Made by a program: the position numbers and the translations under genes. From NCBI GenBank assembly GCA_016288205.1, contig JAEEYO010000059.1:62001-126000 (forward strand): a stretch of DNA of 64,000 bases, written 5' to 3'. Source of the DNA: Treponema sp. GTDB lineage: Bacteria; Spirochaetota; Spirochaetia; Treponematales; Treponemataceae. Of this stretch, positions 1 through 64,000 are shown one piece after another. Each line of letters starts with the position of its first letter. The first letter of the stretch is position 1. The notes below the pieces were generated by a model. That model had not been told where the DNA came from, made no database searches, and saw only the letters and a list, made by a program, of their open reading frames with translations.

Positions 1-1
1 T

Positions 2-2398
2 TTGAAACTCAAGGATTTTACCCAGGACAAGGCACATCACGAGCAGATTCTTAACGAGGCAAAGGAAAAAAGGGATGCCGCGGTCAAGGACATCGCCGAG
101 ATTTATGACACGCTCAACGAAAACACCGACAAAATCAAGTCTCTCAATGACCAGCTTACGGCAAAGCAGACGGAAACAATCAAGCTCCAGGCCGAGCAGT
201 CCGGAAAAAAGGACCTCGTCAAGCAGATTAAGCAGCAGCAGATTGGAATCCGCGAAAAAATAGGACAGCTGGAAAACAGGATAAAAAACACCACCGAAAG
301 AATTGACGAGTACAATCAGGACATTGACAGCCTTAACGCCGATCTTTATGAGAAAAAGAAGGCTCTGGACAAGATAATAGAAAACATCAACAGCTTTACG
401 CAAAACATCTCCCAGTGCAACGGTCAGATTGATGACAACCAGCGTCAAATCAGCACGAATTCCGGCAAAATCAACAATCTGGATGCAGAAAGGGAGTCTT
501 TGCAAAAGGAGCTCGCCGCAATCACCGAGGACATAGTTACCGAGCTGGACGCAAAGCTAAAGGAAGCGGGCTACTCGTCATCTGGCAGCAAAAAGGCAAA
601 GGAAGCCTTGAACACTCTTCTTGAGAAAATCAAGATTTTTTCAACCGGCCGCGCGAACATTTTCATGGATTTCTCAAAGCTTTCCACACATTCAGAAAAA
701 GACTGCGAGCGTTTTTCATCCGATGCCGTCCAGGCGTTTACTGACTTGCAGGGAATGCTGGAGGAACTTTCAAGCTCCATCGAAACATACACCAAAACAA
801 CTCCCCAGTTTATTGACGACTTCCTATCTCCAGAGGGAATCATCACGAAAAAGAGGAACATTGACCAGAGCATTCAGGAAAATCTGGAGCAGATAAAACA
901 GCTGAACCTTGAGAACAAGGAGCTTGCGAACACAAACGTCGAGCTGAACAAAAAAATCAGCGAATACAAGGAGACTCTGAACGGTCTTCAAATCAACCGC
1001 GCGGAAATAATCCAGCAGAACAACAACTGCACCCAGCAGATTGCGTCTTTAAAAAGGAATCTCGCTTCCGAGGAAAACAGCCTCAGGGAACAGCAGGATG
1101 AGTTGTTTCAGGAAAACCGCCGCCAGGAGGAGATGGACGACCAGCTGCAGGAGATTGAGGAGCAGATTGCAGAATTGCAGGCAAAGGGCGACAAATTGCT
1201 CGATGAGATTGACGAGCTGAACAAGCAGATTAACGAATGCAACAGCAAGGTCAGCGGAAAGGAAGATGCCCTTAAAAAACGTCAAGATGAGAAAAACAAG
1301 TATCAGGCGCAGATTGAGAGATACACTGCCTCAGTCGCGCAGAACGATACCGAAATCCGCAACGTAAAGCAGAATTTCCAGGACAACTATTCAAGGGACC
1401 TGATGGAATTCGAAGAGCGGATGTATACAATCACAGAAACTCCGCAGATGCTCAAGGAAAAGCTTGCCGCCACAAAGCAGAAAATCAGCGACCTTGGATC
1501 CGTGAACTTTATGGCCGTGGAGCAGTTCGCCGAGGAAAAGGAAAGATTTGAAAGGCAGCAGGAAAGCTACAACGACACCAAAAAGACCCTGGAAAATCTT
1601 ATCCGCGTAAGTGAGGAAATCAGGACAAAATCTTCGGAGCTGTTCCTGAGCACTTACAATAAAATCAGGAAGAATTTCCACAATATGTTCCGCAGGATGT
1701 TCAACGGCGGAGGTAAGGCAGAGCTCAGGCTGATTGACCCGACAAACGTACTCACCACGGGAATTGACATTTATGCGCAGCCGCCCGGAAAAAAGCTTGA
1801 GAACATCTCCCTGCTCTCCGGTGGTGAAAAAACCATGACCGCCATGGCATTGCTCTTCGCCACATATCAGGTCCGCCCCAGCCCCTTCTGTCTCCTTGAT
1901 GAGATTGACGCGGCTCTTGATGACAAAAACGTGGGAAGCCTTGTTAATGTTTTAAAGGCATTTTCAGGTGTCAGCCAGTACATTGTCATTACTCACAACA
2001 AAAAGACGGTTCTCGGTGCTTCAACCGCGCTCGGTGTGGTTATGGAGGAAAGCGGAATCACGAAGGTCGTCCAGATTCGCTTCGACGATGATATGCTGAA
2101 CGGAAAGGCTCAGTTTGAGGCTGACGACAATTTCGTTGAGGAAGATGTGGCCCCTGAGGAAGGCATTGTCATTCCTCCACGCCCGCCAAGAAGGGAGCAT
2201 AATCCCGACGGTTCTTTAAAAGAGCCCGAGATTGCTGAAAAAAGCACTGAAAATGATATAAAATATGAAGAAAACGCGACAAATTCAGCCGAAAATATAA
2301 GCAATGTAATTGACGCAAATGAAAATAATGTGGAAAATAAGGTAGGTGGGGATGTTTCTGTGGAGGCAGAACCAGAAAACACGGGGGAAAACGAATAG
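2..2398 (+). CDS. smc: Chromosome segregation ATPase SMC, C-terminal part (5' end outside window)
   Basis: The frame is open at the window edge, so the N-terminal head with Walker A is not visible. What is seen is about 480 residues of heptad-rich coiled coil, interrupted near fragment residues 180-290 by a non-coiled stretch, then the C-terminal ATPase head with the signature LLSGGEKTMTAMAL (about residue 603) and Walker B/D-loop FCLLDEIDAALDD (about 635). SMC homodimers with ScpA/ScpB organise and segregate the chromosome. After the head there is an acidic, Asn-rich tail of roughly 90 residues that most SMCs lack. I could not recognise a canonical glycine-containing hinge where it should lie. 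The next gene begins 6 bases downstream, so the following genes are probably cotranscribed. Family assignment is secure from the signature motif and coiled-coil layout. Confidence 0.93.
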   Translation: MKLKDFTQDKAHHEQILNEAKEKRDAAVKDIAEIYDTLNENTDKIKSLNDQLTAKQTETIKLQAEQSGKKDLVKQIKQQQIGIREKIGQLENRIKNTTERIDEYNQDIDSLNADLYEKKKALDKIIENINSFTQNISQCNGQIDDNQRQISTNSGKINNLDAERESLQKELAAITEDIVTELDAKLKEAGYSSSGSKKAKEALNTLLEKIKIFSTGRANIFMDFSKLSTHSEKDCERFSSDAVQAFTDLQGMLEELSSSIETYTKTTPQFIDDFLSPEGIITKKRNIDQSIQENLEQIKQLNLENKELANTNVELNKKISEYKETLNGLQINRAEIIQQNNNCTQQIASLKRNLASEENSLREQQDELFQENRRQEEMDDQLQEIEEQIAELQAKGDKLLDEIDELNKQINECNSKVSGKEDALKKRQDEKNKYQAQIERYTASVAQNDTEIRNVKQNFQDNYSRDLMEFEERMYTITETPQMLKEKLAATKQKISDLGSVNFMAVEQFAEEKERFERQQESYNDTKKTLENLIRVSEEIRTKSSELFLSTYNKIRKNFHNMFRRMFNGGGKAELRLIDPTNVLTTGIDIYAQPPGKKLENISLLSGGEKTMTAMALLFATYQVRPSPFCLLDEIDAALDDKNVGSLVNVLKAFSGVSQYIVITHNKKTVLGASTALGVVMEESGITKVVQIRFDDDMLNGKAQFEADDNFVEEDVAPEEGIVIPPRPPRREHNPDGSLKEPEIAEKSTENDIKYEENATNSAENISNVIDANENNVENKVGGDVSVEAEPENTGENE

Positions 2399-2404
2399 AA
2401 TACC

Positions 2405-2797
2405 ATGAAGATCGATGATATTAAGGATAAGTTCCGGAGCTTCAAGGAAAAGGTTCAGGACTTTATTGACGGGAACAGAAAACTGGCTCTCATACTGCTG
2501 GTCGCAATCCTGCTCATTTTAATTCTTCTCGTAATGCTGATTGTAGGCTCGGCAAACAAAGGAAACAAATCGGTTTCCACTCAGGAGCCGAACGGTGCAG
2601 AGGCATTTGAGGACTCATTCATCCCACCACAGGACGCAACACTTGGCGACGACTATTATTTTTCCAGAAACACGGAGGAACAGTGGAGCGAAGAAGAAGC
2701 TGACGGCTACTTTACGGTTCCCACGCCATCCGTCATAGATGAATTACGAAAAGATAATGACTCACTTGTTGAGGAAATACTAGGAGCAGCACCATGA
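2405..2797 (+). CDS. Single-pass membrane protein, unknown function
   Basis: A 130-residue protein with a short charged cytoplasmic N-terminus, one strongly hydrophobic helix at about residues 28-50 and an acidic, probably extracytoplasmic C-terminal half. I recognise no domain. It starts 6 bases after smc and its stop overlaps the start of the next gene (ATGA at 2794), so the three genes are very likely one transcript with translational coupling. The shared operon hints at an envelope or cell-division related role, but that is only context. The anchored acidic tail and the following exported TPR protein could interact in the periplasm. Confidence 0.75.
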   Translation: MKIDDIKDKFRSFKEKVQDFIDGNRKLALILLVAILLILILLVMLIVGSANKGNKSVSTQEPNGAEAFEDSFIPPQDATLGDDYYFSRNTEEQWSEEEADGYFTVPTPSVIDELRKDNDSLVEEILGAAP

Positions 2798-4581
2798 AAA
2801 AGACAGTAATCTCGCTTTTTGCAGCCGTAGCGATTTCTCTTTCCGCCAATGCACAATCCGCAGCTCAGGACGCGGCAATGGAGGAAATCCCTCAGGCAGC
2901 AATGACAGAAGAAATTCAGGAAGCCGAGCAGTCCATAAATGAGCTTGAACTGGTAACGGACAGTCCGATCAGCACCGAAACGGAAGAAAAAGCGACTTCG
3001 CAGCCTCAGAAAAAATTCAATCCGGATGATTATAAGCTGGAGTCTCTGGACGACATGGAGATTGGAAATTGGAACGGATCTCAGTACCCGGAATACATTG
3101 ACATTCCGAATGTTGACACAATCCTTCCTGATGTGAATCCCGCCGACTCATACATACTCAAGAGACAGGAAAAGAGCAGCCTTGACAGCACGGACTCAAA
3201 GGCAAAGCCATCCCGCTCAGTGAGCATTGCAGGAAACCAGTATCTCGACGTGTTCTATCCCGGCAAAGGATGGATTTATCTTGGCGAGACAGCAAACACC
3301 ACTCTCCTCCGCTACTTCGGACATTCAATCAGCACTAAGGACACAATGTTCACTCTCAGGGCAAGGGGAACCGGAAAGGCAATCCTGCACTTCTACAAGA
3401 TTGATCCGCTGGACGGAACTTCCATTGACGACTACCTTGAGGTAACGATCTCCGGAACATCCGACGGAAACTCTCACATTACGGCTCCGTCCTATGCTGA
3501 AACTGTACCCGGCAAAAAGTACAGCCCGGCTCAGACAGAGACCGCACAGGCCACATCTGAAACAGAGACTCAAAGCGCAGCGCAGGTAGAAGCACCCGCC
3601 GAGGAAAGCACCGGCATTGCAGCGTCTACAACAGAAACAAAACCAATTGCAACTGAGGTAACCGGTTCAGAGACAGCGACCAAAACAGAGACAGAAACCG
3701 CAGCAGAAACAACATCAAAACCTGTGGCAGAGACAGAGCAGGCTCAGCCCATTGCAAAAGAAGAAAGCGCACGCCCTGCACCGGCAAGCTCATCAAGCAC
3801 GAAATCGGCAACGAACACAAGTAATGCGCCAAAGACAAGCTCAAGCACAGCTACAAGCACTGCGCCACAAACATCTTCAAATACAAGCGGCTCGTCTTCA
3901 TCAAGTGCAAGAACAAGCCAAAGTTCCGCACCAAAGACAAGCACAGGCACAAGTTCATCAGGTACAGCCAGCTCGTCAAGCTCAAGATCCGGCACAAGCG
4001 GCACAAAACCCGCCAGCAGCTCAAGTTCTACACAAAGGTCTTCGACAACGACAAGCACTTCAAGTTCTACCACATCAAGTGCCAGAACATCAAGCAGCAC
4101 AAGCTCAAGCTCAGCTTCAAGTTCAACATCAAGACCGTCAAGCACGGCAAGCACATACAGTGAGACACCGGACACAAGCACGGCTCAGACACCATCGTCA
4201 AGTCCTGCAACCAGCCCGGCTCCCGCTCCAAAGAGTACGTCAAGCTCAAGCAAGGGACAGGCAAAATCATCTGGAAGCTCCGTCATAGGATCATCTGCTG
4301 ATGATGAGCTGCTCGAAAAGGCACAGAAAGCATACAGCGCAAAGAAATACGGCGAGTGTCTGGAATATCTCACCGAATTCTTCAACAATGCCGTGACCAG
4401 ATTGGACGAGGGTCTTTTCTTGCAGGGACAGGCTCTTGAGGCTCCGTCAGACTACCGCAACATAAAAGCGGCTCTTGAAACTTACGAGACCCTTGTGAAG
4501 CAGTATCCAAAGAGCAAAAAATGGAAGGCCGCAAACGAAAGGGTCATTTACCTGAAGCGATTCTACTTCAACATCAGATAG
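2794..4581 (+). CDS. Exported Ser/Thr-rich protein with C-terminal TPR-like region
   Basis: A 595-residue exported protein. Residues 1-21 form a typical signal peptide ending at ANA-Q. Residues of about 140-225 look like a compact beta domain. Residues of about 320-500 are extreme low complexity made almost wholly of Ser, Thr, Ala, Pro and a little Lys/Arg, followed by a helical TPR-like C-terminus (about 510-595) with the pattern of repeats used for protein contacts. Such Ser/Thr linkers are often glycosylated or span a cell-wall layer; neither can be shown here. The low-complexity DNA opens long spurious frames on both strands. The gene overlaps its upstream neighbour by 4 bases and precedes serS by 42 bases. 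Function unknown. Confidence 0.85.
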   Translation: MKKTVISLFAAVAISLSANAQSAAQDAAMEEIPQAAMTEEIQEAEQSINELELVTDSPISTETEEKATSQPQKKFNPDDYKLESLDDMEIGNWNGSQYPEYIDIPNVDTILPDVNPADSYILKRQEKSSLDSTDSKAKPSRSVSIAGNQYLDVFYPGKGWIYLGETANTTLLRYFGHSISTKDTMFTLRARGTGKAILHFYKIDPLDGTSIDDYLEVTISGTSDGNSHITAPSYAETVPGKKYSPAQTETAQATSETETQSAAQVEAPAEESTGIAASTTETKPIATEVTGSETATKTETETAAETTSKPVAETEQAQPIAKEESARPAPASSSSTKSATNTSNAPKTSSSTATSTAPQTSSNTSGSSSSSARTSQSSAPKTSTGTSSSGTASSSSSRSGTSGTKPASSSSSTQRSSTTTSTSSSTTSSARTSSSTSSSSASSSTSRPSSTASTYSETPDTSTAQTPSSSPATSPAPAPKSTSSSSKGQAKSSGSSVIGSSADDELLEKAQKAYSAKKYGECLEYLTEFFNNAVTRLDEGLFLQGQALEAPSDYRNIKAALETYETLVKQYPKSKKWKAANERVIYLKRFYFNIR

Positions 4582-4623
4582 AAAACGCTACGGAGAGGAA
4601 AAAATAAAAACACAGAGGAAAAT

Positions 4624-5952
4624 ATGTTAGACTACAGATTTATAAAGGAAAATCTTGCCGCCGTAAAAGAAAACATCAAAAACAGGAACATGACGGCGGA
4701 TGCGGATTTGGTGGTGTCCCTTTTTGACCAGAGAACCGCCACAGTTACCGAGTTGCAGGGTTGGCAGCAGAAACGCAACGAAAATGCAGCAGCCATGAAG
4801 CAGAAGCTCGACCAGGAAACAAGACAGAAGTATATAGAAGAAGGCAAGACAATCAAGGAAAAGGTCGCCGAAGTTGAGGCCCGCCTTAATGATCTTGAAA
4901 CCCGTCTCGAAGAAGCCGCAAGACAGATTCCGAACATGGCAAATCCTGCGGTTCCGGTCGGAAAACTCGACACTGAAAATCTTGAGGTAAAGAAAGTCGG
5001 CACACCGCGCAAGTTTGAGTTCAAGCCAAAGGACCATGTTGCCCTCGGCGAGTCCCTTGACCTGATTGATTTTGACAGGGGAACCAAAGTTTCCGGCCCC
5101 AAATTCTACTATCTGAAAAACGAGGCCGTATTCCTTGAGCAGGCACTGATTATGTATGCCCTGAACACACTCCGCAAGCACGGATTCACAACCTTCATCA
5201 CTCCAGATGTCGCAAGGGAGGAAGTTCTTAAGGGCATCGGATTCAATCCACGCGGAAACGAAAGCAATGTGTACGCCATTGAGGACGAGGGAACCTGTCT
5301 TGTCGCAACAGCTGAAATCACACTTGGAGGATTCCACTCAGGAGAAATCCTTGACAAGACAAAACTTCCCCTTTTCTACTGTGGTCTCTCACACTGTTTC
5401 AGACGCGAGGCAGGTGCGGCGGGTCATTTCAGCAAGGGACTCTACCGCGTGCATCAGTTTGATAAGGTTGAGATGTTCGTTTACTGTCTCCCTGAGCAGA
5501 GCGATGAAATCCACGAAAAACTCCGCCTGATTGAGGAAGAGATTTTCACCGGACTCGGACTTCCATTCCGTGTGGTTGACACATGCACAGGAGATTTGGG
5601 AGCACCCGCATACAGAAAGTGGGACCTTGAGGCATGGATGCCCGGAAGAGCCGATGAAGAGCATCCTGAGGGAGACTACGGTGAGGTAACATCCACATCA
5701 AACTGCACGGACTATCAGGCACGCCGTCTCAACGTAAAATACCATGACGATGACGGAAAGAACAAATACGTGCACATGCTCAACGGTACGGCAATTGCTG
5801 TGGGAAGAGCCATGCTCGCAATCCTTGAGAACTACCAGAATGCGGACGGTTCGGTAACGGTCCCGGAAGTGCTCGTACCCTACTGCGGATTCGATCACAT
5901 CGGACCAAAGGACAGTCTGAATTCACCGGTATACTCAGCAGGAAAAAAATAA
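4624..5952 (+). CDS. serS: Seryl-tRNA synthetase
   Basis: Charges tRNA-Ser with serine in the cytoplasm. The 442-residue protein is of normal bacterial length: an N-terminal helical arm (about residues 28-110) that grips the tRNA long variable arm, then a class II catalytic core. Motif 2 is visible as FRREAGAAG with HQFDKVEMF after it (about residue 257 on), and motif 3 as NGTAIAVGRAMLAILENYQ (about 385-403). An AGAGGA ribosome site lies 5 bases before the ATG. A strong hairpin follows the stop codon (see 5961-5992). Confidence 0.97.
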   Translation: MLDYRFIKENLAAVKENIKNRNMTADADLVVSLFDQRTATVTELQGWQQKRNENAAAMKQKLDQETRQKYIEEGKTIKEKVAEVEARLNDLETRLEEAARQIPNMANPAVPVGKLDTENLEVKKVGTPRKFEFKPKDHVALGESLDLIDFDRGTKVSGPKFYYLKNEAVFLEQALIMYALNTLRKHGFTTFITPDVAREEVLKGIGFNPRGNESNVYAIEDEGTCLVATAEITLGGFHSGEILDKTKLPLFYCGLSHCFRREAGAAGHFSKGLYRVHQFDKVEMFVYCLPEQSDEIHEKLRLIEEEIFTGLGLPFRVVDTCTGDLGAPAYRKWDLEAWMPGRADEEHPEGDYGEVTSTSNCTDYQARRLNVKYHDDDGKNKYVHMLNGTAIAVGRAMLAILENYQNADGSVTVPEVLVPYCGFDHIGPKDSLNSPVYSAGKK

Positions 5953-5960
5953 GACAAAGG

Positions 5961-5992
5961 CAGGTTCAGGAGTCACATGACTTTTGAACCTG
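5961..5992 (+). terminator. Long hairpin between serS and the AI-2E permease
   Basis: CAGGTTCA (5961-5968) pairs with TGAACCTG (5985-5992), two G-T wobbles follow, then AGTCA pairs with TGACT; the stem is nearly uninterrupted with a tiny loop. It begins 9 bases after the serS stop. There is no clean U-run afterwards, so it may be an attenuating or processing hairpin rather than a textbook terminator. It also swallows the first ATG of the next frame (5977), which argues against that start. Confidence 0.5.
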
Positions 5993-6036
5993 AGTTAAAA
6001 TATTTTCTACGCAGATCGGAAAAAATGGAGCCACTT

Positions 6037-7209
6037 ATGGAAGAAAAAACATCAAAGTCTACCCGACGTATTTTTATGGTTCTTCTGCTGATTGCATTTA
6101 TTGTAATTGCCGCCGTGCTCAAGCTGACAAAATCGTTCGCCATTCCCATAACGGTCTCTGTATTGCTCGCATTTGTGCTCTATCCGCTCTGCCTGAAACT
6201 GAACCGGCTTCACATCCCGTGGATTCTCTGCATAATCATCATGTTGGTTTTGGGAACCTTCCTTTTCATACTCGTAAGTACGGTTTTGGTTTCATCCATT
6301 TCGTCTGTCGTCAAAGTCTATCCGAGTTACGAATATAAATTCAACGCGCTGTCCGAAAAAATCACGCAAATCTACAAGCAATTCTGCGAGACGATGAACA
6401 TTGAATATGACGACCAGGCAAGCATCTGGCGCACACTCTCAAATTCTCTCAACATCAATTTGAAGTCCGCGCTGCTCAATGTCTATTCCGTCGGCACGTC
6501 CGTTCTTTCAGTTTTAAAGACCATTCTGATTCTGCTGCTCTTTTTGGTTTTCTTGCTGATTGAGCTGAACCCAAAGAATTCCAGTTCCAAAATCGACGCG
6601 GCATTTCTCAACGCCGGAACAAGGAACAAGGTTAAAAGCGTCATCGCAAACACAATCCATGACGTGACGCACTTCCTTTCCATAAAATTTCTCATCTCCC
6701 TGATTACGGGATGCGGAGTCTGGCTGCTCTCTATTTTGGTCGGGCTGGAGTTCCCGGTCATCTGGGGCATTCTCGCATTCATTTTGAATTTCATCCCGAC
6801 TCTCGGCTCAATCATCTCATGGGCAATTACGACTGTGTTTGCCATAGTCCAGTTCGCACCTTCATGGGGACCAATCATCTTCATCGCTGTCGTCGTGCTT
6901 GCCATAAACATGGTTTTGGGAAACATCGTTGAGCCGCGCTGGGAAGGACAGGATTTGGGACTCTCCCCCTTCGTCATTCTCGTAAGCCTCTCTTTCTGGG
7001 GATGGATGTGGGGATTCGCAGGCATGGTTCTCGCAGTCCCTCTCATGGTCATTTTGAAAATCTGCTTTGAAAACTCCGCCTATCTGAGACCGATCGCCAT
7101 ACTTTTGGGAAGCGGAAAAAAGGGAAAGAAAAATTCCCTGGAAATTCCAGCAGCAAGCTCAAATCCTGAAAGCGGAACGAACTCCGAAGGCACAGAAGAA
7201 AAGAAATGA
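6037..7209 (+). CDS. AI-2E family (PerM/TqsA-like) membrane transporter
   Basis: A polytopic membrane protein of the AI-2E transporter superfamily, whose members export autoinducer-2 or exchange ions such as Na+/H+. It has several hydrophobic helices in the N-terminal third, a soluble loop in the middle and the typical C-terminal helix bundle carrying GNIVEPRWEGQDLGLSP and a Pro/Gly-rich helix. I chose ATG 6037 because GGAG (6027-6030) sits 6 bases upstream; ATG 6025 is an alternative, and the far-upstream ATG 5977 lies inside a hairpin. The C-terminal tail is Ser/Gly/Glu-rich. The stop is only 4 bases from the convergent patatin gene. Substrate unknown. Confidence 0.88.
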   Translation: MEEKTSKSTRRIFMVLLLIAFIVIAAVLKLTKSFAIPITVSVLLAFVLYPLCLKLNRLHIPWILCIIIMLVLGTFLFILVSTVLVSSISSVVKVYPSYEYKFNALSEKITQIYKQFCETMNIEYDDQASIWRTLSNSLNINLKSALLNVYSVGTSVLSVLKTILILLLFLVFLLIELNPKNSSSKIDAAFLNAGTRNKVKSVIANTIHDVTHFLSIKFLISLITGCGVWLLSILVGLEFPVIWGILAFILNFIPTLGSIISWAITTVFAIVQFAPSWGPIIFIAVVVLAINMVLGNIVEPRWEGQDLGLSPFVILVSLSFWGWMWGFAGMVLAVPLMVILKICFENSAYLRPIAILLGSGKKGKKNSLEIPAASSNPESGTNSEGTEEKK

Positions 7210-7213
7210 CAGC

Positions 7214-8116
7214 TTAATCGAACCAATAATTTGAGACTCTGGAAAATCCCCTTTTGGTCAGGATATCTACAGCGTCTTCATATCCGGTTTTAATTAAGAG
7301 CCTGATTCTATTTGCGGAAAAGTTCGTCGTGCCATCAAGAACTCCCTCAAGCCAAGAATCTCCGTCAGTGTCTATACTTGGAAAAATTTCTATGATGTTC
7401 AGATTATCATAATCTTTTACCTTAATTCTTCTTGCATGATTTTTGTCCGAACAGTAAACGACAATCACATTTGAAAGCCTGTTGTGCCATGTCAGAGGAT
7501 CAATCGGCACATTGTCTCCTCCCAAAGATTCCTGTCCTCCATCTGAATAATAATGTCCGCCGTCCCCGTCATCAATCCAAACGCAATCACAGACTACAGG
7601 CACAGCAGATGTCGCAAGGAGACAAGATTTTTTCTTTTGCAGAGAACAATCATTAAGACAAAATCTGTATGCATGGCTTCCGATTCCACTACCCAAGACA
7701 TTCGAGTCAATCCATTTAAGCACTTTAAGGCGGGAACGGATTGCCGTAACATAAACAAGCGGAAAATGCGATCTGTCGATTTTTTCAAGAGGCAAAGCAT
7801 TCATAATATATTCAAGCCCAGACTGTGAAATCAAATCCTGATCAGTCTGTAAAAAATGCGGTACCTGATTGACCCAAATATTCTCCGCTTCTTCAGTTGA
7901 GACAGAAGAAAAAAGAGCCGCGTTAAGTCCTCCGACGCTTGTTCCGCTAATCACTGTTATTTTTTTGTCAAGACCAAATTCCTCAAGTGCCTTCCAGACA
8001 CCAAGCTGATACGCTCCCTTGCCGCCGCCGCCTGCAAGCACAAGCCCCCATTCCTGAGCAAATACGGGAGAAGCGAAAATGAAAATCAAAGAAATAAAAA
8101 GAATTCTGAATCTCAT
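7214..8116 (-). CDS. Exported patatin-like phospholipase
   Basis: A 300-residue patatin-family lipid acyl hydrolase with a Ser-Asp catalytic dyad. A signal peptide of 20 residues (cleavage after VFA) sends it out of the cytoplasm. The oxyanion loop GGGGKG is at 29-34, the nucleophile Ser60 lies in GTSVGG, and the catalytic Asp in the SDGG motif near residue 194, so all essential elements are present. It is the last gene of the bactofilin-1 operon and overlaps the stop of the preceding lipoprotein gene by 4 bases. Its substrate is not known; envelope phospholipids are the natural guess. Confidence 0.88.
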   Translation of the reverse strand: MRFRILFISLIFIFASPVFAQEWGLVLAGGGGKGAYQLGVWKALEEFGLDKKITVISGTSVGGLNAALFSSVSTEEAENIWVNQVPHFLQTDQDLISQSGLEYIMNALPLEKIDRSHFPLVYVTAIRSRLKVLKWIDSNVLGSGIGSHAYRFCLNDCSLQKKKSCLLATSAVPVVCDCVWIDDGDGGHYYSDGGQESLGGDNVPIDPLTWHNRLSNVIVVYCSDKNHARRIKVKDYDNLNIIEIFPSIDTDGDSWLEGVLDGTTNFSANRIRLLIKTGYEDAVDILTKRGFSRVSNYWFD

Positions 8117-8697
8117 AAATGCAAATCTCCAGTTTTAACGTATTCAGAAGAATCCGATGTTAGCGTCGAAAACTTGTCCGAAGCCAAATTAAAGGAACCT
8201 TTCTCTATAAAAGATTTTCCATCATCACGCATGAAAAAATAATTCAGGTTTACCAAAAGGACATTTTCAGAAATCAAAATTTCTTTTCTCGAATAAATTC
8301 TATTATTTTTTTTGAAAAGTTTTATGCCCATCTCCGTTCCATTTTTATCGGACACAGGCAAATTCTGATTGTAAATGTATGCGGCATAAACATAGCGCTT
8401 CTGCCACAGCTCAGAAAGCTCAATAGATTTTTTCTCCGCGTAAGAAATCCACAGCGAAGTATCATCGATTGCGTTCCAAGCATAACGCATATACCTTTTT
8501 CCGTTTACGACAAAAGGATATTCATAAACACCATTTTGCGACTCCCATTTTCCCAAAAGCTCGTTCAGATAAGTTGCATTGTGATAGCTGAAAGTCTTTT
8601 CTACTTCCGGCTCCTCACGTATTTCTTCCGTAGTCTCACAGGAAAAAATCAGGACCGAAAAAATCAGAATTATAAAAAATCTTACAAAAAACTTCAT
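8113..8697 (-). CDS. Putative lipoprotein, unknown function
   Basis: About 194 residues from the preferred start MKFFVRFF. A hydrophobic signal ends at the lipobox LIFSC, so the mature protein should be lipid-anchored on Cys. The rest is mixed alpha/beta with many aromatic and charged residues, and I recognise no family. An ATG 18 bases upstream (8715) would add residues encoded by the GTGGAAA repeat between genes and is less likely. Translationally coupled to the patatin gene. Confidence 0.75.
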   Translation of the reverse strand: MKFFVRFFIILIFSVLIFSCETTEEIREEPEVEKTFSYHNATYLNELLGKWESQNGVYEYPFVVNGKRYMRYAWNAIDDTSLWISYAEKKSIELSELWQKRYVYAAYIYNQNLPVSDKNGTEMGIKLFKKNNRIYSRKEILISENVLLVNLNYFFMRDDGKSFIEKGSFNLASDKFSTLTSDSSEYVKTGDLHL

Positions 8698-8700
8698 TCC

Positions 8701-8750
8701 GTTTTCCACTCTCAACTCTCAGCTTTCCGTTTTCAACTTTCCACTTCCAT
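8701..8750 (-). repeat. GTGGAAA-type low-complexity repeat (copy 1)
   Basis: Degenerate runs of TTTCCAC/TTTCAAC/CTCTCA words between two operon genes. The repeat has been captured into the 3' end of the upstream gene, whose last residues (SGKLKTES) are repeat-encoded, and into the leader of the downstream lipoprotein gene. It belongs to the family also seen near 36547, 44775, 47971, 57600, 58502 and 62087. Confidence 0.7.
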
Positions 8751-9624
8751 AGATTCCCTCGTTCAAAAAGCGGGCATCCTCTTCTTTTAGGGAGCTGATT
8801 CGGCATGTGTAACAGCTGCTGTTCTTTGCTCCAGGATAGCGGTCCTCGACTGTGCATGTGAAGCGGATTTTACGGCGGATGCATGGTGGGATTGAAAATT
8901 CCGCGCACATATCATAATCATCCTCAAGGGCCAGATTGTAACTGTTGTTTTTGTCACCAAGAACAAGCCGCTTGTCATCAATAAAAATCAAATCAAGGGG
9001 AAGGATTTTTCCTCTTGCGGCACCAGAGTCCTCAAAAAAATCATCGCAGAGATAGCGGGCCACGGTTATGAGATGAAGTCCGTTGCCAATTTTTCCTCCC
9101 ATACCGGAGCGGCTGTCCTCAACAAAAGATGCGAGAAGTTTTTGCGCCTTTTCGCGGTACACCTCGGGAACATCGGACCACTTTGGAGAAGAAAAAATGC
9201 TGTAGTTTTCCGCGCACCGCACATTAATTACAACATTCGTGTTTTTCGCCCTGTAACTGAGGGATGCCTGCACAAGTCCACGGTCAGACGGAGACTCATC
9301 TTTTAAATAAGAGATGTCATCTGGAAGCACGAAAGCATAAAAGCGGGAAGTCTTTTTCAGCACGGCAGAGAACGAATATCCGAGACCATTCAGATAAAAC
9401 TGAGCGCAGATATTCTTACCCAAAAAGCCCTCAAGCCCCGGGAAATCACCGTCCACAATGAAAAAACCACGGTCAAAGCGGATTTTGTCGGAAGGAAGCG
9501 CAATGGGAAATTTCAAATCGGATTCACCATGCTCAAGGCTGATTGTTAGCGGGACTCCTGCGGAAGGAAGTTTTTCAATCAGAATGTCTCTTGCAACTTT
9601 TGAAACTTTTTCGCTGCTTTCCAT
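8719..9624 (-). CDS. Conserved-looking cytoplasmic protein, unknown (weakly PilZ-like C-terminus)
   Basis: About 301 residues from the ATG at 9624, which lies 4 bases after the preceding stop with a GGCGGAAA stretch upstream; a start at 9660 would overlap the previous gene. No signal peptide. The C-terminal 70 residues (RRKIRFTCTVEDRY, then CRISSLKEEDARFLNEGIYG) have the rhythm of PilZ-type beta-barrels, which bind cyclic-di-GMP, but the diagnostic Arg-rich motif is not clear, so this is only a suggestion. The last eight codons come from the intergenic repeat. Third gene of the bactofilin-1 operon. Confidence 0.6.
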   Translation of the reverse strand: MESSEKVSKVARDILIEKLPSAGVPLTISLEHGESDLKFPIALPSDKIRFDRGFFIVDGDFPGLEGFLGKNICAQFYLNGLGYSFSAVLKKTSRFYAFVLPDDISYLKDESPSDRGLVQASLSYRAKNTNVVINVRCAENYSIFSSPKWSDVPEVYREKAQKLLASFVEDSRSGMGGKIGNGLHLITVARYLCDDFFEDSGAARGKILPLDLIFIDDKRLVLGDKNNSYNLALEDDYDMCAEFSIPPCIRRKIRFTCTVEDRYPGAKNSSCYTCRISSLKEEDARFLNEGIYGSGKLKTES

Positions 9625-9628
9625 AAAA

Positions 9629-10246
9629 TCATTTTCCGCCCTTAATATATTCGATGGCACAAATTCTGCACATATCTTCAGGTTTCAGGTAGACCGCAAA
9701 ATCCATAAAAGTGCCGTCTTTTCTCAAAAAGCGAACCGGACACTGTATGATTGAAGGATTTGCAAACGGCTCGCCCAAAATGTACTCACTGAATTTTCCG
9801 GCGTTGTATTTTGCAATGTCATAGCGGAAAATAAGCAGCACGTAGATTGAGTCCCGCGCAAAACAAGCGTCGGCAGAAGTTCCGTTGATAATTGCATTGC
9901 AGAAATTCTCCAGAACGGCACGAGCGGTCTCAGGAAGCATGGATGTGTTCAGAATGGAAAATCCTTCGATTTCAGGATAAATCGGCTCATAGTCATCTTC
10001 TTTTCCGGATGCGTAAATGATGGATGTATCGGACTGCAGCGATTTTATGATTCCGTCCGCAGCGGCGACATTTGTTGTAAGCACGGAGGATTCCAGTTCC
10101 TGCGCCCAATGCACGCCATTTTCAAGGGCAAGAGCCTGTGAGCGTAAATCAGTTCCATCGTAAGCACCGAGATTTGAAGGCTGAGTGCAAGAAACAAAAG
10201 TGAGGAATAAAAAAATCATGCCGCACAAGGATATTTTTCCTGACAT
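9629..10246 (-). CDS. Putative lipoprotein, unknown function
   Basis: About 205 residues from MSGKISLCGM, preceded by a GGGGTG ribosome site; the ATG at 10273 would overlap the bactofilin stop. The signal sequence ends in LTFVSC, a good lipobox, predicting a lipid-anchored protein. The remainder is mixed and unrecognised. Its stop is 4 bases before the next start, so coupling is likely. Second gene of the bactofilin-1 operon. Confidence 0.72.
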   Translation of the reverse strand: MSGKISLCGMIFLFLTFVSCTQPSNLGAYDGTDLRSQALALENGVHWAQELESSVLTTNVAAADGIIKSLQSDTSIIYASGKEDDYEPIYPEIEGFSILNTSMLPETARAVLENFCNAIINGTSADACFARDSIYVLLIFRYDIAKYNAGKFSEYILGEPFANPSIIQCPVRFLRKDGTFMDFAVYLKPEDMCRICAIEYIKGGK

Positions 10247-10269
10247 AAACACCCCGCCCCGGTTCAGTC

Positions 10270-10677
10270 TCACTCGGAGGATTTTGTCCTGATGGCGTTT
10301 TTAAACTCCGTTGAAGCGACTGAAAAAATATTGATGTCAGGCACATCATCAAGCATGTAAACCTGTCCTTCAAATTCAACATTCTCGGCAATACGCAGAT
10401 TCGCGGTTCTGATGTCGCCTTTTACCTTGCAACCCTTGCAAAGCTCCACCCTTTCCGCTCCCTCAATATCTCCGGTTACACGACCATAGACGACTATGGA
10501 TCTCGCAATCATCTTGTCCACAGTGCAGATGGCGGTTCTTTCAATCTCAAGTGCGCCGGAAGCGTCAATCGTTCCATTGAAGCGGCCTGTAATAACCAGA
10601 TTGTCGGTGAAATTCAGAACTCCATCAAATTCGGTTTCCTGTCCGAATACGGTCTCATTGAGTAATTCGTTAGTCAT
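10270..10677 (-). CDS. Bactofilin (polymer-forming cytoskeletal protein) 1
   Basis: A 135-residue bactofilin: a right-handed beta-helix built of short repeated strands (FDGVLNFTDNLVITGRFNG, then repeats of GD-I and V-GR-TGDI), with short unstructured ends. Bactofilins polymerise without nucleotide into filaments that organise the cell envelope and, in spirochaetes, cell shape. It heads an operon with two lipoproteins, an unknown protein and a patatin, which suggests an envelope function for the group. No ribosome site precedes the ATG; the -10 box ends 7 bases before it, so the mRNA is probably leaderless (see 10685-10713). A second bactofilin is at 36132-36500. Confidence 0.92.
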   Translation of the reverse strand: MTNELLNETVFGQETEFDGVLNFTDNLVITGRFNGTIDASGALEIERTAICTVDKMIARSIVVYGRVTGDIEGAERVELCKGCKVKGDIRTANLRIAENVEFEGQVYMLDDVPDINIFSVASTEFKNAIRTKSSE

Positions 10678-10684
10678 AATTCAA

Positions 10685-10713
10685 ATTATACCCTATTTTC
10701 TCTTGATTTTCAA
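10685..10713 (-). promoter_or_regulatory. Sigma70-type promoter of bactofilin 1, leaderless architecture
   Basis: On the minus strand TTGAAA (10713-10708), a 17-base spacer and a perfect TATAAT (10690-10685). Only 7 bases separate the -10 box from the ATG at 10677, so the predicted +1 falls on or next to the start codon. Confidence 0.75.
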
Positions 10714-10727
10714 CTGGTAAAGAAGCA

Positions 10728-11966
10728 TTAGTCCGACTTTTTGCCCCATTTTTCTGCAACAGTGTCGCGGAGTGAAAAACGGACTATCTGCCTTTCGTTG
10801 AACGCCTTTTCTATCATTGCGTCCACTTCCATGCCCTCATAAATCCGTCGTGCCTCGTCCAAATCAGCGCGCAGGACAGGATGCTTGGGACTGAAAAGCA
10901 CGCAGCAGTCCTCATAAGGAAGTATGGAAGTCTCATAGGTCCCGATTTCATTCGCAATATCGCAGATTTCTTCCTTGTCCATTCCAATCAGAGGACGGTA
11001 AAGAGGTCTCTCGGCAAAACTCTCGGTCACGGCAAGATTTTCCACCGTCTGACTTGCAACCTGTCCCAGGCTTTCCCCAGTGATGATTGAGTCGGCATGA
11101 AGTCTCTTTGCCAAAAGATTCGCGGCTTTCATCATGCAAAGACGGAGCATAATTGTCGCAAACGCTTCCGGGGATTTTTTCTTAATCACCATCTGCACGT
11201 CGGTCATGGAAATGATGTTCAGGTGGGTGTCCACGCCGTAATCAGCAAGGATTCTGGCAAGGTCCTCGACTTTTTTCTGAGCCTCCATTGAAGTGTACGG
11301 ATACGAATGGAAATATACGCACTCAACCTTCATTCCTCGGCGCATCATCCTGTAACCGGCAACCGGGCTGTCCAATCCGCCGCTAAGCAAAAGGAGCCCT
11401 TTTCCGCTCACACCAACAGGAAGTCCACGGCAGGTCTTACGTTGAGATGAATATACATAAACTCTGTCACGAACTTCCACATTGAAAACGACATCAGGCT
11501 TATGCACATCCACACGGAGGATTCCGCCGTCGCTCGCGTCTCCCGCAGCCTCCACGCAAATCTCATAGGAATTCAAGGGGAAAGATTTATCCTCACGGCG
11601 CGCCTCAACTTTAAAAGAAGAGAATCCCTCGTCCCTGGCCTGCTTAGCCATGTCGGTAATAGCGTTTCGGATTGCGTCTATGTTTTTTTCAACCGTGCGG
11701 ACTTTTGCCCATCCGGTTATGCCAATCAGATGGTCGAGCACATATTCCACGGCGGGCATGGCATCTTTTGTGCAGCGTACATAGAGTCTTCCGTTTCTGA
11801 GCATGACATGGGCATCCACGGTCTCAAGGGCAAGCCGGGTGTTGTTCACGAGCTGTTTTTCAAAAATCTTTTTGTTGCCGCCTTTTAGTGTCAGCTCACC
11901 AAGTTTCCCAAGGTACTGTTCCGTAAAAAGGGATTCATCAGCACCGTCGGTCGTTTTGTTTTCCAT
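10728..11966 (-). CDS. thiI: tRNA 4-thiouridine sulfurtransferase ThiI
   Basis: ThiI adenylates tRNA U8 and adds sulfur (4-thiouridine), and in many bacteria also serves thiamine thiazole synthesis. Seen here: an N-terminal ferredoxin-like/THUMP RNA-binding region, then the PP-loop SGGLDSPVAGYRMMRRG (about residues 195-211), and further ATPase motifs such as GESLGQVASQT. At 412 residues it lacks the C-terminal rhodanese domain of the enterobacterial enzyme, so it resembles the short ThiI type that needs a separate sulfur donor. It lies 34 bases downstream of the outer membrane protein pair on the same strand. Confidence 0.94.
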   Translation of the reverse strand: MENKTTDGADESLFTEQYLGKLGELTLKGGNKKIFEKQLVNNTRLALETVDAHVMLRNGRLYVRCTKDAMPAVEYVLDHLIGITGWAKVRTVEKNIDAIRNAITDMAKQARDEGFSSFKVEARREDKSFPLNSYEICVEAAGDASDGGILRVDVHKPDVVFNVEVRDRVYVYSSQRKTCRGLPVGVSGKGLLLLSGGLDSPVAGYRMMRRGMKVECVYFHSYPYTSMEAQKKVEDLARILADYGVDTHLNIISMTDVQMVIKKKSPEAFATIMLRLCMMKAANLLAKRLHADSIITGESLGQVASQTVENLAVTESFAERPLYRPLIGMDKEEICDIANEIGTYETSILPYEDCCVLFSPKHPVLRADLDEARRIYEGMEVDAMIEKAFNERQIVRFSLRDTVAEKWGKKSD

Positions 11967-12000
11967 AATATAAATCCTCGTGTCAGATTTGAAACCGGCT

Positions 12001-13788
12001 CTAGAACTGATAGCGCAGTCCCAAAGTGAAGAAATTGTTTATCTGGTCGCTTCCAATGCCGTCAATCCAGTCCTGTCTTGCAGCCTCAACCAAATCTTCC
12101 GCGCTGGAATATGAGCTGCCCTTGTATGTATAGACTCCGCCGCTTTCAGTAACAAGTCCGCCCGGATAAAGGTGATTGGAGACTCCAGGATTTTTTATCC
12201 ATTCAAAGAGGTATGAGAACTTCAGCGTCACCTGTCCCCACTTCATCTTTTTAAACGCATATTCAACGTCAAGTCCTTCCTGCAGAACATACATCTTGTG
12301 GTCCTGGTTCAGGAAATTCAAGTGATCCCATGCAGTGTCAATGTGCGTTCCCAATTTTGAATCCGGATCCTCAAGATTCGCGTGGGTATAAATGCTTCCG
12401 TCCGTTGCGTACTGTCCTGCCCGACCGAGAAGAAGACTAAGTGCCTCGTCATCCGTATAACTTTCGCAGATGTTTGCATGGCGCAAAAATGATGACTGCA
12501 CTCTTATGTGAAGCGGAGGAATGGGAAGAAAATCAATGACAAGGCAGATCCTGTCACTGTTCGGCGGATATGAAGAACCCATTGGGATTCCGTTGTTTGT
12601 ATAGTTCTGAAAGTTAAAGCATCCGGGACTGATTGCGGCGCTCACGTTCAAATCATCATACTCCCAGTGTGAATATGTGAACGGAGTAATCATCATGTAA
12701 TCAAGCCCCATCCTCGTACAATAGGAATTCTCCGGCGTATAGATGAATCCGGTCTTTGCGGCGAGGCGAAGTTTGGTGTCAAAATTCAATTTTACAAGCT
12801 CGTTTGCGCTTACATCATCCACAAAAAGGTCGGTCGCCCAAAGGAGACTCTTTACCGGACGTACTTTGAGCAGGATTCCCATCTGAAGGTTGTCGTTATA
12901 ACCACCGATTCCCTGCGCAATATAATATGGAACCGGCATCAGGTAAGACGGATCAAGTCGCTTTCCGAAAATGATTGTCTCATAGTAAGCAAAGGAGATG
13001 AACGGAAATGGCTTGAATTCAAGCGCGTGGAAAGCAATGTATTTGTCAGGAGCCTGGTCCGTTCCGTCGTAGGATGTCGTCGCACCGATGGTCGAATACT
13101 GCTGTGTATAAGACCACTTGGGATGAATCGTCGTGAACGAAAGGTTTGTCTTGTGGTATGAATTGTCATTAAGCGCAAGTCCGGCACCAAGGAAGGGACC
13201 GTATCCCGAGCGGTAAATTCCGGTCTGTACGAAAATATTTTTTGTTCCAAGGGCAAGCACGTCGTTCATGTCCCAGAATGCCTCAAAGGGGCCTAGATTG
13301 GCGGAATCAGTAAGTCCGTCATGCAGATCATTCTCATATACCGGAAGATAATCTGAAACAGAATGATTGTAAACCGCCATTCCAAGATGGTAACCGATGG
13401 AAACAAAATTATCAAAAAGCGTTATGTCACCATTCACATCCGGATAGAGTCCAATAAGAGCCTCTCCAAATCCGCTTTCGTTTATGTCTTTTTTGTATGT
13501 AACTCCGGTCTCAAGGGATGCGTTCCAAGGTTTACCGGTAACTTTTTCCCAATACATCTGTGCGTTGTTTACATCACGCTCATTGCCCTTTTCAATGACG
13601 GTCTGCAAGATGTCGCGGATGACGCTCAACGGGAAAGGTCTGAGAGGAGGAACATCGCTAATCAGTCCACGCAGCTCCCATGACTCGACAAGAGTGTAGA
13701 AATTTTCATTTGGATCCACGCTCACCTGTGCGAAAATGGAGGAAGTACCCAAAAACAGAGCTAAAGCTAAAACCAAGAACTTTTTCAT
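12001..13788 (-). CDS. Outer-membrane beta-barrel-like protein B
   Basis: A 595-residue exported protein: signal peptide of about 20 residues (cleavage after IFA-Q), a short helical segment, then a long run of alternating amphipathic strands rich in Tyr, Trp and Phe, ending FTLGLRYQF. A terminal aromatic residue on an alternating strand is the signal for insertion by BamA, so an outer-membrane barrel is likely. The N-terminus has the layout of Wzi-like capsule-assembly barrels, but I cannot confirm that family. Its ATG overlaps the stop of the preceding, similarly built gene (ATGA), so the two are translated together. Confidence 0.75.
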   Translation of the reverse strand: MKKFLVLALALFLGTSSIFAQVSVDPNENFYTLVESWELRGLISDVPPLRPFPLSVIRDILQTVIEKGNERDVNNAQMYWEKVTGKPWNASLETGVTYKKDINESGFGEALIGLYPDVNGDITLFDNFVSIGYHLGMAVYNHSVSDYLPVYENDLHDGLTDSANLGPFEAFWDMNDVLALGTKNIFVQTGIYRSGYGPFLGAGLALNDNSYHKTNLSFTTIHPKWSYTQQYSTIGATTSYDGTDQAPDKYIAFHALEFKPFPFISFAYYETIIFGKRLDPSYLMPVPYYIAQGIGGYNDNLQMGILLKVRPVKSLLWATDLFVDDVSANELVKLNFDTKLRLAAKTGFIYTPENSYCTRMGLDYMMITPFTYSHWEYDDLNVSAAISPGCFNFQNYTNNGIPMGSSYPPNSDRICLVIDFLPIPPLHIRVQSSFLRHANICESYTDDEALSLLLGRAGQYATDGSIYTHANLEDPDSKLGTHIDTAWDHLNFLNQDHKMYVLQEGLDVEYAFKKMKWGQVTLKFSYLFEWIKNPGVSNHLYPGGLVTESGGVYTYKGSSYSSAEDLVEAARQDWIDGIGSDQINNFFTLGLRYQF

Positions 13789-15470
13789 TTGAACATCCTA
13801 CTGATTATCAATTTAGAGCTGAGGGCAAATTCCCAGCCGATTTCAAAATTTCCTTCTATATTATTTCGGTTAAAGACAAAAACAAGCGACGGTTGTGCTG
13901 AAAGGCTCAGATAATCTGTTGGATTCCATCCGCCGGAAAGTGTAATCTGATTAATGAACTCCGGGGTTCCATGTGGTGCAAGCCACGACTGTCTCCTCTT
14001 CGCCTCATCGAATCCCTGTGTCGGTTTGTCGGCGTTCGGATAAACCCATTCATCCAAATCTTCGTCATATCTGTTTACTCCGCCCCAGTTCAGAGCCTCC
14101 GTAAACACCTTGCTTCCAGAATACTCACCGCAAGCCGCAAAAAGATAAGAGGCGCCCACATTCCACTTTCCGGGAACCTCATATCCGGCAGAGAGTTTTC
14201 CTGCAATGGTGTCGGGTCCGAAAGAGCTTCCAAGCCACTCATAGATTGGGTCCATATCTCCCACATTCTCGCGGTATGTTCTGACGAGCGACCAGTTCGG
14301 TCCTTCCTTTATGTACATATATGGATCCGTGTAGACTCCCTCAATCCATGCGTGAAGATATCCCTCGCTGATGGGATAGAAAAGCTCGGTTCCAAGCTGG
14401 AAGGCAATGCTGTTCGGCGTAGTGTCATTGGGCCAGTTAGTTCTTTCGTAGATAGTCTGCCACTGATTCATGGCAAATTGTCCGTAGATTCTCAGATAGG
14501 GAACAGGGACATAATTTATGCCGAGACACAGATAGTCGGAAATACGGATCTCATGTCCACCGTAATCTTCCCATGCCGCTGTGCCGTGGAAAATCGTAAG
14601 CGGATTCAAAAAACGGAGCTCAAGCGGTGCGTTAACAAGCATGGACTCCATGACCGTAAACTGGAGCTTTTTGAAAAATCTCACGTTGAAGCGGTGGGTG
14701 TAAAGATATTTGTCCACATTGAATTCAGTGACGTTCATGTTATAGCGGAAGAATGGAGAGAATATTTCCAGATTCAGATAGCTTGCGTCGGTAAAATACT
14801 CGCTCATCATTATGCTTCCGGTAAGGGCACGTCCAATGCTCTGGGTTCCCAGTCCCGCGCGAAGATTTACGCCCGTGTTTTCGTTGAGCATTATTCCGGT
14901 GCTGCCATAAGCGAAATGCGGAAAGTTTATGTCAAGGTCGCCGAGAGATGAAATTGGAATGTTGAGGTAATTGTCATCCCTGTTGAACGCGCAATGGTTC
15001 ATCGAAAGCTCCACTTCCATGCCCATGGTAAAATAGTCTCCGGCCATGAAAGTAAGGGGAGCGCTCACAATGGGCTGCTTGTAATAGCGGTCATAAACCC
15101 AGTCAAGATCGTCGTTTGATTTATAATATCCCTCAAGATTCAGCTCCGGATCCACGCCAAAGGAAAGGAGTCCCATGCTGAAAGAGAGTCCTCCGTGAGC
15201 GATGTATCCAACTATGCGGTCATACTGTGCTTGTCCTGCGGCACTGAGTTTTTCTCTTTCCACCTCAAGCAATATGCTCTCTATCTCACCGATTGTAATT
15301 GGAGTCTCATCCGCCATGCACGATTTTCCTGATTCCATGCAGAGTGCGGTAAGCGCGTCATAAATCCAGCTGTCCGAATTTACCAATTCCTGCTTGCCAC
15401 GAGGAGATGCGAAAATAAATCCTGTGACTGTCAAGAAAACAAGCGATGCTGTGAGAAATTTTTTCAACAT
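13785..15470 (-). CDS. Outer-membrane beta-barrel-like protein A
   Basis: 561 residues; signal peptide of about 21 residues (cleavage after IFA), then the same organisation as its neighbour: a helical N-terminal segment followed by many amphipathic aromatic strands. The last strand ends SSKLIISRMFK, a less perfect C-terminal insertion signal than in protein B. Strong ribosome site GGGAGG before the ATG and a promoter at 15505-15533. First gene of the pair; probably a duplicated, diverged outer-membrane protein family. Function unknown. Confidence 0.75.
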   Translation of the reverse strand: MLKKFLTASLVFLTVTGFIFASPRGKQELVNSDSWIYDALTALCMESGKSCMADETPITIGEIESILLEVEREKLSAAGQAQYDRIVGYIAHGGLSFSMGLLSFGVDPELNLEGYYKSNDDLDWVYDRYYKQPIVSAPLTFMAGDYFTMGMEVELSMNHCAFNRDDNYLNIPISSLGDLDINFPHFAYGSTGIMLNENTGVNLRAGLGTQSIGRALTGSIMMSEYFTDASYLNLEIFSPFFRYNMNVTEFNVDKYLYTHRFNVRFFKKLQFTVMESMLVNAPLELRFLNPLTIFHGTAAWEDYGGHEIRISDYLCLGINYVPVPYLRIYGQFAMNQWQTIYERTNWPNDTTPNSIAFQLGTELFYPISEGYLHAWIEGVYTDPYMYIKEGPNWSLVRTYRENVGDMDPIYEWLGSSFGPDTIAGKLSAGYEVPGKWNVGASYLFAACGEYSGSKVFTEALNWGGVNRYDEDLDEWVYPNADKPTQGFDEAKRRQSWLAPHGTPEFINQITLSGGWNPTDYLSLSAQPSLVFVFNRNNIEGNFEIGWEFALSSKLIISRMFK

Positions 15471-15504
15471 TAAAACCTCCCTTGCGGAGAGCAGATAATT
15501 AGAT

Positions 15505-15533
15505 ATAATATCAAATTACATGAAAAGATTCAA
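15505..15533 (-). promoter_or_regulatory. Promoter of the outer-membrane protein pair
   Basis: Minus strand TTGAAT (15533-15528), 17-base spacer, TATTAT (15510-15505). The start codon is 35 bases further on, after a GGGAGG ribosome site. Confidence 0.6.
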
Positions 15534-15573
15534 GGGTATGGGAAATTTCAATTACGGAAGCATTGAGGCCGGA

Positions 15574-16347
15574 TCATGGGTGGCGGCGGATTCCGTCGAA
15601 TTTTACTTCCCAGAGAAAAAGTCCTGTGGGCGGAGCGGTCATGCCTGCCTTGGAGCGGTCGTGGCTTTCCAGAATCTTTTTGAACTCCTCAGGGTCCTTG
15701 TTTTTTTGCTCCAGCTGAATCAATGTGCCTGTAATGGAGCGGACCATCTTCCACAAAAATGCATTTGCCTCTATGGAAAAGACCAGAATGTCGCCCTCGT
15801 ACCAAAAACGCGCGTCGTCAATGTATCGGCAGGTCGAAAGGCTCTGATCCCCGGCTGCGGCAAAGGTGGCACAATCAGTCTCGCCCCGCAAAAAGGAGCA
15901 CATTTCGTTCAGTTTGTCCAAATCAGGCCGACGTCCCAATCTCCATACATAGCGCATGTCACGAGCCTGGGGAAATGTTGTGTGCATGAAATAGCGGTAG
16001 CTGCGGGATGTCGCGTTGAAGCGTGAGTTAAAATCCTCGGGAACTTTTTTGGCTTCCATTATCCTGATGTCGGGAGGAAGAAGACCGTTCAGAGCACGGA
16101 TGTAATTTTCCTCGGGGATAGAATCGGCGGGAGAGAAAAAATTTGCGGCCTGTCCCGCGGCATGTACACCTGAGTCGGTGCGTCCTGAGCCATAAAGGGG
16201 AATCTTCCGCTTGAACATCTTTTCCAGGGCGTTTTCGATTTCACCCTGCACTGTCCTAACCGGAAGTCCCCCGGCTGCCTTGTCCTGTCTCTGCCATCCG
16301 CAAAAGTCGGTGCCGTCGTAGGACACGGTGAGTAGTATATTAGTCAT
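15574..16347 (-). CDS. truA: tRNA pseudouridine(38-40) synthase TruA
   Basis: Converts uridines 38-40 in tRNA anticodon arms to pseudouridine. The 257-residue protein opens with the typical LTVSYDGTDFCGWQRQ and carries the catalytic Asp in GSGRTDSGVHAAGQ (about residues 54-67); length is normal. It is the last gene of the dxs operon and overlaps the stop of the DUF2225 gene by 8 bases. Confidence 0.95.
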   Translation of the reverse strand: MTNILLTVSYDGTDFCGWQRQDKAAGGLPVRTVQGEIENALEKMFKRKIPLYGSGRTDSGVHAAGQAANFFSPADSIPEENYIRALNGLLPPDIRIMEAKKVPEDFNSRFNATSRSYRYFMHTTFPQARDMRYVWRLGRRPDLDKLNEMCSFLRGETDCATFAAAGDQSLSTCRYIDDARFWYEGDILVFSIEANAFLWKMVRSITGTLIQLEQKNKDPEEFKKILESHDRSKAGMTAPPTGLFLWEVKFDGIRRHP

Positions 16348-17239
16348 TGTCCAGAATGCTGTTTGCGGACAACTCCTTTCCTACCTTGTCGTAAAGGTTC
16401 TTGGCAAGTTCCAGAAGGGGTCCCGGCTTTTCCTTACTTGACTTTCCGAGTCCGAAGATTCGCGCAATGGATTTTTTGAATTCATCGAGCTTCTTCAGAC
16501 GCAGCTCCCTGTCCTTTTTCTGTCCATACTTGTACTCAAGGAGTCCGCTCAGGTAAATCACTCCGTCATAACCGTAGTTTTTGTCTACGTCGGGTCCGAA
16601 ATTGCTCACGGACTCAATCGTCTCAATGCGGCCGGTCTCGTTAATCAAGGTCTGCTGATAGAAGAAAAGAGCCTTTCTGTAAAATACTTGCGCCACGTAC
16701 TCAAAATTGTGTCCGGGACATGCGGTGTCAAGGTCCTTGCATATCCAGGCAAGTCGCAAGGCAATCTGCGCACGCTTGAACGTGGGAGCGTATCCGATGT
16801 CTACCTTTTCATAGCACAGGAGGGCCATGTAATACATTGCGGCTCCGTCATAGAGGGTGCGGTTCTCAATCAGGTTGTAGTACGGGAAAAGGGTCTCTAC
16901 CTTTGCGGCACGGTTGTCCTCGTCGTCATAAAGGCGCGCAAGTGTGGCCTGATCCTTGATGTCGGTGAAGTCCTTCCAGTAAAGCGCCGTGTGGCAGTTC
17001 GGGCAGCATCCCACATCATAAATCAGCGGATAGATGCGTCCATATTTTTTTGACGGCTCGAAGATTCTGTGAAGCTCATCGGTAAGGGGACCTGCAATCA
17101 TACGTCCGCCTCCCTTCTGCATGACTTCCTGGGCGAACCCCTTGCTGCAGACCGGGCACATCATCTTTTCCTTCGCCCAATAGGTGATTGAGTGTTTTTT
17201 CTGAGTACCGGAATTTCCGGATGCTGAACTACTAACCAT
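16340..17239 (-). CDS. DUF2225 family protein with CxxC zinc-binding pairs
   Basis: A 299-residue cytoplasmic protein of the DUF2225 family, frequent in spirochaetes and Firmicutes and of unknown function. It has two CxxC pairs, CPVC near residue 28 and CPNC near residue 77, likely forming one zinc site, followed by a helical TPR-like region and a basic segment. The start follows the acpS stop by 1 base and the end overlaps truA, so expression is tied to the operon. Confidence 0.85.
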   Translation of the reverse strand: MVSSSASGNSGTQKKHSITYWAKEKMMCPVCSKGFAQEVMQKGGGRMIAGPLTDELHRIFEPSKKYGRIYPLIYDVGCCPNCHTALYWKDFTDIKDQATLARLYDDEDNRAAKVETLFPYYNLIENRTLYDGAAMYYMALLCYEKVDIGYAPTFKRAQIALRLAWICKDLDTACPGHNFEYVAQVFYRKALFFYQQTLINETGRIETIESVSNFGPDVDKNYGYDGVIYLSGLLEYKYGQKKDRELRLKKLDEFKKSIARIFGLGKSSKEKPGPLLELAKNLYDKVGKELSANSILDND

Positions 17240-17240
17240 T

Positions 17241-17630
17241 TTAACCTCGCTCTATGACTACATTTGCAATCGCATATTCTTTTTCATGGCTCAGGGAAAC
17301 GAAGACTTCCGCCCCACGTCCGCAAAGATTCTCCAGCCTTTCCCTGGCAGCCCCTGTGACCACCATGGACGGCCTTCCGTTTTCGTCCTTTGATATATAT
17401 ATATCAGTTAACTCGAATCCTTGCAAGCCCGTACCCAAAGCCTTGGAAAACGCCTCTTTGGCCGCAAAACGCACCGCATAGTACTCCGAAAGCCTCTGCA
17501 ACGACATTCTGCCGCCATCATTTTGAGCCATTTCCCCTTCGTTGAAGTATCTCTTCAATATATCGGGATTTTTTACCCATTTCTCCAATCTGGAAACGCA
17601 AACAATGTCACAACCGACACCGAAAATCAT
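17241..17630 (-). CDS. acpS: Holo-[acyl-carrier-protein] synthase
   Basis: Transfers 4'-phosphopantetheine from CoA to a Ser of apo-ACP, activating fatty acid synthesis. 129 residues, normal for the AcpS group. The Mg-binding signature is visible: GVGCDIVCVSRLEKW at the N-terminus (Asp8) and FAAKEAFSKALGTG near residue 55 (Glu and Lys conserved). Its ATG overlaps the stop of the upstream cdaR gene. Confidence 0.95.
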   Translation of the reverse strand: MIFGVGCDIVCVSRLEKWVKNPDILKRYFNEGEMAQNDGGRMSLQRLSEYYAVRFAAKEAFSKALGTGLQGFELTDIYISKDENGRPSMVVTGAARERLENLCGRGAEVFVSLSHEKEYAIANVVIERG

Positions 17631-18733
17631 GGGACGGTCTCCCAGGGAACCAGACCGGGGGATGCCGACACCACGTTTTCGCCGGATTTGTCATCATCCT
17701 TCTCATCTGGCTTCACGGAATGGGTCTCCTCATCATCAGGGGACTCAAGCTCAGGCTCCTCCAGTCTCTCAAGCAGAGTGACCTCAACCGGAACGGTACT
17801 CCTTGACTTTGAGACTTCCTTGAATCCGCTCGGGACGGAAACCACTATGGGAATGTCATATTTTCCGGTTCCCGAGATTTTTGAACAGTCCGCGCTCACG
17901 TAAATCTGGGAAACGAGAAGCCTCTCAAGTCCAAGCTGACTGCCGCTCAGGGACACATCCACAGTAAATGGAGCGTTGTCAACACGGAATTTTGTGGAAA
18001 GGTCGGAAAGCTGAACCGGCACGTTCTTGAAATCCCTGGACGTCTCCACCTGAGAGAAGGAAACCTTCACCTTGACCGACGAGGACTCCAGGCTGATCAG
18101 ACTGTTCTCGTTCACGAGGGAAACATCCTGCTCAAGATTGCGCGCGACACCCTCTATGTCAACCGCGTCCGTCGCTATGAAATCAGTCGCCTCGACTATG
18201 CTTCGCGGGCCTGAGATCATGACGTAGGACGGAAAGGCATCCGTATCCGAGACCATGTATCCCCTGGCCTGGGTTCCAAGGACCGTCACCGTGATTGGCA
18301 CCGGCTTGGAAGTCTTTTTCTCAATGGCAAGCGACACCTTTTTCGGATTGATTCCCTCGATGGAAAGCGCGTCTATGCCCTCGGCCTTGTCTGTGAACTC
18401 AATCTGCACCGGAAAGTCAAACGTTCCCTCGTCCACCTTGTCGCTTATGTCAACGTAGGCCCTGAAATACTGGTCTGAGATTCCCTTCACCATGTCCTTG
18501 TTCGCCTTTACCGTAAGCCTGACGGTCTTTTTTCCCGCCGTAAAATTGGAGGATGCCGTCATCATGCCCTCCTCAACCACATTGAGGTCCAGAATCAGAT
18601 CCCTTGAGGCCATGCCCTGAGTGCTCACGTAGAAAATCCAGACGAACAGAGTCAGTCCGATGCAAATGGCTATGTGTGAGATGTTAGCCTTGAACTCCTC
18701 CCACTTTCTGCCGGATCTTACATTATGCTCCAT
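17627..18733 (-). CDS. cdaR: YbbR-domain protein, CdaR-like regulator of diadenylate cyclase
   Basis: 368 residues with one N-terminal membrane helix (about 17-38) followed by an extracytoplasmic array of YbbR beta domains; repeated sequence blocks such as VPITVTVLGTQARGYMVS and VPVQLSDLS support at least three repeats. In other bacteria CdaR binds and modulates the membrane cyclase CdaA, and here it directly follows and overlaps cdaA by 11 bases. The C-terminal tail is acidic and probably flexible. No glmM, the usual third gene of the cluster, is visible; acpS follows instead. Confidence 0.85.
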   Translation of the reverse strand: MEHNVRSGRKWEEFKANISHIAICIGLTLFVWIFYVSTQGMASRDLILDLNVVEEGMMTASSNFTAGKKTVRLTVKANKDMVKGISDQYFRAYVDISDKVDEGTFDFPVQIEFTDKAEGIDALSIEGINPKKVSLAIEKKTSKPVPITVTVLGTQARGYMVSDTDAFPSYVMISGPRSIVEATDFIATDAVDIEGVARNLEQDVSLVNENSLISLESSSVKVKVSFSQVETSRDFKNVPVQLSDLSTKFRVDNAPFTVDVSLSGSQLGLERLLVSQIYVSADCSKISGTGKYDIPIVVSVPSGFKEVSKSRSTVPVEVTLLERLEEPELESPDDEETHSVKPDEKDDDKSGENVVSASPGLVPWETVP

Positions 18734-19565
18734 CTTCCAGCTCCTCCATCTTTTTTTCCTCGGCTTCCCTGCTCTCCACGTTCAGGTAACTGTTCAGAAT
18801 GTCGGATGCCTCCTGCACGGATATGCCGTAGTGAATCTGGGAGTCATAAGCCAGACTGATTGCGCCGGTCTCCTCGCTCACCACGAGAACGATTGAGTCC
18901 GTCCTTTCCGCTGTACCAAGAGCCGCACAGTGCCTCGTTCCGAAATCATTGCTCACATCCGGCTGCTCGGACGTGTAAAGATGCGCGCCCGCCCTGTAGA
19001 TTCTGTCCTTTTCTATTATACATGCTCCGTCGTGAAGAGCCGTGTCGTGCATGAAAATGGTCTTGAGAAGACTTGCGGAAACCCTCGCGTCAAGAATCTC
19101 GCTGTGGTCGTTCGGGAGGGTCACTTCGTCGGACGAGGAATTCTTCAGGAACACGACAAGCATACCTCTCCTTGCCTCGGAAAGATCAACGGCGGCGGAA
19201 AGAGCGCTCTCTATGGTCTTTGAAAGCTCCGCGGTCCCTGAGTTTTTCCCCGTGAGACTGAAAAGATCCCATTTCTTGCCCTTTCCCATGTTCATGAAGG
19301 TCTTGCGGATCTCCGGCTGGAAGATTACGAAGAATCCGATGATGAGAGGCGTAAGGAGCGTGCTGAAAATCCATCCGAGCACGTCAAGATGAAGAACCCT
19401 GACCAAAAGATAGGCCATTCCGATCACTATCACCACGGTAAGGAGCTGCTGCATCTTGTTCCGGACAATCAGCTTGTAGCCCTTGTAGAACAGAAAGAAG
19501 ATGATTCCCATGTCAATGGCGTAGCGCACATATTCTAAAATTTTACTCAGTCCAGTCCCGTTCAC
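18723..19565 (-). CDS. cdaA: Membrane diadenylate cyclase CdaA
   Basis: Makes cyclic di-AMP from two ATP at the cytoplasmic membrane. The 280-residue protein has three N-terminal membrane helices (about 15-75) and a DisA_N catalytic domain. The metal/ATP motif LHDGAC is near residue 178. The second nucleotide motif, normally GTRHRAA, reads GTRHCAA here (near residue 208), an Arg-to-Cys change. Downstream SEETG is normal. It overlaps folP upstream (ATGA) and cdaR downstream. Family membership is certain; activity should be regarded as likely but not proven because of the altered motif. Confidence 0.92.
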   Translation of the reverse strand: MNGTGLSKILEYVRYAIDMGIIFFLFYKGYKLIVRNKMQQLLTVVIVIGMAYLLVRVLHLDVLGWIFSTLLTPLIIGFFVIFQPEIRKTFMNMGKGKKWDLFSLTGKNSGTAELSKTIESALSAAVDLSEARRGMLVVFLKNSSSDEVTLPNDHSEILDARVSASLLKTIFMHDTALHDGACIIEKDRIYRAGAHLYTSEQPDVSNDFGTRHCAALGTAERTDSIVLVVSEETGAISLAYDSQIHYGISVQEASDILNSYLNVESREAEEKKMEELEDGA

Positions 19566-20425
19566 AGTTCAAGCCTCCCACGGGCAGATTTTTTTACGGA
19601 TTCAAGGGCTCCCAGCACGTTCAAGCTGTCCACGCACGGCCCCACGTCATGCACGCGAAGGAATGTCGCACCGCAAAGAACCGAAATCAGGTCGGCGGCA
19701 AGGGTTCCGTAGAGTCTTCCGTCCGCATCCTTTCCGGTCATCTCTCCTATGCACGTTTTCCTTGAGAGAGCCATGAGCACGGGATATTTTCCGTCCCCAA
19801 TCTCGCCGCACCTGGAGATAAGCTCCAAATTTCCGTCCAAATTCTTTCCGAAACCGATTCCCGGATCAAGGATGATTTTGTCCCTCGCGATTCCTGCCTT
19901 CTCCGCGAAACCGGCCCTCTCCAAAAGATGAGCCTTTACCTCGGAAAAAATGTCCTTATATACGGTATTGTCCTGCATCACGTCGGGATTTCCCCTTCTG
20001 TGCATGAGGATAACCGGTATCCCGAACCCAGAGACGAGCCCCGCCATGTCAGGATCATCCTCAAGGGCAGAAACATCGTTCAGAATGTCCGCGCCCTCGT
20101 CAAAAGCGGCTTTCATCACGGCAGACTTTCTCGTGTCCACCGATATGGGGATGTCCGACACCTTTCTGACTGCACGAATCACCGGGATTACCCTGCGTAT
20201 CTCCTCATCTTCCTGAACGTATGCCGAGCCTGGTCTTGTGGACTCACCCCCGATGTCAATTATGTCGGCACCCTCGTCAATCAGTCTGAGAGCATTGTCC
20301 GCACCGCCCCTGCTTCCGCTGAAAAAACTGTCCGGGGTACAGTTCACAATGCCCATTACAAATGCCGGTCTTGAAGTAGAAATGCTCCGTCGCGCAAGAC
20401 GCATCTCCAAATTTTTTTTATCCAT
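19562..20425 (-). CDS. folP: Dihydropteroate synthase
   Basis: Condenses pABA with dihydropterin pyrophosphate in folate synthesis; sulfonamide target. Classical motifs are in order: MGIVNCTPDSFF, DIGGESTRPG, VDTRKSAV, LDPGIGFGKN and ALSRKTCIG. I take the ATG at 20425 (287 residues); an ATG at 20515 would overlap dxs by 62 bases with an extension that does not look like FolP. The ribosome site is weak (GGTGG, 13 bases away), in line with coupling inside the operon. Confidence 0.94.
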   Translation of the reverse strand: MDKKNLEMRLARRSISTSRPAFVMGIVNCTPDSFFSGSRGGADNALRLIDEGADIIDIGGESTRPGSAYVQEDEEIRRVIPVIRAVRKVSDIPISVDTRKSAVMKAAFDEGADILNDVSALEDDPDMAGLVSGFGIPVILMHRRGNPDVMQDNTVYKDIFSEVKAHLLERAGFAEKAGIARDKIILDPGIGFGKNLDGNLELISRCGEIGDGKYPVLMALSRKTCIGEMTGKDADGRLYGTLAADLISVLCGATFLRVHDVGPCVDSLNVLGALESVKKSARGRLEL

Positions 20426-20453
20426 AGAAACAATTATGCCACCATTTGCGTTT

Positions 20454-22388
20454 TTATACAAGGGCACGGACGGCTCTCTCAGCAATCTGTCCACCGGAAA
20501 GGCCCGCTTCCTCAAGGATCTGCGACCTGGTGCCGTTTGAGATGAATTTGTCCGGGAAAGTGATTATGTCGGTACGGGGACATGATTTTGCCCCAGCAGA
20601 TTTTCTGAGCACCAGCCCCTGAAGATACTCAGCCATGGAGCCGGATTTCATGCCGTCCTCAAGGAAAAGAATGGCATCGTAATCCTTCGCGCAGGAAAGG
20701 AAATGCTCCTCGTCAAAGGGCTTTACAAAGCGCAGCACGTACATGTCCACGACAATTCCCTTGATGATCATGGATCTGGCGGCGATCAGGCACTCACCGT
20801 AGAGGGAGCCCGTAAGCACCAAAAGGACCCGCTTTCTCGGTTTTCCGTCCACGGAAGGAGCGTCCTCAAATTCCGCGCTGATGGCCGGAGCGAATTTACC
20901 GCACGGTATATAAAGTCCCTTGCCCGGCTCAACTGGAGCGGAGAAAGCGTCTATCTCGGAGGGCGATGAAAGTTTCGGCCACCTGATTGCGACCGGCCCC
21001 TTGTTCACATTAACAGCCCAGTCAAGGCAGAGAGAAAGGTCGGACGCGGAAGTTACGGTAAGGATGGAAAGATTCGGAACCGAGCGCAAAAGGGCAATGT
21101 CGAATATTCCCTGATGTGTCTCTCCGTCGGACGGAACGGCCCCCGCACGGTCAAACGCCATAACCACATGACGGTTCTGCATGGCCACGTCCTCAATTAT
21201 CTGGTCAACCGAACGCTGTATGAAAGTCGAATAGATTGCCACCACAGGAACCAAACCGCCCGCCGCAAGTCCACCGGCAAAAGTAACGGCATGTTCCTCG
21301 GCTATTCCCACGTCAAAAAATCTGTCCGGGAAATGCCTTGAGAAAGACGCAAGCCCGGTACCCTTTGCCATCGCAGCAGTTACGGCCACCACGGAAGGAT
21401 TGCTCTCACCCAAAGACACCATCTTGCGGCTGAAAACCTCGGTAAAGCTCATCGTGTCGAATTTTTCCATCACGCCGTCGCTTATGTTGAAGGGGCCCAC
21501 CCCATGAAACGCCGAGGGATTGTCCTCAGCAGGCCTGTAACCGCGCCCCTTTTTCGTGACGACATGAATGACCACGGGACGGGGAATCTTCTTGACGCGG
21601 CGGAAAGTCTCCTCCAGCTGCCTTATGTTGTGTCCGCTCAAAGGTCCAACGTACTCGAATCCCAAGTCCACGAAAAGATTGTTGGTGAGCAAAAGCCCCT
21701 TGAGTCCGCGCTTGAACCTGTAGACGAATTTTCCCAGATGGCTGCCGAAATACGGGATTAGATCCACTACACGGTCTATCTTGCGCCTTATCCTCTGGTA
21801 GGGAGCGCCCATCGTGAGCTGGGAGAGATAGCGGGAAATGGCACCGGTATTGCGGCTGATTGACATCTGGTTGTCGTTAAGCACCACGACAAGTTTTTTC
21901 GCAAGATGTCCCGCATGGCTCAGAGCCTCGAACGCCATACCGCCCGTAAGAGCACCGTCACCTATAACGGCAACAACCTTGTCATCCCTGCCCTGCAAAT
22001 CCCATGCCGTAAGAAGACCGAGAGCTGATGAAATGGAGGACGACGCGTGACCGGCATCAAAAAAATCGTGGGGGCTCTCATAGATTCTGGTGAATCCCGA
22101 CATACCGCCGTGAGTCCTGAGCGAGGGAAAATCCGGATAGCGCCCGGTAAGAAGCTTGTGGGGATAAGACTGATGGCTCACGTCCCAGACTATGGCATCC
22201 TTGGGACTGTCGAACACTCTGTGAAGTGCGATGGCAAGCTCCACCACACCAAGATTGCTTGCAAGATGTCCGCCGTTTTTTGCGACGACCTCTATGATTT
22301 CGCTTCTGATTTCACCGGCCAGAAGGGACAGCTGATCCTCAGGGATTTTTTTCAAATCATCCGGTGAATGTATTTTCTGAAGTAACAA
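20454..22388 (-). CDS. dxs: 1-deoxy-D-xylulose-5-phosphate synthase
   Basis: First enzyme of the MEP isoprenoid pathway, a thiamine-diphosphate enzyme joining pyruvate and glyceraldehyde-3-phosphate. 644 residues, normal. Seen: the N-terminal DVSHQSYPHKLLTGR, the TPP motif GDGALTGGMAFEALSHAG, and the pyrimidine-domain DVGIAEEHAVTFAGG with its catalytic Glu. The start is TTG, supported by AGGGGG placed 5 bases upstream. First gene of the dxs-folP-cdaA-cdaR-acpS-DUF2225-truA operon. Confidence 0.96.
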   Translation of the reverse strand: MLLQKIHSPDDLKKIPEDQLSLLAGEIRSEIIEVVAKNGGHLASNLGVVELAIALHRVFDSPKDAIVWDVSHQSYPHKLLTGRYPDFPSLRTHGGMSGFTRIYESPHDFFDAGHASSSISSALGLLTAWDLQGRDDKVVAVIGDGALTGGMAFEALSHAGHLAKKLVVVLNDNQMSISRNTGAISRYLSQLTMGAPYQRIRRKIDRVVDLIPYFGSHLGKFVYRFKRGLKGLLLTNNLFVDLGFEYVGPLSGHNIRQLEETFRRVKKIPRPVVIHVVTKKGRGYRPAEDNPSAFHGVGPFNISDGVMEKFDTMSFTEVFSRKMVSLGESNPSVVAVTAAMAKGTGLASFSRHFPDRFFDVGIAEEHAVTFAGGLAAGGLVPVVAIYSTFIQRSVDQIIEDVAMQNRHVVMAFDRAGAVPSDGETHQGIFDIALLRSVPNLSILTVTSASDLSLCLDWAVNVNKGPVAIRWPKLSSPSEIDAFSAPVEPGKGLYIPCGKFAPAISAEFEDAPSVDGKPRKRVLLVLTGSLYGECLIAARSMIIKGIVVDMYVLRFVKPFDEEHFLSCAKDYDAILFLEDGMKSGSMAEYLQGLVLRKSAGAKSCPRTDIITFPDKFISNGTRSQILEEAGLSGGQIAERAVRALV

Positions 22389-22429
22389 ATCGTCCCCCTA
22401 ATCCCGCGAATATAGCAAAAAAATCAGGT

Positions 22430-22470
22430 AAAAAAAAGACCGCAGTAAGTCCGAAAACAACCGCGGTCTT
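22430..22470 (-). terminator. Intrinsic terminator after the 29-residue ribosomal-type gene
   Basis: Minus strand AAGACCGC (22470-22463) pairs with GCGGTCTT (22443-22436), followed by eight consecutive T (22437-22430). It sits between the small gene and dxs, isolating the dxs operon. Confidence 0.85.
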
Positions 22471-22495
22471 GCATAACATAAAAACAAGATTTCGA

Positions 22496-22585
22496 TTACT
22501 TGCTCTTATGCCGATTCCGTCTAAGCTTCTTCTTTCGCTTATGTGTCGCTATCTTTGCGCGCTTTCTTTTCTTTCCACAAGGCAC
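22496..22585 (-). CDS. 29-residue basic ribosomal-type protein (mS38/COX24, AURKAIP1-like)
   Basis: A very small gene with a GTG start at 22585 and an ideal AAGGAG ribosome site 7 bases upstream, ending in TAA and followed by a strong terminator. The product begins MPCGKKRKR and continues THKRKKKLRRNRHKSK, i.e. two thirds Lys/Arg/His. This matches the short proteins annotated as AURKAIP1/COX24-domain in Bacteroidetes and spirochaetes, the bacterial counterparts of mitochondrial ribosomal protein mS38. The match is from memory of the family pattern, but the start, spacing and terminator make the gene convincing. Usually missed by gene callers because of length. Confidence 0.82.
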   Translation of the reverse strand: MPCGKKRKRAKIATHKRKKKLRRNRHKSK

Positions 22586-22663
22586 GATAGAACTCCTTAA
22601 TATTTATAGGTAACTAAATTATGCTTTTTTTTGCATTTTACGTCAAGTACTAAAGCCCAAATT

Positions 22664-24352
22664 TTATGAATTTTTATTCTTTTGGCGGGGTTTTTCTGAG
22701 GAATTTCCGGCATTTTTTCCTTTGAGCCTCATAAAAATCAAGGGAAAGGCACGCAGGATGAAAATCAGGGCAAGAACAAGAATCTCAAGGCACGGAAGCC
22801 AGTCACCGAACCTCACATAAAGCGTGGGAGAGTAATCATCCAGGACAGGGACATCGCAGACAACGTAATTCATGGCAAACGGCTCGCTCCTATTGTGGAC
22901 CCTGCCGCATAAATCCACGAAGCAGGTGATTCCGCTCGCGGTACTTCTCACCGACGGAACGGCACATTCTGCGCTTCTGAACACCGACATGGAAAGATGC
23001 TGGATCTGGCACGGATTGCTTGATGACCAAGAGTCGTTGCTGATATTGACAAAACATCGCGCGCCATTTTTCACGAAGGAGCGGCAGAGAGAGCCGAAAG
23101 AGTCCTCGAAGCAGATCGGGACGGAAAAATCAAGTCCGCGGGCAGAAAAGACCTTTGCCTCGGTTCCGGGAGTCCAGAGATGTGTGTCGCCCATGAGGAG
23201 CATTTTGTAAAGTTTCGGGGCAATCTTCTCGTAAGGGAAATACTCAGTGAAGGGCACCAGATGCATCTTGTAGTAGGTCTCTGGCTCCGGCGGCATTATG
23301 TTGTTTTTCTCCGAATCAAACAGCAGGGCCGCGTTATAATCGTCAATATACTTTCCACCGTTGTCCACGCTCATCTGGTTTCCGATTACAAAGGCTCTAC
23401 CGCTCTTTTCCATAAAATCAAGCAGCTCCTCAATCATCTGGACGCGTCTTTCGTCGGTTTTTCTTTCATAATGAAATACAATCGGAGGAACCACGGCGGT
23501 CTCGGGCCAAACCACAAGCTCCACCTCAGGATGCGCGGCAATGGCTTTTTCGCTCAAGTCAATCAGATTCGCCACATCCCTTTTGTAGACGTCAAATCCA
23601 TATTTGTCGGAGTCGGTGTTGTTCTGAATGCAAGCCACGGAAAGGCTTTTTCCCGCTGATTTTTTCCCGCACGAGCTCAGTCTTGCCGCACCGAAAACAA
23701 AAAAGAACATGAAGGAGGCAAACAGAATGATGGCAGGAATCATCTCGGATTTCAAGGCAGCAAACAGATTTTTTACCGCAAGTGATTTTTTTCCTCCCTC
23801 ACCCAAGGACCACGCGCTCAGAATAAAGGAAGAAAAGAATGCTGACGTAAACACGCAGAGAGCGGAAACACCCCACACACCGAAAAGCGACGCGGACTGA
23901 ATCAGCAGACTGCTATTCCACTGGCTGTACCCAATGATTCCGTAGCTGAATCCAAGGAAGCCTTTCGTCTTGAGATACTCATAGACGCACCAAAGCAGAG
24001 CCATTGCATACGGAGAGTTTCCCGGTGATTTTCTCGAAAAAAGAGCGTCGGTAAGCTTTAGAAGCTCGAAAACAAGGGCCGTCATCAAAGCGAACCCCAG
24101 CACCCCGATGTAGATTGTATAAGGATTGAATGAAGCGAGCCAGTAGCACAGGAGGCCGTAGGAAAGACCTCCGTAAAACAAGCCCCAAAGCCATGCGGAT
24201 TTAAGACTCACCCGATGAATGGAAATAAAAACAGGAATAAGAGCCAAAAATCCTAAGACTCCTAATCCGTTTTCGAAGATAAATCCGGGATGAGAAAATG
24301 AAAATAGAACGGCACCAGAAATGACAAGAAGTAATGTCTTTACGTGCTTCAC
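22664..24352 (-). CDS. lnt: Apolipoprotein N-acyltransferase
   Basis: Adds the third acyl chain to the N-terminal Cys of lipoproteins at the outer face of the inner membrane. 562 residues: six or so N-terminal membrane helices, a periplasmic nitrilase-type domain and a C-terminal helix. The catalytic triad is recognisable: Glu in VVWPETAV, Lys in KMHLVPFTEYFPYE and Cys in VPICFEDSF. The start is GTG at 24352. Follows the HU gene by 15 bases, probably cotranscribed. Fits the many lipoproteins in the window. Confidence 0.94.
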   Translation of the reverse strand: MKHVKTLLLVISGAVLFSFSHPGFIFENGLGVLGFLALIPVFISIHRVSLKSAWLWGLFYGGLSYGLLCYWLASFNPYTIYIGVLGFALMTALVFELLKLTDALFSRKSPGNSPYAMALLWCVYEYLKTKGFLGFSYGIIGYSQWNSSLLIQSASLFGVWGVSALCVFTSAFFSSFILSAWSLGEGGKKSLAVKNLFAALKSEMIPAIILFASFMFFFVFGAARLSSCGKKSAGKSLSVACIQNNTDSDKYGFDVYKRDVANLIDLSEKAIAAHPEVELVVWPETAVVPPIVFHYERKTDERRVQMIEELLDFMEKSGRAFVIGNQMSVDNGGKYIDDYNAALLFDSEKNNIMPPEPETYYKMHLVPFTEYFPYEKIAPKLYKMLLMGDTHLWTPGTEAKVFSARGLDFSVPICFEDSFGSLCRSFVKNGARCFVNISNDSWSSSNPCQIQHLSMSVFRSAECAVPSVRSTASGITCFVDLCGRVHNRSEPFAMNYVVCDVPVLDDYSPTLYVRFGDWLPCLEILVLALIFILRAFPLIFMRLKGKNAGNSSEKPRQKNKNS

Positions 24353-24367
24353 GTCGTTCGTCTCTTA

Positions 24368-24694
24368 TTATTTGGAACTGCCTGCTTTCTCCACCGGCAA
24401 TTCCCACAGGGCGTTTTTCAGTTCCTGACCAGCCCTAAAAGCAGCGACATAATGAGGTGCAACAGACAGAGACTCGCCTGTTTTTGGGTTACGAGCCTTT
24501 TCACGTCCCTTTCTGAGACGCGGCTCAAAAGTTCCAAATCCACGAAGTTCTATGGTGCTACCATCCTTTAAAGCTCCCTTAATATTCTGCAGAAGCAATT
24601 CCAGAACATCCTGAACAACTTTTTTCTCGTAACCAGTGCTATCCTGATAAATCGCCTCAATCAAGTCATATTTCGTTACCTTTTTAGCAGACAT
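24368..24694 (-). CDS. HU/IHF-family DNA-binding protein
   Basis: A histone-like DNA-bending protein of 108 residues (MSAKKVTKYD start; an ATG one codon earlier is also possible). The diagnostic loop is GFGTFEPRLRKGREKARNP with the conserved Pro inserted between bases, and the dimer helices precede it. It has a longer N-terminus and C-terminus than the 90-residue E. coli HU. Whether it is HU-like or IHF-like in specificity cannot be told. Confidence 0.93.
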   Translation of the reverse strand: MSAKKVTKYDLIEAIYQDSTGYEKKVVQDVLELLLQNIKGALKDGSTIELRGFGTFEPRLRKGREKARNPKTGESLSVAPHYVAAFRAGQELKNALWELPVEKAGSSK

Positions 24695-24766
24695 CATACA
24701 CTCCTAAAAATTTTAGAACAAAATCCCAATGTACGAGAGGGATGTCCGCAGACACCCCATCCCCTA

Positions 24767-25087
24767 TTACTCGGCAGCCTTTGTAACTCCGAAAGTAACA
24801 TTGTAAAGCTTGTACATGCGGCTCTTCTTGCGGGAAACAGCGTTGCGATGCATAACACCCTTGCGCTGGGCCACATCATACTCATGCTGAAGTGCGACCA
24901 AAGCGGCCTTTGCTGCTTCCTGATCTTTCTTCTGCACGGCTGCAACAAATTTCTTTGCGCTTGTGCGGCATGTTGATTTTACTGCTTTATTGCGCAGGCG
25001 ACGAACTTCGCTCTGTGCATGTCTTTTCTCTGCAGATGATTTTCTCTCTGCATTCTTCTTTTCTTCTGCCAAAGGATTACCCCCCAT
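24767..25087 (-). CDS. rpsT: 30S ribosomal protein S20
   Basis: Primary 16S rRNA-binding protein of the small subunit. Helical, Lys/Arg/Ala-rich, with the typical SAEKRHAQSEVRRLRNKAVKS and a C-terminal NAVSRKKSRM. The ATG at 25087 gives 106 residues beginning MGGNPLAEEKK; the TTG six codons on, preceded by the G6 run acting as ribosome site, would give MAEEKKNAERK, which is closer to usual S20 starts and may be the real start. Confidence 0.93.
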   Translation of the reverse strand: MGGNPLAEEKKNAERKSSAEKRHAQSEVRRLRNKAVKSTCRTSAKKFVAAVQKKDQEAAKAALVALQHEYDVAQRKGVMHRNAVSRKKSRMYKLYNVTFGVTKAAE

Positions 25088-25095
25088 AAAATATA

Positions 25096-25123
25096 TATGT
25101 CCCTAAGCTTTTATGCGGACATA
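25096..25123 (-). promoter_or_regulatory. Hairpin in the rpsT leader
   Basis: TATGTCC (25096-25102) is complementary to GGACATA (25117-25123), giving a 7-bp stem with a 14-base loop, 8 bases upstream of the rpsT start region. S20 represses its own translation in E. coli, so a leader structure is plausible, but no homology is claimed. Confidence 0.35.
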
Positions 25124-25206
25124 CATCAATAGAAACAATTCACCTAGGGCACACCACTCAAAAACAGCTGCCCCATCCTTGCGGATTAAAAATTTATTGA
25201 AAACTC

Positions 25207-25377
25207 TTATTTGAAGTCTTTCGGTCTTCTTTCGACGCGCTTGCACTTCTGGCACTCAGCAATATTTCTGAGCCGGCCCTTCTCAAACATAGTCTTCATT
25301 GAGATTTCACCGCCACAAGGGCAGAAAAACTTTTGGGTCGCAACGGTCGTACGAGAGTTTTTACTTGCTCCAGCCAT
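25207..25377 (-). CDS. 56-residue zinc-ribbon protein, unknown
   Basis: A short gene with GGAGG 6 bases before the ATG and a good promoter upstream. The product starts MAGASKNSRTTVATQKFF and has two Cys pairs, CPC near residue 19 and CQKC near 42, in a ribosomal-protein-like basic context (KGRLRNIAECQKC, KRVERRPKDFK). It resembles a ribbon-type translation or RNA-associated factor. It lies between rpsT and the acyltransferase gene, both minus. I do not recognise the family. Confidence 0.78.
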   Translation of the reverse strand: MAGASKNSRTTVATQKFFCPCGGEISMKTMFEKGRLRNIAECQKCKRVERRPKDFK

Positions 25378-25408
25378 GACATTCCTCCATAATAATATCT
25401 ATTCTGTG

Positions 25409-25438
25409 ATAATACACAAATTTAAGCATTTGTGTCAA
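25409..25438 (-). promoter_or_regulatory. Promoter of the zinc-ribbon gene
   Basis: Minus strand consensus TTGACA (25438-25433), 18-base spacer, TATTAT (25414-25409); the predicted +1 is about 25 bases ahead of the ATG. Confidence 0.7.
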
Positions 25439-25491
25439 GTCTTTATCCCCATAATGGACATAAATTCTTCAAAAAACAGGCAAAAATTCCA

Positions 25492-26256
25492 CTAAACGGA
25501 AAGAGAATCCGCCGGGAGCGCCCTCCACTCATCCAGCTGAGCCTGAATCAGGGACTTGCTTTCCTCCAGGATTATCTTCTCGTCCTCCTTTCCCTGTGGA
25601 GCCGGATAAATCTTGAGGATTTTCGCACGGTAACTGCCCCTCTTAAGATTGCGAATCAAGTTAGTTACCCTGGAAAGTCTCCATCCTCCGTCCAAAGCAC
25701 AGACGACTACCGGAAGATGCGTTGACTGAACGAGCCGTCTGAAACCTGCGGAATAAAACTGTCCCAAATTTCCGTCGCGGCTTCTGGTGCCCTCAGGGAA
25801 GATTATGGGAATCTGATTTTCCTTCACGACCTGCGTTCCGAAATTCTCAAGGTGCTTCATCGCCACGGTGGGACTGCCCTTCCTCGGAATCATGCAATGA
25901 CGCTGTGAATGGAGCATCTTACCGACCATCGGCACGCTGCGCAATGTGTCCTTGGCAACGAAACGGACTTCCCTTCCGCGGAAATAATGCAGGTACAGCA
26001 CTATGTCAAGAAGGCTCTGATGGTTTGAGATCACAAGAAACTGCTCGGGCAAATCCTTGAAGCGGCTCTTGTCCCCCAGATACAAGAATCCCCGGTAACA
26101 TTTCAATATGGCGAAATAAAGTCTTGAGGACCTGCGTGTTATGTAATTTGACCAGAAAAGAGCTGCCTTTTTGCTGAACGGATAGACGAGCATCAGCATG
26201 AAAGTTGGAAATCCCACGGCACCAAAAAGACATATTATAGTAATTACTGTCAACAT
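25492..26256 (-). CDS. plsC: 1-acyl-sn-glycerol-3-phosphate acyltransferase (PlsC-like)
   Basis: Acylates lysophosphatidic acid to phosphatidic acid in phospholipid synthesis. 254 residues: N-terminal hydrophobic anchor, the catalytic block NHQSLLD (H-x4-D) near residue 76, and the substrate block FPEGTRSRDG near residue 150. Both are intact. Related acyltransferases share these motifs, so another lysophospholipid substrate is possible. Divergently oriented to the 1000-residue protein gene. Confidence 0.88.
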   Translation of the reverse strand: MLTVITIICLFGAVGFPTFMLMLVYPFSKKAALFWSNYITRRSSRLYFAILKCYRGFLYLGDKSRFKDLPEQFLVISNHQSLLDIVLYLHYFRGREVRFVAKDTLRSVPMVGKMLHSQRHCMIPRKGSPTVAMKHLENFGTQVVKENQIPIIFPEGTRSRDGNLGQFYSAGFRRLVQSTHLPVVVCALDGGWRLSRVTNLIRNLKRGSYRAKILKIYPAPQGKEDEKIILEESKSLIQAQLDEWRALPADSLSV

Positions 26257-26301
26257 GAAGCCTATTATATAGAATTCAATGATGATAGTCTAGGGGGGCT
26301 A

Positions 26302-26330
26302 TTGGCGGTATGCGTGCAAAATGATATAAT
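26302..26330 (+). promoter_or_regulatory. Promoter of the TPR/SpoIIE pair
   Basis: TTGGCG (26302-26307), 17-base spacer, TATAAT (26325-26330). A run of six G lies at 26293-26298, just upstream of the -35. The first possible start of the following frame (TTG 26330) overlaps the -10 box and can be excluded. Confidence 0.65.
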
Positions 26331-26404
26331 TGAAGAAAGGGGAAAATTCTGCCGAAAATTTATTGCAGGATTTTGCATTCAGGGAATTTTATGGAGAGAT
26401 CCAG

Positions 26405-29400
26405 GTGTTAAAGAGATTTTTTTGCGTTAGCATAGGAATTATATTCATTTACTCAGGCAGCTTGTGGGCGGGAGGTAAAAAGGAAAAGTCTGACGGATCT
26501 GGGGTGGTGCGCACAGAGCTGAAGGACGGATCCACAAAAAAAACTTCTAAAGACTCCTCCAAGGGAAGCGAGGGAACAGGAACCCAGACATCAGGAACGA
26601 CCCAGGCTTCCGCTACGGCTTCTGCCCCATCTGCCACAGATGCAAACTCAGGAAACGGCACGGCAAACGCAGGTTCTGGAGCAGCAAAACAAACGAACAC
26701 ATATCTGAAGGACTATCCGTATTATCCTTCCTATTTTAATGACGCCATTACCGCGGCATATAAACTCACCATGGCGGGAAATTTTTCTGACGCCGCAAAT
26801 TATTTTTACGTAAAGGACAGCACCGGAACAGTCCCCATCGAATACAGAAAGGATGTCTTCCTGAACGGCGGTCTGTCGCAGAATGTCTACGATGATGTTT
26901 CCGCGCTTGAGTCAAACGTAAGGGCAAGGGTCAAGGATTATCAGAACCTTCAGAAAAAACTGAGCACAATTTCCCAGGACTTGAAATCCGGCTTGGACTC
27001 ATACAATCCTGCAAGCCCTGAAAAATCAGCGGCATCACTTGACAAGGTAAAATCCGTCATGAAGGAATTCGTCTCAATCAGGAACACGATTCTCAGCGAC
27101 GGAAAAAAATTAGAGACGACCTTCAACAATCTGAAGGGATCACGCGCAATTCAGGACGCAAGCTATCTCTCCTATCTCACGAAATTCATCATGGGAACAG
27201 GACGCACGGAATACACGGGAATCATCGGCGCCATAGACAGACAGTGGGACACGCTCCTGATGGATCTCATAGGACTGATCGAGGTAAAGGGAAACGAGCT
27301 GAGCAAAGGACTGGCCTCCGTAATGACTCAGGACGCACTTCTGGCATATCCCTCGGATCTTACCGCAATATCCGACAAAATCAGCGGACTCAGAGGAATC
27401 GTTCCAATTATGGATGATTTTCTCAAAATCAACGGAACAATCAAACCGCTGGAGACAAGTTATAAAAGCTCAAAGACCGAATATAAGACGAACCTTGAGG
27501 CATCCAGAAACTATCTGGAGACGCTTTGCACGAAATCGGACGAGCTTTTGCTTTTCGCCTCGGATGCGGCAGAGCACGTCTATCAGGTATATGATTTCAT
27601 TGACAAGAGTTCCGCTGAGGTCGCTCAGGACATGAGAGACAAGGTTGACAAGGTCACTGATTTTTTCGTCAACGAGTCAAACACGCTCGCACGGCTTTCA
27701 AACACAGCGGCGGAAAGAGAAAAGGAAGTGTGGCTCAAAACCGTATTCACGCAGGACGTTCCCAAGTGGGAAAGCGCGGCAAAAGCATACACCGAAGGAT
27801 ATGAGGCAATCAGCAAGGCATGTGGGGAATACTCCGGCGAGGCGATTCTTTCTGCGGGAACAAGAATCATCAACGCGGGAAAGCAGATGTACGTGGAGGA
27901 TTCCGAGAAATACCAGGCCCTCATGTCTCTCATCCCGGATGCGTCGGATGAAAACGCAAGACAGATGCCGTCAAAGCTTCTTTCCAGCATAAGCACGTTC
28001 AGGCAGATTATTGACCTTGACGTAAAGACCCTGAAGGAAGGCTCGGCCGTTTTGAGCAGGGGAAGCTCCACATACTCAAGCAACATCCAGCTCATGCAGA
28101 AAAAAATCAACGACTCAATCACGAACATACAGAAGCTCAGTTCGCAGACCGACGCGCTCTCATCACAGGCAAAGGCACAGCAGAGAGAGGCATTGCAGGC
28201 TCAGAACCAAATCAACATTTACTACAACAGGTCCCTTACCGCATACAGGCAGGCGAACTACAAATCAGCGCGCACAAATCTGGACAGGGCAATGTCACTT
28301 TACGAAAGCTCATACGACAGCTTGAAAAGAGACGTGATGATTCAGGAGGAGACCTACGACAATCTGAACAAGCTCAAGCAGGACATCGCGGAAAAACAGA
28401 AGCCCCTTCTCGTCCAGGAACTCAGGTCATATAAAAACAGCGCAAGGACATCCTACTACGCGGGAGATTTTGACGAGGCGAGCAACCAGATAAATCAGGC
28501 GGATGAGGTAAGAAACAGCTGGTGCAAGTTCATGGACATCGAGTTGGATTCGGACGAGGAGCTTGAAAGACTCAGAAACCTCGTGAACGTTGCCCTTTCA
28601 ATCAAGAGCGGCAAGGAGCTGAATCCGAACGACGCGCTTTACCCGGAGATGTCGCAAATTCTTTCCATGTCAAACATCTATTACGAGCAGGGACAGGAGC
28701 TGATTGCAAAGGGAAACAAGGCGGAGGGACGCGAGCTTCTTTCAAAGGCGAAGAACAAGCTGAACGAGCTCAAGGTAATTTATCCTCACAACCAGAAGGC
28801 AAACCTGCTTTCCATGAGAATTGACCAGGTGCTCGATTTGAATCAGTTCAACGAGTCGTTCAAGGTTCGCTTTGAGGAACTGAAGGCAATAAACTACGCG
28901 AAGCGTGATACTACGGCTCAGAACGGATATTCCGATTTGCAGGACCTCCACGAGATTTCCCCGAACTATCCGGGACTTTCGGACTTCATGTACAAGGTGG
29001 AGCTCGATCTCGGACTCAAGCAGATTGCGGTCGCCCCTACATCCGCTGCGGCAGGCGAGGCAGGAACTTACGCGAAACAGGCAAAGGAACAGCTGGACAG
29101 CGCAGGTCGTGACACAATGTTGCTCGCAAACGCAAAGTCCCTGGCAAACAAAGCCCTTGCACTTGATCCAAACAATGACGTTGCAATCGCGGTCCTTGAT
29201 GAGGTCGCACTCAGAACAGGAGCACAGGCAGCAGTCGTACTCAGCGCAAGCGACGAAGCAAAATACCAGCAGGCCATCACCTATCTGCAGAATGGAAATG
29301 TCATAGCGGCGAACTCCAATCTTCAGGAGCTGCTGAAAAATCCGGCGAACAGAAGATCGGCAAAAGTGCAGAAACTTCAGAGCCGCATTAAGGGTATGTT

Positions 29401-29407
29401 AAATTGA
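26405..29407 (+). CDS. Large exported helical/TPR-repeat protein
   Basis: I place the start at GTG 26405 because GGAGAG (26393-26398) lies 6 bases upstream, giving 1000 residues that begin with a signal peptide (MLKRFFCVSIG, cleavage after LWA). A Gly/Ser/Thr/Ala linker follows to about residue 100, then some 700 residues of long helices with coiled-coil character and, in the last third, TPR-like repeats (e.g. YNRSLTAYRQANYKSARTNL and ALALDPNNDVAIAVLD). Its stop codon overlaps the start of the membrane phosphatase gene, so the two products are made together; a periplasmic partner of the sensor is a reasonable inference. Confidence 0.8.
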   Translation: MLKRFFCVSIGIIFIYSGSLWAGGKKEKSDGSGVVRTELKDGSTKKTSKDSSKGSEGTGTQTSGTTQASATASAPSATDANSGNGTANAGSGAAKQTNTYLKDYPYYPSYFNDAITAAYKLTMAGNFSDAANYFYVKDSTGTVPIEYRKDVFLNGGLSQNVYDDVSALESNVRARVKDYQNLQKKLSTISQDLKSGLDSYNPASPEKSAASLDKVKSVMKEFVSIRNTILSDGKKLETTFNNLKGSRAIQDASYLSYLTKFIMGTGRTEYTGIIGAIDRQWDTLLMDLIGLIEVKGNELSKGLASVMTQDALLAYPSDLTAISDKISGLRGIVPIMDDFLKINGTIKPLETSYKSSKTEYKTNLEASRNYLETLCTKSDELLLFASDAAEHVYQVYDFIDKSSAEVAQDMRDKVDKVTDFFVNESNTLARLSNTAAEREKEVWLKTVFTQDVPKWESAAKAYTEGYEAISKACGEYSGEAILSAGTRIINAGKQMYVEDSEKYQALMSLIPDASDENARQMPSKLLSSISTFRQIIDLDVKTLKEGSAVLSRGSSTYSSNIQLMQKKINDSITNIQKLSSQTDALSSQAKAQQREALQAQNQINIYYNRSLTAYRQANYKSARTNLDRAMSLYESSYDSLKRDVMIQEETYDNLNKLKQDIAEKQKPLLVQELRSYKNSARTSYYAGDFDEASNQINQADEVRNSWCKFMDIELDSDEELERLRNLVNVALSIKSGKELNPNDALYPEMSQILSMSNIYYEQGQELIAKGNKAEGRELLSKAKNKLNELKVIYPHNQKANLLSMRIDQVLDLNQFNESFKVRFEELKAINYAKRDTTAQNGYSDLQDLHEISPNYPGLSDFMYKVELDLGLKQIAVAPTSAAAGEAGTYAKQAKEQLDSAGRDTMLLANAKSLANKALALDPNNDVAIAVLDEVALRTGAQAAVVLSASDEAKYQQAITYLQNGNVIAANSNLQELLKNPANRRSAKVQKLQSRIKGMLN

Positions 29408-32400
29408 AAAGATTAAGATTTTTTATTGCAGCATCATTTCTCATTGCACTGGGAGCGTCAAGCATCTTCCCGCAGACCCTTTACTGGGAAAATCCAAAGC
29501 CCGTAACGTCATCATCTGTTGACTGCCGATTCCCAACCGCCGTCTCGGGAACCACAAAAAAATCCCCTGTCTCCGCAGCTTTCTGGGAAGAGATTGACAA
29601 AGAGAAAAAAGAGATTCACATCTCCATAAGCACAAGCACCGACAGCGTGAACTGGAGCGCGGGAAAAAGATTCGCAGGACCGTTCTCGTATTCAGGCGAG
29701 ATTCCAGAAATATATTCCGCAGCCCTCAACACCAAGGGAACAATGGCCGTGGCGGTACTCTCAGGTCTGAACGAAATCTCCGTCTTCACAAGCAGCGATG
29801 CATCAAATTTCAAGCAGACAAAACTTCCCGAGCAGGACGTGCCTCTTGTGGGTCCGCGCATTTTCGCAACATCCAGCGACACATTCGTGCTCTTTGCCAC
29901 CAAGGGAAAAAATGAATCATTCTCACTCGTGTACTCCACGTCAAAAAATGGAAGCGACTGGACGGATTTCTCTCCTTTCAACTTTTCGTTTCCCGGAGCA
30001 TCCAATCCGCTGATTCCTTACCTTGCACCGGTAAATGGCGGAGACATGATTGCATTCCAGGCGCACTACTCTTCCGGTTCGCATTATTCGTTCCAGATTT
30101 TCACGTCGCTTTCAAAGGACTCGGGCAAAACTTGGAGCGAACCCGTCATGGCAACGGAGACCGTCGCATCATACCAGAACTACAGCAACCAGCGTCCGGT
30201 CATACAGACATTCGGAAAAGAGTCTTTCATAGCGTGGGAGCGCTCCCCGTTCAACAGCTCGAACACATCCGTGTACGTGGGAAAAATCTCGGCGGACGGA
30301 AAACTGCTTTCTGAGCCCGATTTGCTGAGCACATCGCCGGGAGGTCTTCACCCGGAGTTCTTTGTCTTCAATGACTCGCTCTATCTTATGTGGACTGAAA
30401 GCCAGGGCTCCAACAACAAGATGTACATGAGCCAGAGACTCGACCTTTTCTGGGATGACCCTGTTGAGCTTGCACAAAAAGTCACGACATCAACATTCCC
30501 TGTAACGGCAAGCAAGCAGAAGGAACTCGCTTTTGTATGGCAGCAGGCAGCAGGAAAAGGCAACTACCAGATTGCGATGCTCCTAAAAGACTCCTCCGCT
30601 GTTCCGCCAAGGATTGTGCCGAGATCCTTTGAGGAAGGAAGAGGAGGAACCTCAAGCACAGTCCTAATGAGTTTGGAAGAATCATCCGACTCATCCGGCA
30701 TAAAGGGATTCTCTTACATCTGGACGCGCGACATCAACGAAGAGCCGAAAGAAGAAATAACGAACTTCCCTCAGGAAAACCAGATTGAGACGCAGGCACC
30801 TGAAGACGGACTCTGGTATCTGAAAGCAAAGCAGGTTGACTATGCCGACAACTGGTCAAAGAGCGCGACACTCTGCTACAGAAGGGATACCGTAGCTCCG
30901 GCAAAAATCATTTTTGATCCGCTGCCACTTGATGACAACGGACTTTTGAAGAGCAACACATTCTCAATCAGCTGGAACCACGATCCCGCAGATACCGATG
31001 TTGACGGATACACATGGGCCCTGCAATATGTGGACTCCATACCGAGCAGACTGGCCGTAAATGCAAGTCATCCGCTCAGGCTGAACTCACAGGCCATCGA
31101 AGAAATAAAGCAAAAGCTGCTTGAAAAAAATGAGCGCAAAATCCAAAACCCGGAGGACCTTCCGAAATATGCACGCGGGGACAAAGAGGCTCTCAGTGAA
31201 TCTTTCACGAACAAAAGGAACGGAGTCTATCTTTTCACGGTCTCGGCCATTGATGATGTCGGAAACGTCAGCGAGCCTGTCACTGAAGTTCTCTTCCTTA
31301 ACAAATACGTGCCGCAGACATACATAACGGCAATCAACACGCAGTTCAATGTTTTCGGCGATCTGGACATGGAAATTTTCGGAGGCGGATTCACTTACGA
31401 AGGAACCATCTCAAGAATCTATGTGGACAGCGACGGCAAGGCACCTTATGACTATACCATCTCTGCGGCGGACGGGGCATACACAGTAACAAGCGACAAC
31501 AGGATTACCGGACTCACCTTGCAGGGCATTGACGCAGGCGACTATTACGTGGGACTCTATCACACCGACCGCGGAACTTACATCTCAAAAAGCAAGATTC
31601 TCACGGTAAAAGAATTCGGAACCGTAAAACCATACAAGGAATTTAAATTCCTGCCGAAGTGGCTCACATATTTTGGCAGCGGAAAATTCAGGATTGACAT
31701 TTCGCTCATTGCGGTGATTGTCATTCTCATACTCGGAATATTCGTCTTCATTGCGGCGTTCAAGGGACTTACCAGAACGGCAAAGGAAGCGATGGTTATA
31801 CAAGCAGAAGTTAAGGCACTGATTGAAGGAGACATTATGCCTGAAGAAAGAAAGAACAAGCAGGAAATGATGCACAGGAAGGGATTGAGCCTCCGCGTAA
31901 AACTCGTGGCATATACAATGACGCTGATTGTCGTGCTGATTGTGTCACTCGCCATTGCACTGGGCTACTTTATGATAAAACGTGAGGAGCAGACAAGGGC
32001 AAAGGGTCTGCAGGAAAAAGTCCACGTAATCCTTGACTCAATTGCGAGCGGAGCAAAAATCAACCTGCCGAACGCAAGCTCCAACCTTCTCGCACTCAGC
32101 GACCTTACCGAAGAATCTCTCGCGCTTTCCGACGCAAACTATGCGACGATCACAGGATTCTCTGAAACCGAAAATGACATGAACCTCGACTACATCTGGG
32201 CTACGAACGACCCGTCCATTGCCTCAAAGATTGAAACACCGACTTTTGTTCTCGGTCAGAGCCGCTTGAACTTTGAGAACATGAAGGAGCTTTCAGGAAT
32301 TTGCGCGTCGCTCAATGAAAAGGCAGGTTCCGAAGTGAACTTCATCGCAGAGCAGATTACGGAACTCACGGAGGAAGGAATTTCCCTTGCAGGATCCACC

Positions 32401-34047
32401 GACGAGGAATCAATAAAAAGACAGACGGAAATCTCAGAAATCACCACGCAGCTCTCAAACCGCGTAAACACAATTTTGGACGAGCTCGCATCATCCGCAA
32501 TCAGCTCCTACCCCACTTACGACTCAACTTCAATTGACGCTGAGAACACAATCTATCAGTTCTACAAGCCGGTACTGTACCGCCACGGATCGGAGCAGAA
32601 TTACGTACATGGAATTGTCTTCGTTGAAATCAGCACGGAGGCACTTGTCAATGAGATCCGCAACGCACAGAGCGCAATCATCAAGATGACGGGAATCATC
32701 GTGGGTCTGGGTCTTCTCCTCGGATTTTTCTTCTCATTCATCATCTCGCTGATTATTGTCCGCCCGATCGTCAAGCTCGCAAAACACGTCGCCATGATCC
32801 GCGATACCGACAACAAGGAGAATCTTTCCGGAAAGGACATCATCATCAAGAGCAAGGACGAGATTGGAATGCTCGGCGACACAGTTAACGAAATGACTCA
32901 CGGACTTGTAGAGGCAGCGGTACAGGCGAAAAACCTAACGTTCGGTAAAGAAGTCCAGACAAGATTCATTCCTCTGCAAACCGATGAAAAGGGAAACACG
33001 CTCACCTACGGATTTATGAAAACAGAGGGCGCGGATTTCTTCAGCTATTACGCCGGTGCAGACGACCTTTCCGGAGACTACTTTGACTACAAGCAGATTG
33101 ACAAGGACCACTACATCATCATCAAGTGCGACGTTTCAGGACACGGAGTTCCGGCCGCTTTGATCATGGTCGAGGTCGCAGCCCTTTTCCTTAACGCGTT
33201 CAGTAACTGGAGCATGAAGAATCCTGCCCAGGGAACGAACCTCGGACCTGTGGTTGGACAAATCAACGACCTCATTGAAAGCCGCGGATTCAAGGGACGC
33301 TTCGCCGCATTTACTCTCTGCCTCATGAACACACGCACCGGTGACTGCTGGTTCTGCAATGCCGGTGACTCCCTCGTGCAGATTTACGACGGAACGGAAA
33401 AGAAGAAAAAATCAATCAATCTTCCTGAGACACCTGCGGCGGGAATGTTCAGCACGGACCTCGTTGACATGAAGGGCGGATACAAGGTTGTAAAACTCAC
33501 GCTGAAAAAGAACGACGTGCTTTTCCTCTACACTGACGGTATTGAAGAGGCGAAGAGAAATTTCCGAAACGCTGACGGAAAGATTGTGACATGCCAGGAA
33601 AGCGGACTCAAGGATGGAGACGAGCATGGAAACCATACGGTCGGAGAGTCTTCGGAAGAGATGACTCCTGAGCGTGTAAATGACATCATCGAGAGCGTCT
33701 ATTCACGCGGAAGCTATGAGCTGAAAAAATGGCACAATCCGAATCCGAACGAAACCTTCACGTTTGACTTCTCGAACTGCGATGGAACGGCAGAGGAAGC
33801 AATCATGGCGCTGGTGTCGGTGGAAAAAGTTTTCAGAATGTATCAGACAAAGGGAATGGGCCAGAGCGACAAGGTAAAGGCCGACAAAAAAATTGATGAA
33901 TTCCTCAGGATGCATTTCAGGGACTACAGCACTTACTGCATGAACCGCTCCGAAGTTGAGACAGATCCGACGCATGTTTACTACTCCGGAATAAGGGAAG
34001 ACCAGCAGTACGATGACCTCACCCTGGTCGCAATCAAGAAAAACTGA
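29404..34047 (+). CDS. Membrane sensor with extracytoplasmic beta-propeller-like region, HAMP and SpoIIE/PP2C phosphatase
   Basis: A 1547-residue protein starting with TTG at 29404, overlapping the previous stop (TTGA). Order: signal peptide; about 400 residues of sialidase-like repeats (patterns such as SKDSGKTWSEP); Ig-like segments; membrane helix near 762-785; second helix near 832-857; an extracytoplasmic sensor loop; third helix near 1092-1122; HAMP; and a PP2C-type SpoIIE domain from about 1200. Catalytic metal ligands are intact: GADDLSGDYFD, CDVSGHG, LYTDGIEEA and the final DDLTLVA. Such proteins dephosphorylate anti-anti-sigma factors in partner-switching pathways; no STAS protein or kinase is encoded nearby, so the target is elsewhere. 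Ends tail-to-tail with mtaB, overlapping by 14 bases. Confidence 0.88.
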   Translation: MKRLRFFIAASFLIALGASSIFPQTLYWENPKPVTSSSVDCRFPTAVSGTTKKSPVSAAFWEEIDKEKKEIHISISTSTDSVNWSAGKRFAGPFSYSGEIPEIYSAALNTKGTMAVAVLSGLNEISVFTSSDASNFKQTKLPEQDVPLVGPRIFATSSDTFVLFATKGKNESFSLVYSTSKNGSDWTDFSPFNFSFPGASNPLIPYLAPVNGGDMIAFQAHYSSGSHYSFQIFTSLSKDSGKTWSEPVMATETVASYQNYSNQRPVIQTFGKESFIAWERSPFNSSNTSVYVGKISADGKLLSEPDLLSTSPGGLHPEFFVFNDSLYLMWTESQGSNNKMYMSQRLDLFWDDPVELAQKVTTSTFPVTASKQKELAFVWQQAAGKGNYQIAMLLKDSSAVPPRIVPRSFEEGRGGTSSTVLMSLEESSDSSGIKGFSYIWTRDINEEPKEEITNFPQENQIETQAPEDGLWYLKAKQVDYADNWSKSATLCYRRDTVAPAKIIFDPLPLDDNGLLKSNTFSISWNHDPADTDVDGYTWALQYVDSIPSRLAVNASHPLRLNSQAIEEIKQKLLEKNERKIQNPEDLPKYARGDKEALSESFTNKRNGVYLFTVSAIDDVGNVSEPVTEVLFLNKYVPQTYITAINTQFNVFGDLDMEIFGGGFTYEGTISRIYVDSDGKAPYDYTISAADGAYTVTSDNRITGLTLQGIDAGDYYVGLYHTDRGTYISKSKILTVKEFGTVKPYKEFKFLPKWLTYFGSGKFRIDISLIAVIVILILGIFVFIAAFKGLTRTAKEAMVIQAEVKALIEGDIMPEERKNKQEMMHRKGLSLRVKLVAYTMTLIVVLIVSLAIALGYFMIKREEQTRAKGLQEKVHVILDSIASGAKINLPNASSNLLALSDLTEESLALSDANYATITGFSETENDMNLDYIWATNDPSIASKIETPTFVLGQSRLNFENMKELSGICASLNEKAGSEVNFIAEQITELTEEGISLAGSTDEESIKRQTEISEITTQLSNRVNTILDELASSAISSYPTYDSTSIDAENTIYQFYKPVLYRHGSEQNYVHGIVFVEISTEALVNEIRNAQSAIIKMTGIIVGLGLLLGFFFSFIISLIIVRPIVKLAKHVAMIRDTDNKENLSGKDIIIKSKDEIGMLGDTVNEMTHGLVEAAVQAKNLTFGKEVQTRFIPLQTDEKGNTLTYGFMKTEGADFFSYYAGADDLSGDYFDYKQIDKDHYIIIKCDVSGHGVPAALIMVEVAALFLNAFSNWSMKNPAQGTNLGPVVGQINDLIESRGFKGRFAAFTLCLMNTRTGDCWFCNAGDSLVQIYDGTEKKKKSINLPETPAAGMFSTDLVDMKGGYKVVKLTLKKNDVLFLYTDGIEEAKRNFRNADGKIVTCQESGLKDGDEHGNHTVGESSEEMTPERVNDIIESVYSRGSYELKKWHNPNPNETFTFDFSNCDGTAEEAIMALVSVEKVFRMYQTKGMGQSDKVKADKKIDEFLRMHFRDYSTYCMNRSEVETDPTHVYYSGIREDQQYDDLTLVAIKKN

Positions 34048-35470
34048 TTTGCCCCGCGCACTCAATTTCCCGGCCACCCCTGATTGAGTCCTCCAAGGGC
34101 TCTCCAATGCACACGGAGACTCTGCTTCCTGGAGCCGGGATATTTTTTCCGAAATCTGGAAGCGGACATTCCACATGCAGAAAGTTCTCCGTCACCGCAT
34201 GGATTTTTTGCACTCCGAAAATCCGCTGGGTCCTGCTGTTCTCCACGATTGCGCTCAGAGTCCTTCCCTTCCACTCACGGATATAGTCAATCTTTCCGCG
34301 CACCGCCATCTCGGTAAGCCACCTTACCCTGAATCCCTTTTCCCTTTCCGGCACCTGCGGTCTCATGTCCTTTGCGGGAGTCCCTGGTCTTGGTGAAAAA
34401 GGAAATGCGTGTATCCATGCGAACCTTGATTTTTCCACCAGCGACTGCGTCATGCCAAACTCAGCCTCACCCTCTCCCGGGAAACCTGCGATGATGTCGC
34501 ACGAAATGAAAGGATTGTCCTTTACCTTCCTCAGACTTTCAATGGCTTCCTCTACCTGCGCGACCGAATGCGGCCTGTTCATCTTACGCAGGATTTCATC
34601 GCTACCCGACTGAATGCTCAAATGGAAAAACGGCTGTACACGTGGACTCTCAAGGATGCGGCAAAGCTCGTCGTTTACGCTCTGCGGGTAAAGCGAGGAG
34701 ATTCGCAGGGAAATGTCGTCCGTTTTTTGAAGAATAAGATTTATAAGACGCGCGAAGTTGATCTTTTCATCCATATATGAGCTGGAATACTGGCTCAGGT
34801 TCACTCCGGTAAGGACGGCTTCCTTTAATCCTAGCTTTTCCATCTCCTGAATGCGTCTTATGAGCGTGTCTGCATCGAGAGAAAGAGATTTTCCCCTCGC
34901 AAGGTGTATCCGGCAGAATGTGCACGAGCAGTTGCATCCGTCCTGAATTTTGATTGAACCCCGGCTGTGCTTTTCGAAGACAGGCGTAAAAAGTGAAAAT
35001 GGATTCAGACCATTGTGTGTCTTGGAAAGCTCAGAGTCAATAAAATGTGTGAGCGAGTTAAAATCAAAGCGGCCGTCCCATGCGTCAAGAAGTCCGCCGT
35101 GGGACATCTCATGCGCAAGAAGTGAAAGAAGATATTTTTTCGGGCCCGGAATTATGACGATGCGGTCCGGGCACAGATTTTTGATCTCGTCGGAATCAAG
35201 CTCAGCGTAGCACCCCGTCACGATGATTGGTGCGGCGGGAAATTTCTCAAGCAGAAGCCGGATAATCCGCCGTGCCTTTTGCTCTGCCTTGCCCGTCACC
35301 GTACATGTGTTGATTACCGAAAGAATGACCTGCTCCGAAAGAGACGTGCGTGCAGTCACCTCCTCCATGTCAGCGTTGAATCCGTTCAGGACAAAGGCTC
35401 TTGCAGCTCCCTCGCTCTCATCATGGTTGAGTCGGCAACCCAGAGTTTCAAAATGTACGGTCTTTTCCAT
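34034..35470 (-). CDS. mtaB: tRNA t6A37 methylthiotransferase MtaB
   Basis: Radical-SAM enzyme of the MiaB/MtaB group that makes ms2t6A at tRNA position 37. Seen: N-terminal UPF0004 domain with its three Cys (TLGCRLN, NTCTVT, TGCYAE), the radical-SAM cluster CNCSCTFCR (near residue 178) and a C-terminal TRAM-like segment. The GCRLN start and VTGKAEQKARR fit MtaB better than MiaB or RimO. 478 residues, normal. Downstream of the TPR gene on the same strand. Confidence 0.92.
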   Translation of the reverse strand: MEKTVHFETLGCRLNHDESEGAARAFVLNGFNADMEEVTARTSLSEQVILSVINTCTVTGKAEQKARRIIRLLLEKFPAAPIIVTGCYAELDSDEIKNLCPDRIVIIPGPKKYLLSLLAHEMSHGGLLDAWDGRFDFNSLTHFIDSELSKTHNGLNPFSLFTPVFEKHSRGSIKIQDGCNCSCTFCRIHLARGKSLSLDADTLIRRIQEMEKLGLKEAVLTGVNLSQYSSSYMDEKINFARLINLILQKTDDISLRISSLYPQSVNDELCRILESPRVQPFFHLSIQSGSDEILRKMNRPHSVAQVEEAIESLRKVKDNPFISCDIIAGFPGEGEAEFGMTQSLVEKSRFAWIHAFPFSPRPGTPAKDMRPQVPEREKGFRVRWLTEMAVRGKIDYIREWKGRTLSAIVENSRTQRIFGVQKIHAVTENFLHVECPLPDFGKNIPAPGSRVSVCIGEPLEDSIRGGREIECAGQISFS

Positions 35471-35480
35471 AAATCAAAAA

Positions 35481-36113
35481 TCAGAGATGTGACTGGCAGC
35501 GGGTTTTACCACTTGCGGCATCAGAAAAAGACGGATTCAAATCCAGTGCCTTATCATAAGCCGCGATGGCATTTCTGTAATCCTTCGCCATTTCCCTTGC
35601 ATAACCGAGGCGTGCCCACCACTTTCCTGTAGCGGGTTCAAGACGCACGGCCATTGAAAGAGCTATGTCAGCGTGCTCGTATTTTGCCTGCCTGATGTAA
35701 ATCTCGCCGGTAAGGAAATACACTCTGCCAAGACGTGAAGCGGAACTTTCCCTTGTTCTTGCGACATACAGCTGGAAAAGCTCAAGCGCCTCTGTATTTT
35801 TGTCCAGGAAATACTTTGCCTCGCCAAGAATCTCAATCAAGCGGACATCATCCGGGAAAATTCTTCTTGCGGCCGTTGCCCTCTGCTCTCCTTCCGCATA
35901 CTGCTTGTTGTCCACGAGAGCCCAGCACAAAACCACATAAGAATCAAGGCTGCGCGGATTTGCCTTCAGCTCGTCCTCACAGATCTCAATGGCCCTTGCA
36001 TAGCGTCCGTTCAGCCACTCTTTTCTGGCATCCGGCTTTCCCTGCGCAAAAACAGATGAAAGTGAAATCAAAGAGACAAAAATCAGTCCAACTATTTTTC
36101 TCATGCTTTTCAT
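35481..36113 (-). CDS. Exported TPR-repeat protein
   Basis: 210 residues with a signal peptide (cleavage after VFA-Q) and at least four tetratricopeptide repeats; the last reads YRNAIAAYDKALDLNPSF. TPR proteins act as protein-protein adaptors, here probably in the periplasm. AAGG is 7 bases before the ATG at 36113; an internal ATG three codons on is possible. It lies 18 bases after bactofilin 2, so a shared envelope role is suggested by context. Confidence 0.85.
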   Translation of the reverse strand: MKSMRKIVGLIFVSLISLSSVFAQGKPDARKEWLNGRYARAIEICEDELKANPRSLDSYVVLCWALVDNKQYAEGEQRATAARRIFPDDVRLIEILGEAKYFLDKNTEALELFQLYVARTRESSASRLGRVYFLTGEIYIRQAKYEHADIALSMAVRLEPATGKWWARLGYAREMAKDYRNAIAAYDKALDLNPSFSDAASGKTRCQSHL

Positions 36114-36131
36114 AAGACAACCTTCCTAAAA

Positions 36132-36500
36132 TTATTCTGGCGCGTTCGTCATGGAGCACTTGCCGGAAAAAGTCGAGCCCGGCTCAAGCACAACCTGCGC
36201 AGACTTAATGTCCCCGATGACGGTTCCAGAAGCGGCCACATAAACAAGCTTGTATCCGCTTATATTGCCCTTAACCTTGCCCCTCACGAGCACACGGTCG
36301 GCAACAATGTCAGCATTGATCTCGGCATCCAAATCAACAAGCAGATCGCTGGTAGCTTCAATATTTCCGTTCATTTTTCCCTTAATCATAAACGGCTTGG
36401 CAAACTTGATTTTACCAGAGAAAGTGATGTCGCTTGCCATTACGGTATCAAAATCGTCCTCTTCCGTTTCGAAGGGCATGGAATCTTTTAACTCAAACAT
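36132..36500 (-). CDS. Bactofilin 2
   Basis: A 122-residue bactofilin with the beta-helix repeats (GKIKFAKPFMIKGKMNGNIE, GKVKGNISG, GTVIGDIKSAQVV). It is diverged from bactofilin 1 but shares its arrangement: first gene of an operon, no ribosome site, and a -10 box 6 bases before the ATG. Likely a scaffold of the cell envelope. Confidence 0.91.
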   Translation of the reverse strand: MFELKDSMPFETEEDDFDTVMASDITFSGKIKFAKPFMIKGKMNGNIEATSDLLVDLDAEINADIVADRVLVRGKVKGNISGYKLVYVAASGTVIGDIKSAQVVLEPGSTFSGKCSMTNAPE

Positions 36501-36506
36501 AATGAT

Positions 36507-36535
36507 ATTCTAATTCTTATTTGAAAATAGGTCAA
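36507..36535 (-). promoter_or_regulatory. Promoter of bactofilin 2, leaderless architecture
   Basis: Minus strand TTGACC (36535-36530), 17-base spacer, TAGAAT (36512-36507), then 6 bases to the ATG at 36500. Predicted +1 coincides with the start codon. Confidence 0.72.
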
Positions 36536-36546
36536 GAGGGGGAACG

Positions 36547-36598
36547 AGTGGAAAGTGGAAAGTGGAAAGCGGAAAGTGGAAAGCGGAAAGTGGAAAGA
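36547..36598 (+). repeat. GTGGAAA-type low-complexity repeat (copy 2)
   Basis: The cleanest copy: seven to eight tandem words alternating GTGGAAA and GCGGAAA. It lies between the divergent bactofilin 2 and ATPase genes, directly next to the 23-bp tandem repeats. Confidence 0.85.
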
Positions 36599-36604
36599 TG
36601 GCGC

Positions 36605-36742
36605 AAAAATGCCGAATGAAATACCGCAAAAATACCGAACGAAATACCGCAAAAACACCGAATGAAATACCGCAAAAATGCCGAACAAAATACCGCAAAA
36701 GTACCGAACGATATTGCACAAAAATGCCGAATGGTATAGAAT
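36605..36742 (+). repeat. Six tandem copies of a 23-bp repeat upstream of the DUF4143 ATPase
   Basis: Copies start at 36605, 36628, 36651, 36674, 36697 and 36720. The unit begins AAAAATGCCGAATGAA and ends ATACCGC. The first four copies are nearly identical; copies 5 and 6 have diverged into a promoter (next entry). No spacers are present, so this is not a CRISPR array. Copy number may vary. Confidence 0.92.
36714..36742 (+). promoter_or_regulatory. Promoter embedded in the last two 23-bp repeat copies
   Basis: TTGCAC (36714-36719, copy 5), 17-base spacer, TAGAAT (36737-36742, copy 6). The ATG is 15 bases after the -10, with GAGGG at 36749-36753 as ribosome site, so the leader is very short. 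Confidence 0.5.
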
Positions 36743-36757
36743 GAAAATGAGGGTAAA

Positions 36758-38044
36758 ATGGAATATAGACGACGATTACAGGATGATGAATTGAAATTTC
36801 GCTTGGAATGCAGCGGCGCGGTGCTGATTGAGGGGCCAAAATGGAGCGGAAAAACAACGTTTGCGGAACATCATGCAAAAAGCATACTGAAAATGCAGGA
36901 TCCGGACAAAAGACAAGGCTATCTTCAAACTGCGGCGACAAAACCTTCCCTGCTCCTTGCGGGCGAAACTCCCCGGCTTATTGACGAATGGCAGGAGGCT
37001 CCTGTCCTTTGGGATGCGGTCAGAGTTTCCGTTGACAGCAGAAATGAGACCGGACTATACATACTTACAGGCTCAAATTCCGTTGACAGATCCAAAATAA
37101 GTCACTCTGGAACAGGAAGAATTTCAAGGCTAAGGCTTGAGACAATGAGTCTTTTTGAAACCGGAGAGTCAAACGGCAAAGTTTCCCTTGCAGAATTGTT
37201 CAAAAACCCGGAGATGGAAATTGAGGCGAAATCAGATCTGGAAATAGAACAGATAATTTTCGCATCATGCAGAGGCGGTTGGCCAGGATTCCTCTCACGA
37301 AAAAGCGACCGGGCAAAACTTCGAATTGCAAGAGACTACATCGACAGCGTATGCGAGACGGATATTTCTACGGTAGACGGAATAAAACGGAATCCAACTT
37401 GGGCATCCCAGATTTTACGCTCATACGCACGCAACATCTCTACTCTGGCAAAGACGAGCAACATTCTTAAAGATGTCGTTTCAGCTTCCGAGTCCATTTC
37501 ACAAGACACCCTCTCCTCGTATATCCAGGCATTTGAAAAACTGTTCATCATCCAAGACATTGAGGCGTGGTGCCCTTCAATCAGGTCAGCGACGGCAATC
37601 AGATCCGGTAAAAAAAGAGGATTCTGCGATCCTTCCATAGCGGTTGCGGCATTGGGACTGGAGCCGGATTACTACATGACAGATTTACGGTCCTTCGGTT
37701 TTGTGTTTGAGAGCCTGTGCATGAGGGATTTGCGCGCATACAGTACAAAATACGGCGGAAAAATCTCGTATTACCATGACCGATATGATCTTGAGGCAGA
37801 CTGCGTGCTGCATCTTCGCGACGGAAAATATGCGATCATCGAGTTCAAGCTTGGAAGCCATGAGATTGAAGAAGCAAGCCAGCATTTATTGGAGCTAAAA
37901 CATCTGATTCAGAATCACAATGAAAAAAACGCAGCTCAAAAAATTCGGGAACCAGATGTCCTGATGGTAGTCACCGGAGGCGAATTCGCATACAGACGGA
38001 AAGACGGGGTGTTTGTGGTACCGCTTGGATGCCTTTGTGAATGA
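36758..38044 (+). CDS. AAA+ ATPase with C-terminal DUF4143-like domain
   Basis: 428 residues. Walker A GPKWSGKTT (about 26-34), Walker B-like RLIDEWQ, the sensor LTGSNSVD, a winged-helix middle part, then a DUF4143-type C-terminal domain with the nuclease-like pattern LEADCVL and YAIIEFKLG (Asp/Glu-x-Lys arrangement). This family of ATPases is widespread, often single and horizontally transferred; its function is poorly known. It stands alone between two minus-strand operons and follows tandem repeats, consistent with an accessory gene. Confidence 0.88.
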   Translation: MEYRRRLQDDELKFRLECSGAVLIEGPKWSGKTTFAEHHAKSILKMQDPDKRQGYLQTAATKPSLLLAGETPRLIDEWQEAPVLWDAVRVSVDSRNETGLYILTGSNSVDRSKISHSGTGRISRLRLETMSLFETGESNGKVSLAELFKNPEMEIEAKSDLEIEQIIFASCRGGWPGFLSRKSDRAKLRIARDYIDSVCETDISTVDGIKRNPTWASQILRSYARNISTLAKTSNILKDVVSASESISQDTLSSYIQAFEKLFIIQDIEAWCPSIRSATAIRSGKKRGFCDPSIAVAALGLEPDYYMTDLRSFGFVFESLCMRDLRAYSTKYGGKISYYHDRYDLEADCVLHLRDGKYAIIEFKLGSHEIEEASQHLLELKHLIQNHNEKNAAQKIREPDVLMVVTGGEFAYRRKDGVFVVPLGCLCE

Positions 38045-38073
38045 AGAGACCCAAGGGTACCTTTTTGCCTTGA

Positions 38074-39714
38074 CTAGAAGCGGATTTTTTTGTCCGTGCC
38101 GGCGTAATATTCCTTTCTGAGGGATTTCACGTGGTCGTCCTTCAGGTAGTCGTCGAAATTCATCATGCGGTCGATTATTCCCTTGGGGGTAATTTCGATT
38201 ATGCGGTTCGCAATGGTGCTGATGAACTCATGGTCGTGACTTGAGAAAAGAACCACGCCGTTAAAACGCACGAGGCCCTGGTTCAAGCTTTCAATGCTCT
38301 CAAGGTCAAGGTGATTGGTGGGATCGTCCAAAATCAGGACATTCGCGCCGGAAAGCATCATCTTGCTGAGCATACAACGGACTTTTTCACCTCCAGAAAG
38401 GACTTTAACAGGTTTCAAGCCCTCGTCGCCGGAAAAGAGCATCCTTCCCAAAAATCCGCGGACGTAGGAATCATCCTGCTCCTTGGAATACTGCTTGAGC
38501 CATTCAGTAATGTTCAGGTCGTTGCTGAAATAATTGCTGTTGTCGCGCGCCATGTAAGTGTGCTTGGTAGTCTGACCCCAGTTGATTGTGGCTCCCTCGC
38601 ATTTTTCAACTCCGTCCACAATGTCAAAGAACGAGGTGATTGAGTTATGCTCCATACCGACGAAAGCGACCTTTTCGCCCGGGTGAATCGTGATTGAAAA
38701 ATCATTCAGAAGAACATTGCCCTCGGAATCCTTTGAGTTCAGATGCTCGGCGGTAAGGACGAAGTTTCCAATCTCACGCTCGCTCTGGAACTGCACGTAC
38801 GGGAATTTTCTGCTTGTAACAGGCAACTCCTCCAGCTCCAGCTTTTCAAGAACCTTCTTTCGGCTCGATGCCTGTCCCGCCTTGGAGACATTGGACGCAA
38901 AACGCTGGATAAAAGTCTTGAGCTCGGCCATCTTGTCCTCACGCTTTTTCTGCTGGTCCTTGGCCTGCTTCTGCATAATCTGGCTCATCTGATACCAGAA
39001 ATCGTAGTTACCCGTGAACTGGGTAATCTTTCCGTAATCAATGTCGCATATATAGGTACAAATCGCATTCAGGAAGTGGCGGTCGTGGCTTACGACAATC
39101 ACGCAGTTCTCGAATTCAATCAGGAAGTCCTCAAGCCATGCGATGCTCTCCAAATCAAGACCGTTCGTAGGCTCGTCCAAAAGCAGGATGTCGGGATTGC
39201 CGAAAAGTGCCTGCGCCAAAAGAACACGAACCTTCTGTCCTTCGTCAAGGTCGCTCATCATGCGGTCGTGGAATTCTTCCTCAAGACCCAGACCCGAAAG
39301 CATCTGCTCAATCTGATTCTCCGCCTCATATCCGCCGAGCTCACCGAACTCAGCTTCCATCTCCGCCGCCTTGATTCCATCCTCCTCGGAAAAATCAGGC
39401 TTCTCGTAGATTGCGTCCTTTTCCTTTCCCAGATTGTAAAGCTTGGGATATCCCATCATCACGGTCTCTTTCACCGAGTACTCATCGAAAGCGAAGTGGT
39501 CCTGGCTCAACTTTGCCATGCGCTCGCCGGGGGTTATGCTCACCTGTCCCGAGTCAAAATCCTGCTCGCCCGAAAGCACTTTGAGGAAGGTTGATTTTCC
39601 CGCTCCGTTCGCTCCGATTATTCCGTAGCAGTTGCCCTTTATGAACTTGAGGTTCACGTCCTTGAAAAGGGGCTTCTCGCTAAATTTCAATGTCAAATCT
39701 GATACTGACAGCAT
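38074..39714 (-). CDS. ABC-F family ATPase (YbiT-like)
   Basis: A soluble protein with two ABC domains and no membrane part, as in translation factors of the ABC-F group that act at the ribosomal E site. First domain: Walker A GANGAGKST (about 34-42), degenerate signature DLDEGQKVR, Walker B LLLDEPTNGLDL; second domain has signature LSGGEK and LILDDPTNHLDL. The linker between them is lysine- and glutamine-rich. 546 residues, normal for YbiT/EttA relatives. AGGAG lies 8 bases before the ATG. The intergenic upstream has three hairpins. Confidence 0.93.
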   Translation of the reverse strand: MLSVSDLTLKFSEKPLFKDVNLKFIKGNCYGIIGANGAGKSTFLKVLSGEQDFDSGQVSITPGERMAKLSQDHFAFDEYSVKETVMMGYPKLYNLGKEKDAIYEKPDFSEEDGIKAAEMEAEFGELGGYEAENQIEQMLSGLGLEEEFHDRMMSDLDEGQKVRVLLAQALFGNPDILLLDEPTNGLDLESIAWLEDFLIEFENCVIVVSHDRHFLNAICTYICDIDYGKITQFTGNYDFWYQMSQIMQKQAKDQQKKREDKMAELKTFIQRFASNVSKAGQASSRKKVLEKLELEELPVTSRKFPYVQFQSEREIGNFVLTAEHLNSKDSEGNVLLNDFSITIHPGEKVAFVGMEHNSITSFFDIVDGVEKCEGATINWGQTTKHTYMARDNSNYFSNDLNITEWLKQYSKEQDDSYVRGFLGRMLFSGDEGLKPVKVLSGGEKVRCMLSKMMLSGANVLILDDPTNHLDLESIESLNQGLVRFNGVVLFSSHDHEFISTIANRIIEITPKGIIDRMMNFDDYLKDDHVKSLRKEYYAGTDKKIRF

Positions 39715-39738
39715 TTAAAAATCTCCTGTTATATGGGA

Positions 39739-39862
39739 ACCTCTAAAAACTTCAGTTTTTAGAGGTAACTCTGAAAATGCGATGTTTAAAAGCCCGCAAT
39801 TTCGGGCTTTTAAACTCGGCAGCATCTCTAAAAAGTCATTGGAAATGAGTTTTTAGAGATGC
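39739..39862 (-). terminator. Three consecutive hairpins between the DEAD-box and ABC-F genes
   Basis: Hairpin 1: 39739-39750 with 39755-39766 (arms ACCTCTAAAAAC/GTTTTTAGAGGT, 4-base loop). Hairpin 2: 39784-39796 with 39803-39815 (GTTTAAAAGCCCG and its complement, 6-base loop). Hairpin 3: 39822-39834 with 39850-39862 (GCATCTCTAAAAA and complement, extended by TCATT/AATGA inside). Hairpins 1 and 3 share the CTCTAAAAA arm. At least one should terminate the helicase mRNA; the arrangement also forms a structured leader for ABC-F. Confidence 0.75.
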
Positions 39863-39865
39863 CAT

Positions 39866-41566
39866 TTATCTTTTCTTTGAGAAAAGTGACTTGAGTGCGG
39901 AAAGGAATCCCTTCTTTGCGGGAGTCTTCTGAATCTGTCTTCCAGCGTCATTTCTCTTTGCCGTTTTTCCCTTCTGAGCAGATTTTGCCGGGCTTGTATT
40001 TTTTGCGGAAGATTTTGCTCCCTGCCTTGATTTTCCCGTCTGCTGATTTTTCTTTGAGCCGTGTTTTTTGGAAGAGCCCGACTGATTTCCAGACTTCTTC
40101 ACGGAATCGTTTTCTCCCTTGGCGGAATATGACGACGCACCGTAACGCTCCTTGTAAAGCTTCATCCTTTCGTCGGTGGACATTGTCGCGAGCATGGCCT
40201 CTTCCTCGGCATTAAACACACGACGGTCACGCTTGTATTCCTTGGATGCGGCTTCGTTCCTTGAAGAATAGCGTCCCTTTCCGCGGGATGATTTTTTTCC
40301 TCCGCCATTTCTTCCGCCACGACGGGACTCACGTGCCTCATACTCACGCTGCTTTTTTCTTCCGTACTCGCTCTTGTCCCTGTAATCCTCGTGATAGCTT
40401 TCCGTCCTGATGTAAACGCCCGCGCTCTTGTCCTCGGCAAAAAGACTTTCGTCCGCAACCTGGGAAGGAATCTGTTTTTCAATGTATCGCTCGATTGGTG
40501 GGAGTGAGTAAACATCCTGCTCGGAACAGAAAGTGTATGCCTTACCGGATTTTCCAGCCCTTGCCGTTCGACCGATTCTGTGCACATAATTCTCGGCCTC
40601 GTTCGGAAGGTCGTAGTTGATTACCATCGCAAGGTCGTTAACGTCAATGCCACGCGCGGCCACATCGGTTGCGACAAGGCACTTCACTTTTCCTTCCTTA
40701 AAGGAGTCCATGATTTTCTGTCGCTGCTTCTGGGGCAAATCCCCGATGATGTACTCGCTCTCAATGCCGTTTCGGTTGAGTCTTTTTGAGACCACCTCGG
40801 AGGTACGCTTCGTGTTGCAGAAAATAATCAGGCTCTCAGGATTTTCCTTGCTGATAAGTCCGAGCAGGAGCTTCATCTTGTCGTCGCTTGAGACATGGTA
40901 AAGCACCTGGTCAATCTCATCCACGGTGATGTTTTCCGCCTCAATGGTGATTTCCGCCGGGTTCCTCGTGTACTCCCACGCAAGATTTTTCACATAAGAG
41001 TTAAGCGTGGCACTGAAAAGCATGGTCTGTCTTTTTTCCGCAACAGGGAGCACTTTTATCAGCTCGCGCAAGTCCGGATAGAAGCCCATGTCGAACATGC
41101 GGTCCGCCTCGTCAATGCAGAGGAAGGCAACCGAGCTCAAGTCCATCTGGCCGCCCTTGTTCAAATCAATGACGCGTCCGGGAGTACCAATCATGATGTC
41201 GCAGCCTTTTTTAAGGAAGGAAATCTGCTTGTCGTAGCCCACTCCGCCGTAGAAACTTCCGCACTTGAGCTTTGTAAAGGCACATAGCTTTTCCGCCTCT
41301 TCCTGCACCTGCACCGCAAGCTCCCTCGTGGGAACCATAATCAGGGCTTTTTTACCAGCCACCTCTCCCCGCGAAAGGAGCTCCTGAATGATTGAAACAA
41401 GGTAAGCCGCCGTCTTACCAGTACCGGTCTGTGACTGAACGTACAAGTCACGTCCTTCAAGGGAATTCTGCAAAACCTGTTCCTGAACCGGTGTGCAAGT
41501 GACATATCCGGCCCCCGCGATTCCCTGTTGCAGCTGATCCTGCAAAGCAAATTCTGTGAAATTCAT
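39866..41566 (-). CDS. DEAD-box RNA helicase
   Basis: 566 residues. N-terminal helicase core: SQTGTGKTAAY (Walker A, about 45-55), PTRELA, TPGR, the DEAD box in CIDEADRMFDMGF, SAT, then ARGID and HRIGRTARAG of the C-terminal lobe. The last 150 residues are a basic, Arg/Lys/Ser/Gly-rich tail typical of RNA-binding extensions in RhlE/CshA-type helicases active in RNA turnover and ribosome assembly at low temperature. AGGA precedes the ATG. A leader of about 85 bases with a hairpin lies upstream. Confidence 0.94.
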   Translation of the reverse strand: MNFTEFALQDQLQQGIAGAGYVTCTPVQEQVLQNSLEGRDLYVQSQTGTGKTAAYLVSIIQELLSRGEVAGKKALIMVPTRELAVQVQEEAEKLCAFTKLKCGSFYGGVGYDKQISFLKKGCDIMIGTPGRVIDLNKGGQMDLSSVAFLCIDEADRMFDMGFYPDLRELIKVLPVAEKRQTMLFSATLNSYVKNLAWEYTRNPAEITIEAENITVDEIDQVLYHVSSDDKMKLLLGLISKENPESLIIFCNTKRTSEVVSKRLNRNGIESEYIIGDLPQKQRQKIMDSFKEGKVKCLVATDVAARGIDVNDLAMVINYDLPNEAENYVHRIGRTARAGKSGKAYTFCSEQDVYSLPPIERYIEKQIPSQVADESLFAEDKSAGVYIRTESYHEDYRDKSEYGRKKQREYEARESRRGGRNGGGKKSSRGKGRYSSRNEAASKEYKRDRRVFNAEEEAMLATMSTDERMKLYKERYGASSYSAKGENDSVKKSGNQSGSSKKHGSKKNQQTGKSRQGAKSSAKNTSPAKSAQKGKTAKRNDAGRQIQKTPAKKGFLSALKSLFSKKR

Positions 41567-41664
41567 CGCAATTCCTGTGGCTCCCCTCTCATTGCCGGGA
41601 ACCTCGTATATTTTATGCCGCCATAAAAACGGCCCTTATCGGCAAATAAACCACAGTGATTATA
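41567..41664 (-). promoter_or_regulatory. Promoter and structured leader of the DEAD-box gene
   Basis: A perfect TATAAT (41664-41659, minus strand) without a good -35, followed by a leader of about 85 bases that contains a hairpin at 41620-41643 (GCCATAA with TTATCGGC, one bulge). Long structured leaders are common on cold-induced helicase mRNAs; regulation is inference. Confidence 0.45.
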
Positions 41665-41687
41665 TCATTTTAATCTGAAAATGTATA

Positions 41688-41707
41688 GGGTCATAAAGCA
41701 AATATAT
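41688..41707. repeat. Direct repeat, left copy
   Basis: GGGTCATAAAGCAAATATAT; 19 of 20 bases identical to 42060-42079. The two copies bracket the structured element at 41706-42012. Confidence 0.85.
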
Positions 41708-42012
41708 AAGGCAAGTGCAAATCTAAATTAAACTTGGGAAACACAAATCTAAATGAGGAAACGCTTCCATTTGCGGTGGGAACTGTGCCAAAAAATGCTA
41801 AAATGCACTCCCATCGAAGTCTGCCCCACAACAACGGCTCGTTTGAAGCTACGCTACGAATACCGCGCTACGCTTGTGCAGATGTTGTTGCATGTCAGCC
41901 TCCGATTCCGCACATTTTAGCATTATGTTAAAGACAAAAACCCCACCTCCATTACAGCGTTTCCTCAATCAACATTAGGTTTCCCATGTAAAAGTTATGG
42001 CACTTGCCTTAT
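41706..42012. repeat. About 305-bp imperfect inverted repeat, structured non-coding element
   Basis: Seven complementary blocks occur in the same nested order: 41706-41718 with 42000-42012 (ATAAGGCAAGTGC), 41735-41742 with 41979-41986 (TGGGAAAC), 41754-41765 with 41956-41967 (TGAGGAAACGCT), 41775-41780 with 41942-41947 (GGTGGG), 41795-41805 with 41913-41923 (ATGCTAAAATG) and 41829-41835 with 41884-41890 (CAACAAC), around a centre with two GCTACGC words. No coding frame is supported. This fills the only gene-free stretch over 300 bases in the window (41567-42167). It could be a structured RNA, a folded recombination site or a MITE-like remnant. Confidence 0.8.
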
Positions 42013-42059
42013 GCATGTTCTTTCACCATCATGTTTTAGATTAATACAAATTAACGACA

Positions 42060-42079
42060 GGGGCATAAAGCAAATATAT
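42060..42079. repeat. Direct repeat, right copy
   Basis: GGGGCATAAAGCAAATATAT, partner of 41688-41707, 372 bp apart. Lies between the structured element and the restriction-modification locus. Confidence 0.85.
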
Positions 42080-42167
42080 GAAAAGCATAAATCAAAAATA
42101 CTTCCCAAAAAATGTACTATAGAATTCATTTTTTTTTCGTTGAGCCTAAACCGGCGAAAAATATTCC

Positions 42168-42418
42168 TTACTTCTCCATTTCTTTTATGTAGTCTATGAA
42201 CTTTTTTATAGTCCAAATATCGCTTTGAAACTTTTTAGGGTATGTTTTTATATACTTTTCAGGAACAACCAAAACAACTTTTTCACTTTTCATTTCTTCT
42301 AATTGGGCAGAAGAAATTCCCTGCTGAAGTGTACACAAGAATTTATTTTTAGAGCGTAATCTGTCAGCTTCATTCAATACTTGCGCCAACGGTCTTTGCA
42401 GGCTACCTTACGCCACAT
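42168..42418 (-). pseudogene. Remnant of an EcoRII-type restriction endonuclease (C-terminus, frameshifted)
   Basis: Read from ATG 42418, the frame gives MWRKVACKDRWR and then hits a stop; one frame over, the sequence continues QVLNEADRLRSKNKFLCTLQ and LVVPEKYIKTYPK to a natural C-terminus at 42168. The pattern CKDRWRQVLNEADR...TLQQGIS...VVPE is the conserved end of EcoRII-type endonucleases (recalled family pattern). Joining the two frames needs one extra C in the run at about 42387-42392. The N-terminal part with most of the enzyme is absent. The neighbouring methyltransferase is of the matching Dcm/M.EcoRII type. Confidence 0.75.
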
Positions 42419-42421
42419 AAC

Positions 42422-42622
42422 TTAAAACTCCTCTTCCATAGCATCATTTTCATCTACAAATATTGTCTGCTCTTTTCCACAGCAAATTGTTAATACTTCA
42501 TAATTTATATCTGGATAACCAACTCCTGCATAATTGACGAACTTGATTTTAGCATGATGTGTACATTGTTCAATATCGCAATACCAAAAAATTGTATCAC
42601 CTATCTTAAATCTTGACTCCAT
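42422..42622 (-). CDS. Small protein of the restriction-modification locus, unknown
   Basis: 66 residues (MESRFKIGDTIFWYC start), predicted beta-rich with three Cys, one His-His and an acidic tail. No family recognised. It lies 10 bases after the HNH nuclease gene and just before the endonuclease remnant, all on the minus strand. Base composition is AT-rich like the rest of this locus, unlike the flanking housekeeping genes. Confidence 0.55.
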   Translation of the reverse strand: MESRFKIGDTIFWYCDIEQCTHHAKIKFVNYAGVGYPDINYEVLTICCGKEQTIFVDENDAMEEEF

Positions 42623-42632
42623 AACAACCTTC

Positions 42633-43403
42633 TTACCTTTTAAATATATAATCTCTGTGCCATTCTAAGAATTTGGTGTTGATATTATATTTTATTGGTT
42701 CAATCAGTTTTTTGTCCTCAATTGGTGCAAAATAAGCAGAATAGTATTCTTTTTCAATATTTGATTTTAACTTTGTTGATAACAAAACTTTTCTGTCATT
42801 TGAAAAACTTATGAGTCCAATATCAAAAGCTTTATCATATAATGATGATAAACATATTCCATTTTCCGGGTTTAATCGTTCTTTTTCATTTTCTGACCAT
42901 GGAATAATATGACTTGCAACTAAAAGTTCTGGCAAATCTATTCCTGTCAATGCACATTTACAGTCATAATTAGCAAGAACAATTTGACGAAATACATTTT
43001 GGTTGACACGTGTTTTTACTTGACGTATTTTTGTTTCGCCAGTTAGCCCCTGTGGAATATCTTCTATTACAGCCTCATACTTTTTTTCAATTGTTGTTCC
43101 TTCTTTAAGAGCAAGAATTCTTTCACTTTCGAAAAGCAGTTTTTCTCTATCATTAATAAATTCATTCCAGTATTCTTCACACTTTTTCCCACCATGACTC
43201 ATACCTGATATACCACGTTTTTTCAAAATCGGGTCAAAGGAAGCAAAGTTAACCAACCTAAGAGCAACTGCATTTGGTGTACGTCCTATGATTTTTGCCA
43301 TGTGAATGACATCTGGATTTTTTGCATCCATTTTTCCAAAAGACATTTTCAAATATAAATTAAGTACTAATATCATTTCTTCCCTTGTCCAAAGGTCTCT
43401 CAT
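42633..43403 (-). CDS. HNH endonuclease of the restriction-modification locus
   Basis: 256 residues. The C-terminal half carries an HNH nuclease core: YDCKCALTGIDLPELLVASHIIPW, then LNPENGICLSSLYDKAFDIGLI, with the catalytic His in ASHI, the Asn in NPENG and the final metal-binding Asp/His position in YDKAFD. The N-terminal part (WTREEMILVLNLYLKM) is a putative DNA-binding helical region. Such proteins commonly accompany cytosine methyltransferases as restriction enzymes. It starts 11 bases after the methyltransferase stop, so it probably is the active nuclease of this locus, with the EcoRII-like gene lost. Confidence 0.82.
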   Translation of the reverse strand: MRDLWTREEMILVLNLYLKMSFGKMDAKNPDVIHMAKIIGRTPNAVALRLVNFASFDPILKKRGISGMSHGGKKCEEYWNEFINDREKLLFESERILALKEGTTIEKKYEAVIEDIPQGLTGETKIRQVKTRVNQNVFRQIVLANYDCKCALTGIDLPELLVASHIIPWSENEKERLNPENGICLSSLYDKAFDIGLISFSNDRKVLLSTKLKSNIEKEYYSAYFAPIEDKKLIEPIKYNINTKFLEWHRDYIFKR

Positions 43404-43414
43404 TGTTTTACCCC

Positions 43415-44644
43415 TTATAAGTATGATTTAATAAATTTTGCAACAGCACAATGCAGAGGAACTACACTTGAATTAGCAAATAATATGTATGCCCTTGTAT
43501 CTGAAACAGGAATTATATAATCGTCAGGATACCCCATTAGTCTTGCACATTCTCGCGGGGTTAATCTACGAGGATTCCTATTTTCGCCTTGATAGACTAA
43601 AATTTCTGAGCCATCTTTGTAGTATCTGGCTGAAAGAGTTCTTGCTATATCATCTGGCTTTACCAACCCATATCCGAAACCGTTTCCCATTGAACGATGT
43701 TTTTGTGCATAAGCCTGCAAATAAGCCCACAGATTGTCAGTTAAGGTATATTTATCTAAAACTTTATTGTTTACAAAATCGAAATATTTATCTCCGTCTT
43801 GTATTAATTTTGGTTCCGTTCCATCTGTTTTATGCAGGATAGTTGATAGTTTTATTTCTCCTTTTGGAGGAAGCACCATATCATCCAACGAAAATTTTAT
43901 TTTATCTCGGAAACCTACAATTACGATTCTTTCTCTGTGTTGAGGAACCCAACACTGACCGTCAATTATTTTGTAATCACAAGTATAGCCTAGGTCTTTT
44001 GTAAGAGTTTCCCAAATCACTTCAAAAGTATGCCCTTTGTCATGGGATTTTAGGTTTTTAACATTTTCCAGAACAAAAACTTTCGGCTGTTTTTCTTTTA
44101 TGATTCTTGCAACATCAAAAAATAAAGTACCCTGTGTTTTATCTTCAAAACCTGTCGGTCTTCCCAATGACTTCTTTTTTGAAACGCCTGCAATAGAAAA
44201 CGGCTGACATGGGAAACCTGCTAGAAGTACATCGTGGTCGGGAATATCCGCCGTATTTACTTTTGTTATGTCACCATTAATCTGATGTTTTGAAGGATAG
44301 TTGTTGCTGTAAGTCTTTTGCGCATATTCATCCCATTCAGAAGTATAAAGGCATTTTCCACCAGCCTGTTCGAAGCCTTTGCGGATCCCCCCTATTCCTG
44401 CAAACAAATCAATGAATGTAAAATCTCCCTGTCTGTCATCATTGTCTTGTGCGGAAATTTTGCGCGAAAGCATATTTACAAGTCTGTCGGCTATAAAACT
44501 CTTTGGCTCAACACTACCATTCATCCATCGATGAATGGTACTTTGGTTTACTTGAAATTCCGTCGCAATATCTGCAATTGAATAAAGCTGTGAAACTTGT
44601 GAAAGCAATTCTGATATTGAGCCTTGAAAGAATGGTTGTTGCAT
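43415..44644 (-). CDS. dcm: DNA (cytosine-5) methyltransferase, Dcm/M.EcoRII type, with N-terminal HTH
   Basis: Methylates cytosine in DNA. I start at ATG 44644 because GGAGG is 5 bases upstream (409 residues); an ATG at 44710 exists. An N-terminal helix-turn-helix (IADIATEFQVNQSTIHRWMN) precedes the catalytic domain, as in M.EcoRII-type enzymes that repress their own gene. Motifs: FIDLFAGIGGIRKGF (I), GFPCQPFSIAG (IV, catalytic Cys), VLENVKNLKSHDKG (VI), PQHRERI (VIII), RRLTPRECARLMG (IX). Blocks such as GNGFGYG and LSARYYKDG closely follow E. coli Dcm, so CCWGG is the predicted site. Motif X reads FANSSVVP where FGNSVVVP is usual. Confidence 0.9.
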   Translation of the reverse strand: MQQPFFQGSISELLSQVSQLYSIADIATEFQVNQSTIHRWMNGSVEPKSFIADRLVNMLSRKISAQDNDDRQGDFTFIDLFAGIGGIRKGFEQAGGKCLYTSEWDEYAQKTYSNNYPSKHQINGDITKVNTADIPDHDVLLAGFPCQPFSIAGVSKKKSLGRPTGFEDKTQGTLFFDVARIIKEKQPKVFVLENVKNLKSHDKGHTFEVIWETLTKDLGYTCDYKIIDGQCWVPQHRERIVIVGFRDKIKFSLDDMVLPPKGEIKLSTILHKTDGTEPKLIQDGDKYFDFVNNKVLDKYTLTDNLWAYLQAYAQKHRSMGNGFGYGLVKPDDIARTLSARYYKDGSEILVYQGENRNPRRLTPRECARLMGYPDDYIIPVSDTRAYILFANSSVVPLHCAVAKFIKSYL

Positions 44645-44735
44645 AAGTTCCTCCGATAACATACTTGGGATATATAATTGCATTATGCAATATTTATTCC
44701 CCATTGTCAATTACGGGAGTACCCAAAATTTAGGT

Positions 44736-44744
44736 ATTATAACA
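44736..44744 (-). promoter_or_regulatory. Extended -10 promoter of the methyltransferase gene
   Basis: TGTTATAAT on the minus strand (44744-44736), i.e. an extended -10 with no convincing -35. The leader to the ATG at 44644 is about 85 bases, room for repression by the methyltransferase HTH. Confidence 0.4.
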
Positions 44745-44774
44745 ATTATGTTACTGTCACCTTCATTAATGAGA

Positions 44775-44814
44775 ATGGAAAGCTTTCCACTTTCCACTCT
44801 CCGTTTTCCACTTC
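44775..44814 (-). repeat. GTGGAAA-type low-complexity repeat (copy 3)
   Basis: TTTCCACTTTCCACTCTCC words directly after the stop of the surface lipoprotein gene and ahead of the methyltransferase promoter. Confidence 0.75.
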
Positions 44815-44815
44815 C

Positions 44816-47800
44816 CTACATTCTCTTTACCTTTGTCATGTCCACGGTTCCGTCCGCATAGTGGATGATCGTAGTGTAGTAGTTTCCCGCCGGAACACCA
44901 TAAAGATTGTCATAATCGTAGGTGAACGATGACGGCTCGCACCTGAGTCCGGTCTCCTCTGCATTTTCCAGCCACTTCTCATAAGAGTTTCCATAATCAT
45001 AAGTACTATAGAAAGTATGAACGAGCACGGGTTTATCTGAAAGAATCTCAATGCCTCGGCTTCCCTCAATGAAGTTCTTTTGCCTGCATTTAAATCCTGT
45101 TTCGAGGTAGTATGCCGGGCAGAAATACAGCGAATTATAAATTACGATTTGACCTTCCGTCTTTAATTCACCATTCTTATATATTGCATCCGTCTTATAC
45201 CAAGGCCGAGCAAAAACAAAAGTGTTTTTTTGTTCCGTGGTAAGAGTTAAAGCGCGTAAAAATGTATCGCCACTTCGTCCCATAGTGGAATGCTCCGGAA
45301 TTTCTTTCCATTCATTTTCAGAGCAATATTTCAGAATAATATTGCATGCCTCATCTCTATTGCCTCGCTCGCATTTTACATATAAAGTGCCATCAGATGA
45401 TTTTTCTGCATAAGGTTTTTCCACCATTTTCAAAACCATATACGGATATCTATATACAAGATAGTTACCATTGTTATCAAATACTCTCATATAAAGATAT
45501 ATTCCTGAAAGTCCAAGCAGTGAAACAGAAAAAGTACGCTCCGATGTACTGCGACCATATTCGTATGTGGCCGTCTTTATTCCGTCGCCTGTCCAGTCTA
45601 TTTTATCTTCAAGCCCTTTCTCATACGCAAGTGTATATTCGAAAGAAACGGTATAAACGGTGCGTATTCCACTTCCGCTGGAACTTGATTTTATTCCACT
45701 TCCCCCTTCATCATCTACAAATGGAAGATTCTGTCTGGTGTAACTAAACGTCAAGTCAGTCAGACTAGAGTCCTTCAAAGTAAGATTAGCCGTTGGAGGC
45801 AGATTGTCATTTTCTGCTGAACTCGTCAGATCTATGCTTACAGGTGATGTACATACGGACTTCCCGCTTGAGTTGAACGCATGAATTTCAAAATTCCAGG
45901 AGCAATACTGTGTAGGAATTTCAAAATCCTTGGAAATAGAAAATTCAGAAACAGTGTTTTTGGAATTTGAATACTTAATGGCATAGGTAAGTTTCGGATT
46001 CGGAGTGAAGCCGCTCGGGTATGAGATATGAACGGTTCTCTTTCCGGTGTTCTTTACAGGAGGATCAACGTTTACTGTGAAACTGGAAGGCAAATCCGCC
46101 GTCGTGGGGTTGGGATCCGCAGGAGGTGTTACCCCCTTATAGATGGTATAGGGTTTTCCGGCAGCACTGGAAAAAAGAGGAAGAGGAAAAATAATAAAAA
46201 CAAAAAACGACGTTGGCATACAGTAAATCTCATAGGTTCCATCAGGCAAATCGGATATATTAGCTGAATTAGTTAAATAGTCAGAGCCTTCGCCGTAAAC
46301 AATTTTAGTAAGTTCTATTTCAGATGTACTGGATGAAGCAGGGAAAGTATTAACAACTCTTGGTCTTGAAACCCGTCCGCTCGGATCAGTATAGACTATA
46401 TAAAACCACGGACACCAAGTTTCTTCAGTACCATCCGCATAAAAATTGTTTTTAGAATCAGGAGTTCCACTAAGCGTTAGAGTCCAGCTGTCACTTTCTT
46501 CCTTGCATGACAATATATCAATTCCTTTACTTATGTAGCCAACTGATTCAGATACATTTCCACAAGCATCCTTTGCTATTACTTTTACACATACATTCTT
46601 GCGTCTATCAACTGTAAAAGAAACATGTGGAAAATCGCCTTCTAATGTCGTTGCAGCTCCTAAATAATCAATAGTTTGATGCTCAATAGAAAAACTGTCC
46701 ACAGGCTTCATATTATTCTCATCGTAGCCCCAGTAAACCGAGGCCACATCAAACTTTTCATAATAGTTACAATCCCCTGACGCTGGTAGCGAAGAAATCT
46801 TGTAATGCTCTTTTCCATCCGCATCCACTATAAAACAAGGTAACCATTCATTTCTACTGTCTATTTGGTCAGTGAATAAAACTGGAAAGCTGTATGTATA
46901 ATTAAAGGAGCTGCTTTCAGCTATATTTGGATTCGGATCCATCAAAACATAAGAGAAAGAAAAAGACGTATCTTTGATAACATCAACAGTATTTCCATAT
47001 TCACTGCTGTTTCCGGCCCTGTCCTTTATGAAAAATGAAAGTTTCAGAACTCCGTCTTCGCCTGTCTTGAAGTCCAGTTTAAATGCCTTTTTAAAGTCCC
47101 TTGACATGGAAGGATTTTCAAAAACAGTCTTAAGGCCCGTAGCAGTCGGAACAGCAGTTCCATCCTGTTTTCTTATAAATTCCTCTTTTATTATGAACTC
47201 TCCCACACCGCTGGAGTCATCATCGGCTTCCACATAAACCCACAGGGAGTTCACGTGATGCTCTGTTATCGCGGCCGCCAGTTGGGCTGTGTCATAGCTA
47301 TAAGTCGCTTTTTTCGCATAAGTGGCAAAATCACCGAAACTGATAAGATTAGTTCCGTTTATGGCATCCTCTTCTGTCTTTGCCAAGCGCAGAGTCTTGA
47401 ATTCCGGCGGGGTTTCCTCCGTGGCAAAATAGCAATGTGGCTTTATTACAAGATTTTCCGACTCGCAGTTGAGCTGGGCCGTAACGGTAAGTTTATTTTT
47501 TTCACCGGACTGATTTGTAAAAGTAACGGCATCATCAAGAACCATATTCGTGGAAGAGTCAACGCAAACCCACTCAAGGAATCCCGCGTCGGAGGCTTTC
47601 GTAAATTCCAGGGAAAAAGAATCGCCCTTTATGACTGTAACTTGCGTAGGATAGACGGAACCATACTCCGGGGAGTCCACGGCAATGCGTATGTCAATTT
47701 TCTTGGCATTTGCACGTGCAATCTCATCCTCAATCTGCTGTTTGATTTCTCCGCCGGTAAGAAAATTCTGGCAGGATGTCAGCCCCCCCCTATCAAAAGT

Positions 47801-47835
47801 ATAGTAAACGCAAGTAAGGGTAAAATCTTTTTCAT
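44816..47835 (-). CDS. Large surface lipoprotein with a G8 tract in its signal peptide (out of frame here; predicted phase-variable)
   Basis: From ATG 47835 (GGAGG 8 bases upstream, promoter at 47904-47932) the product begins MKKILPLLAFTILLIGGG and stops at a TGA just after eight G (47790-47783). With 9 or 6 G it would continue LTSCQNFLTGGE, i.e. a perfect lipobox with Cys at LTSC, and then stay open for 1006 residues to 44816. The downstream part is beta-rich, with Ig-like repeats typical of secreted spirochaetal proteins. A frame starting at 47899 avoids the stop only by reading the leader and signal peptide in the wrong frame. So the gene is OFF in this sequence, unless the G count is an assembly error. 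Function unknown; surface exposure is inferred. Confidence 0.85.
47783..47790 (-). repeat. Homopolymeric G8 tract (C8 on + strand)
   Basis: Eight consecutive G on the coding strand, between the hydrophobic core and lipobox of the signal peptide. One added base restores the frame. This is the longest G/C homopolymer I saw in the window. Confidence 0.95.
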
Positions 47836-47903
47836 AATTGAGACCTCCAGTCACAAACTTAGGTAAATCAGAAACACTTTTTAAAAGTTTTCTCAACACC
47901 TAA

Positions 47904-47932
47904 AATATAACACAAGCTCCATCACTTTTCAA
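47904..47932 (-). promoter_or_regulatory. Promoter of the surface lipoprotein gene
   Basis: Minus strand TTGAAA (47932-47927), 17-base spacer, TATATT (47909-47904). The +1 is near 47897, so the ATG at 47899 cannot be the start and the GGAGG-ATG at 47835 is supported. Confidence 0.65.
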
Positions 47933-47970
47933 GCAAACACAAAAAATTTATTTAATTTTTTAGCTTTTCT

Positions 47971-48024
47971 CTCCCAACTCTCCACTCGCCCAAGCTTTCC
48001 ACTTTCCACTTTCATCGTTCCACT
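47971..48024 (-). repeat. GTGGAAA-type low-complexity repeat (copy 4)
   Basis: CTCTCCACTCG, TTTCCACTTTCCACTTTC words right after the end of the OLD-type nuclease gene. Confidence 0.75.
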
Positions 48025-49571
48025 TATCTGGCACACGCACTCTCAAGGATGGAAATCAGCTCGGCATACTCACGCCGCACATCAGCCTCATCCGCAGTCA
48101 AAAGATATTCCCTCTCGGCATGGAAAAGCCTGTCCTTCGACGCGACCGGCATGTACTGAACGTCCGACCTCCTGTAATAATGCTCAATGCAACCCCTCGG
48201 AAGAATGTAGACCGAAGCCGCCGCCGCACCCGCCACCACAATGGCAAAAAGATTCCTTATAATAGGAAGTGATTGCGCGGTCTGCTCTGGAAGATAAGTC
48301 TCAAGCTGGGTCTGCAAATCACCCTCGGCAATCACGCCCTGCAAAGAGACGGTTTTGAAAGTGTCAATGTTTTCCGAATGTACGTGCTTTTGATCAAGGG
48401 AATACAATCTCTCTGAAAGAAGCGCGATTTCAGGAGGCAGGTCATTCCGCTCATGAAGATTGCAAAGCTCACGTCCGAACACGGCAAGGAAACGCTCAAG
48501 ACGGAGCACGAGTTTTTCAAGGGTCACTTTATGATTTAGTTCCCTTGCCGTAAAAATCTTCTCATAAAAGGGACGCTGTTTTTCCTCCTGTTTTTCAAGC
48601 CACAACTCCGCCCTTTCGTCGGCACAAAAAACATCCCGGAGCTTTCCACCGAAAAGCGAGTCCAAATCCGTGATGATTCTGCTGTCGGTTCCAAGGAGAG
48701 AGCACACTTTGCAGAATACCCCCAGCTCGTCCTTTCCACCCACGTCGATTATTCCGGTCCCGGCCACACCGCGCTCGGTATGCACATAGGGAAGAAGGCT
48801 CGCGAACATCTGCTGGTCGGTATATCCCTCCACAAAAATCTGATTGTCGGAAAAGAAAAACTGCTTGTGGTAAGTGTTGAATCTTGGAAGAAAGCGACGG
48901 AAAAGCTCGGCGTCCTTTTTTCCCATGGACTCAATGTGCGTAGGCTCTCGGTTGGTATGGCACACAATCACCCCGAAAAGCTCATCCGGGAAACGCAGGT
49001 CAATGAAAAACGGCGAGTGGGTGATTACAAAATAAACACGCTTCGGATGCCTTGAAGAAACCCGGCGAAGCTCCTCGACGAAAAATTGCTGGAACTGAGG
49101 ATGAAGATGAAGCTCCGGCTCGTCAAAAACAAGGCAGGTGTTCCCTGTGTTCGCATAAAGAGCAACAAGCAGGGTGATGATTTCCTTCAATCCGTGACAT
49201 TCCACTTCCTGAAGATTGTACTCCACATTCCACGCACGGTTTTCCACCACAGGGATATAAGCCCCTTCCCCGGTCATCTTAAAAACGATTGTCTTACCGA
49301 ACATGCTCGAAAGCACGGTCTGCACTTTCTCACGGATTGCCTCGTTCTCCTGCAAGATGGAAATAGACTCGCTGTCGGAACCACGGTCGGCGCGCAGGAA
49401 TTTGACTGAGTACCCGGCTTCGGCAAACTGAGCGGATATGGCATCCACAAGAAGCGTCTTACCGGAACCGTTCGGCCCCACCACAAGATTGATATGAGAC
49501 CATTCGCTTTTTGAAAACACAGCCCTGCCCCACAAAAACGGCAGCTTGACTTTCACGGGAATCTTAACCAT
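48024..49571 (-). CDS. OLD-family ATPase/TOPRIM nuclease
   Basis: 515 residues from MVKIPVKVKLPFLWG. ABC-type ATPase: Walker A VVGPNGSGKT (about 30-39), signature region, Walker B TCLVFDEPELHLHP, and the H-loop in ITHSPFFID. Then a TOPRIM domain: FVEGYTDQQMF (Glu) and IITDLDSLFGG (DxD). This is the OLD (overcoming lysogenisation defect) layout; relatives cut DNA and several act in phage defence, e.g. with a UvrD-like helicase as in Gabija. No helicase partner is next to it, so it is a stand-alone class. The frame is open further upstream to 49709, but that part would overlap the divergent promoter. Confidence 0.85.
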   Translation of the reverse strand: MVKIPVKVKLPFLWGRAVFSKSEWSHINLVVGPNGSGKTLLVDAISAQFAEAGYSVKFLRADRGSDSESISILQENEAIREKVQTVLSSMFGKTIVFKMTGEGAYIPVVENRAWNVEYNLQEVECHGLKEIITLLVALYANTGNTCLVFDEPELHLHPQFQQFFVEELRRVSSRHPKRVYFVITHSPFFIDLRFPDELFGVIVCHTNREPTHIESMGKKDAELFRRFLPRFNTYHKQFFFSDNQIFVEGYTDQQMFASLLPYVHTERGVAGTGIIDVGGKDELGVFCKVCSLLGTDSRIITDLDSLFGGKLRDVFCADERAELWLEKQEEKQRPFYEKIFTARELNHKVTLEKLVLRLERFLAVFGRELCNLHERNDLPPEIALLSERLYSLDQKHVHSENIDTFKTVSLQGVIAEGDLQTQLETYLPEQTAQSLPIIRNLFAIVVAGAAAASVYILPRGCIEHYYRRSDVQYMPVASKDRLFHAEREYLLTADEADVRREYAELISILESACAR

Positions 49572-49617
49572 AAGTAAAATTATAAACCATGAATCGCCGT
49601 TTGTAAATGGGAAATCC

Positions 49618-49646
49618 TTGCCTAAGCACCCGCTTTTCGCTATAAT
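49618..49646 (+). promoter_or_regulatory. Promoter of the uracil-DNA glycosylase-priA operon
   Basis: TTGCCT (49618-49623), 17-base spacer, TATAAT (49641-49646); about 31 bases to the ATG at 49684. Excludes the far-upstream ATG 49546. Confidence 0.65.
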
Positions 49647-49683
49647 GGGACAGAAGACAAGTTCAGAAAACAAGGCAGAAAGA

Positions 49684-50427
49684 ATGACCCAGACTGAAAA
49701 AAAAGACATCTACAATCTACTCAAGGCGGCCTCCTCATGCGTGCTGGGCTACATACCGCAGGAATATTGCGGGGGGGAGCCGGATTTTCAGGATGACGTT
49801 ATTTCAAGCGAAAAACAAAAGTCAGGCGGAATGACGCTTGAGTCAATAGAAAGAAAAATCAAGGCATGTAAAAACTGTCCGCTCTCAAACACACGCACAA
49901 ACGCTGTTCCCGGCGAAGGTGTGGAAAATCCGTTCGTGCTTGTAGTCGGCGAGGGGCCCGGTGAGGACGAGGATTTAAGCGGAAGACCCTTTGTTGGAAA
50001 GGCAGGACAGCTCCTTGACAAAATGCTCGCCGCAATCAGCCTTGACCGAAAATGCAACTGTTACATAGCGAACATCGTGAAGTGCCGTCCACCGAAAAAC
50101 CGCACGCCCATGCCACAGGAAGCGGACTCATGCAGCGGATTTTTACAGGCACAGATTCACATACTCAAACCAAAGGCCATACTCGCCATGGGACGAACCG
50201 CCGTGCAAAATCTTATGAAGACGGAACAGGGAATCAACAGCCTGCGTGGGAAAATTCTTGACTTCAACGGAATCCCTCTTTTGGCGACCTACCATCCTTC
50301 CGCGCTCCTCCGCGACCAGAGCCTCAAAAGACCCGCGTGGGATGATTTAAAAGTGTTCCGCACGAAGCTTGAGGAAATCTGCCCCGAATACGCGAAATCC
50401 TTTGACGAAGCAAGGAAGGAAAACTGA
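49684..50427 (+). CDS. Family 4 uracil-DNA glycosylase (4Fe-4S)
   Basis: Removes uracil from DNA. 247 residues from MTQTEKKD. Diagnostic: CKNCPLS (first two cluster Cys), GEGPGEDEDLSGRPFVG (catalytic GEGPG...), a Cys pair around CNCYIANIVKCRPP, and ATYHPSALLR. The first 60 residues are a variable linker. A run of seven G (49771-49777) sits in this linker but is in frame here. Its stop overlaps the priA start (TGATG). Confidence 0.92.
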   Translation: MTQTEKKDIYNLLKAASSCVLGYIPQEYCGGEPDFQDDVISSEKQKSGGMTLESIERKIKACKNCPLSNTRTNAVPGEGVENPFVLVVGEGPGEDEDLSGRPFVGKAGQLLDKMLAAISLDRKCNCYIANIVKCRPPKNRTPMPQEADSCSGFLQAQIHILKPKAILAMGRTAVQNLMKTEQGINSLRGKILDFNGIPLLATYHPSALLRDQSLKRPAWDDLKVFRTKLEEICPEYAKSFDEARKEN

Positions 50428-52433
50428 TGTCCCGGTATCTGGATGTTGTGCTGAACCTGCCGCTGAACCAGTCCTTCACATACCACGAGCCTCTGAAAAT
50501 GAGCGACGAGGAAAAAAACGCAAGCGAGGAAGAGCTTTTCGGCCGCCGTGTGGAAGTCAGATTCGGAAACAGAAAAATGACCGGAATCGTAGTCGGACTC
50601 CATGACACATTGCCAGAGACTTGTCCGGTCGGTGAGGAAAGCATAAGACCTGCCGCACGCTATGTTGATGAAGAAAAAATCCTCACGCGCGAACTTTACG
50701 AGATTGCAAAATGGATAAGCACATATTACATCGCTTCAATCGGGGAAGCTGTTTTTACTATGATTCCCTCGGGACGGCGTGAAAGCGACTCATCAGGATT
50801 TTCATTTTCGGAGGACGAGAGCAGCTTTCAAAAAAGAGAACTAAGCGACGAGCAGAAAAAGGCCGTGGAAGGAATTATCGGCGAAAAATCGAGACTCTTC
50901 CATTATGTTTACGGAATGACAGGAAGCGGAAAAACCGAAGTCTTTCTCTCTGCGGCGGAAAAAGTTTTGTCGGAAGAAAAAGGCGTAATTTATCTTGTGC
51001 CGGAAATAGGGCTCACACCTCAGGTCGTGGAAGCTGCGGTCAAAAGATTCGGGGGCACGGCGGCGGTACTCCACTCAGGACTCACACCGAGCCAGAGACT
51101 TTCTGAATGGAGACGCATAATGCGGAAGGAAGCCCGGATTGTAATCGGTGCAAGGAGCGCAATTTTCGCACCGGTTCCGAACCTCGGGATGATAATAATC
51201 GACGAGGAGCACGACGGCTCATACAAAGCGGGAAACGCACCCAGGTATCACGCAAGGCAGGTTGCAATGCACAGATGCAAGACTCTGGGAATTCCTTTGG
51301 TAATGGGCTCAGCGACTCCCTCGGTTGAGGCATGGAATTCCATGAGCGAAAATCAGATTGTATGCCACAAGCTTACCCAAAGACTTGCCGGTGGAGCAAT
51401 GCCCGAAATCAAAGCGGTAAACATGAGTCTTGAAAGTGACAGCGACACTTGTCTTTCCAAAGTCCTGATTAAAGAAATCCGTGAGACAGTAAACGAAAAA
51501 AGGCAGGTCATCCTTTTTTTAAACCGACGCGGATTCACTCACTTTTTCCGATGCACCAGTTGCGGATTTGAAATGAAGTGCAAGAACTGCTCTGTCTCAC
51601 TCACCTACCACAAAAAAGAAAACCGCCTGCGCTGCCATTATTGCGGCTACTCCATCCAGCCCCCGCACCAATGTCCGAAATGCGGATCCCTTGACGTGGG
51701 CTACCGCGGATTCGGAACCGAGTACATTGAGTCGGAAGTGAGGGCAAGATTTCCCAACGAAAGGATTGTGCGGATTGACACCGACAGCACGCGGGGCAAA
51801 GATGAGCTTAAGCAAAAAATCGATGACTTCAAGGCGGGCAAATACGACATCCTCCTTGGCACACAGATGGTCGCGAAGGGTCTCAATTTTCCGAACCTCA
51901 AGCTCGTCGGTGTTGTCCTTGCCGACACAGCACTCCATCTCCCGGATTTCAGGGCGGCAGAAAGGACTTTCTCACTGATTACCCAGGTGGCAGGAAGAGC
52001 CGGAAGATTTTTCCCCGACGGCAAAGTGATTGTTCAAAGCTACAGTCCGGACATGGAGCCCATCGCGCTTGCCGTAAAAGGAGAGACCGAAAAATTCTAC
52101 ACAAACGAAATTGCCCAGAGAAAGATTCTTGCGTTTCCGCCTTTTGCACGACTCCTCAGGCTTGTATTCCGCTCAAAGGTTCCAGGTGCCGCCGAAAGTG
52201 CCGCGGAGGGAGCCTGCAACATTATGAGACAGCACTGTGAAAGCAACGTGGAGATTTTAGGCCCGTCCGACTGCCCCATAGAATTGATTGCGGGAAACCA
52301 CAGGCAGCAGATTTTGCTCCGCGGTAAAAACATAGCAACTCTTCAAAAGGCAGCAGAATTCCTTGTGCGTGGATATGCTCCGCCCTCAAACGTATATATT
52401 GAGGTTGACGTGGACCCCGTATCCCTGATGTAA
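50427..52433 (+). CDS. priA: Primosomal protein N' (replication restart helicase)
   Basis: Reloads the replisome at stalled forks; a 3'-5' DNA helicase. 668 residues. Seen: N-terminal DNA 3'-end binding domain, Walker A GMTGSGKTEVF (about 171-181), DEEH box IIDEEHDGSYK, the zinc-binding insertion with CTSC, CKNC, CHYC and CPKC pairs (about 375-420), and GTQMVAKGLNFPN plus QVAGRAGRF. All are intact. Coupled to the glycosylase gene. Confidence 0.96.
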   Translation: MSRYLDVVLNLPLNQSFTYHEPLKMSDEEKNASEEELFGRRVEVRFGNRKMTGIVVGLHDTLPETCPVGEESIRPAARYVDEEKILTRELYEIAKWISTYYIASIGEAVFTMIPSGRRESDSSGFSFSEDESSFQKRELSDEQKKAVEGIIGEKSRLFHYVYGMTGSGKTEVFLSAAEKVLSEEKGVIYLVPEIGLTPQVVEAAVKRFGGTAAVLHSGLTPSQRLSEWRRIMRKEARIVIGARSAIFAPVPNLGMIIIDEEHDGSYKAGNAPRYHARQVAMHRCKTLGIPLVMGSATPSVEAWNSMSENQIVCHKLTQRLAGGAMPEIKAVNMSLESDSDTCLSKVLIKEIRETVNEKRQVILFLNRRGFTHFFRCTSCGFEMKCKNCSVSLTYHKKENRLRCHYCGYSIQPPHQCPKCGSLDVGYRGFGTEYIESEVRARFPNERIVRIDTDSTRGKDELKQKIDDFKAGKYDILLGTQMVAKGLNFPNLKLVGVVLADTALHLPDFRAAERTFSLITQVAGRAGRFFPDGKVIVQSYSPDMEPIALAVKGETEKFYTNEIAQRKILAFPPFARLLRLVFRSKVPGAAESAAEGACNIMRQHCESNVEILGPSDCPIELIAGNHRQQILLRGKNIATLQKAAEFLVRGYAPPSNVYIEVDVDPVSLM

Positions 52434-52476
52434 ATCCATATTTTCAAAAAATTTTTAAAAAATTTGCATTATCATC

Positions 52477-52505
52477 TTGACACAAACAATCAAAAAGTAT
52501 AATAT
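52477..52505 (+). promoter_or_regulatory. Promoter of the tRNA-Val/tRNA-Pro unit
   Basis: Consensus TTGACA (52477-52482). Either TATAAT with a 15-base spacer (52498-52503) or TAATAT with 17 (52500-52505) serves as -10. The tRNA begins 14-16 bases later. Confidence 0.65.
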
Positions 52506-52518
52506 AAACACATCATCT

Positions 52519-52591
52519 GGAGGATTAGCTCAGCTGGGAGAGCACCTGGTTTACACCCAGGTTGTCGGCGGTTCGATCCCGTCATCCTCCA
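52519..52591 (+). tRNA. tRNA-Val (anticodon UAC)
   Basis: Acceptor GGAGGAT pairs with ATCCTCC, discriminator A. Anticodon stem CCTGG/CCAGG encloses loop TTTACAC with anticodon TAC. D-arm TTAGCTCAGCTGGGAGAGC and T-loop GTTCGATCC are canonical. 73 nt, no encoded CCA. Confidence 0.95.
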
Positions 52592-52596
52592 TACTT

Positions 52597-52669
<73 letters not shown>

Positions 52670-52718
52670 CTAAGCAGCTGCAAGTTTTTCAAAAAAATCA
52701 ACAATTCTTTTACAGATT

Positions 52719-52750
52719 CGAATATGATTTTTCATATTCGATTTTTTTTT
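52719..52750 (+). terminator. Intrinsic terminator of the tRNA unit
   Basis: CGAATATGA (52719-52727) pairs with TCATATTCG (52732-52740), 4-base loop, followed by nine T (52742-52750). Confidence 0.9.
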
Positions 52751-52761
52751 GCTTTTACCAA

Positions 52762-54129
52762 TCAAGCCTCAGAACCGATTGCACCGCTCCCCTTTTTCAA
52801 GTCCCTTTCTATTTTCCGTATGCACAAAAGACAGGTTGGCGTAATATAGAGACTTGCAAAAATCCATGCGGTCTGATCGCAAAAACAGATTGCAGAAAAT
52901 CCGAAGATTGGGACAAATATAAAACTTCCGAGACTGCGCGCAAGCAACTCTCCCACACCAGCAAAGACTGCACGGTTTGAAAATCCAAGTCCCTGGGTGG
53001 TCATCCTGAGCACGTTCAAAAATCCGAGAATCCAGTAAAAATATCCCAGGCAGCGCACATATTTTCCCGAAGCATCAAGCACTGCCGACTCCGTACTTTT
53101 CACAAAGAGCATGGAAAGAGTCCGCCCGAAGAAAATCAACACAAGACCAATGAATCCGCCGTAAAGCACACCGAGCAGAACACCCTGCCGCACTCCCTTC
53201 TTGATTCTGGGAATGTTTCCCGCACCATAATTCTGTGCCGCAAAAGTTGAGACCGAAGTTGCAATGGCGTCAAAAGGACAGATTGCAAACTGCTTGAGCT
53301 TGGAACCCGCCGTAAACGCAGAGACATAAAGACTACCGAGGGCATTGTTGGATGCCTGCATAATCATGCTGCCGATCGCGGTGATTGAAAACTGTAGTCC
53401 CATTGGAAGACCCATCACAATCAGGCGACGGAAAATCTGTGAGGACCAAGTGCGCTCGTTGGGCTTGAATTTCAAAATGTCATATTTCAGCAGAATCAAA
53501 ATCAGGCAGAGGATTCCGCTGATGGCTTGAGAAAGAACCGTCGCAATGGCAGCACCCGCACAACCCCACTTAAAGCAGATGATGAAAAGGATGTCGAGCC
53601 CTATGTTGAGGGACGCGGAAATCACAAGGAAAATAAAAGGTGTCCGGCTGTCTCCCACCGCACGAAGAATTCCCGCAAGAAAATTGTAAAGAATGCAAAA
53701 TGGAATGCCCAGGAAAATCACCAGCAGATAGATTCTCGCGTTTTCAAAAATATCCGAAGTGGTTCTGAGCACAAGAAGAATCTGGGGAGTAAGAATCGCG
53801 CACAGGGTCGTGAGTACAAGAGCAATGCCTGCCGATGTGCATGTTCCCAAAAAGATGTAGCGTCGCATTCCGCTGTAGTCACCCGCACCGAAACGCTGGG
53901 CAACAGGAACCGCGAATCCGGCACAAAATCCTATGCAAAACCCAAGGACAAGAAACTGCACCGAGGACGAAGCACCCACCGCGGCAAGAGAAGACGAACC
54001 AAGGACTTTACCCACAATGATTGCGTCAACCATATTGTAAGTCTGCTGAAAAAGATTTCCCAGCAAAAGAGGCAAGGAAAACTTAAGAATCAGAACAAGG
54101 GGATTCCCCTGAGTCATGTCCTTGGTCAT
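52762..54129 (-). CDS. MATE family efflux transporter
   Basis: A 12-helix cation/drug antiporter of the MATE superfamily, 455 residues. Typical entries: N-terminal LPLLLGNLFQQTYNMVDAIIVG, the conserved middle GLPMGLQFSITAIGSM at the start of the second half and AAQNYGAGN. Substrate unknown; exports toxic compounds or metabolites. Starts 8 bases downstream of the lipoprotein gene. Confidence 0.92.
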   Translation of the reverse strand: MTKDMTQGNPLVLILKFSLPLLLGNLFQQTYNMVDAIIVGKVLGSSSLAAVGASSSVQFLVLGFCIGFCAGFAVPVAQRFGAGDYSGMRRYIFLGTCTSAGIALVLTTLCAILTPQILLVLRTTSDIFENARIYLLVIFLGIPFCILYNFLAGILRAVGDSRTPFIFLVISASLNIGLDILFIICFKWGCAGAAIATVLSQAISGILCLILILLKYDILKFKPNERTWSSQIFRRLIVMGLPMGLQFSITAIGSMIMQASNNALGSLYVSAFTAGSKLKQFAICPFDAIATSVSTFAAQNYGAGNIPRIKKGVRQGVLLGVLYGGFIGLVLIFFGRTLSMLFVKSTESAVLDASGKYVRCLGYFYWILGFLNVLRMTTQGLGFSNRAVFAGVGELLARSLGSFIFVPIFGFSAICFCDQTAWIFASLYITPTCLLCIRKIERDLKKGSGAIGSEA

Positions 54130-54137
54130 TTCAAAAT

Positions 54138-54794
54138 CTACTTAAGCCTGTAATACATTCCGAGCATGGATTTTACAGAGGCCTCGCTTGCTCCTCCAAG
54201 CACAATCTGAGCAATATAGTTTCCGCTCTGCTGGAAGACGACATAGTACCAAACGTCAGTACCGGCAAGCGTTCCATTGTAGTAAACGCCGGGAATCTTC
54301 TCGCCCATGAAATTCATTTGCTTTACTCCGACATCCTTAGTAACGAATCCGGCTCCTTCCCATGATGCGACAAAAATATCCTTCATGATTTCAACAAAGA
54401 ATTCTGAGTTTGCAAAAGAAAAGTTGCTATCATCATCATCTTCGTCATCACTGAACGTGCTTTCGCTCACATCGGTAATGGAAATGGAATGAACGTTGTT
54501 TCCGTCCATCGCCATGATGTCAACAAGAACATTGGGCTCAGTCTGCATAAAATCAAGACTGTCACCAGTCATCACAACGGCAGTAGGCGCAAGCTTAAAT
54601 CCAAAATTAAAAGTCTTGTTTGTATAGACCGCTCCATCTGAAAGTGAATCAACCTTACCGCCGGTTTTGCTCAATCCGCTCGCAACATTAGCGCTCTTGC
54701 CGGACGGCTCCGTCCCACGTGATTCATGTCCCGATGTTGACGCGCATGAAACCAGAAAAAGACATACCATTACAGGTAAAAAAAACTTTTTCAT
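54138..54794 (-). CDS. Putative lipoprotein, unknown
   Basis: 218 residues from MKKFFLPVMVC (ribosome site GGAGG 5 bases upstream, so ATG 54794 rather than 54806). Signal ends in LFLVSCAS, a strong lipobox. The mature part has a disordered Ser/Gly linker followed by an alpha/beta domain with an acidic DDEDDDD loop. No family recognised. Probably cotranscribed with the MATE gene. Confidence 0.78.
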   Translation of the reverse strand: MKKFFLPVMVCLFLVSCASTSGHESRGTEPSGKSANVASGLSKTGGKVDSLSDGAVYTNKTFNFGFKLAPTAVVMTGDSLDFMQTEPNVLVDIMAMDGNNVHSISITDVSESTFSDDEDDDDSNFSFANSEFFVEIMKDIFVASWEGAGFVTKDVGVKQMNFMGEKIPGVYYNGTLAGTDVWYYVVFQQSGNYIAQIVLGGASEASVKSMLGMYYRLK

Positions 54795-54861
54795 AAAATC
54801 CTCCATATTATATTAGGCAGAGTTCAAATCTGATGTAAAAAAGATGCCTTAAATTACCAGG

Positions 54862-55959
54862 TTAAATAACCATATTCATTGCGGCACGGACCTCATTCAA
54901 AGTCTGCACGGCAATGGCTCTTGCCCTCTCGGCTCCCTCGGTCAGAACCTTCCTGATGTACTCGGGATTCTTCTCAAGCTCGGCTCTCTTTGTACGCAGG
55001 GGTCGCAGGGTTTCGTTAAGTGCCTCGGTCAGTGTGTTCTTGAGCATACCACCGCCGCCGTCCCCGATTCTTTCCGCAATGGCTTCGGGAGTGTCACCTG
55101 TACAAAGTGAAATGAGGCTCAAAAGATTCGCGACCTCAGGACGATTCACCGGATCATAGCTGATGTGTCTCTCACCGTCGGTCTTTGCCTTTTTAATCAG
55201 CTTGGCGGTCTCATCCTCGCTTGCACAAAGCATGATTGCGTTTCCACGGCTCTTGCTCATCTTCTGGTTTCCGTCCAGACCAAGGATACTCGGTGTCTTT
55301 GAAAGGAGCGCCTGTGGCTCAGGGAAAATGGGCTCGCGGTCGGCACAATATTTCTCATTAAAGCGACGTGCGATGGTGCGTGTAAGCTCAAGGTGAGGAA
55401 GCTGGTCTTTTCCAACCGGCACAACATTTCCCTTGCAGAAAAGGATGTCGCATGCCTGGTGAATCGGGTATGTGAACATTCCGGCATTTACGCTCTTCAT
55501 CTTTCCGTTGGCAAGTCCGCTCTGAATCTCTTCCTTCACCGTGGGATTTCTCTCAAGCTCGGCGTTGCTCACAAGGGTCAAAAACGGAAGCATGAGCTGG
55601 TTCGCCTCCGGGACATAGCTGTGCGGATAGATAATCACATTCTCTCCCGGCTCAATTCCAGCCGCAAGATAGTCAATCACAAGCTGCTTCGTATTCTGGC
55701 TGATTTCCTGAAACGCATCGTGGTCGGTCAGCACCTGGTAGTCCGCAATCAGGATCATCGTGGGAACACCCATCTTTGAAAGTTTCACGCGGTTCTGCAG
55801 CGATCCGAAATAATGTCCAATGTGAAGCCTTCCGGTCGGTCTGTCCCCGGTGAGAACCCTGTATTTCGAGGGATTCTTTACGATGTCTTCCTCAATCTTT
55901 TTGCTGCGCTCCACTGCCGCTGCGAATGTTTTATTTGAATCATAATCTAAATCGGCCAT
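54862..55959 (-). CDS. trpS: Tryptophanyl-tRNA synthetase
   Basis: Charges tRNA-Trp. I start at MADLDYDSN (ATG 55959), preceded by AAGGGGA; this gives 365 residues. The longer upstream frame has no TrpS character. Class I motifs: LHIGHYFG (HIGH, about residue 45) and KMSKSRGNAI (KMSKS). A DNA stretch of repeats and a divergent gene lie upstream. Confidence 0.95.
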   Translation of the reverse strand: MADLDYDSNKTFAAAVERSKKIEEDIVKNPSKYRVLTGDRPTGRLHIGHYFGSLQNRVKLSKMGVPTMILIADYQVLTDHDAFQEISQNTKQLVIDYLAAGIEPGENVIIYPHSYVPEANQLMLPFLTLVSNAELERNPTVKEEIQSGLANGKMKSVNAGMFTYPIHQACDILFCKGNVVPVGKDQLPHLELTRTIARRFNEKYCADREPIFPEPQALLSKTPSILGLDGNQKMSKSRGNAIMLCASEDETAKLIKKAKTDGERHISYDPVNRPEVANLLSLISLCTGDTPEAIAERIGDGGGGMLKNTLTEALNETLRPLRTKRAELEKNPEYIRKVLTEGAERARAIAVQTLNEVRAAMNMVI

Positions 55960-56053
55960 TTGATTTTCCCCTTTTTTCATGCTTTTAATGCGACGTAATT
56001 TCGGCATGATTCTATCATAAAACGAGCCTATGTTCAAGGGGAAGAAATTGAAC

Positions 56054-56082
56054 TTGACTTTGAAGTGACTTTGAACTATACT
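56054..56082 (+). promoter_or_regulatory. Promoter of the AlbA_2-domain regulator
   Basis: TTGACT (56054-56059), 17-base spacer, TATACT (56077-56082), embedded in a set of repeated ACTTTGAA words. Confidence 0.55.
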
Positions 56083-56109
56083 TTGAAGTAACTTCAAACG
56101 CTCTTTGAA
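56057..56109 (+). promoter_or_regulatory. Operator-like array: 17-bp palindrome plus ACTTTGAA repeats
   Basis: A perfect palindrome TTTGAAGTAACTTCAAA at 56082-56098 (central A) covers the predicted +1. ACTTTGAA words recur at 56057, 56068 and 56080 and CTTTGAA at 56103, spaced by 11-12 bases, i.e. on one face of the helix. The downstream gene encodes a putative DNA-binding regulator, so autoregulation is the simplest reading. Confidence 0.65.
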
Positions 56110-56136
56110 CTGCATTGAAGTTAAGGAGTTTTTACA

Positions 56137-57579
56137 ATGCTCTTGGATGAAATTGTCAATGTTTCGCAAATTGAGGATATGAACCTTGAGTGCAAGGCCA
56201 GGCTTAATCGTGAGGACACGGAAGGCTGGTTGAAAACCATAGCAGGATTTTCAAATGCAGAAGGTGGGGTCTTGTTCGTCGGTGTTGAGGATAAGTCCAA
56301 CAAACTCATAGGTTTTAACAGGAAAGACGCTGACAGTGAGCGAAACTTTTTTAACAATCAGGTCAATGAGCATATTTTTCCCCGTCCACAGATTCGGATT
56401 TCATTTATACAGTATGAAAATCGGAAAACTGAACTTTTCATAATCCGCATTGACGTTTTTGAATCAGCAATTAAACCAGTCATCCTGAAGATTAAGGGAA
56501 TACCTGCGATTTACATGAGGCGGGAAGGTTTTACGAACGGGGCAACTTATGAGGAAATCATAAACATGAGCATAAAAAGCCACAACACACAGTTTGACAT
56601 TCTTGATTCCGACATTAAATACAGTCGTGCAGATTTTTCCAAGCTGATTTCTTTCCATAAAGAGCATAATCCTGAATATGAATTGACCGACAAGGCTCTT
56701 CGCTCAATGGGATTTTTTACCGGTGATAAAATCCTCAAAAATGGGGCTTATTTGTTCTCTGACAATTATGACGGTACAAAGACAGAGGTTCAATGCTCGG
56801 TTTTTTCGGGTTTCAACAAAGGAAGCGAAAGAGTCGTAACGGTTAACAGGTTCAAAGGCAATATAACCGATTCCATTGACTTCATGATGCAGTTCATAAA
56901 ACAACGCATGAATCACTCTTTCATAAAACATTCAGATTCAAGGGAGAATATTGATTCATACCCCGAGCGGGCTCTGTTTGAGGGTATAATAAACGCAGTC
57001 GCGCACAGAGACTATTTTCTTGACGGAACGCAGATTCAAGTTGATATGTTCAGAGACAGACTGGAGATTTCTTCCCCGGGAAGTTTCTATCAGGGGGATA
57101 AACTTGGAAAGACATACGAGCTATCAAACATAATCTCAAAGAGACGGAATGATCTTGTTTGCGCAGTCCTTGTAAAATGCAATGTTATGGAAGCAGCGGG
57201 AACCGGCTTTGACAAAATCATACAAGAGTATTCAGGCGCGGATCAAAACCACAAACCGTACATCTTTTCTTCGTCCGACCATTTTACGCTTGTACTTCCA
57301 GATTTAACTTATTTAGATGGTATAAGGGATGACTCGCTTCCTTCAATAGAGTTCGTTCCGTTTTCAAACGGAAGCAATCATGATGAAAAAATCCTCGCTT
57401 TCTGCTACAAAAATGCCAAAAGGGCATCAGAAATAGCTTCCTTTATTGGGGTTTCCGATTCCTCATATTTTAGAAGGAATATTCTGGAGAACCTCGTCTC
57501 GCAGGGATACTTGCAAATGGAAAAACTCTCAGGCGTAAGTTACTATAAAACCAACAGAGAAAACGTTCGGCTATCATAG
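56137..57579 (+). CDS. AlbA_2-domain putative transcriptional regulator (Schlafen/RecG-like ATPase fold)
   Basis: 480 residues. N-terminal AlbA_2 domain with the characteristic LECKARLN and the AGFSNAEGGVLFVGVED loop (about 30-55); then the C-terminal part of the family, with ERALFEGIINAVAHRDYFLDG and SPGSFYQGD, an ATP-binding HATPase-like fold, and a winged-helix end (ASEIASFIGVSDSSYFRRNIL). Members are annotated as transcriptional regulators or wrongly as RecG helicases. AAGGAG is 8 bases before the ATG. The operator array upstream supports a regulator role; regulated targets unknown. Confidence 0.85.
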   Translation: MLLDEIVNVSQIEDMNLECKARLNREDTEGWLKTIAGFSNAEGGVLFVGVEDKSNKLIGFNRKDADSERNFFNNQVNEHIFPRPQIRISFIQYENRKTELFIIRIDVFESAIKPVILKIKGIPAIYMRREGFTNGATYEEIINMSIKSHNTQFDILDSDIKYSRADFSKLISFHKEHNPEYELTDKALRSMGFFTGDKILKNGAYLFSDNYDGTKTEVQCSVFSGFNKGSERVVTVNRFKGNITDSIDFMMQFIKQRMNHSFIKHSDSRENIDSYPERALFEGIINAVAHRDYFLDGTQIQVDMFRDRLEISSPGSFYQGDKLGKTYELSNIISKRRNDLVCAVLVKCNVMEAAGTGFDKIIQEYSGADQNHKPYIFSSSDHFTLVLPDLTYLDGIRDDSLPSIEFVPFSNGSNHDEKILAFCYKNAKRASEIASFIGVSDSSYFRRNILENLVSQGYLQMEKLSGVSYYKTNRENVRLS

Positions 57580-57599
57580 TTTCCGATCGTGCCAAGTTT

Positions 57600-57619
57600 A
57601 AGTGGGAAGCGGAAAGTAG
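57600..57619 (+). repeat. GTGGAAA-type low-complexity repeat (weak copy)
   Basis: AGTGGGAAGCGGAAAGTAG between two convergent genes; a short, degenerate member of the family. Confidence 0.5.
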
Positions 57620-57624
57620 ATTTT

Positions 57625-58458
57625 TTAGAAAGAGACGGTTAAAACCACGAGCTCCGGGTGATTGAAAAACCTTGGTCCGGGGGTGCTTTCCCTTGCGAGT
57701 CCTCGGCTCACGTACAAAACACCGCCGTTTGAAAGACGGTATGCTCCGTTCACGTATCTCGCGAAAAGTCCCTGGTTTGGCGCATAGAGTCCACGGTTCA
57801 AAAAAGGAATGCGGATCTGACCTGCGTGCGCGTGACCTGCCATTATCAGATTAAAATCATATTTTTCATATTCGAAAACAAGCTCGGGCCGGTGGGTCAA
57901 AAGAATCCTCAAGTGAGAGCCGTCGGTTTTTGCATAGGCATCCTCAAGCTGTGCATCCCACCCGATTTTTCCCACGCCGACCGGGTCATCCACACCGCAC
58001 ACATCAATCAAGCGACCGCCAGCCTCCACCGTGGCACAATCCCCCTCAAGCACAGTGATTCCGAGCCGACGCAGATTCTGCTTCATCTCCTCCGCGCGAC
58101 CGCTCCAAAACTCATGATTGCCGCTCACATAAAAACAGGGACACATTTTTGAAACATGCTCCGCCACAATCATCGCATTCGTGTCTTTCAGTTTGTCGTC
58201 GAAAAAATCACCGCCGAGCATGACCAAATCCGGCTGAGACTTGTCAATCATTTTCAAAAGCCGCTTCTGACCCTTTCCGTAACGGCAGGAGTGCAGGTCG
58301 GTTATGAGAAGAATCCGAAGCGAATTTCCCCCGCCACCATTCAAATCAATCTCCTCATGATTGACAAACGGAACCCAAGACCAAATCCACCAAATCAAAA
58401 TAAACAAAAGCCCAAAAACAAGCCACAGCCTCAACCTGATTTTCTTTCCATTTCTCAT
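57625..58458 (-). CDS. Membrane-anchored metallophosphoesterase
   Basis: 277 residues from MRNGKKIRLRL (GGAG 7 bases upstream of ATG 58458; longer starts run into the repeat). An N-terminal membrane helix, then a calcineurin-like phosphoesterase with ITDLHSCRYG (metal ligands Asp, His), GGDFFDD, SGNHEFW and GHAHAGQIRIP. All ligand motifs are present. Relatives (YkuE/YaeI-like) act on phospholipid or UDP-diacylglucosamine-type substrates; the actual substrate is unknown. Confidence 0.88.
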   Translation of the reverse strand: MRNGKKIRLRLWLVFGLLFILIWWIWSWVPFVNHEEIDLNGGGGNSLRILLITDLHSCRYGKGQKRLLKMIDKSQPDLVMLGGDFFDDKLKDTNAMIVAEHVSKMCPCFYVSGNHEFWSGRAEEMKQNLRRLGITVLEGDCATVEAGGRLIDVCGVDDPVGVGKIGWDAQLEDAYAKTDGSHLRILLTHRPELVFEYEKYDFNLIMAGHAHAGQIRIPFLNRGLYAPNQGLFARYVNGAYRLSNGGVLYVSRGLARESTPGPRFFNHPELVVLTVSF

Positions 58459-58501
58459 AATCCAACTCCACATCCAAAATACCACAACACGCCCCCTCCC
58501 G

Positions 58502-58602
58502 TCAACTTTCATCTTTCCACTTTCCGTTTTCCACTCGCACAGCTCTCCACTTTCAACTTTCCACTTTCATCTTTCCTTTTTCCACTCGCACAGCTTTCAA
58601 CT
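58502..58602 (-). repeat. GTGGAAA-type low-complexity repeat (copy 5, longest)
   Basis: About 100 bases of TTTCCAC and TTTCAAC words, including a duplicated TTCCACTCGCACAGCT. It lies between the divergent phosphoesterase and metG genes and ends just before the metG -35. Confidence 0.85.
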
Positions 58603-58609
58603 CGTCATG

Positions 58610-58638
58610 TTGACGAAGTTTCAACAATCTTCTATAAT
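58610..58638 (+). promoter_or_regulatory. Promoter of metG, leaderless architecture
   Basis: TTGACG (58610-58615), 17-base spacer, TATAAT (58633-58638), then 7 bases to the ATG at 58646. There is no ribosome site; +1 is predicted at the start codon. Confidence 0.78.
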
Positions 58639-58645
58639 ATACGCC

Positions 58646-60961
58646 ATGAATAGAAGACTTATTACATCAGCATTACCTTACGTTAACAATATTCCCCATC
58701 TGGGAAATCTCATTCAGGTACTCAGTGCCGACGTGTTCGCGCGATTCTGCCGCAGCCGTGGTTACGAGACCCTTTATGTTTGCGGAACCGACGAATATGG
58801 AACCGCCACCGAGACACGTGCCCTTGAGGAAGGAAAGACATCCCGCGAGCTCTGCGACTATTACTACGCGCAGCATGATGAAATCTACAAGTGGTTCGAC
58901 ATCGCTTTTGACAAATTCGGACGCACATCAAATCCGGAGTGCACGGAAATCACACAGGAAATTTTCAAGGGATTGGAAAAAAACGGATACATCACCGAGC
59001 ACACGAACAAGCAGCCATTCTGCCCCAAGTGCCAGCGTTATCTTGCCGACCGTTTTGTACGCGGAATCTGTCCCAAGTGCGGTTACGATGATGCCCGAGG
59101 CGACCAGTGCGAAAAATGCGGCTCCCTTTTGGACCCTGCCGAACTGCAATCACCAAGATGCTCCACATGCGGCTCCACTCCTGAAATCCGAGACACAAAG
59201 CATCTTTACATAAACCTTCCCGCCATTTCTGACAAACTCGACGAATGGATGAGCAAGGCAAGCGTTGAGGGAAAATGGTCCGAGAACGCAATCAAAATCA
59301 CGAAGGCATGGATCCGCGACGGACTCAACGAAAGGGCCATCACACGCGACCTGAAATGGGGAATTCCTGTTCCCCGCGAAGGATACGAGGACAAAGTTTT
59401 CTACGTGTGGTTCAACGCGCCCATCGGATACATCTCAATCACCAAGCAGCTGGAAAATGAACTCAAAGCGGCCGGTAAAAAATCCTTCGACTACAAGAGC
59501 TGGTGGATTCCTGAGGAAAGCGAAGAGGCAAAAGGCAAGCCCCCGGTAGATTTGTTCCAGTTCATCGGCAAGGACAACATCCCGTTCCACACAGTAGTCT
59601 TCCCGTGCAGCGAGCTTGGAAGCGGACACAACTGGACGAAGCTTTATCACATGTCATCCACCGAGTACCTGAACTATGAGGACGGAAAATTCTCAAAGAG
59701 CAAGGGAATCGGTGTGTTCGGCTCAGACGCAAAGGAAAGCGGAATCAAGGCCGACGCATGGAGATTCTTTATTTTCTACAACAGACCCGAAAAGCAGGAC
59801 TATCAGTTCACGTGGAAGGAGTTCAGGGAAAAATACAACAGCGAGCTGATTGGAAATCTCGGCAATCTTGTAAACCGCACCCTGCTCTTCGTCACAAAAT
59901 ACTACGAGGGAAAAATCCCCGACGCACCAGTTGACGAGGAAATGTGGAAGGAAATCCGCGAGCATGAGAAAAAGATGACCGATCTTCTTGAATGGGCCGA
60001 GCTCAAAGACGCATTCCACGAGGTCTTCGCAATCAGTGACATCGGAAACAAAGCGTTCCAGTCAGGTGAGCCTTGGAAGACACGCACAACGGAGCCGGAA
60101 AAAGCCGCCAAGCTGATTCACAATCTCTGCTACATGATTAAGGACCTGATGATTGCGGTTCATCCTTATCTGCCGCAGTTCTCCGAAAAGATTTTGAGCT
60201 ACTTCGGAAAAACAATTTCTGAGCCGAAGCTTGGAGAGACTGCCGTTGAGGGAGGTCTTAACTGGAGCGACCTTGGCAAGACCGAGGGACTTTCAACCGT
60301 GAGCGAGACGGAGATTTTCTTTGCGCCGCTTGACCAGAAAACTGCCGACGCATACCGCGAAAAATATGCTGGCTCACAGAAAGACAGAAAGGAAGGAGCC
60401 AAAAAAGACAAGCCCAAAAAGGCAAAGAAAGAGGAAAAGAAAATAGAGCTCGCAGCGGATCAGGCCGCGTTCTTCAACGAAAAGATTGATCTCCGTGTCG
60501 CAAAAATCACCAAGGTTGAAAATAATCCTGAGGGAGAAAAACTTTACATAGAGACCCTGGACGACGGAAGCGGAACCCCGAGGGTCATACAGAGCGGACT
60601 TCGCGACTACCTTAAGCCTGAGGACCTGCTCGGAAAGCACATCATCCTTGCGGCGAACCTTGCTCCAAGAAAAATGCGCGGAGTTGAAAGCCACGGAATG
60701 TTGCTCGCTGCCGATTACAAAGATGCGGACGGAAAAGATTGCGTGGAGCCGCTTGAGGCACCTTGGGCAGAACCCGGAACCCCGGTCGTACTTGAGGGTG
60801 CCGATCCTGCTTTCAAAAAACCGGATGAAATTACTGCGGATGAATTCTTCAAGGTGGTCGTGAACGTCGTTTCAAAGAGCGTTGAAATCAGCGGTAAAAA
60901 ACTTTGTGCCGCAGGAAAAGCTATTTCCACAGTGCACACGGAAAACGGTGAGGTTCATTAA
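58646..60961 (+). CDS. metG: Methionyl-tRNA synthetase with C-terminal tRNA-binding domain
   Basis: Charges initiator and elongator tRNA-Met. 771 residues from MNRRLITSALPYV; the upstream in-frame extension is repeat sequence and not MetG. HIGH motif PHLGN (17-21), zinc cluster Cys pairs CPKC, CPKC, CEKC, CSTC (about 125-175), KMSKS motif FSKSKG, and an EMAPII-like C-terminal domain (IDLRVAKI, LAPRKMRGVESHGM, from about 610) that dimerises the enzyme and helps bind tRNA; a Lys-rich linker precedes it. Confidence 0.96.
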   Translation: MNRRLITSALPYVNNIPHLGNLIQVLSADVFARFCRSRGYETLYVCGTDEYGTATETRALEEGKTSRELCDYYYAQHDEIYKWFDIAFDKFGRTSNPECTEITQEIFKGLEKNGYITEHTNKQPFCPKCQRYLADRFVRGICPKCGYDDARGDQCEKCGSLLDPAELQSPRCSTCGSTPEIRDTKHLYINLPAISDKLDEWMSKASVEGKWSENAIKITKAWIRDGLNERAITRDLKWGIPVPREGYEDKVFYVWFNAPIGYISITKQLENELKAAGKKSFDYKSWWIPEESEEAKGKPPVDLFQFIGKDNIPFHTVVFPCSELGSGHNWTKLYHMSSTEYLNYEDGKFSKSKGIGVFGSDAKESGIKADAWRFFIFYNRPEKQDYQFTWKEFREKYNSELIGNLGNLVNRTLLFVTKYYEGKIPDAPVDEEMWKEIREHEKKMTDLLEWAELKDAFHEVFAISDIGNKAFQSGEPWKTRTTEPEKAAKLIHNLCYMIKDLMIAVHPYLPQFSEKILSYFGKTISEPKLGETAVEGGLNWSDLGKTEGLSTVSETEIFFAPLDQKTADAYREKYAGSQKDRKEGAKKDKPKKAKKEEKKIELAADQAAFFNEKIDLRVAKITKVENNPEGEKLYIETLDDGSGTPRVIQSGLRDYLKPEDLLGKHIILAANLAPRKMRGVESHGMLLAADYKDADGKDCVEPLEAPWAEPGTPVVLEGADPAFKKPDEITADEFFKVVVNVVSKSVEISGKKLCAAGKAISTVHTENGEVH

Positions 60962-62086
60962 TTGAACGCGCAGAGATTTTTACAGACTCAGTTCTGGGCG
61001 GAGTTCAAGGCGAACCACGGATGGAAAGCGCATTATTTTTCCATTGACGCTGACGGACATTTGACAAAGATTGACTCATACCCCCAGGGAGTATGCGACG
61101 AAAATTCACTCACCGTCCTTGTAAGACGCATAAAGGGATTTTCCATCGCATATATCCCGATGGCTCCTGAGCTCACATCCAGAACCGACTCCTCCGCACC
61201 GATTTCTGACGACGAGCGGAATGCGTATCTGAAAAAGATTTCCGCACTTGCAGGAGAATTGAAGCCTCTTCTTCCAAAAAAGACGCTTTTCATACGCTTT
61301 GATCCTCCTGTGGATTTTACGGAGCTTTCCGACAGACAAAACTTCGCTCATGGTAAAATCAGCGCGGGCAAAGACTTTCCATGCAAAATCAAAAAGAGCC
61401 ACGTGGACATACAGCCCCCGGACACCGTGCTTCTTTCCCTTGAAAAAAGCGAGGAAGAAATTCTTTCGGCCATGAAAAACAAGTGGCGTTACAATATCCG
61501 GCTTGCGGCGAAAAAGGGCGTGGAAGTCTCAAGGCATTATGCGGGCGACGCAGATTTCGAAAACGCATTCAATCAGTTTTACGCATTATTTGAGCAGACC
61601 AGCAAACGCGACGGAGTGAGTTTTCACGGAAGGGACTATTACATCGACTTGCTTAAACGCGGGATTCCTCAGGACGGATGTGACAAACCGAAAATAACGC
61701 TTTACCTCGCGCAGCATGAAGGAGACTATCTTGCAGGGATAATCACCTTGTTTTGCAAAAGGGAGGCCGTCTATCTTTACGGAGCAAGCGGCAACCTGAA
61801 ACGGAACCTCATGCCCGCATACCTTCTGCAATGGACTGCAATTCAGGACGCAAAAAGCGCGGGATGTCCTGTCTACGATTTCTACGGATGTCCTCCGACC
61901 GAGGATGAGAATCACCCCATGCACGGACTCTTTCTTTTTAAGACAGGATTCGGGGGCACTTTGATTCACAGACCCGGCAGCTTCGACATTCCTCTTTCAC
62001 CGCTCTACGGATTCTACGACGCGGCTGAAAAACTCAGGGCGTGGTGGTTCAAAAAAGCGATGAAGAAAATAGGACGCAAGAGATAA
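60962..62086 (+). CDS. FemAB/FemX-type peptidoglycan bridge aminoacyltransferase-like protein
   Basis: 374 residues; start TTG at 60962, immediately after the metG stop, with GAGG 8 bases upstream. The pair of GNAT-like folds of the FemABX family is visible, with the typical block KNKWRYNIRLAAKKGVEV, the coiled-coil region and LYGASGNLKRNLMPAYLLQW, followed by YDFYGCPP. These enzymes add amino acids from aminoacyl-tRNA to lipid II interpeptides. Cotranscription with a tRNA synthetase is consistent with use of charged tRNA. Amino acid unknown. Confidence 0.88.
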   Translation: MNAQRFLQTQFWAEFKANHGWKAHYFSIDADGHLTKIDSYPQGVCDENSLTVLVRRIKGFSIAYIPMAPELTSRTDSSAPISDDERNAYLKKISALAGELKPLLPKKTLFIRFDPPVDFTELSDRQNFAHGKISAGKDFPCKIKKSHVDIQPPDTVLLSLEKSEEEILSAMKNKWRYNIRLAAKKGVEVSRHYAGDADFENAFNQFYALFEQTSKRDGVSFHGRDYYIDLLKRGIPQDGCDKPKITLYLAQHEGDYLAGIITLFCKREAVYLYGASGNLKRNLMPAYLLQWTAIQDAKSAGCPVYDFYGCPPTEDENHPMHGLFLFKTGFGGTLIHRPGSFDIPLSPLYGFYDAAEKLRAWWFKKAMKKIGRKR

Positions 62087-62130
62087 GTGGAAAGTGGAAA
62101 GATGAGAGTGGAAAGATGAAAGTGGAAAGC
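62087..62130 (+). repeat. GTGGAAA-type low-complexity repeat (copy 6)
   Basis: AGTGGAAAGTGGAAAGATGAG and similar words between the convergent FemAB-type and GH57-like genes, beginning at the stop codon of the former. Confidence 0.85.
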
Positions 62131-62146
62131 TTGGGTCCTGCGGATG

Positions 62147-64000
62147 CTAGTGCTTCTTAGGATTCTTTAGGGGCATTAGGCTTAGAGTCAGGCTCTTTTC
62201 CATGGAAAGTCCGGCGGCTAAATCTACGGGCCAGTAGAACTGCATCGTGCGGCTTTTTTCGGGGAACCCTGCCCCATTCTCATCACAGAATTCCGCGGAC
62301 ACATTTTCGGTAATCAATCCTGCTGCCTCATTCGGCTCCACAAGGAAAAGACGTTTTTCACTTTCATCCGTCACTTGAATCAATGAAATGCCGGAATCAG
62401 CCGCGAATTTTCCACCGTCAGCTTTGTTTCGGTTCTCATCCTGAATAAGCTCAATCTCATATTGATTGTCCACGCTAAAATCAGTCTGCGCAAGATTCAG
62501 TTCCACAATGAAAGTTCCCTTCAACGGAAACGGGCTTCTGTTTGCAAGGATGTACTGCACCGTAAATCCGTTTGAAAAAATCCTGTAGTTTTTTGTCAGA
62601 AGGACAGGAAGAGCCAGGGATGAAAATTTTCCGAGGACTTCCATCTGTATTTCTTTGCGTCTTGCGTCGAATTTCTTTTTTGAAAACACGAGCGAGGAAA
62701 AATCAAGTGGAGCTTCTGTCGGCGCGTCTTTTTCGGCAAGTGGCTGCTCAACCAAACGTTCCTTGAAAATCCCGGACGGACATGAATTTTTTCCATCCGC
62801 AAGAGCGAAGAAATTTCGTCCCGCCGCATAATTTGGGCCGCTCGGAAAAACATTCAGATCGGTAATCATGCCGCCCTTCAGCGAAATGACCGAATTGTAA
62901 TTCTGCATCTGGCACACAAATTCCTTGAGACCGTTGTTGTCGTAATCGAAACTGGTCACTGAATCGACAAAGGTACCGGACTCACGTATGTACTGCTCAG
63001 CCTGATTCAGAATCCTGTATGCCGCCTGCTGATTTGACGGATGAGACGGAAGCCCGCTTTCCAAATCAATGAAATTCGATCCAGCCTGTGCCTCCCAGAC
63101 TTTTTCCTGCGCCGCCTTTTTCCGCATCTTGTCTCCGCCGTGGGACTGGGAAATCAGCATACTGATGTACATCATCCTTTTGTAGAGCTGCTTGTCCTGG
63201 GGAAAGAGCCTGAAAAAGTCATACACCGTGGGAGAGTTTTTTGAAAGCTTGCTGTCCATGCCGCCGGGAATGTACACATCCGCAAACTCAAGCGCAGACT
63301 CAAAAATTGAAAATGGAGTTGAAAGGCAGATTTCCTCGGAAGATTCCAAAGCCCCAGAAAAATCCTTGTTTTCAAAGAGCTCCATAAATTGCTTTATGCC
63401 ACCGGACACGCAAAGACATTTTTTTTCAAAAGATGTTTCCGAGGACTTGCTTGAATCAATGTATTTTTTTTCTATCCTTCCGAGCCAGGAATTTAAATCC
63501 TCATCCGGATTCGGGAAAAGGTCCTTGTGCTGTGCGAGAATCTTTATGCACTTACCCTGCTCGCTTGAAATCATCGGCATGAAAGTCATCTCAGGATGCG
63601 GAATCAACGAGGACTCCAGAAGCACATACTCCATGCCGCAGGACTCCAGCGACGGAATGACCGACGGCTCCCAGATTCCACCGAAAAGCGAAAGACCCCT
63701 TGGACGCTTGCCGATTGCATTTCGCAAAAGCGACGTCATTTTTTCAATCTGGCCGGTTCTGTCAATGGGGAAAAGGAGCGGGAAAATCGGTGAGTAGTAG
63801 CCTCCTCCCAAAAGCTCAATCTGTGAGCGGGAGATGAGGTCACGGAGGATTTCAATTGCCTCAGGATATTTCTTTGAGTAATGCAGGATGACCGGGGCAG
63901 GAAGCGAAACGGCAAGACGAAAATTCGGGTGCGAATAAAGGTACTTGAGCAGCTTTTTCATTCCGCCCTGATACGACTTATTCAGTACCGACAAATCCGA
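62147..64000 (-). CDS. GH57/4-alpha-glucanotransferase-like protein, apparently without catalytic residues (5' end outside window)
   Basis: The frame is open at 64000, so the N-terminus with the family's HNHQP motif is not visible. The order of segments follows GH57 4-alpha-glucanotransferases (TLGT type), including IELLGGGYYSPIFPL and the C-terminal DUF1926-like beta domain (YILANRSPFPLKGTFIVELN). At the nucleophile, where the family has TERVWQP, this protein reads FGGIWEP, so the catalytic Glu is Gly. The acid/base block HDDGEKFG is replaced by VSGGIKQF. Both assignments are by eye against remembered sequences. A non-enzymatic carbohydrate-binding or regulatory role is possible. Confidence 0.75.
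   Translation of the reverse strand, partial: SDLSVLNKSYQGGMKKLLKYLYSHPNFRLAVSLPAPVILHYSKKYPEAIEILRDLISRSQIELLGGGYYSPIFPLLFPIDRTGQIEKMTSLLRNAIGKRPRGLSLFGGIWEPSVIPSLESCGMEYVLLESSLIPHPEMTFMPMISSEQGKCIKILAQHKDLFPNPDEDLNSWLGRIEKKYIDSSKSSETSFEKKCLCVSGGIKQFMELFENKDFSGALESSEEICLSTPFSIFESALEFADVYIPGGMDSKLSKNSPTVYDFFRLFPQDKQLYKRMMYISMLISQSHGGDKMRKKAAQEKVWEAQAGSNFIDLESGLPSHPSNQQAAYRILNQAEQYIRESGTFVDSVTSFDYDNNGLKEFVCQMQNYNSVISLKGGMITDLNVFPSGPNYAAGRNFFALADGKNSCPSGIFKERLVEQPLAEKDAPTEAPLDFSSLVFSKKKFDARRKEIQMEVLGKFSSLALPVLLTKNYRIFSNGFTVQYILANRSPFPLKGTFIVELNLAQTDFSVDNQYEIELIQDENRNKADGGKFAADSGISLIQVTDESEKRLFLVEPNEAAGLITENVSAEFCDENGAGFPEKSRTMQFYWPVDLAAGLSMEKSLTLSLMPLKNPKKH

Follow-up and report, generated by a model that had tools for sequence, protein, structure and literature searches.

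What does a run of eight guanines do at the start of a large lipoprotein gene of a Treponema sp. when it throws that gene out of frame: has it broken the gene, or does it switch it? The tract lies on the minus strand of the window, by which we mean the whole 64,000-nucleotide stretch of DNA analyzed here. Our answer, which we consider likely although not certain, is that the tract acts as a slippage switch within the signal-peptide code of a large lipoprotein and that the gene is one of a set of similarly switched paralogues. The parts of the gene are listed below; the ribosome-binding site, tract, and lipobox were read from the sequence, the short frame from its translation, and the ACTATAC motif was identified by motif search and codon-level conservation.

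47904–47932, minus strand: promoter-like TTGAAA-17-TATATT with TG before the second hexamer (consensus match only, 10/12)
47844–47848, minus strand: GGAGG ribosome-binding site, 8 bases 5′ of the ATG
47779–47835, minus strand: reading frame from the ATG in the present (OFF) state, 18 residues and then TGA
47799–47805, minus strand: ACTATAC motif, 8 bases 5′ of the G tract
47783–47790, minus strand: G8 tract, the proposed switch
47771–47782, minus strand: lipobox LTSC, the opening codons of the long downstream frame
44816–47773, minus strand: mature lipoprotein (lipobox Cys through stop codon), with predicted tandem beta-sandwich domains and no known family

Starting from the ATG at 47835, the frame with G8 reads MKKILPLLAFTILLIGGG and meets TGA directly after the tract, and the downstream frame beginning LTSCQNFL stays open for 988 codons to a stop at 44816–44818 on the minus strand. 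This confirms the sequence-only reading of the locus, which had described a G8 frameshift and a stop in an otherwise well-equipped gene; the promoter, GGAGG, and start codon that it had placed upstream are present, with the reservation on the promoter given above. The start of the signal peptide encoded upstream of G8 is MKKILPLLAFTILLI. All the parts of a bacterial lipoprotein, namely the charged start and hydrophobic core (MKK...TILLI), the G tract, and the lipobox with its Cys (LTSC), are thus encoded, and they are joined only when the tract length is divisible by three, a prediction of the same reading that is correct by inspection and is realized in in-frame relatives. An open reading frame in frame with the lipoprotein had been extended by the software to 1027 codons, beginning at a GTG at 47899; this start is unconvincing, since the GTG comes 5 bases past the −10 box, close to where transcription would be expected to begin, and lacks a signal peptide. 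The criteria for a switch of this kind are a repeat within the coding sequence whose length sets the frame, length variation with both phases, a coding frame that is selected even though it is often out of frame, and reversible length change at a high rate inside one strain, which is inferred here. The window gene meets the first. The tract starts 45 bases past the A of the ATG, over 100 bases beyond the −10-like box; it is not placed like the promoter-type poly-G of T. pallidum, which sits either between −35 and −10 or a short way upstream of where transcription starts.

In the proposed mechanism, polymerase slippage at replication would add a G to the tract or remove one. When the resulting length is a multiple of three, the ribosome would read on from the hydrophobic core across two or three glycines to the lipobox, with export and lipidation of the lipoprotein to follow; at other lengths, translation would halt near the tract or continue out of frame. 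Reversible length change within one strain, export, and a lipid on the Cys are inferred. It had also been proposed that the one tract switches both translation and lipidation. The first part holds; lipidation is not switched apart from translation, because the OFF-state peptide of 18 residues ends at once.

When the read-through version of the window protein was used as a query against the same genome, it matched ten other places (one gene appearing as two rows). With the distant match C66 left out of the count, and after the starts had been read, the family in this genome has ten members, the window gene included:

Window gene: G8, out of frame
C21:170k: G9, out of frame
C73: G7, out of frame
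C6:9.9k: G10, out of frame
C67: G6, out of frame, plus a further stop
C21:81k: G9, out of frame
C7: G6, out of frame
C5:96k: G7, out of frame
C48: no tract, in frame
C6:16k: no tract, in frame

Eight members therefore carry G6–G10 between the hydrophobic core and the lipobox, and all eight are out of frame. Among all the Treponema genomes read, about 10 copies with a tract of at least six were in frame and 21 out of frame (10/31), not different from one-third, and the tractless copies of several Treponema genomes were essentially all in frame. The same division was found among 44 members fetched by protein homology alone, in which 4 copies with a tract of at least six were in frame and 10 out, and 25 with a shorter run were in frame and 1 out (Fisher p = 1e−5); two of the tract cases were read by eye, and the sole short-run exception, L198, has an uncertain start. 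Because the shorter-run members are nearly all in frame and the tract members mostly out, the frameshifts are a property of the tract, and the phase of the tract-bearing copies is about what free slippage would give. Zero in frame among this genome's own eight copies has p = 0.04 under free slippage; a bias to OFF in the population sequenced, some other form of control, or mere chance may lie behind it.

The simplest competing account, that the gene is a pseudogene merely broken by a frameshift, draws on the present state of the window gene and on the further stop in C67, but we consider it very unlikely. It leaves unexplained the 988 codons open downstream, and the same position is affected in eight paralogues whose tractless counterparts are intact. 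Furthermore, open frames of about 650–1000 codons persist in seven of the eight out-of-frame members, and although synonymous change over the first 110 codons of the out-of-frame paralogues is near saturation, dN/dS is 0.10–0.25 (roughly 0.1–0.3) in the better-aligned computable pairs (C6, C21:81k, C73, and C5 among themselves). The out-of-frame paralogues are under purifying selection and have spent much of their past expressed, so the criterion of a selected coding frame is met. That of length variation with both phases is met between paralogues and between genomes, not between alleles of the window gene. The pattern that had been named as refuting a switch, relatives permanently broken without length variation, was looked for in the relatives and not seen. 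Slipped-strand phase variation is thus supported by comparison, through the differing lengths of the paralogues, the phase ratio of about 1:2, the confinement of frameshifts to tract copies, and purifying selection.

An unlikely but more serious rival is slippage during expression, in which the RNA polymerase or the ribosome would yield some in-frame protein in every cell, giving a low constant level and no heritable switch. Such slippage would tolerate the finding that all eight of the genome's tract copies are out of frame and most of them conserved. However, a slippage site would be expected to favor one phase, and here lengths and frames vary freely at about 1:2; moreover, long tracts are kept in the in-frame members too. 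We therefore retain the heritable slippage switch as the preferred reading.

Runs of seven or more G are not by themselves exceptional in the window, where 3 matches were found in 64 kb against 5.5 expected. The tract exceeds chance because the same position carries it in eight paralogues and because long tracts genus-wide share the flanks ACTATAC and TA, signals that, like the islet described below, were absent from the sequence-only reading. Across the genus (116 genomes), 81 sites had ACTATAC with G8 or longer within the next 30 bases, compared with 6 for the reversed pattern, and the motif in the other orientation occurred at 15, compared with 3. ACTATAC was the commonest upstream 7-mer in an unbiased sample (14 of 146 long tracts), with TTGACAA second, whereas the commonest 7-mer of the shuffles had a mean count of 7.7 and a maximum of 12. 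Near short runs, taken as background from fetched loci and not from whole genomes, it was found at 10 of 9287 G3, 7 of 1986 G4, and 2 of 399 G5. TA directly followed 74 of 147 long tracts (50%) but only 5–9% of G3–G6 runs, and the reverse complement of ACTATAC also stood directly 3′ of some tracts. In the unbiased genus sample, 19 of the 147 tracts of at least eight led directly into a lipobox, including those of lipoproteins that look unrelated.

These flanks also bear on whether the tract lengths are an artifact of sequencing or assembly. Long G runs are error-prone, and this assembly contains two contigs that share an overlap of exactly 141 bases with a G run at its end. Nevertheless, the same pattern recurs in several independent assemblies, almost only in tract-bearing copies, and error would not produce conserved ACTATAC and TA flanks, so that we regard this explanation as extremely improbable. 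At the overlap itself (G000:C40:1-145 and C41:1-141; L302 and L303), C41 stops partway through the run, which C40 shows as G12; a branching of the assembly at this point would be consistent with a sample of mixed tract lengths.

Within the family, the motif was present in 11 of 14 members with a tract and in 6 of 30 without one (p = 5e−4). It is read in three frames, as ACT ATA C in the family, CAA CTA TAC in L074 and L084, and AAC TAT ACA in L098, and it also occurs outside genes. The Thr-Ile-Leu codons are exactly ACT ATA C in all 32 of the family signal peptides that contain them (about half of these loci were fetched by the motif; in the protein-only subset, the figure was 15/15 by our own count), whereas the Asn, Phe, and Leu of CxNFL are equally conserved but have mixed codons. 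Because of the different reading frames and the codon identity in 32/32, we conclude that ACTATAC is constrained as nucleic acid. The genes that motif-bearing tracts lie within or beside encode an FkbM methyltransferase, acyltransferase 3, a polysaccharide pyruvyl transferase, a short-chain dehydrogenase, a D12-class DNA methyltransferase, and a histidine kinase; further such tracts are found where several unrelated lipoproteins begin. The usual phase-variable repertoire comprises surface lipoproteins, surface sugars, and DNA methylation, and the gene content of the motif-bearing tracts matches it. In two genomes (L097 and L099), a HisKA_3 sensor kinase gene has G9 with the motif at its end, directly before an apparent gene for its response regulator.

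Several readings of the motif were rejected. As an ordinary −10 box, sense or antisense, it has too broad a spacing to the tract (0–17); for an antisense −10, the better form ATTATAC is missing from the top 7-mers; and in L106 the motif falls between a −35 and the tract. Shared peptide ancestry was set aside on the different frames in unrelated genes and the codon test, and a single inverted-repeat cassette, ACTATAC-tract-GTATAGT, on its restriction to one subgroup. It is possible, although we put it forward with considerable doubt, that ACTATAC just in front of the tract (or its reverse complement just behind it), combined with the TA that comes next, is a DNA address recognized by a dedicated factor responsible for creating, keeping, or destabilizing the tract; the main alternative, a regulatory site coupled to the switches by happenstance, is not excluded. 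If the address were real, phase-variable sites would be addressed by sequence and not by repeat length alone. No mention of the word ACTATAC was found in the literature searched.

Elsewhere in the class, ACTATAC at long tracts is rare, with a match in 9 of 148 genomes, three of these in Treponema. CTAGAC precedes 7 of 36 tracts, mostly in paralogous copies, in a 1.1-Mb genome from a different genus in the same taxonomic family. In G144 and G165, likewise from a different genus in that family, a long conserved block, TTAGAGATATT...TAATAGAG.AAAT, stands before many G8 tracts, so that the flank differs by lineage. The genus has a second class of long tract, in which TTGACA stands some 9 bases ahead of G8 and TATAAT or a similar sequence, where observed, comes after it (L106:2480-2520); the tract then forms part of the 17-base spacer of a promoter, as it does in tp0126 of T. 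pallidum. The genome of the window also carries a surface-sugar cluster with two tracts (L057:4849-13361, G000:C75:73-82 kb), one a G8, in frame, in an aminotransferase-like gene without a Pfam match; the other, a G10 in a hexapeptide transferase gene, appears to be out of frame. Furthermore, an unrelated 779-residue lipoprotein (L053, G000:C60:117383) has G8 in its signal peptide, in frame and without the motif.

No known family was found for the window lipoprotein in Pfam, NCBIfam, or PDB sequences, and a separate search of the genome contigs for relatives of the window protein, distinct from the read-through query, gave no match. A structure model from six family members, of low confidence (pLDDT 64, pTM 0.50), is a long chain of beta-sandwich domains, and Foldseek returned only generic Ig/FN3 and macroglobulin-type matches. 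We infer from the model a putative surface lipoprotein of tandem domains with an adhesin-like shape. Surface exposure and antigenic variation, the latter already suggested from the sequence, remain inferences, as does a use against phage, predators, or host immunity, or in adhesion.

The gene lies in an islet, whose features are as follows.

41692–48027: low-GC islet of 6.3 kb, absent from the sister genome G005
42633–43403, minus strand: HNH endonuclease (PF13391), in the islet
43415–44710, minus strand: C5-cytosine DNA methylase (PF00145), in the islet
44780–44813: 34-base direct repeat, just 3′ of the lipoprotein gene
47992–48025: 34-base direct repeat, just 5′ of the lipoprotein gene, the two copies being 85% identical

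The GC content is mostly 31–43% within the islet compared with about 50% outside. In the sister genome, the helicase gene directly adjoins the OLD-like ATPase gene, and the 6.3 kb between them are missing. The lipoprotein gene is accessory and was probably gained together with the islet; with the locus missing from the nearest relative, a true orthologue is not available for comparison. A dispersed repeat, GTGGAAAGTGGAAAG or a near variant, occurs at positions 36548, 44797, 48009, 58520, and 62087 of the window, two of its copies flanking the lipoprotein gene.

Phase variation is best known from human pathogens; here the relatives with names, T. ruminis and T. bryantii among them, are Treponema of the rumen and gut, and no paper on phase variation in rumen Treponema was found in the literature searched. 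In this commensal-type genus of rumen and gut, many lipoproteins and surface-sugar genes appear to be under G-tract switches, a matter of relevance to host and phage interaction in the rumen. ACTATAC, moreover, makes it testable whether repeat hypermutation is purely length-driven or is directed by a neighboring DNA signal.

The kind of switch is known, its setting and position were not found described for Treponema, and the conserved flank is unexplained. In Opa of Neisseria and OipA of Helicobacter, a repeat within the signal-peptide code switches translation, as proposed here, and Opa is a multi-copy family whose members are switched independently. Those repeats, however, are pentamers or dinucleotides in genes for outer-membrane beta-barrels, whereas the window gene has a G homopolymer before a lipobox, and we know of no flanking DNA motif at the Opa or OipA repeats. 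Poly-G tracts of T. pallidum (7–11 G) vary within isolates, and those studied at tprE/G/J, tprL, and tp0126 lie in promoters and tune transcription (PMC7864442). The present tracts resemble them in being poly-G of about 7–11, in Treponema, and at envelope-protein genes, but the window tract lies in coding sequence, in the signal peptide, and not in a promoter; the TTGACA-N9-G8-TATAAT form of tp0126 is found at some tracts of the genus and not at this one. The variable surface lipoproteins of Mycoplasma, such as Vpma, are shuffled by site-specific recombination (reviewed in PMC11868660). Like them, the window family consists of predicted surface lipoproteins that would be switched independently; unlike them, its predicted mechanism is slippage in a G tract.
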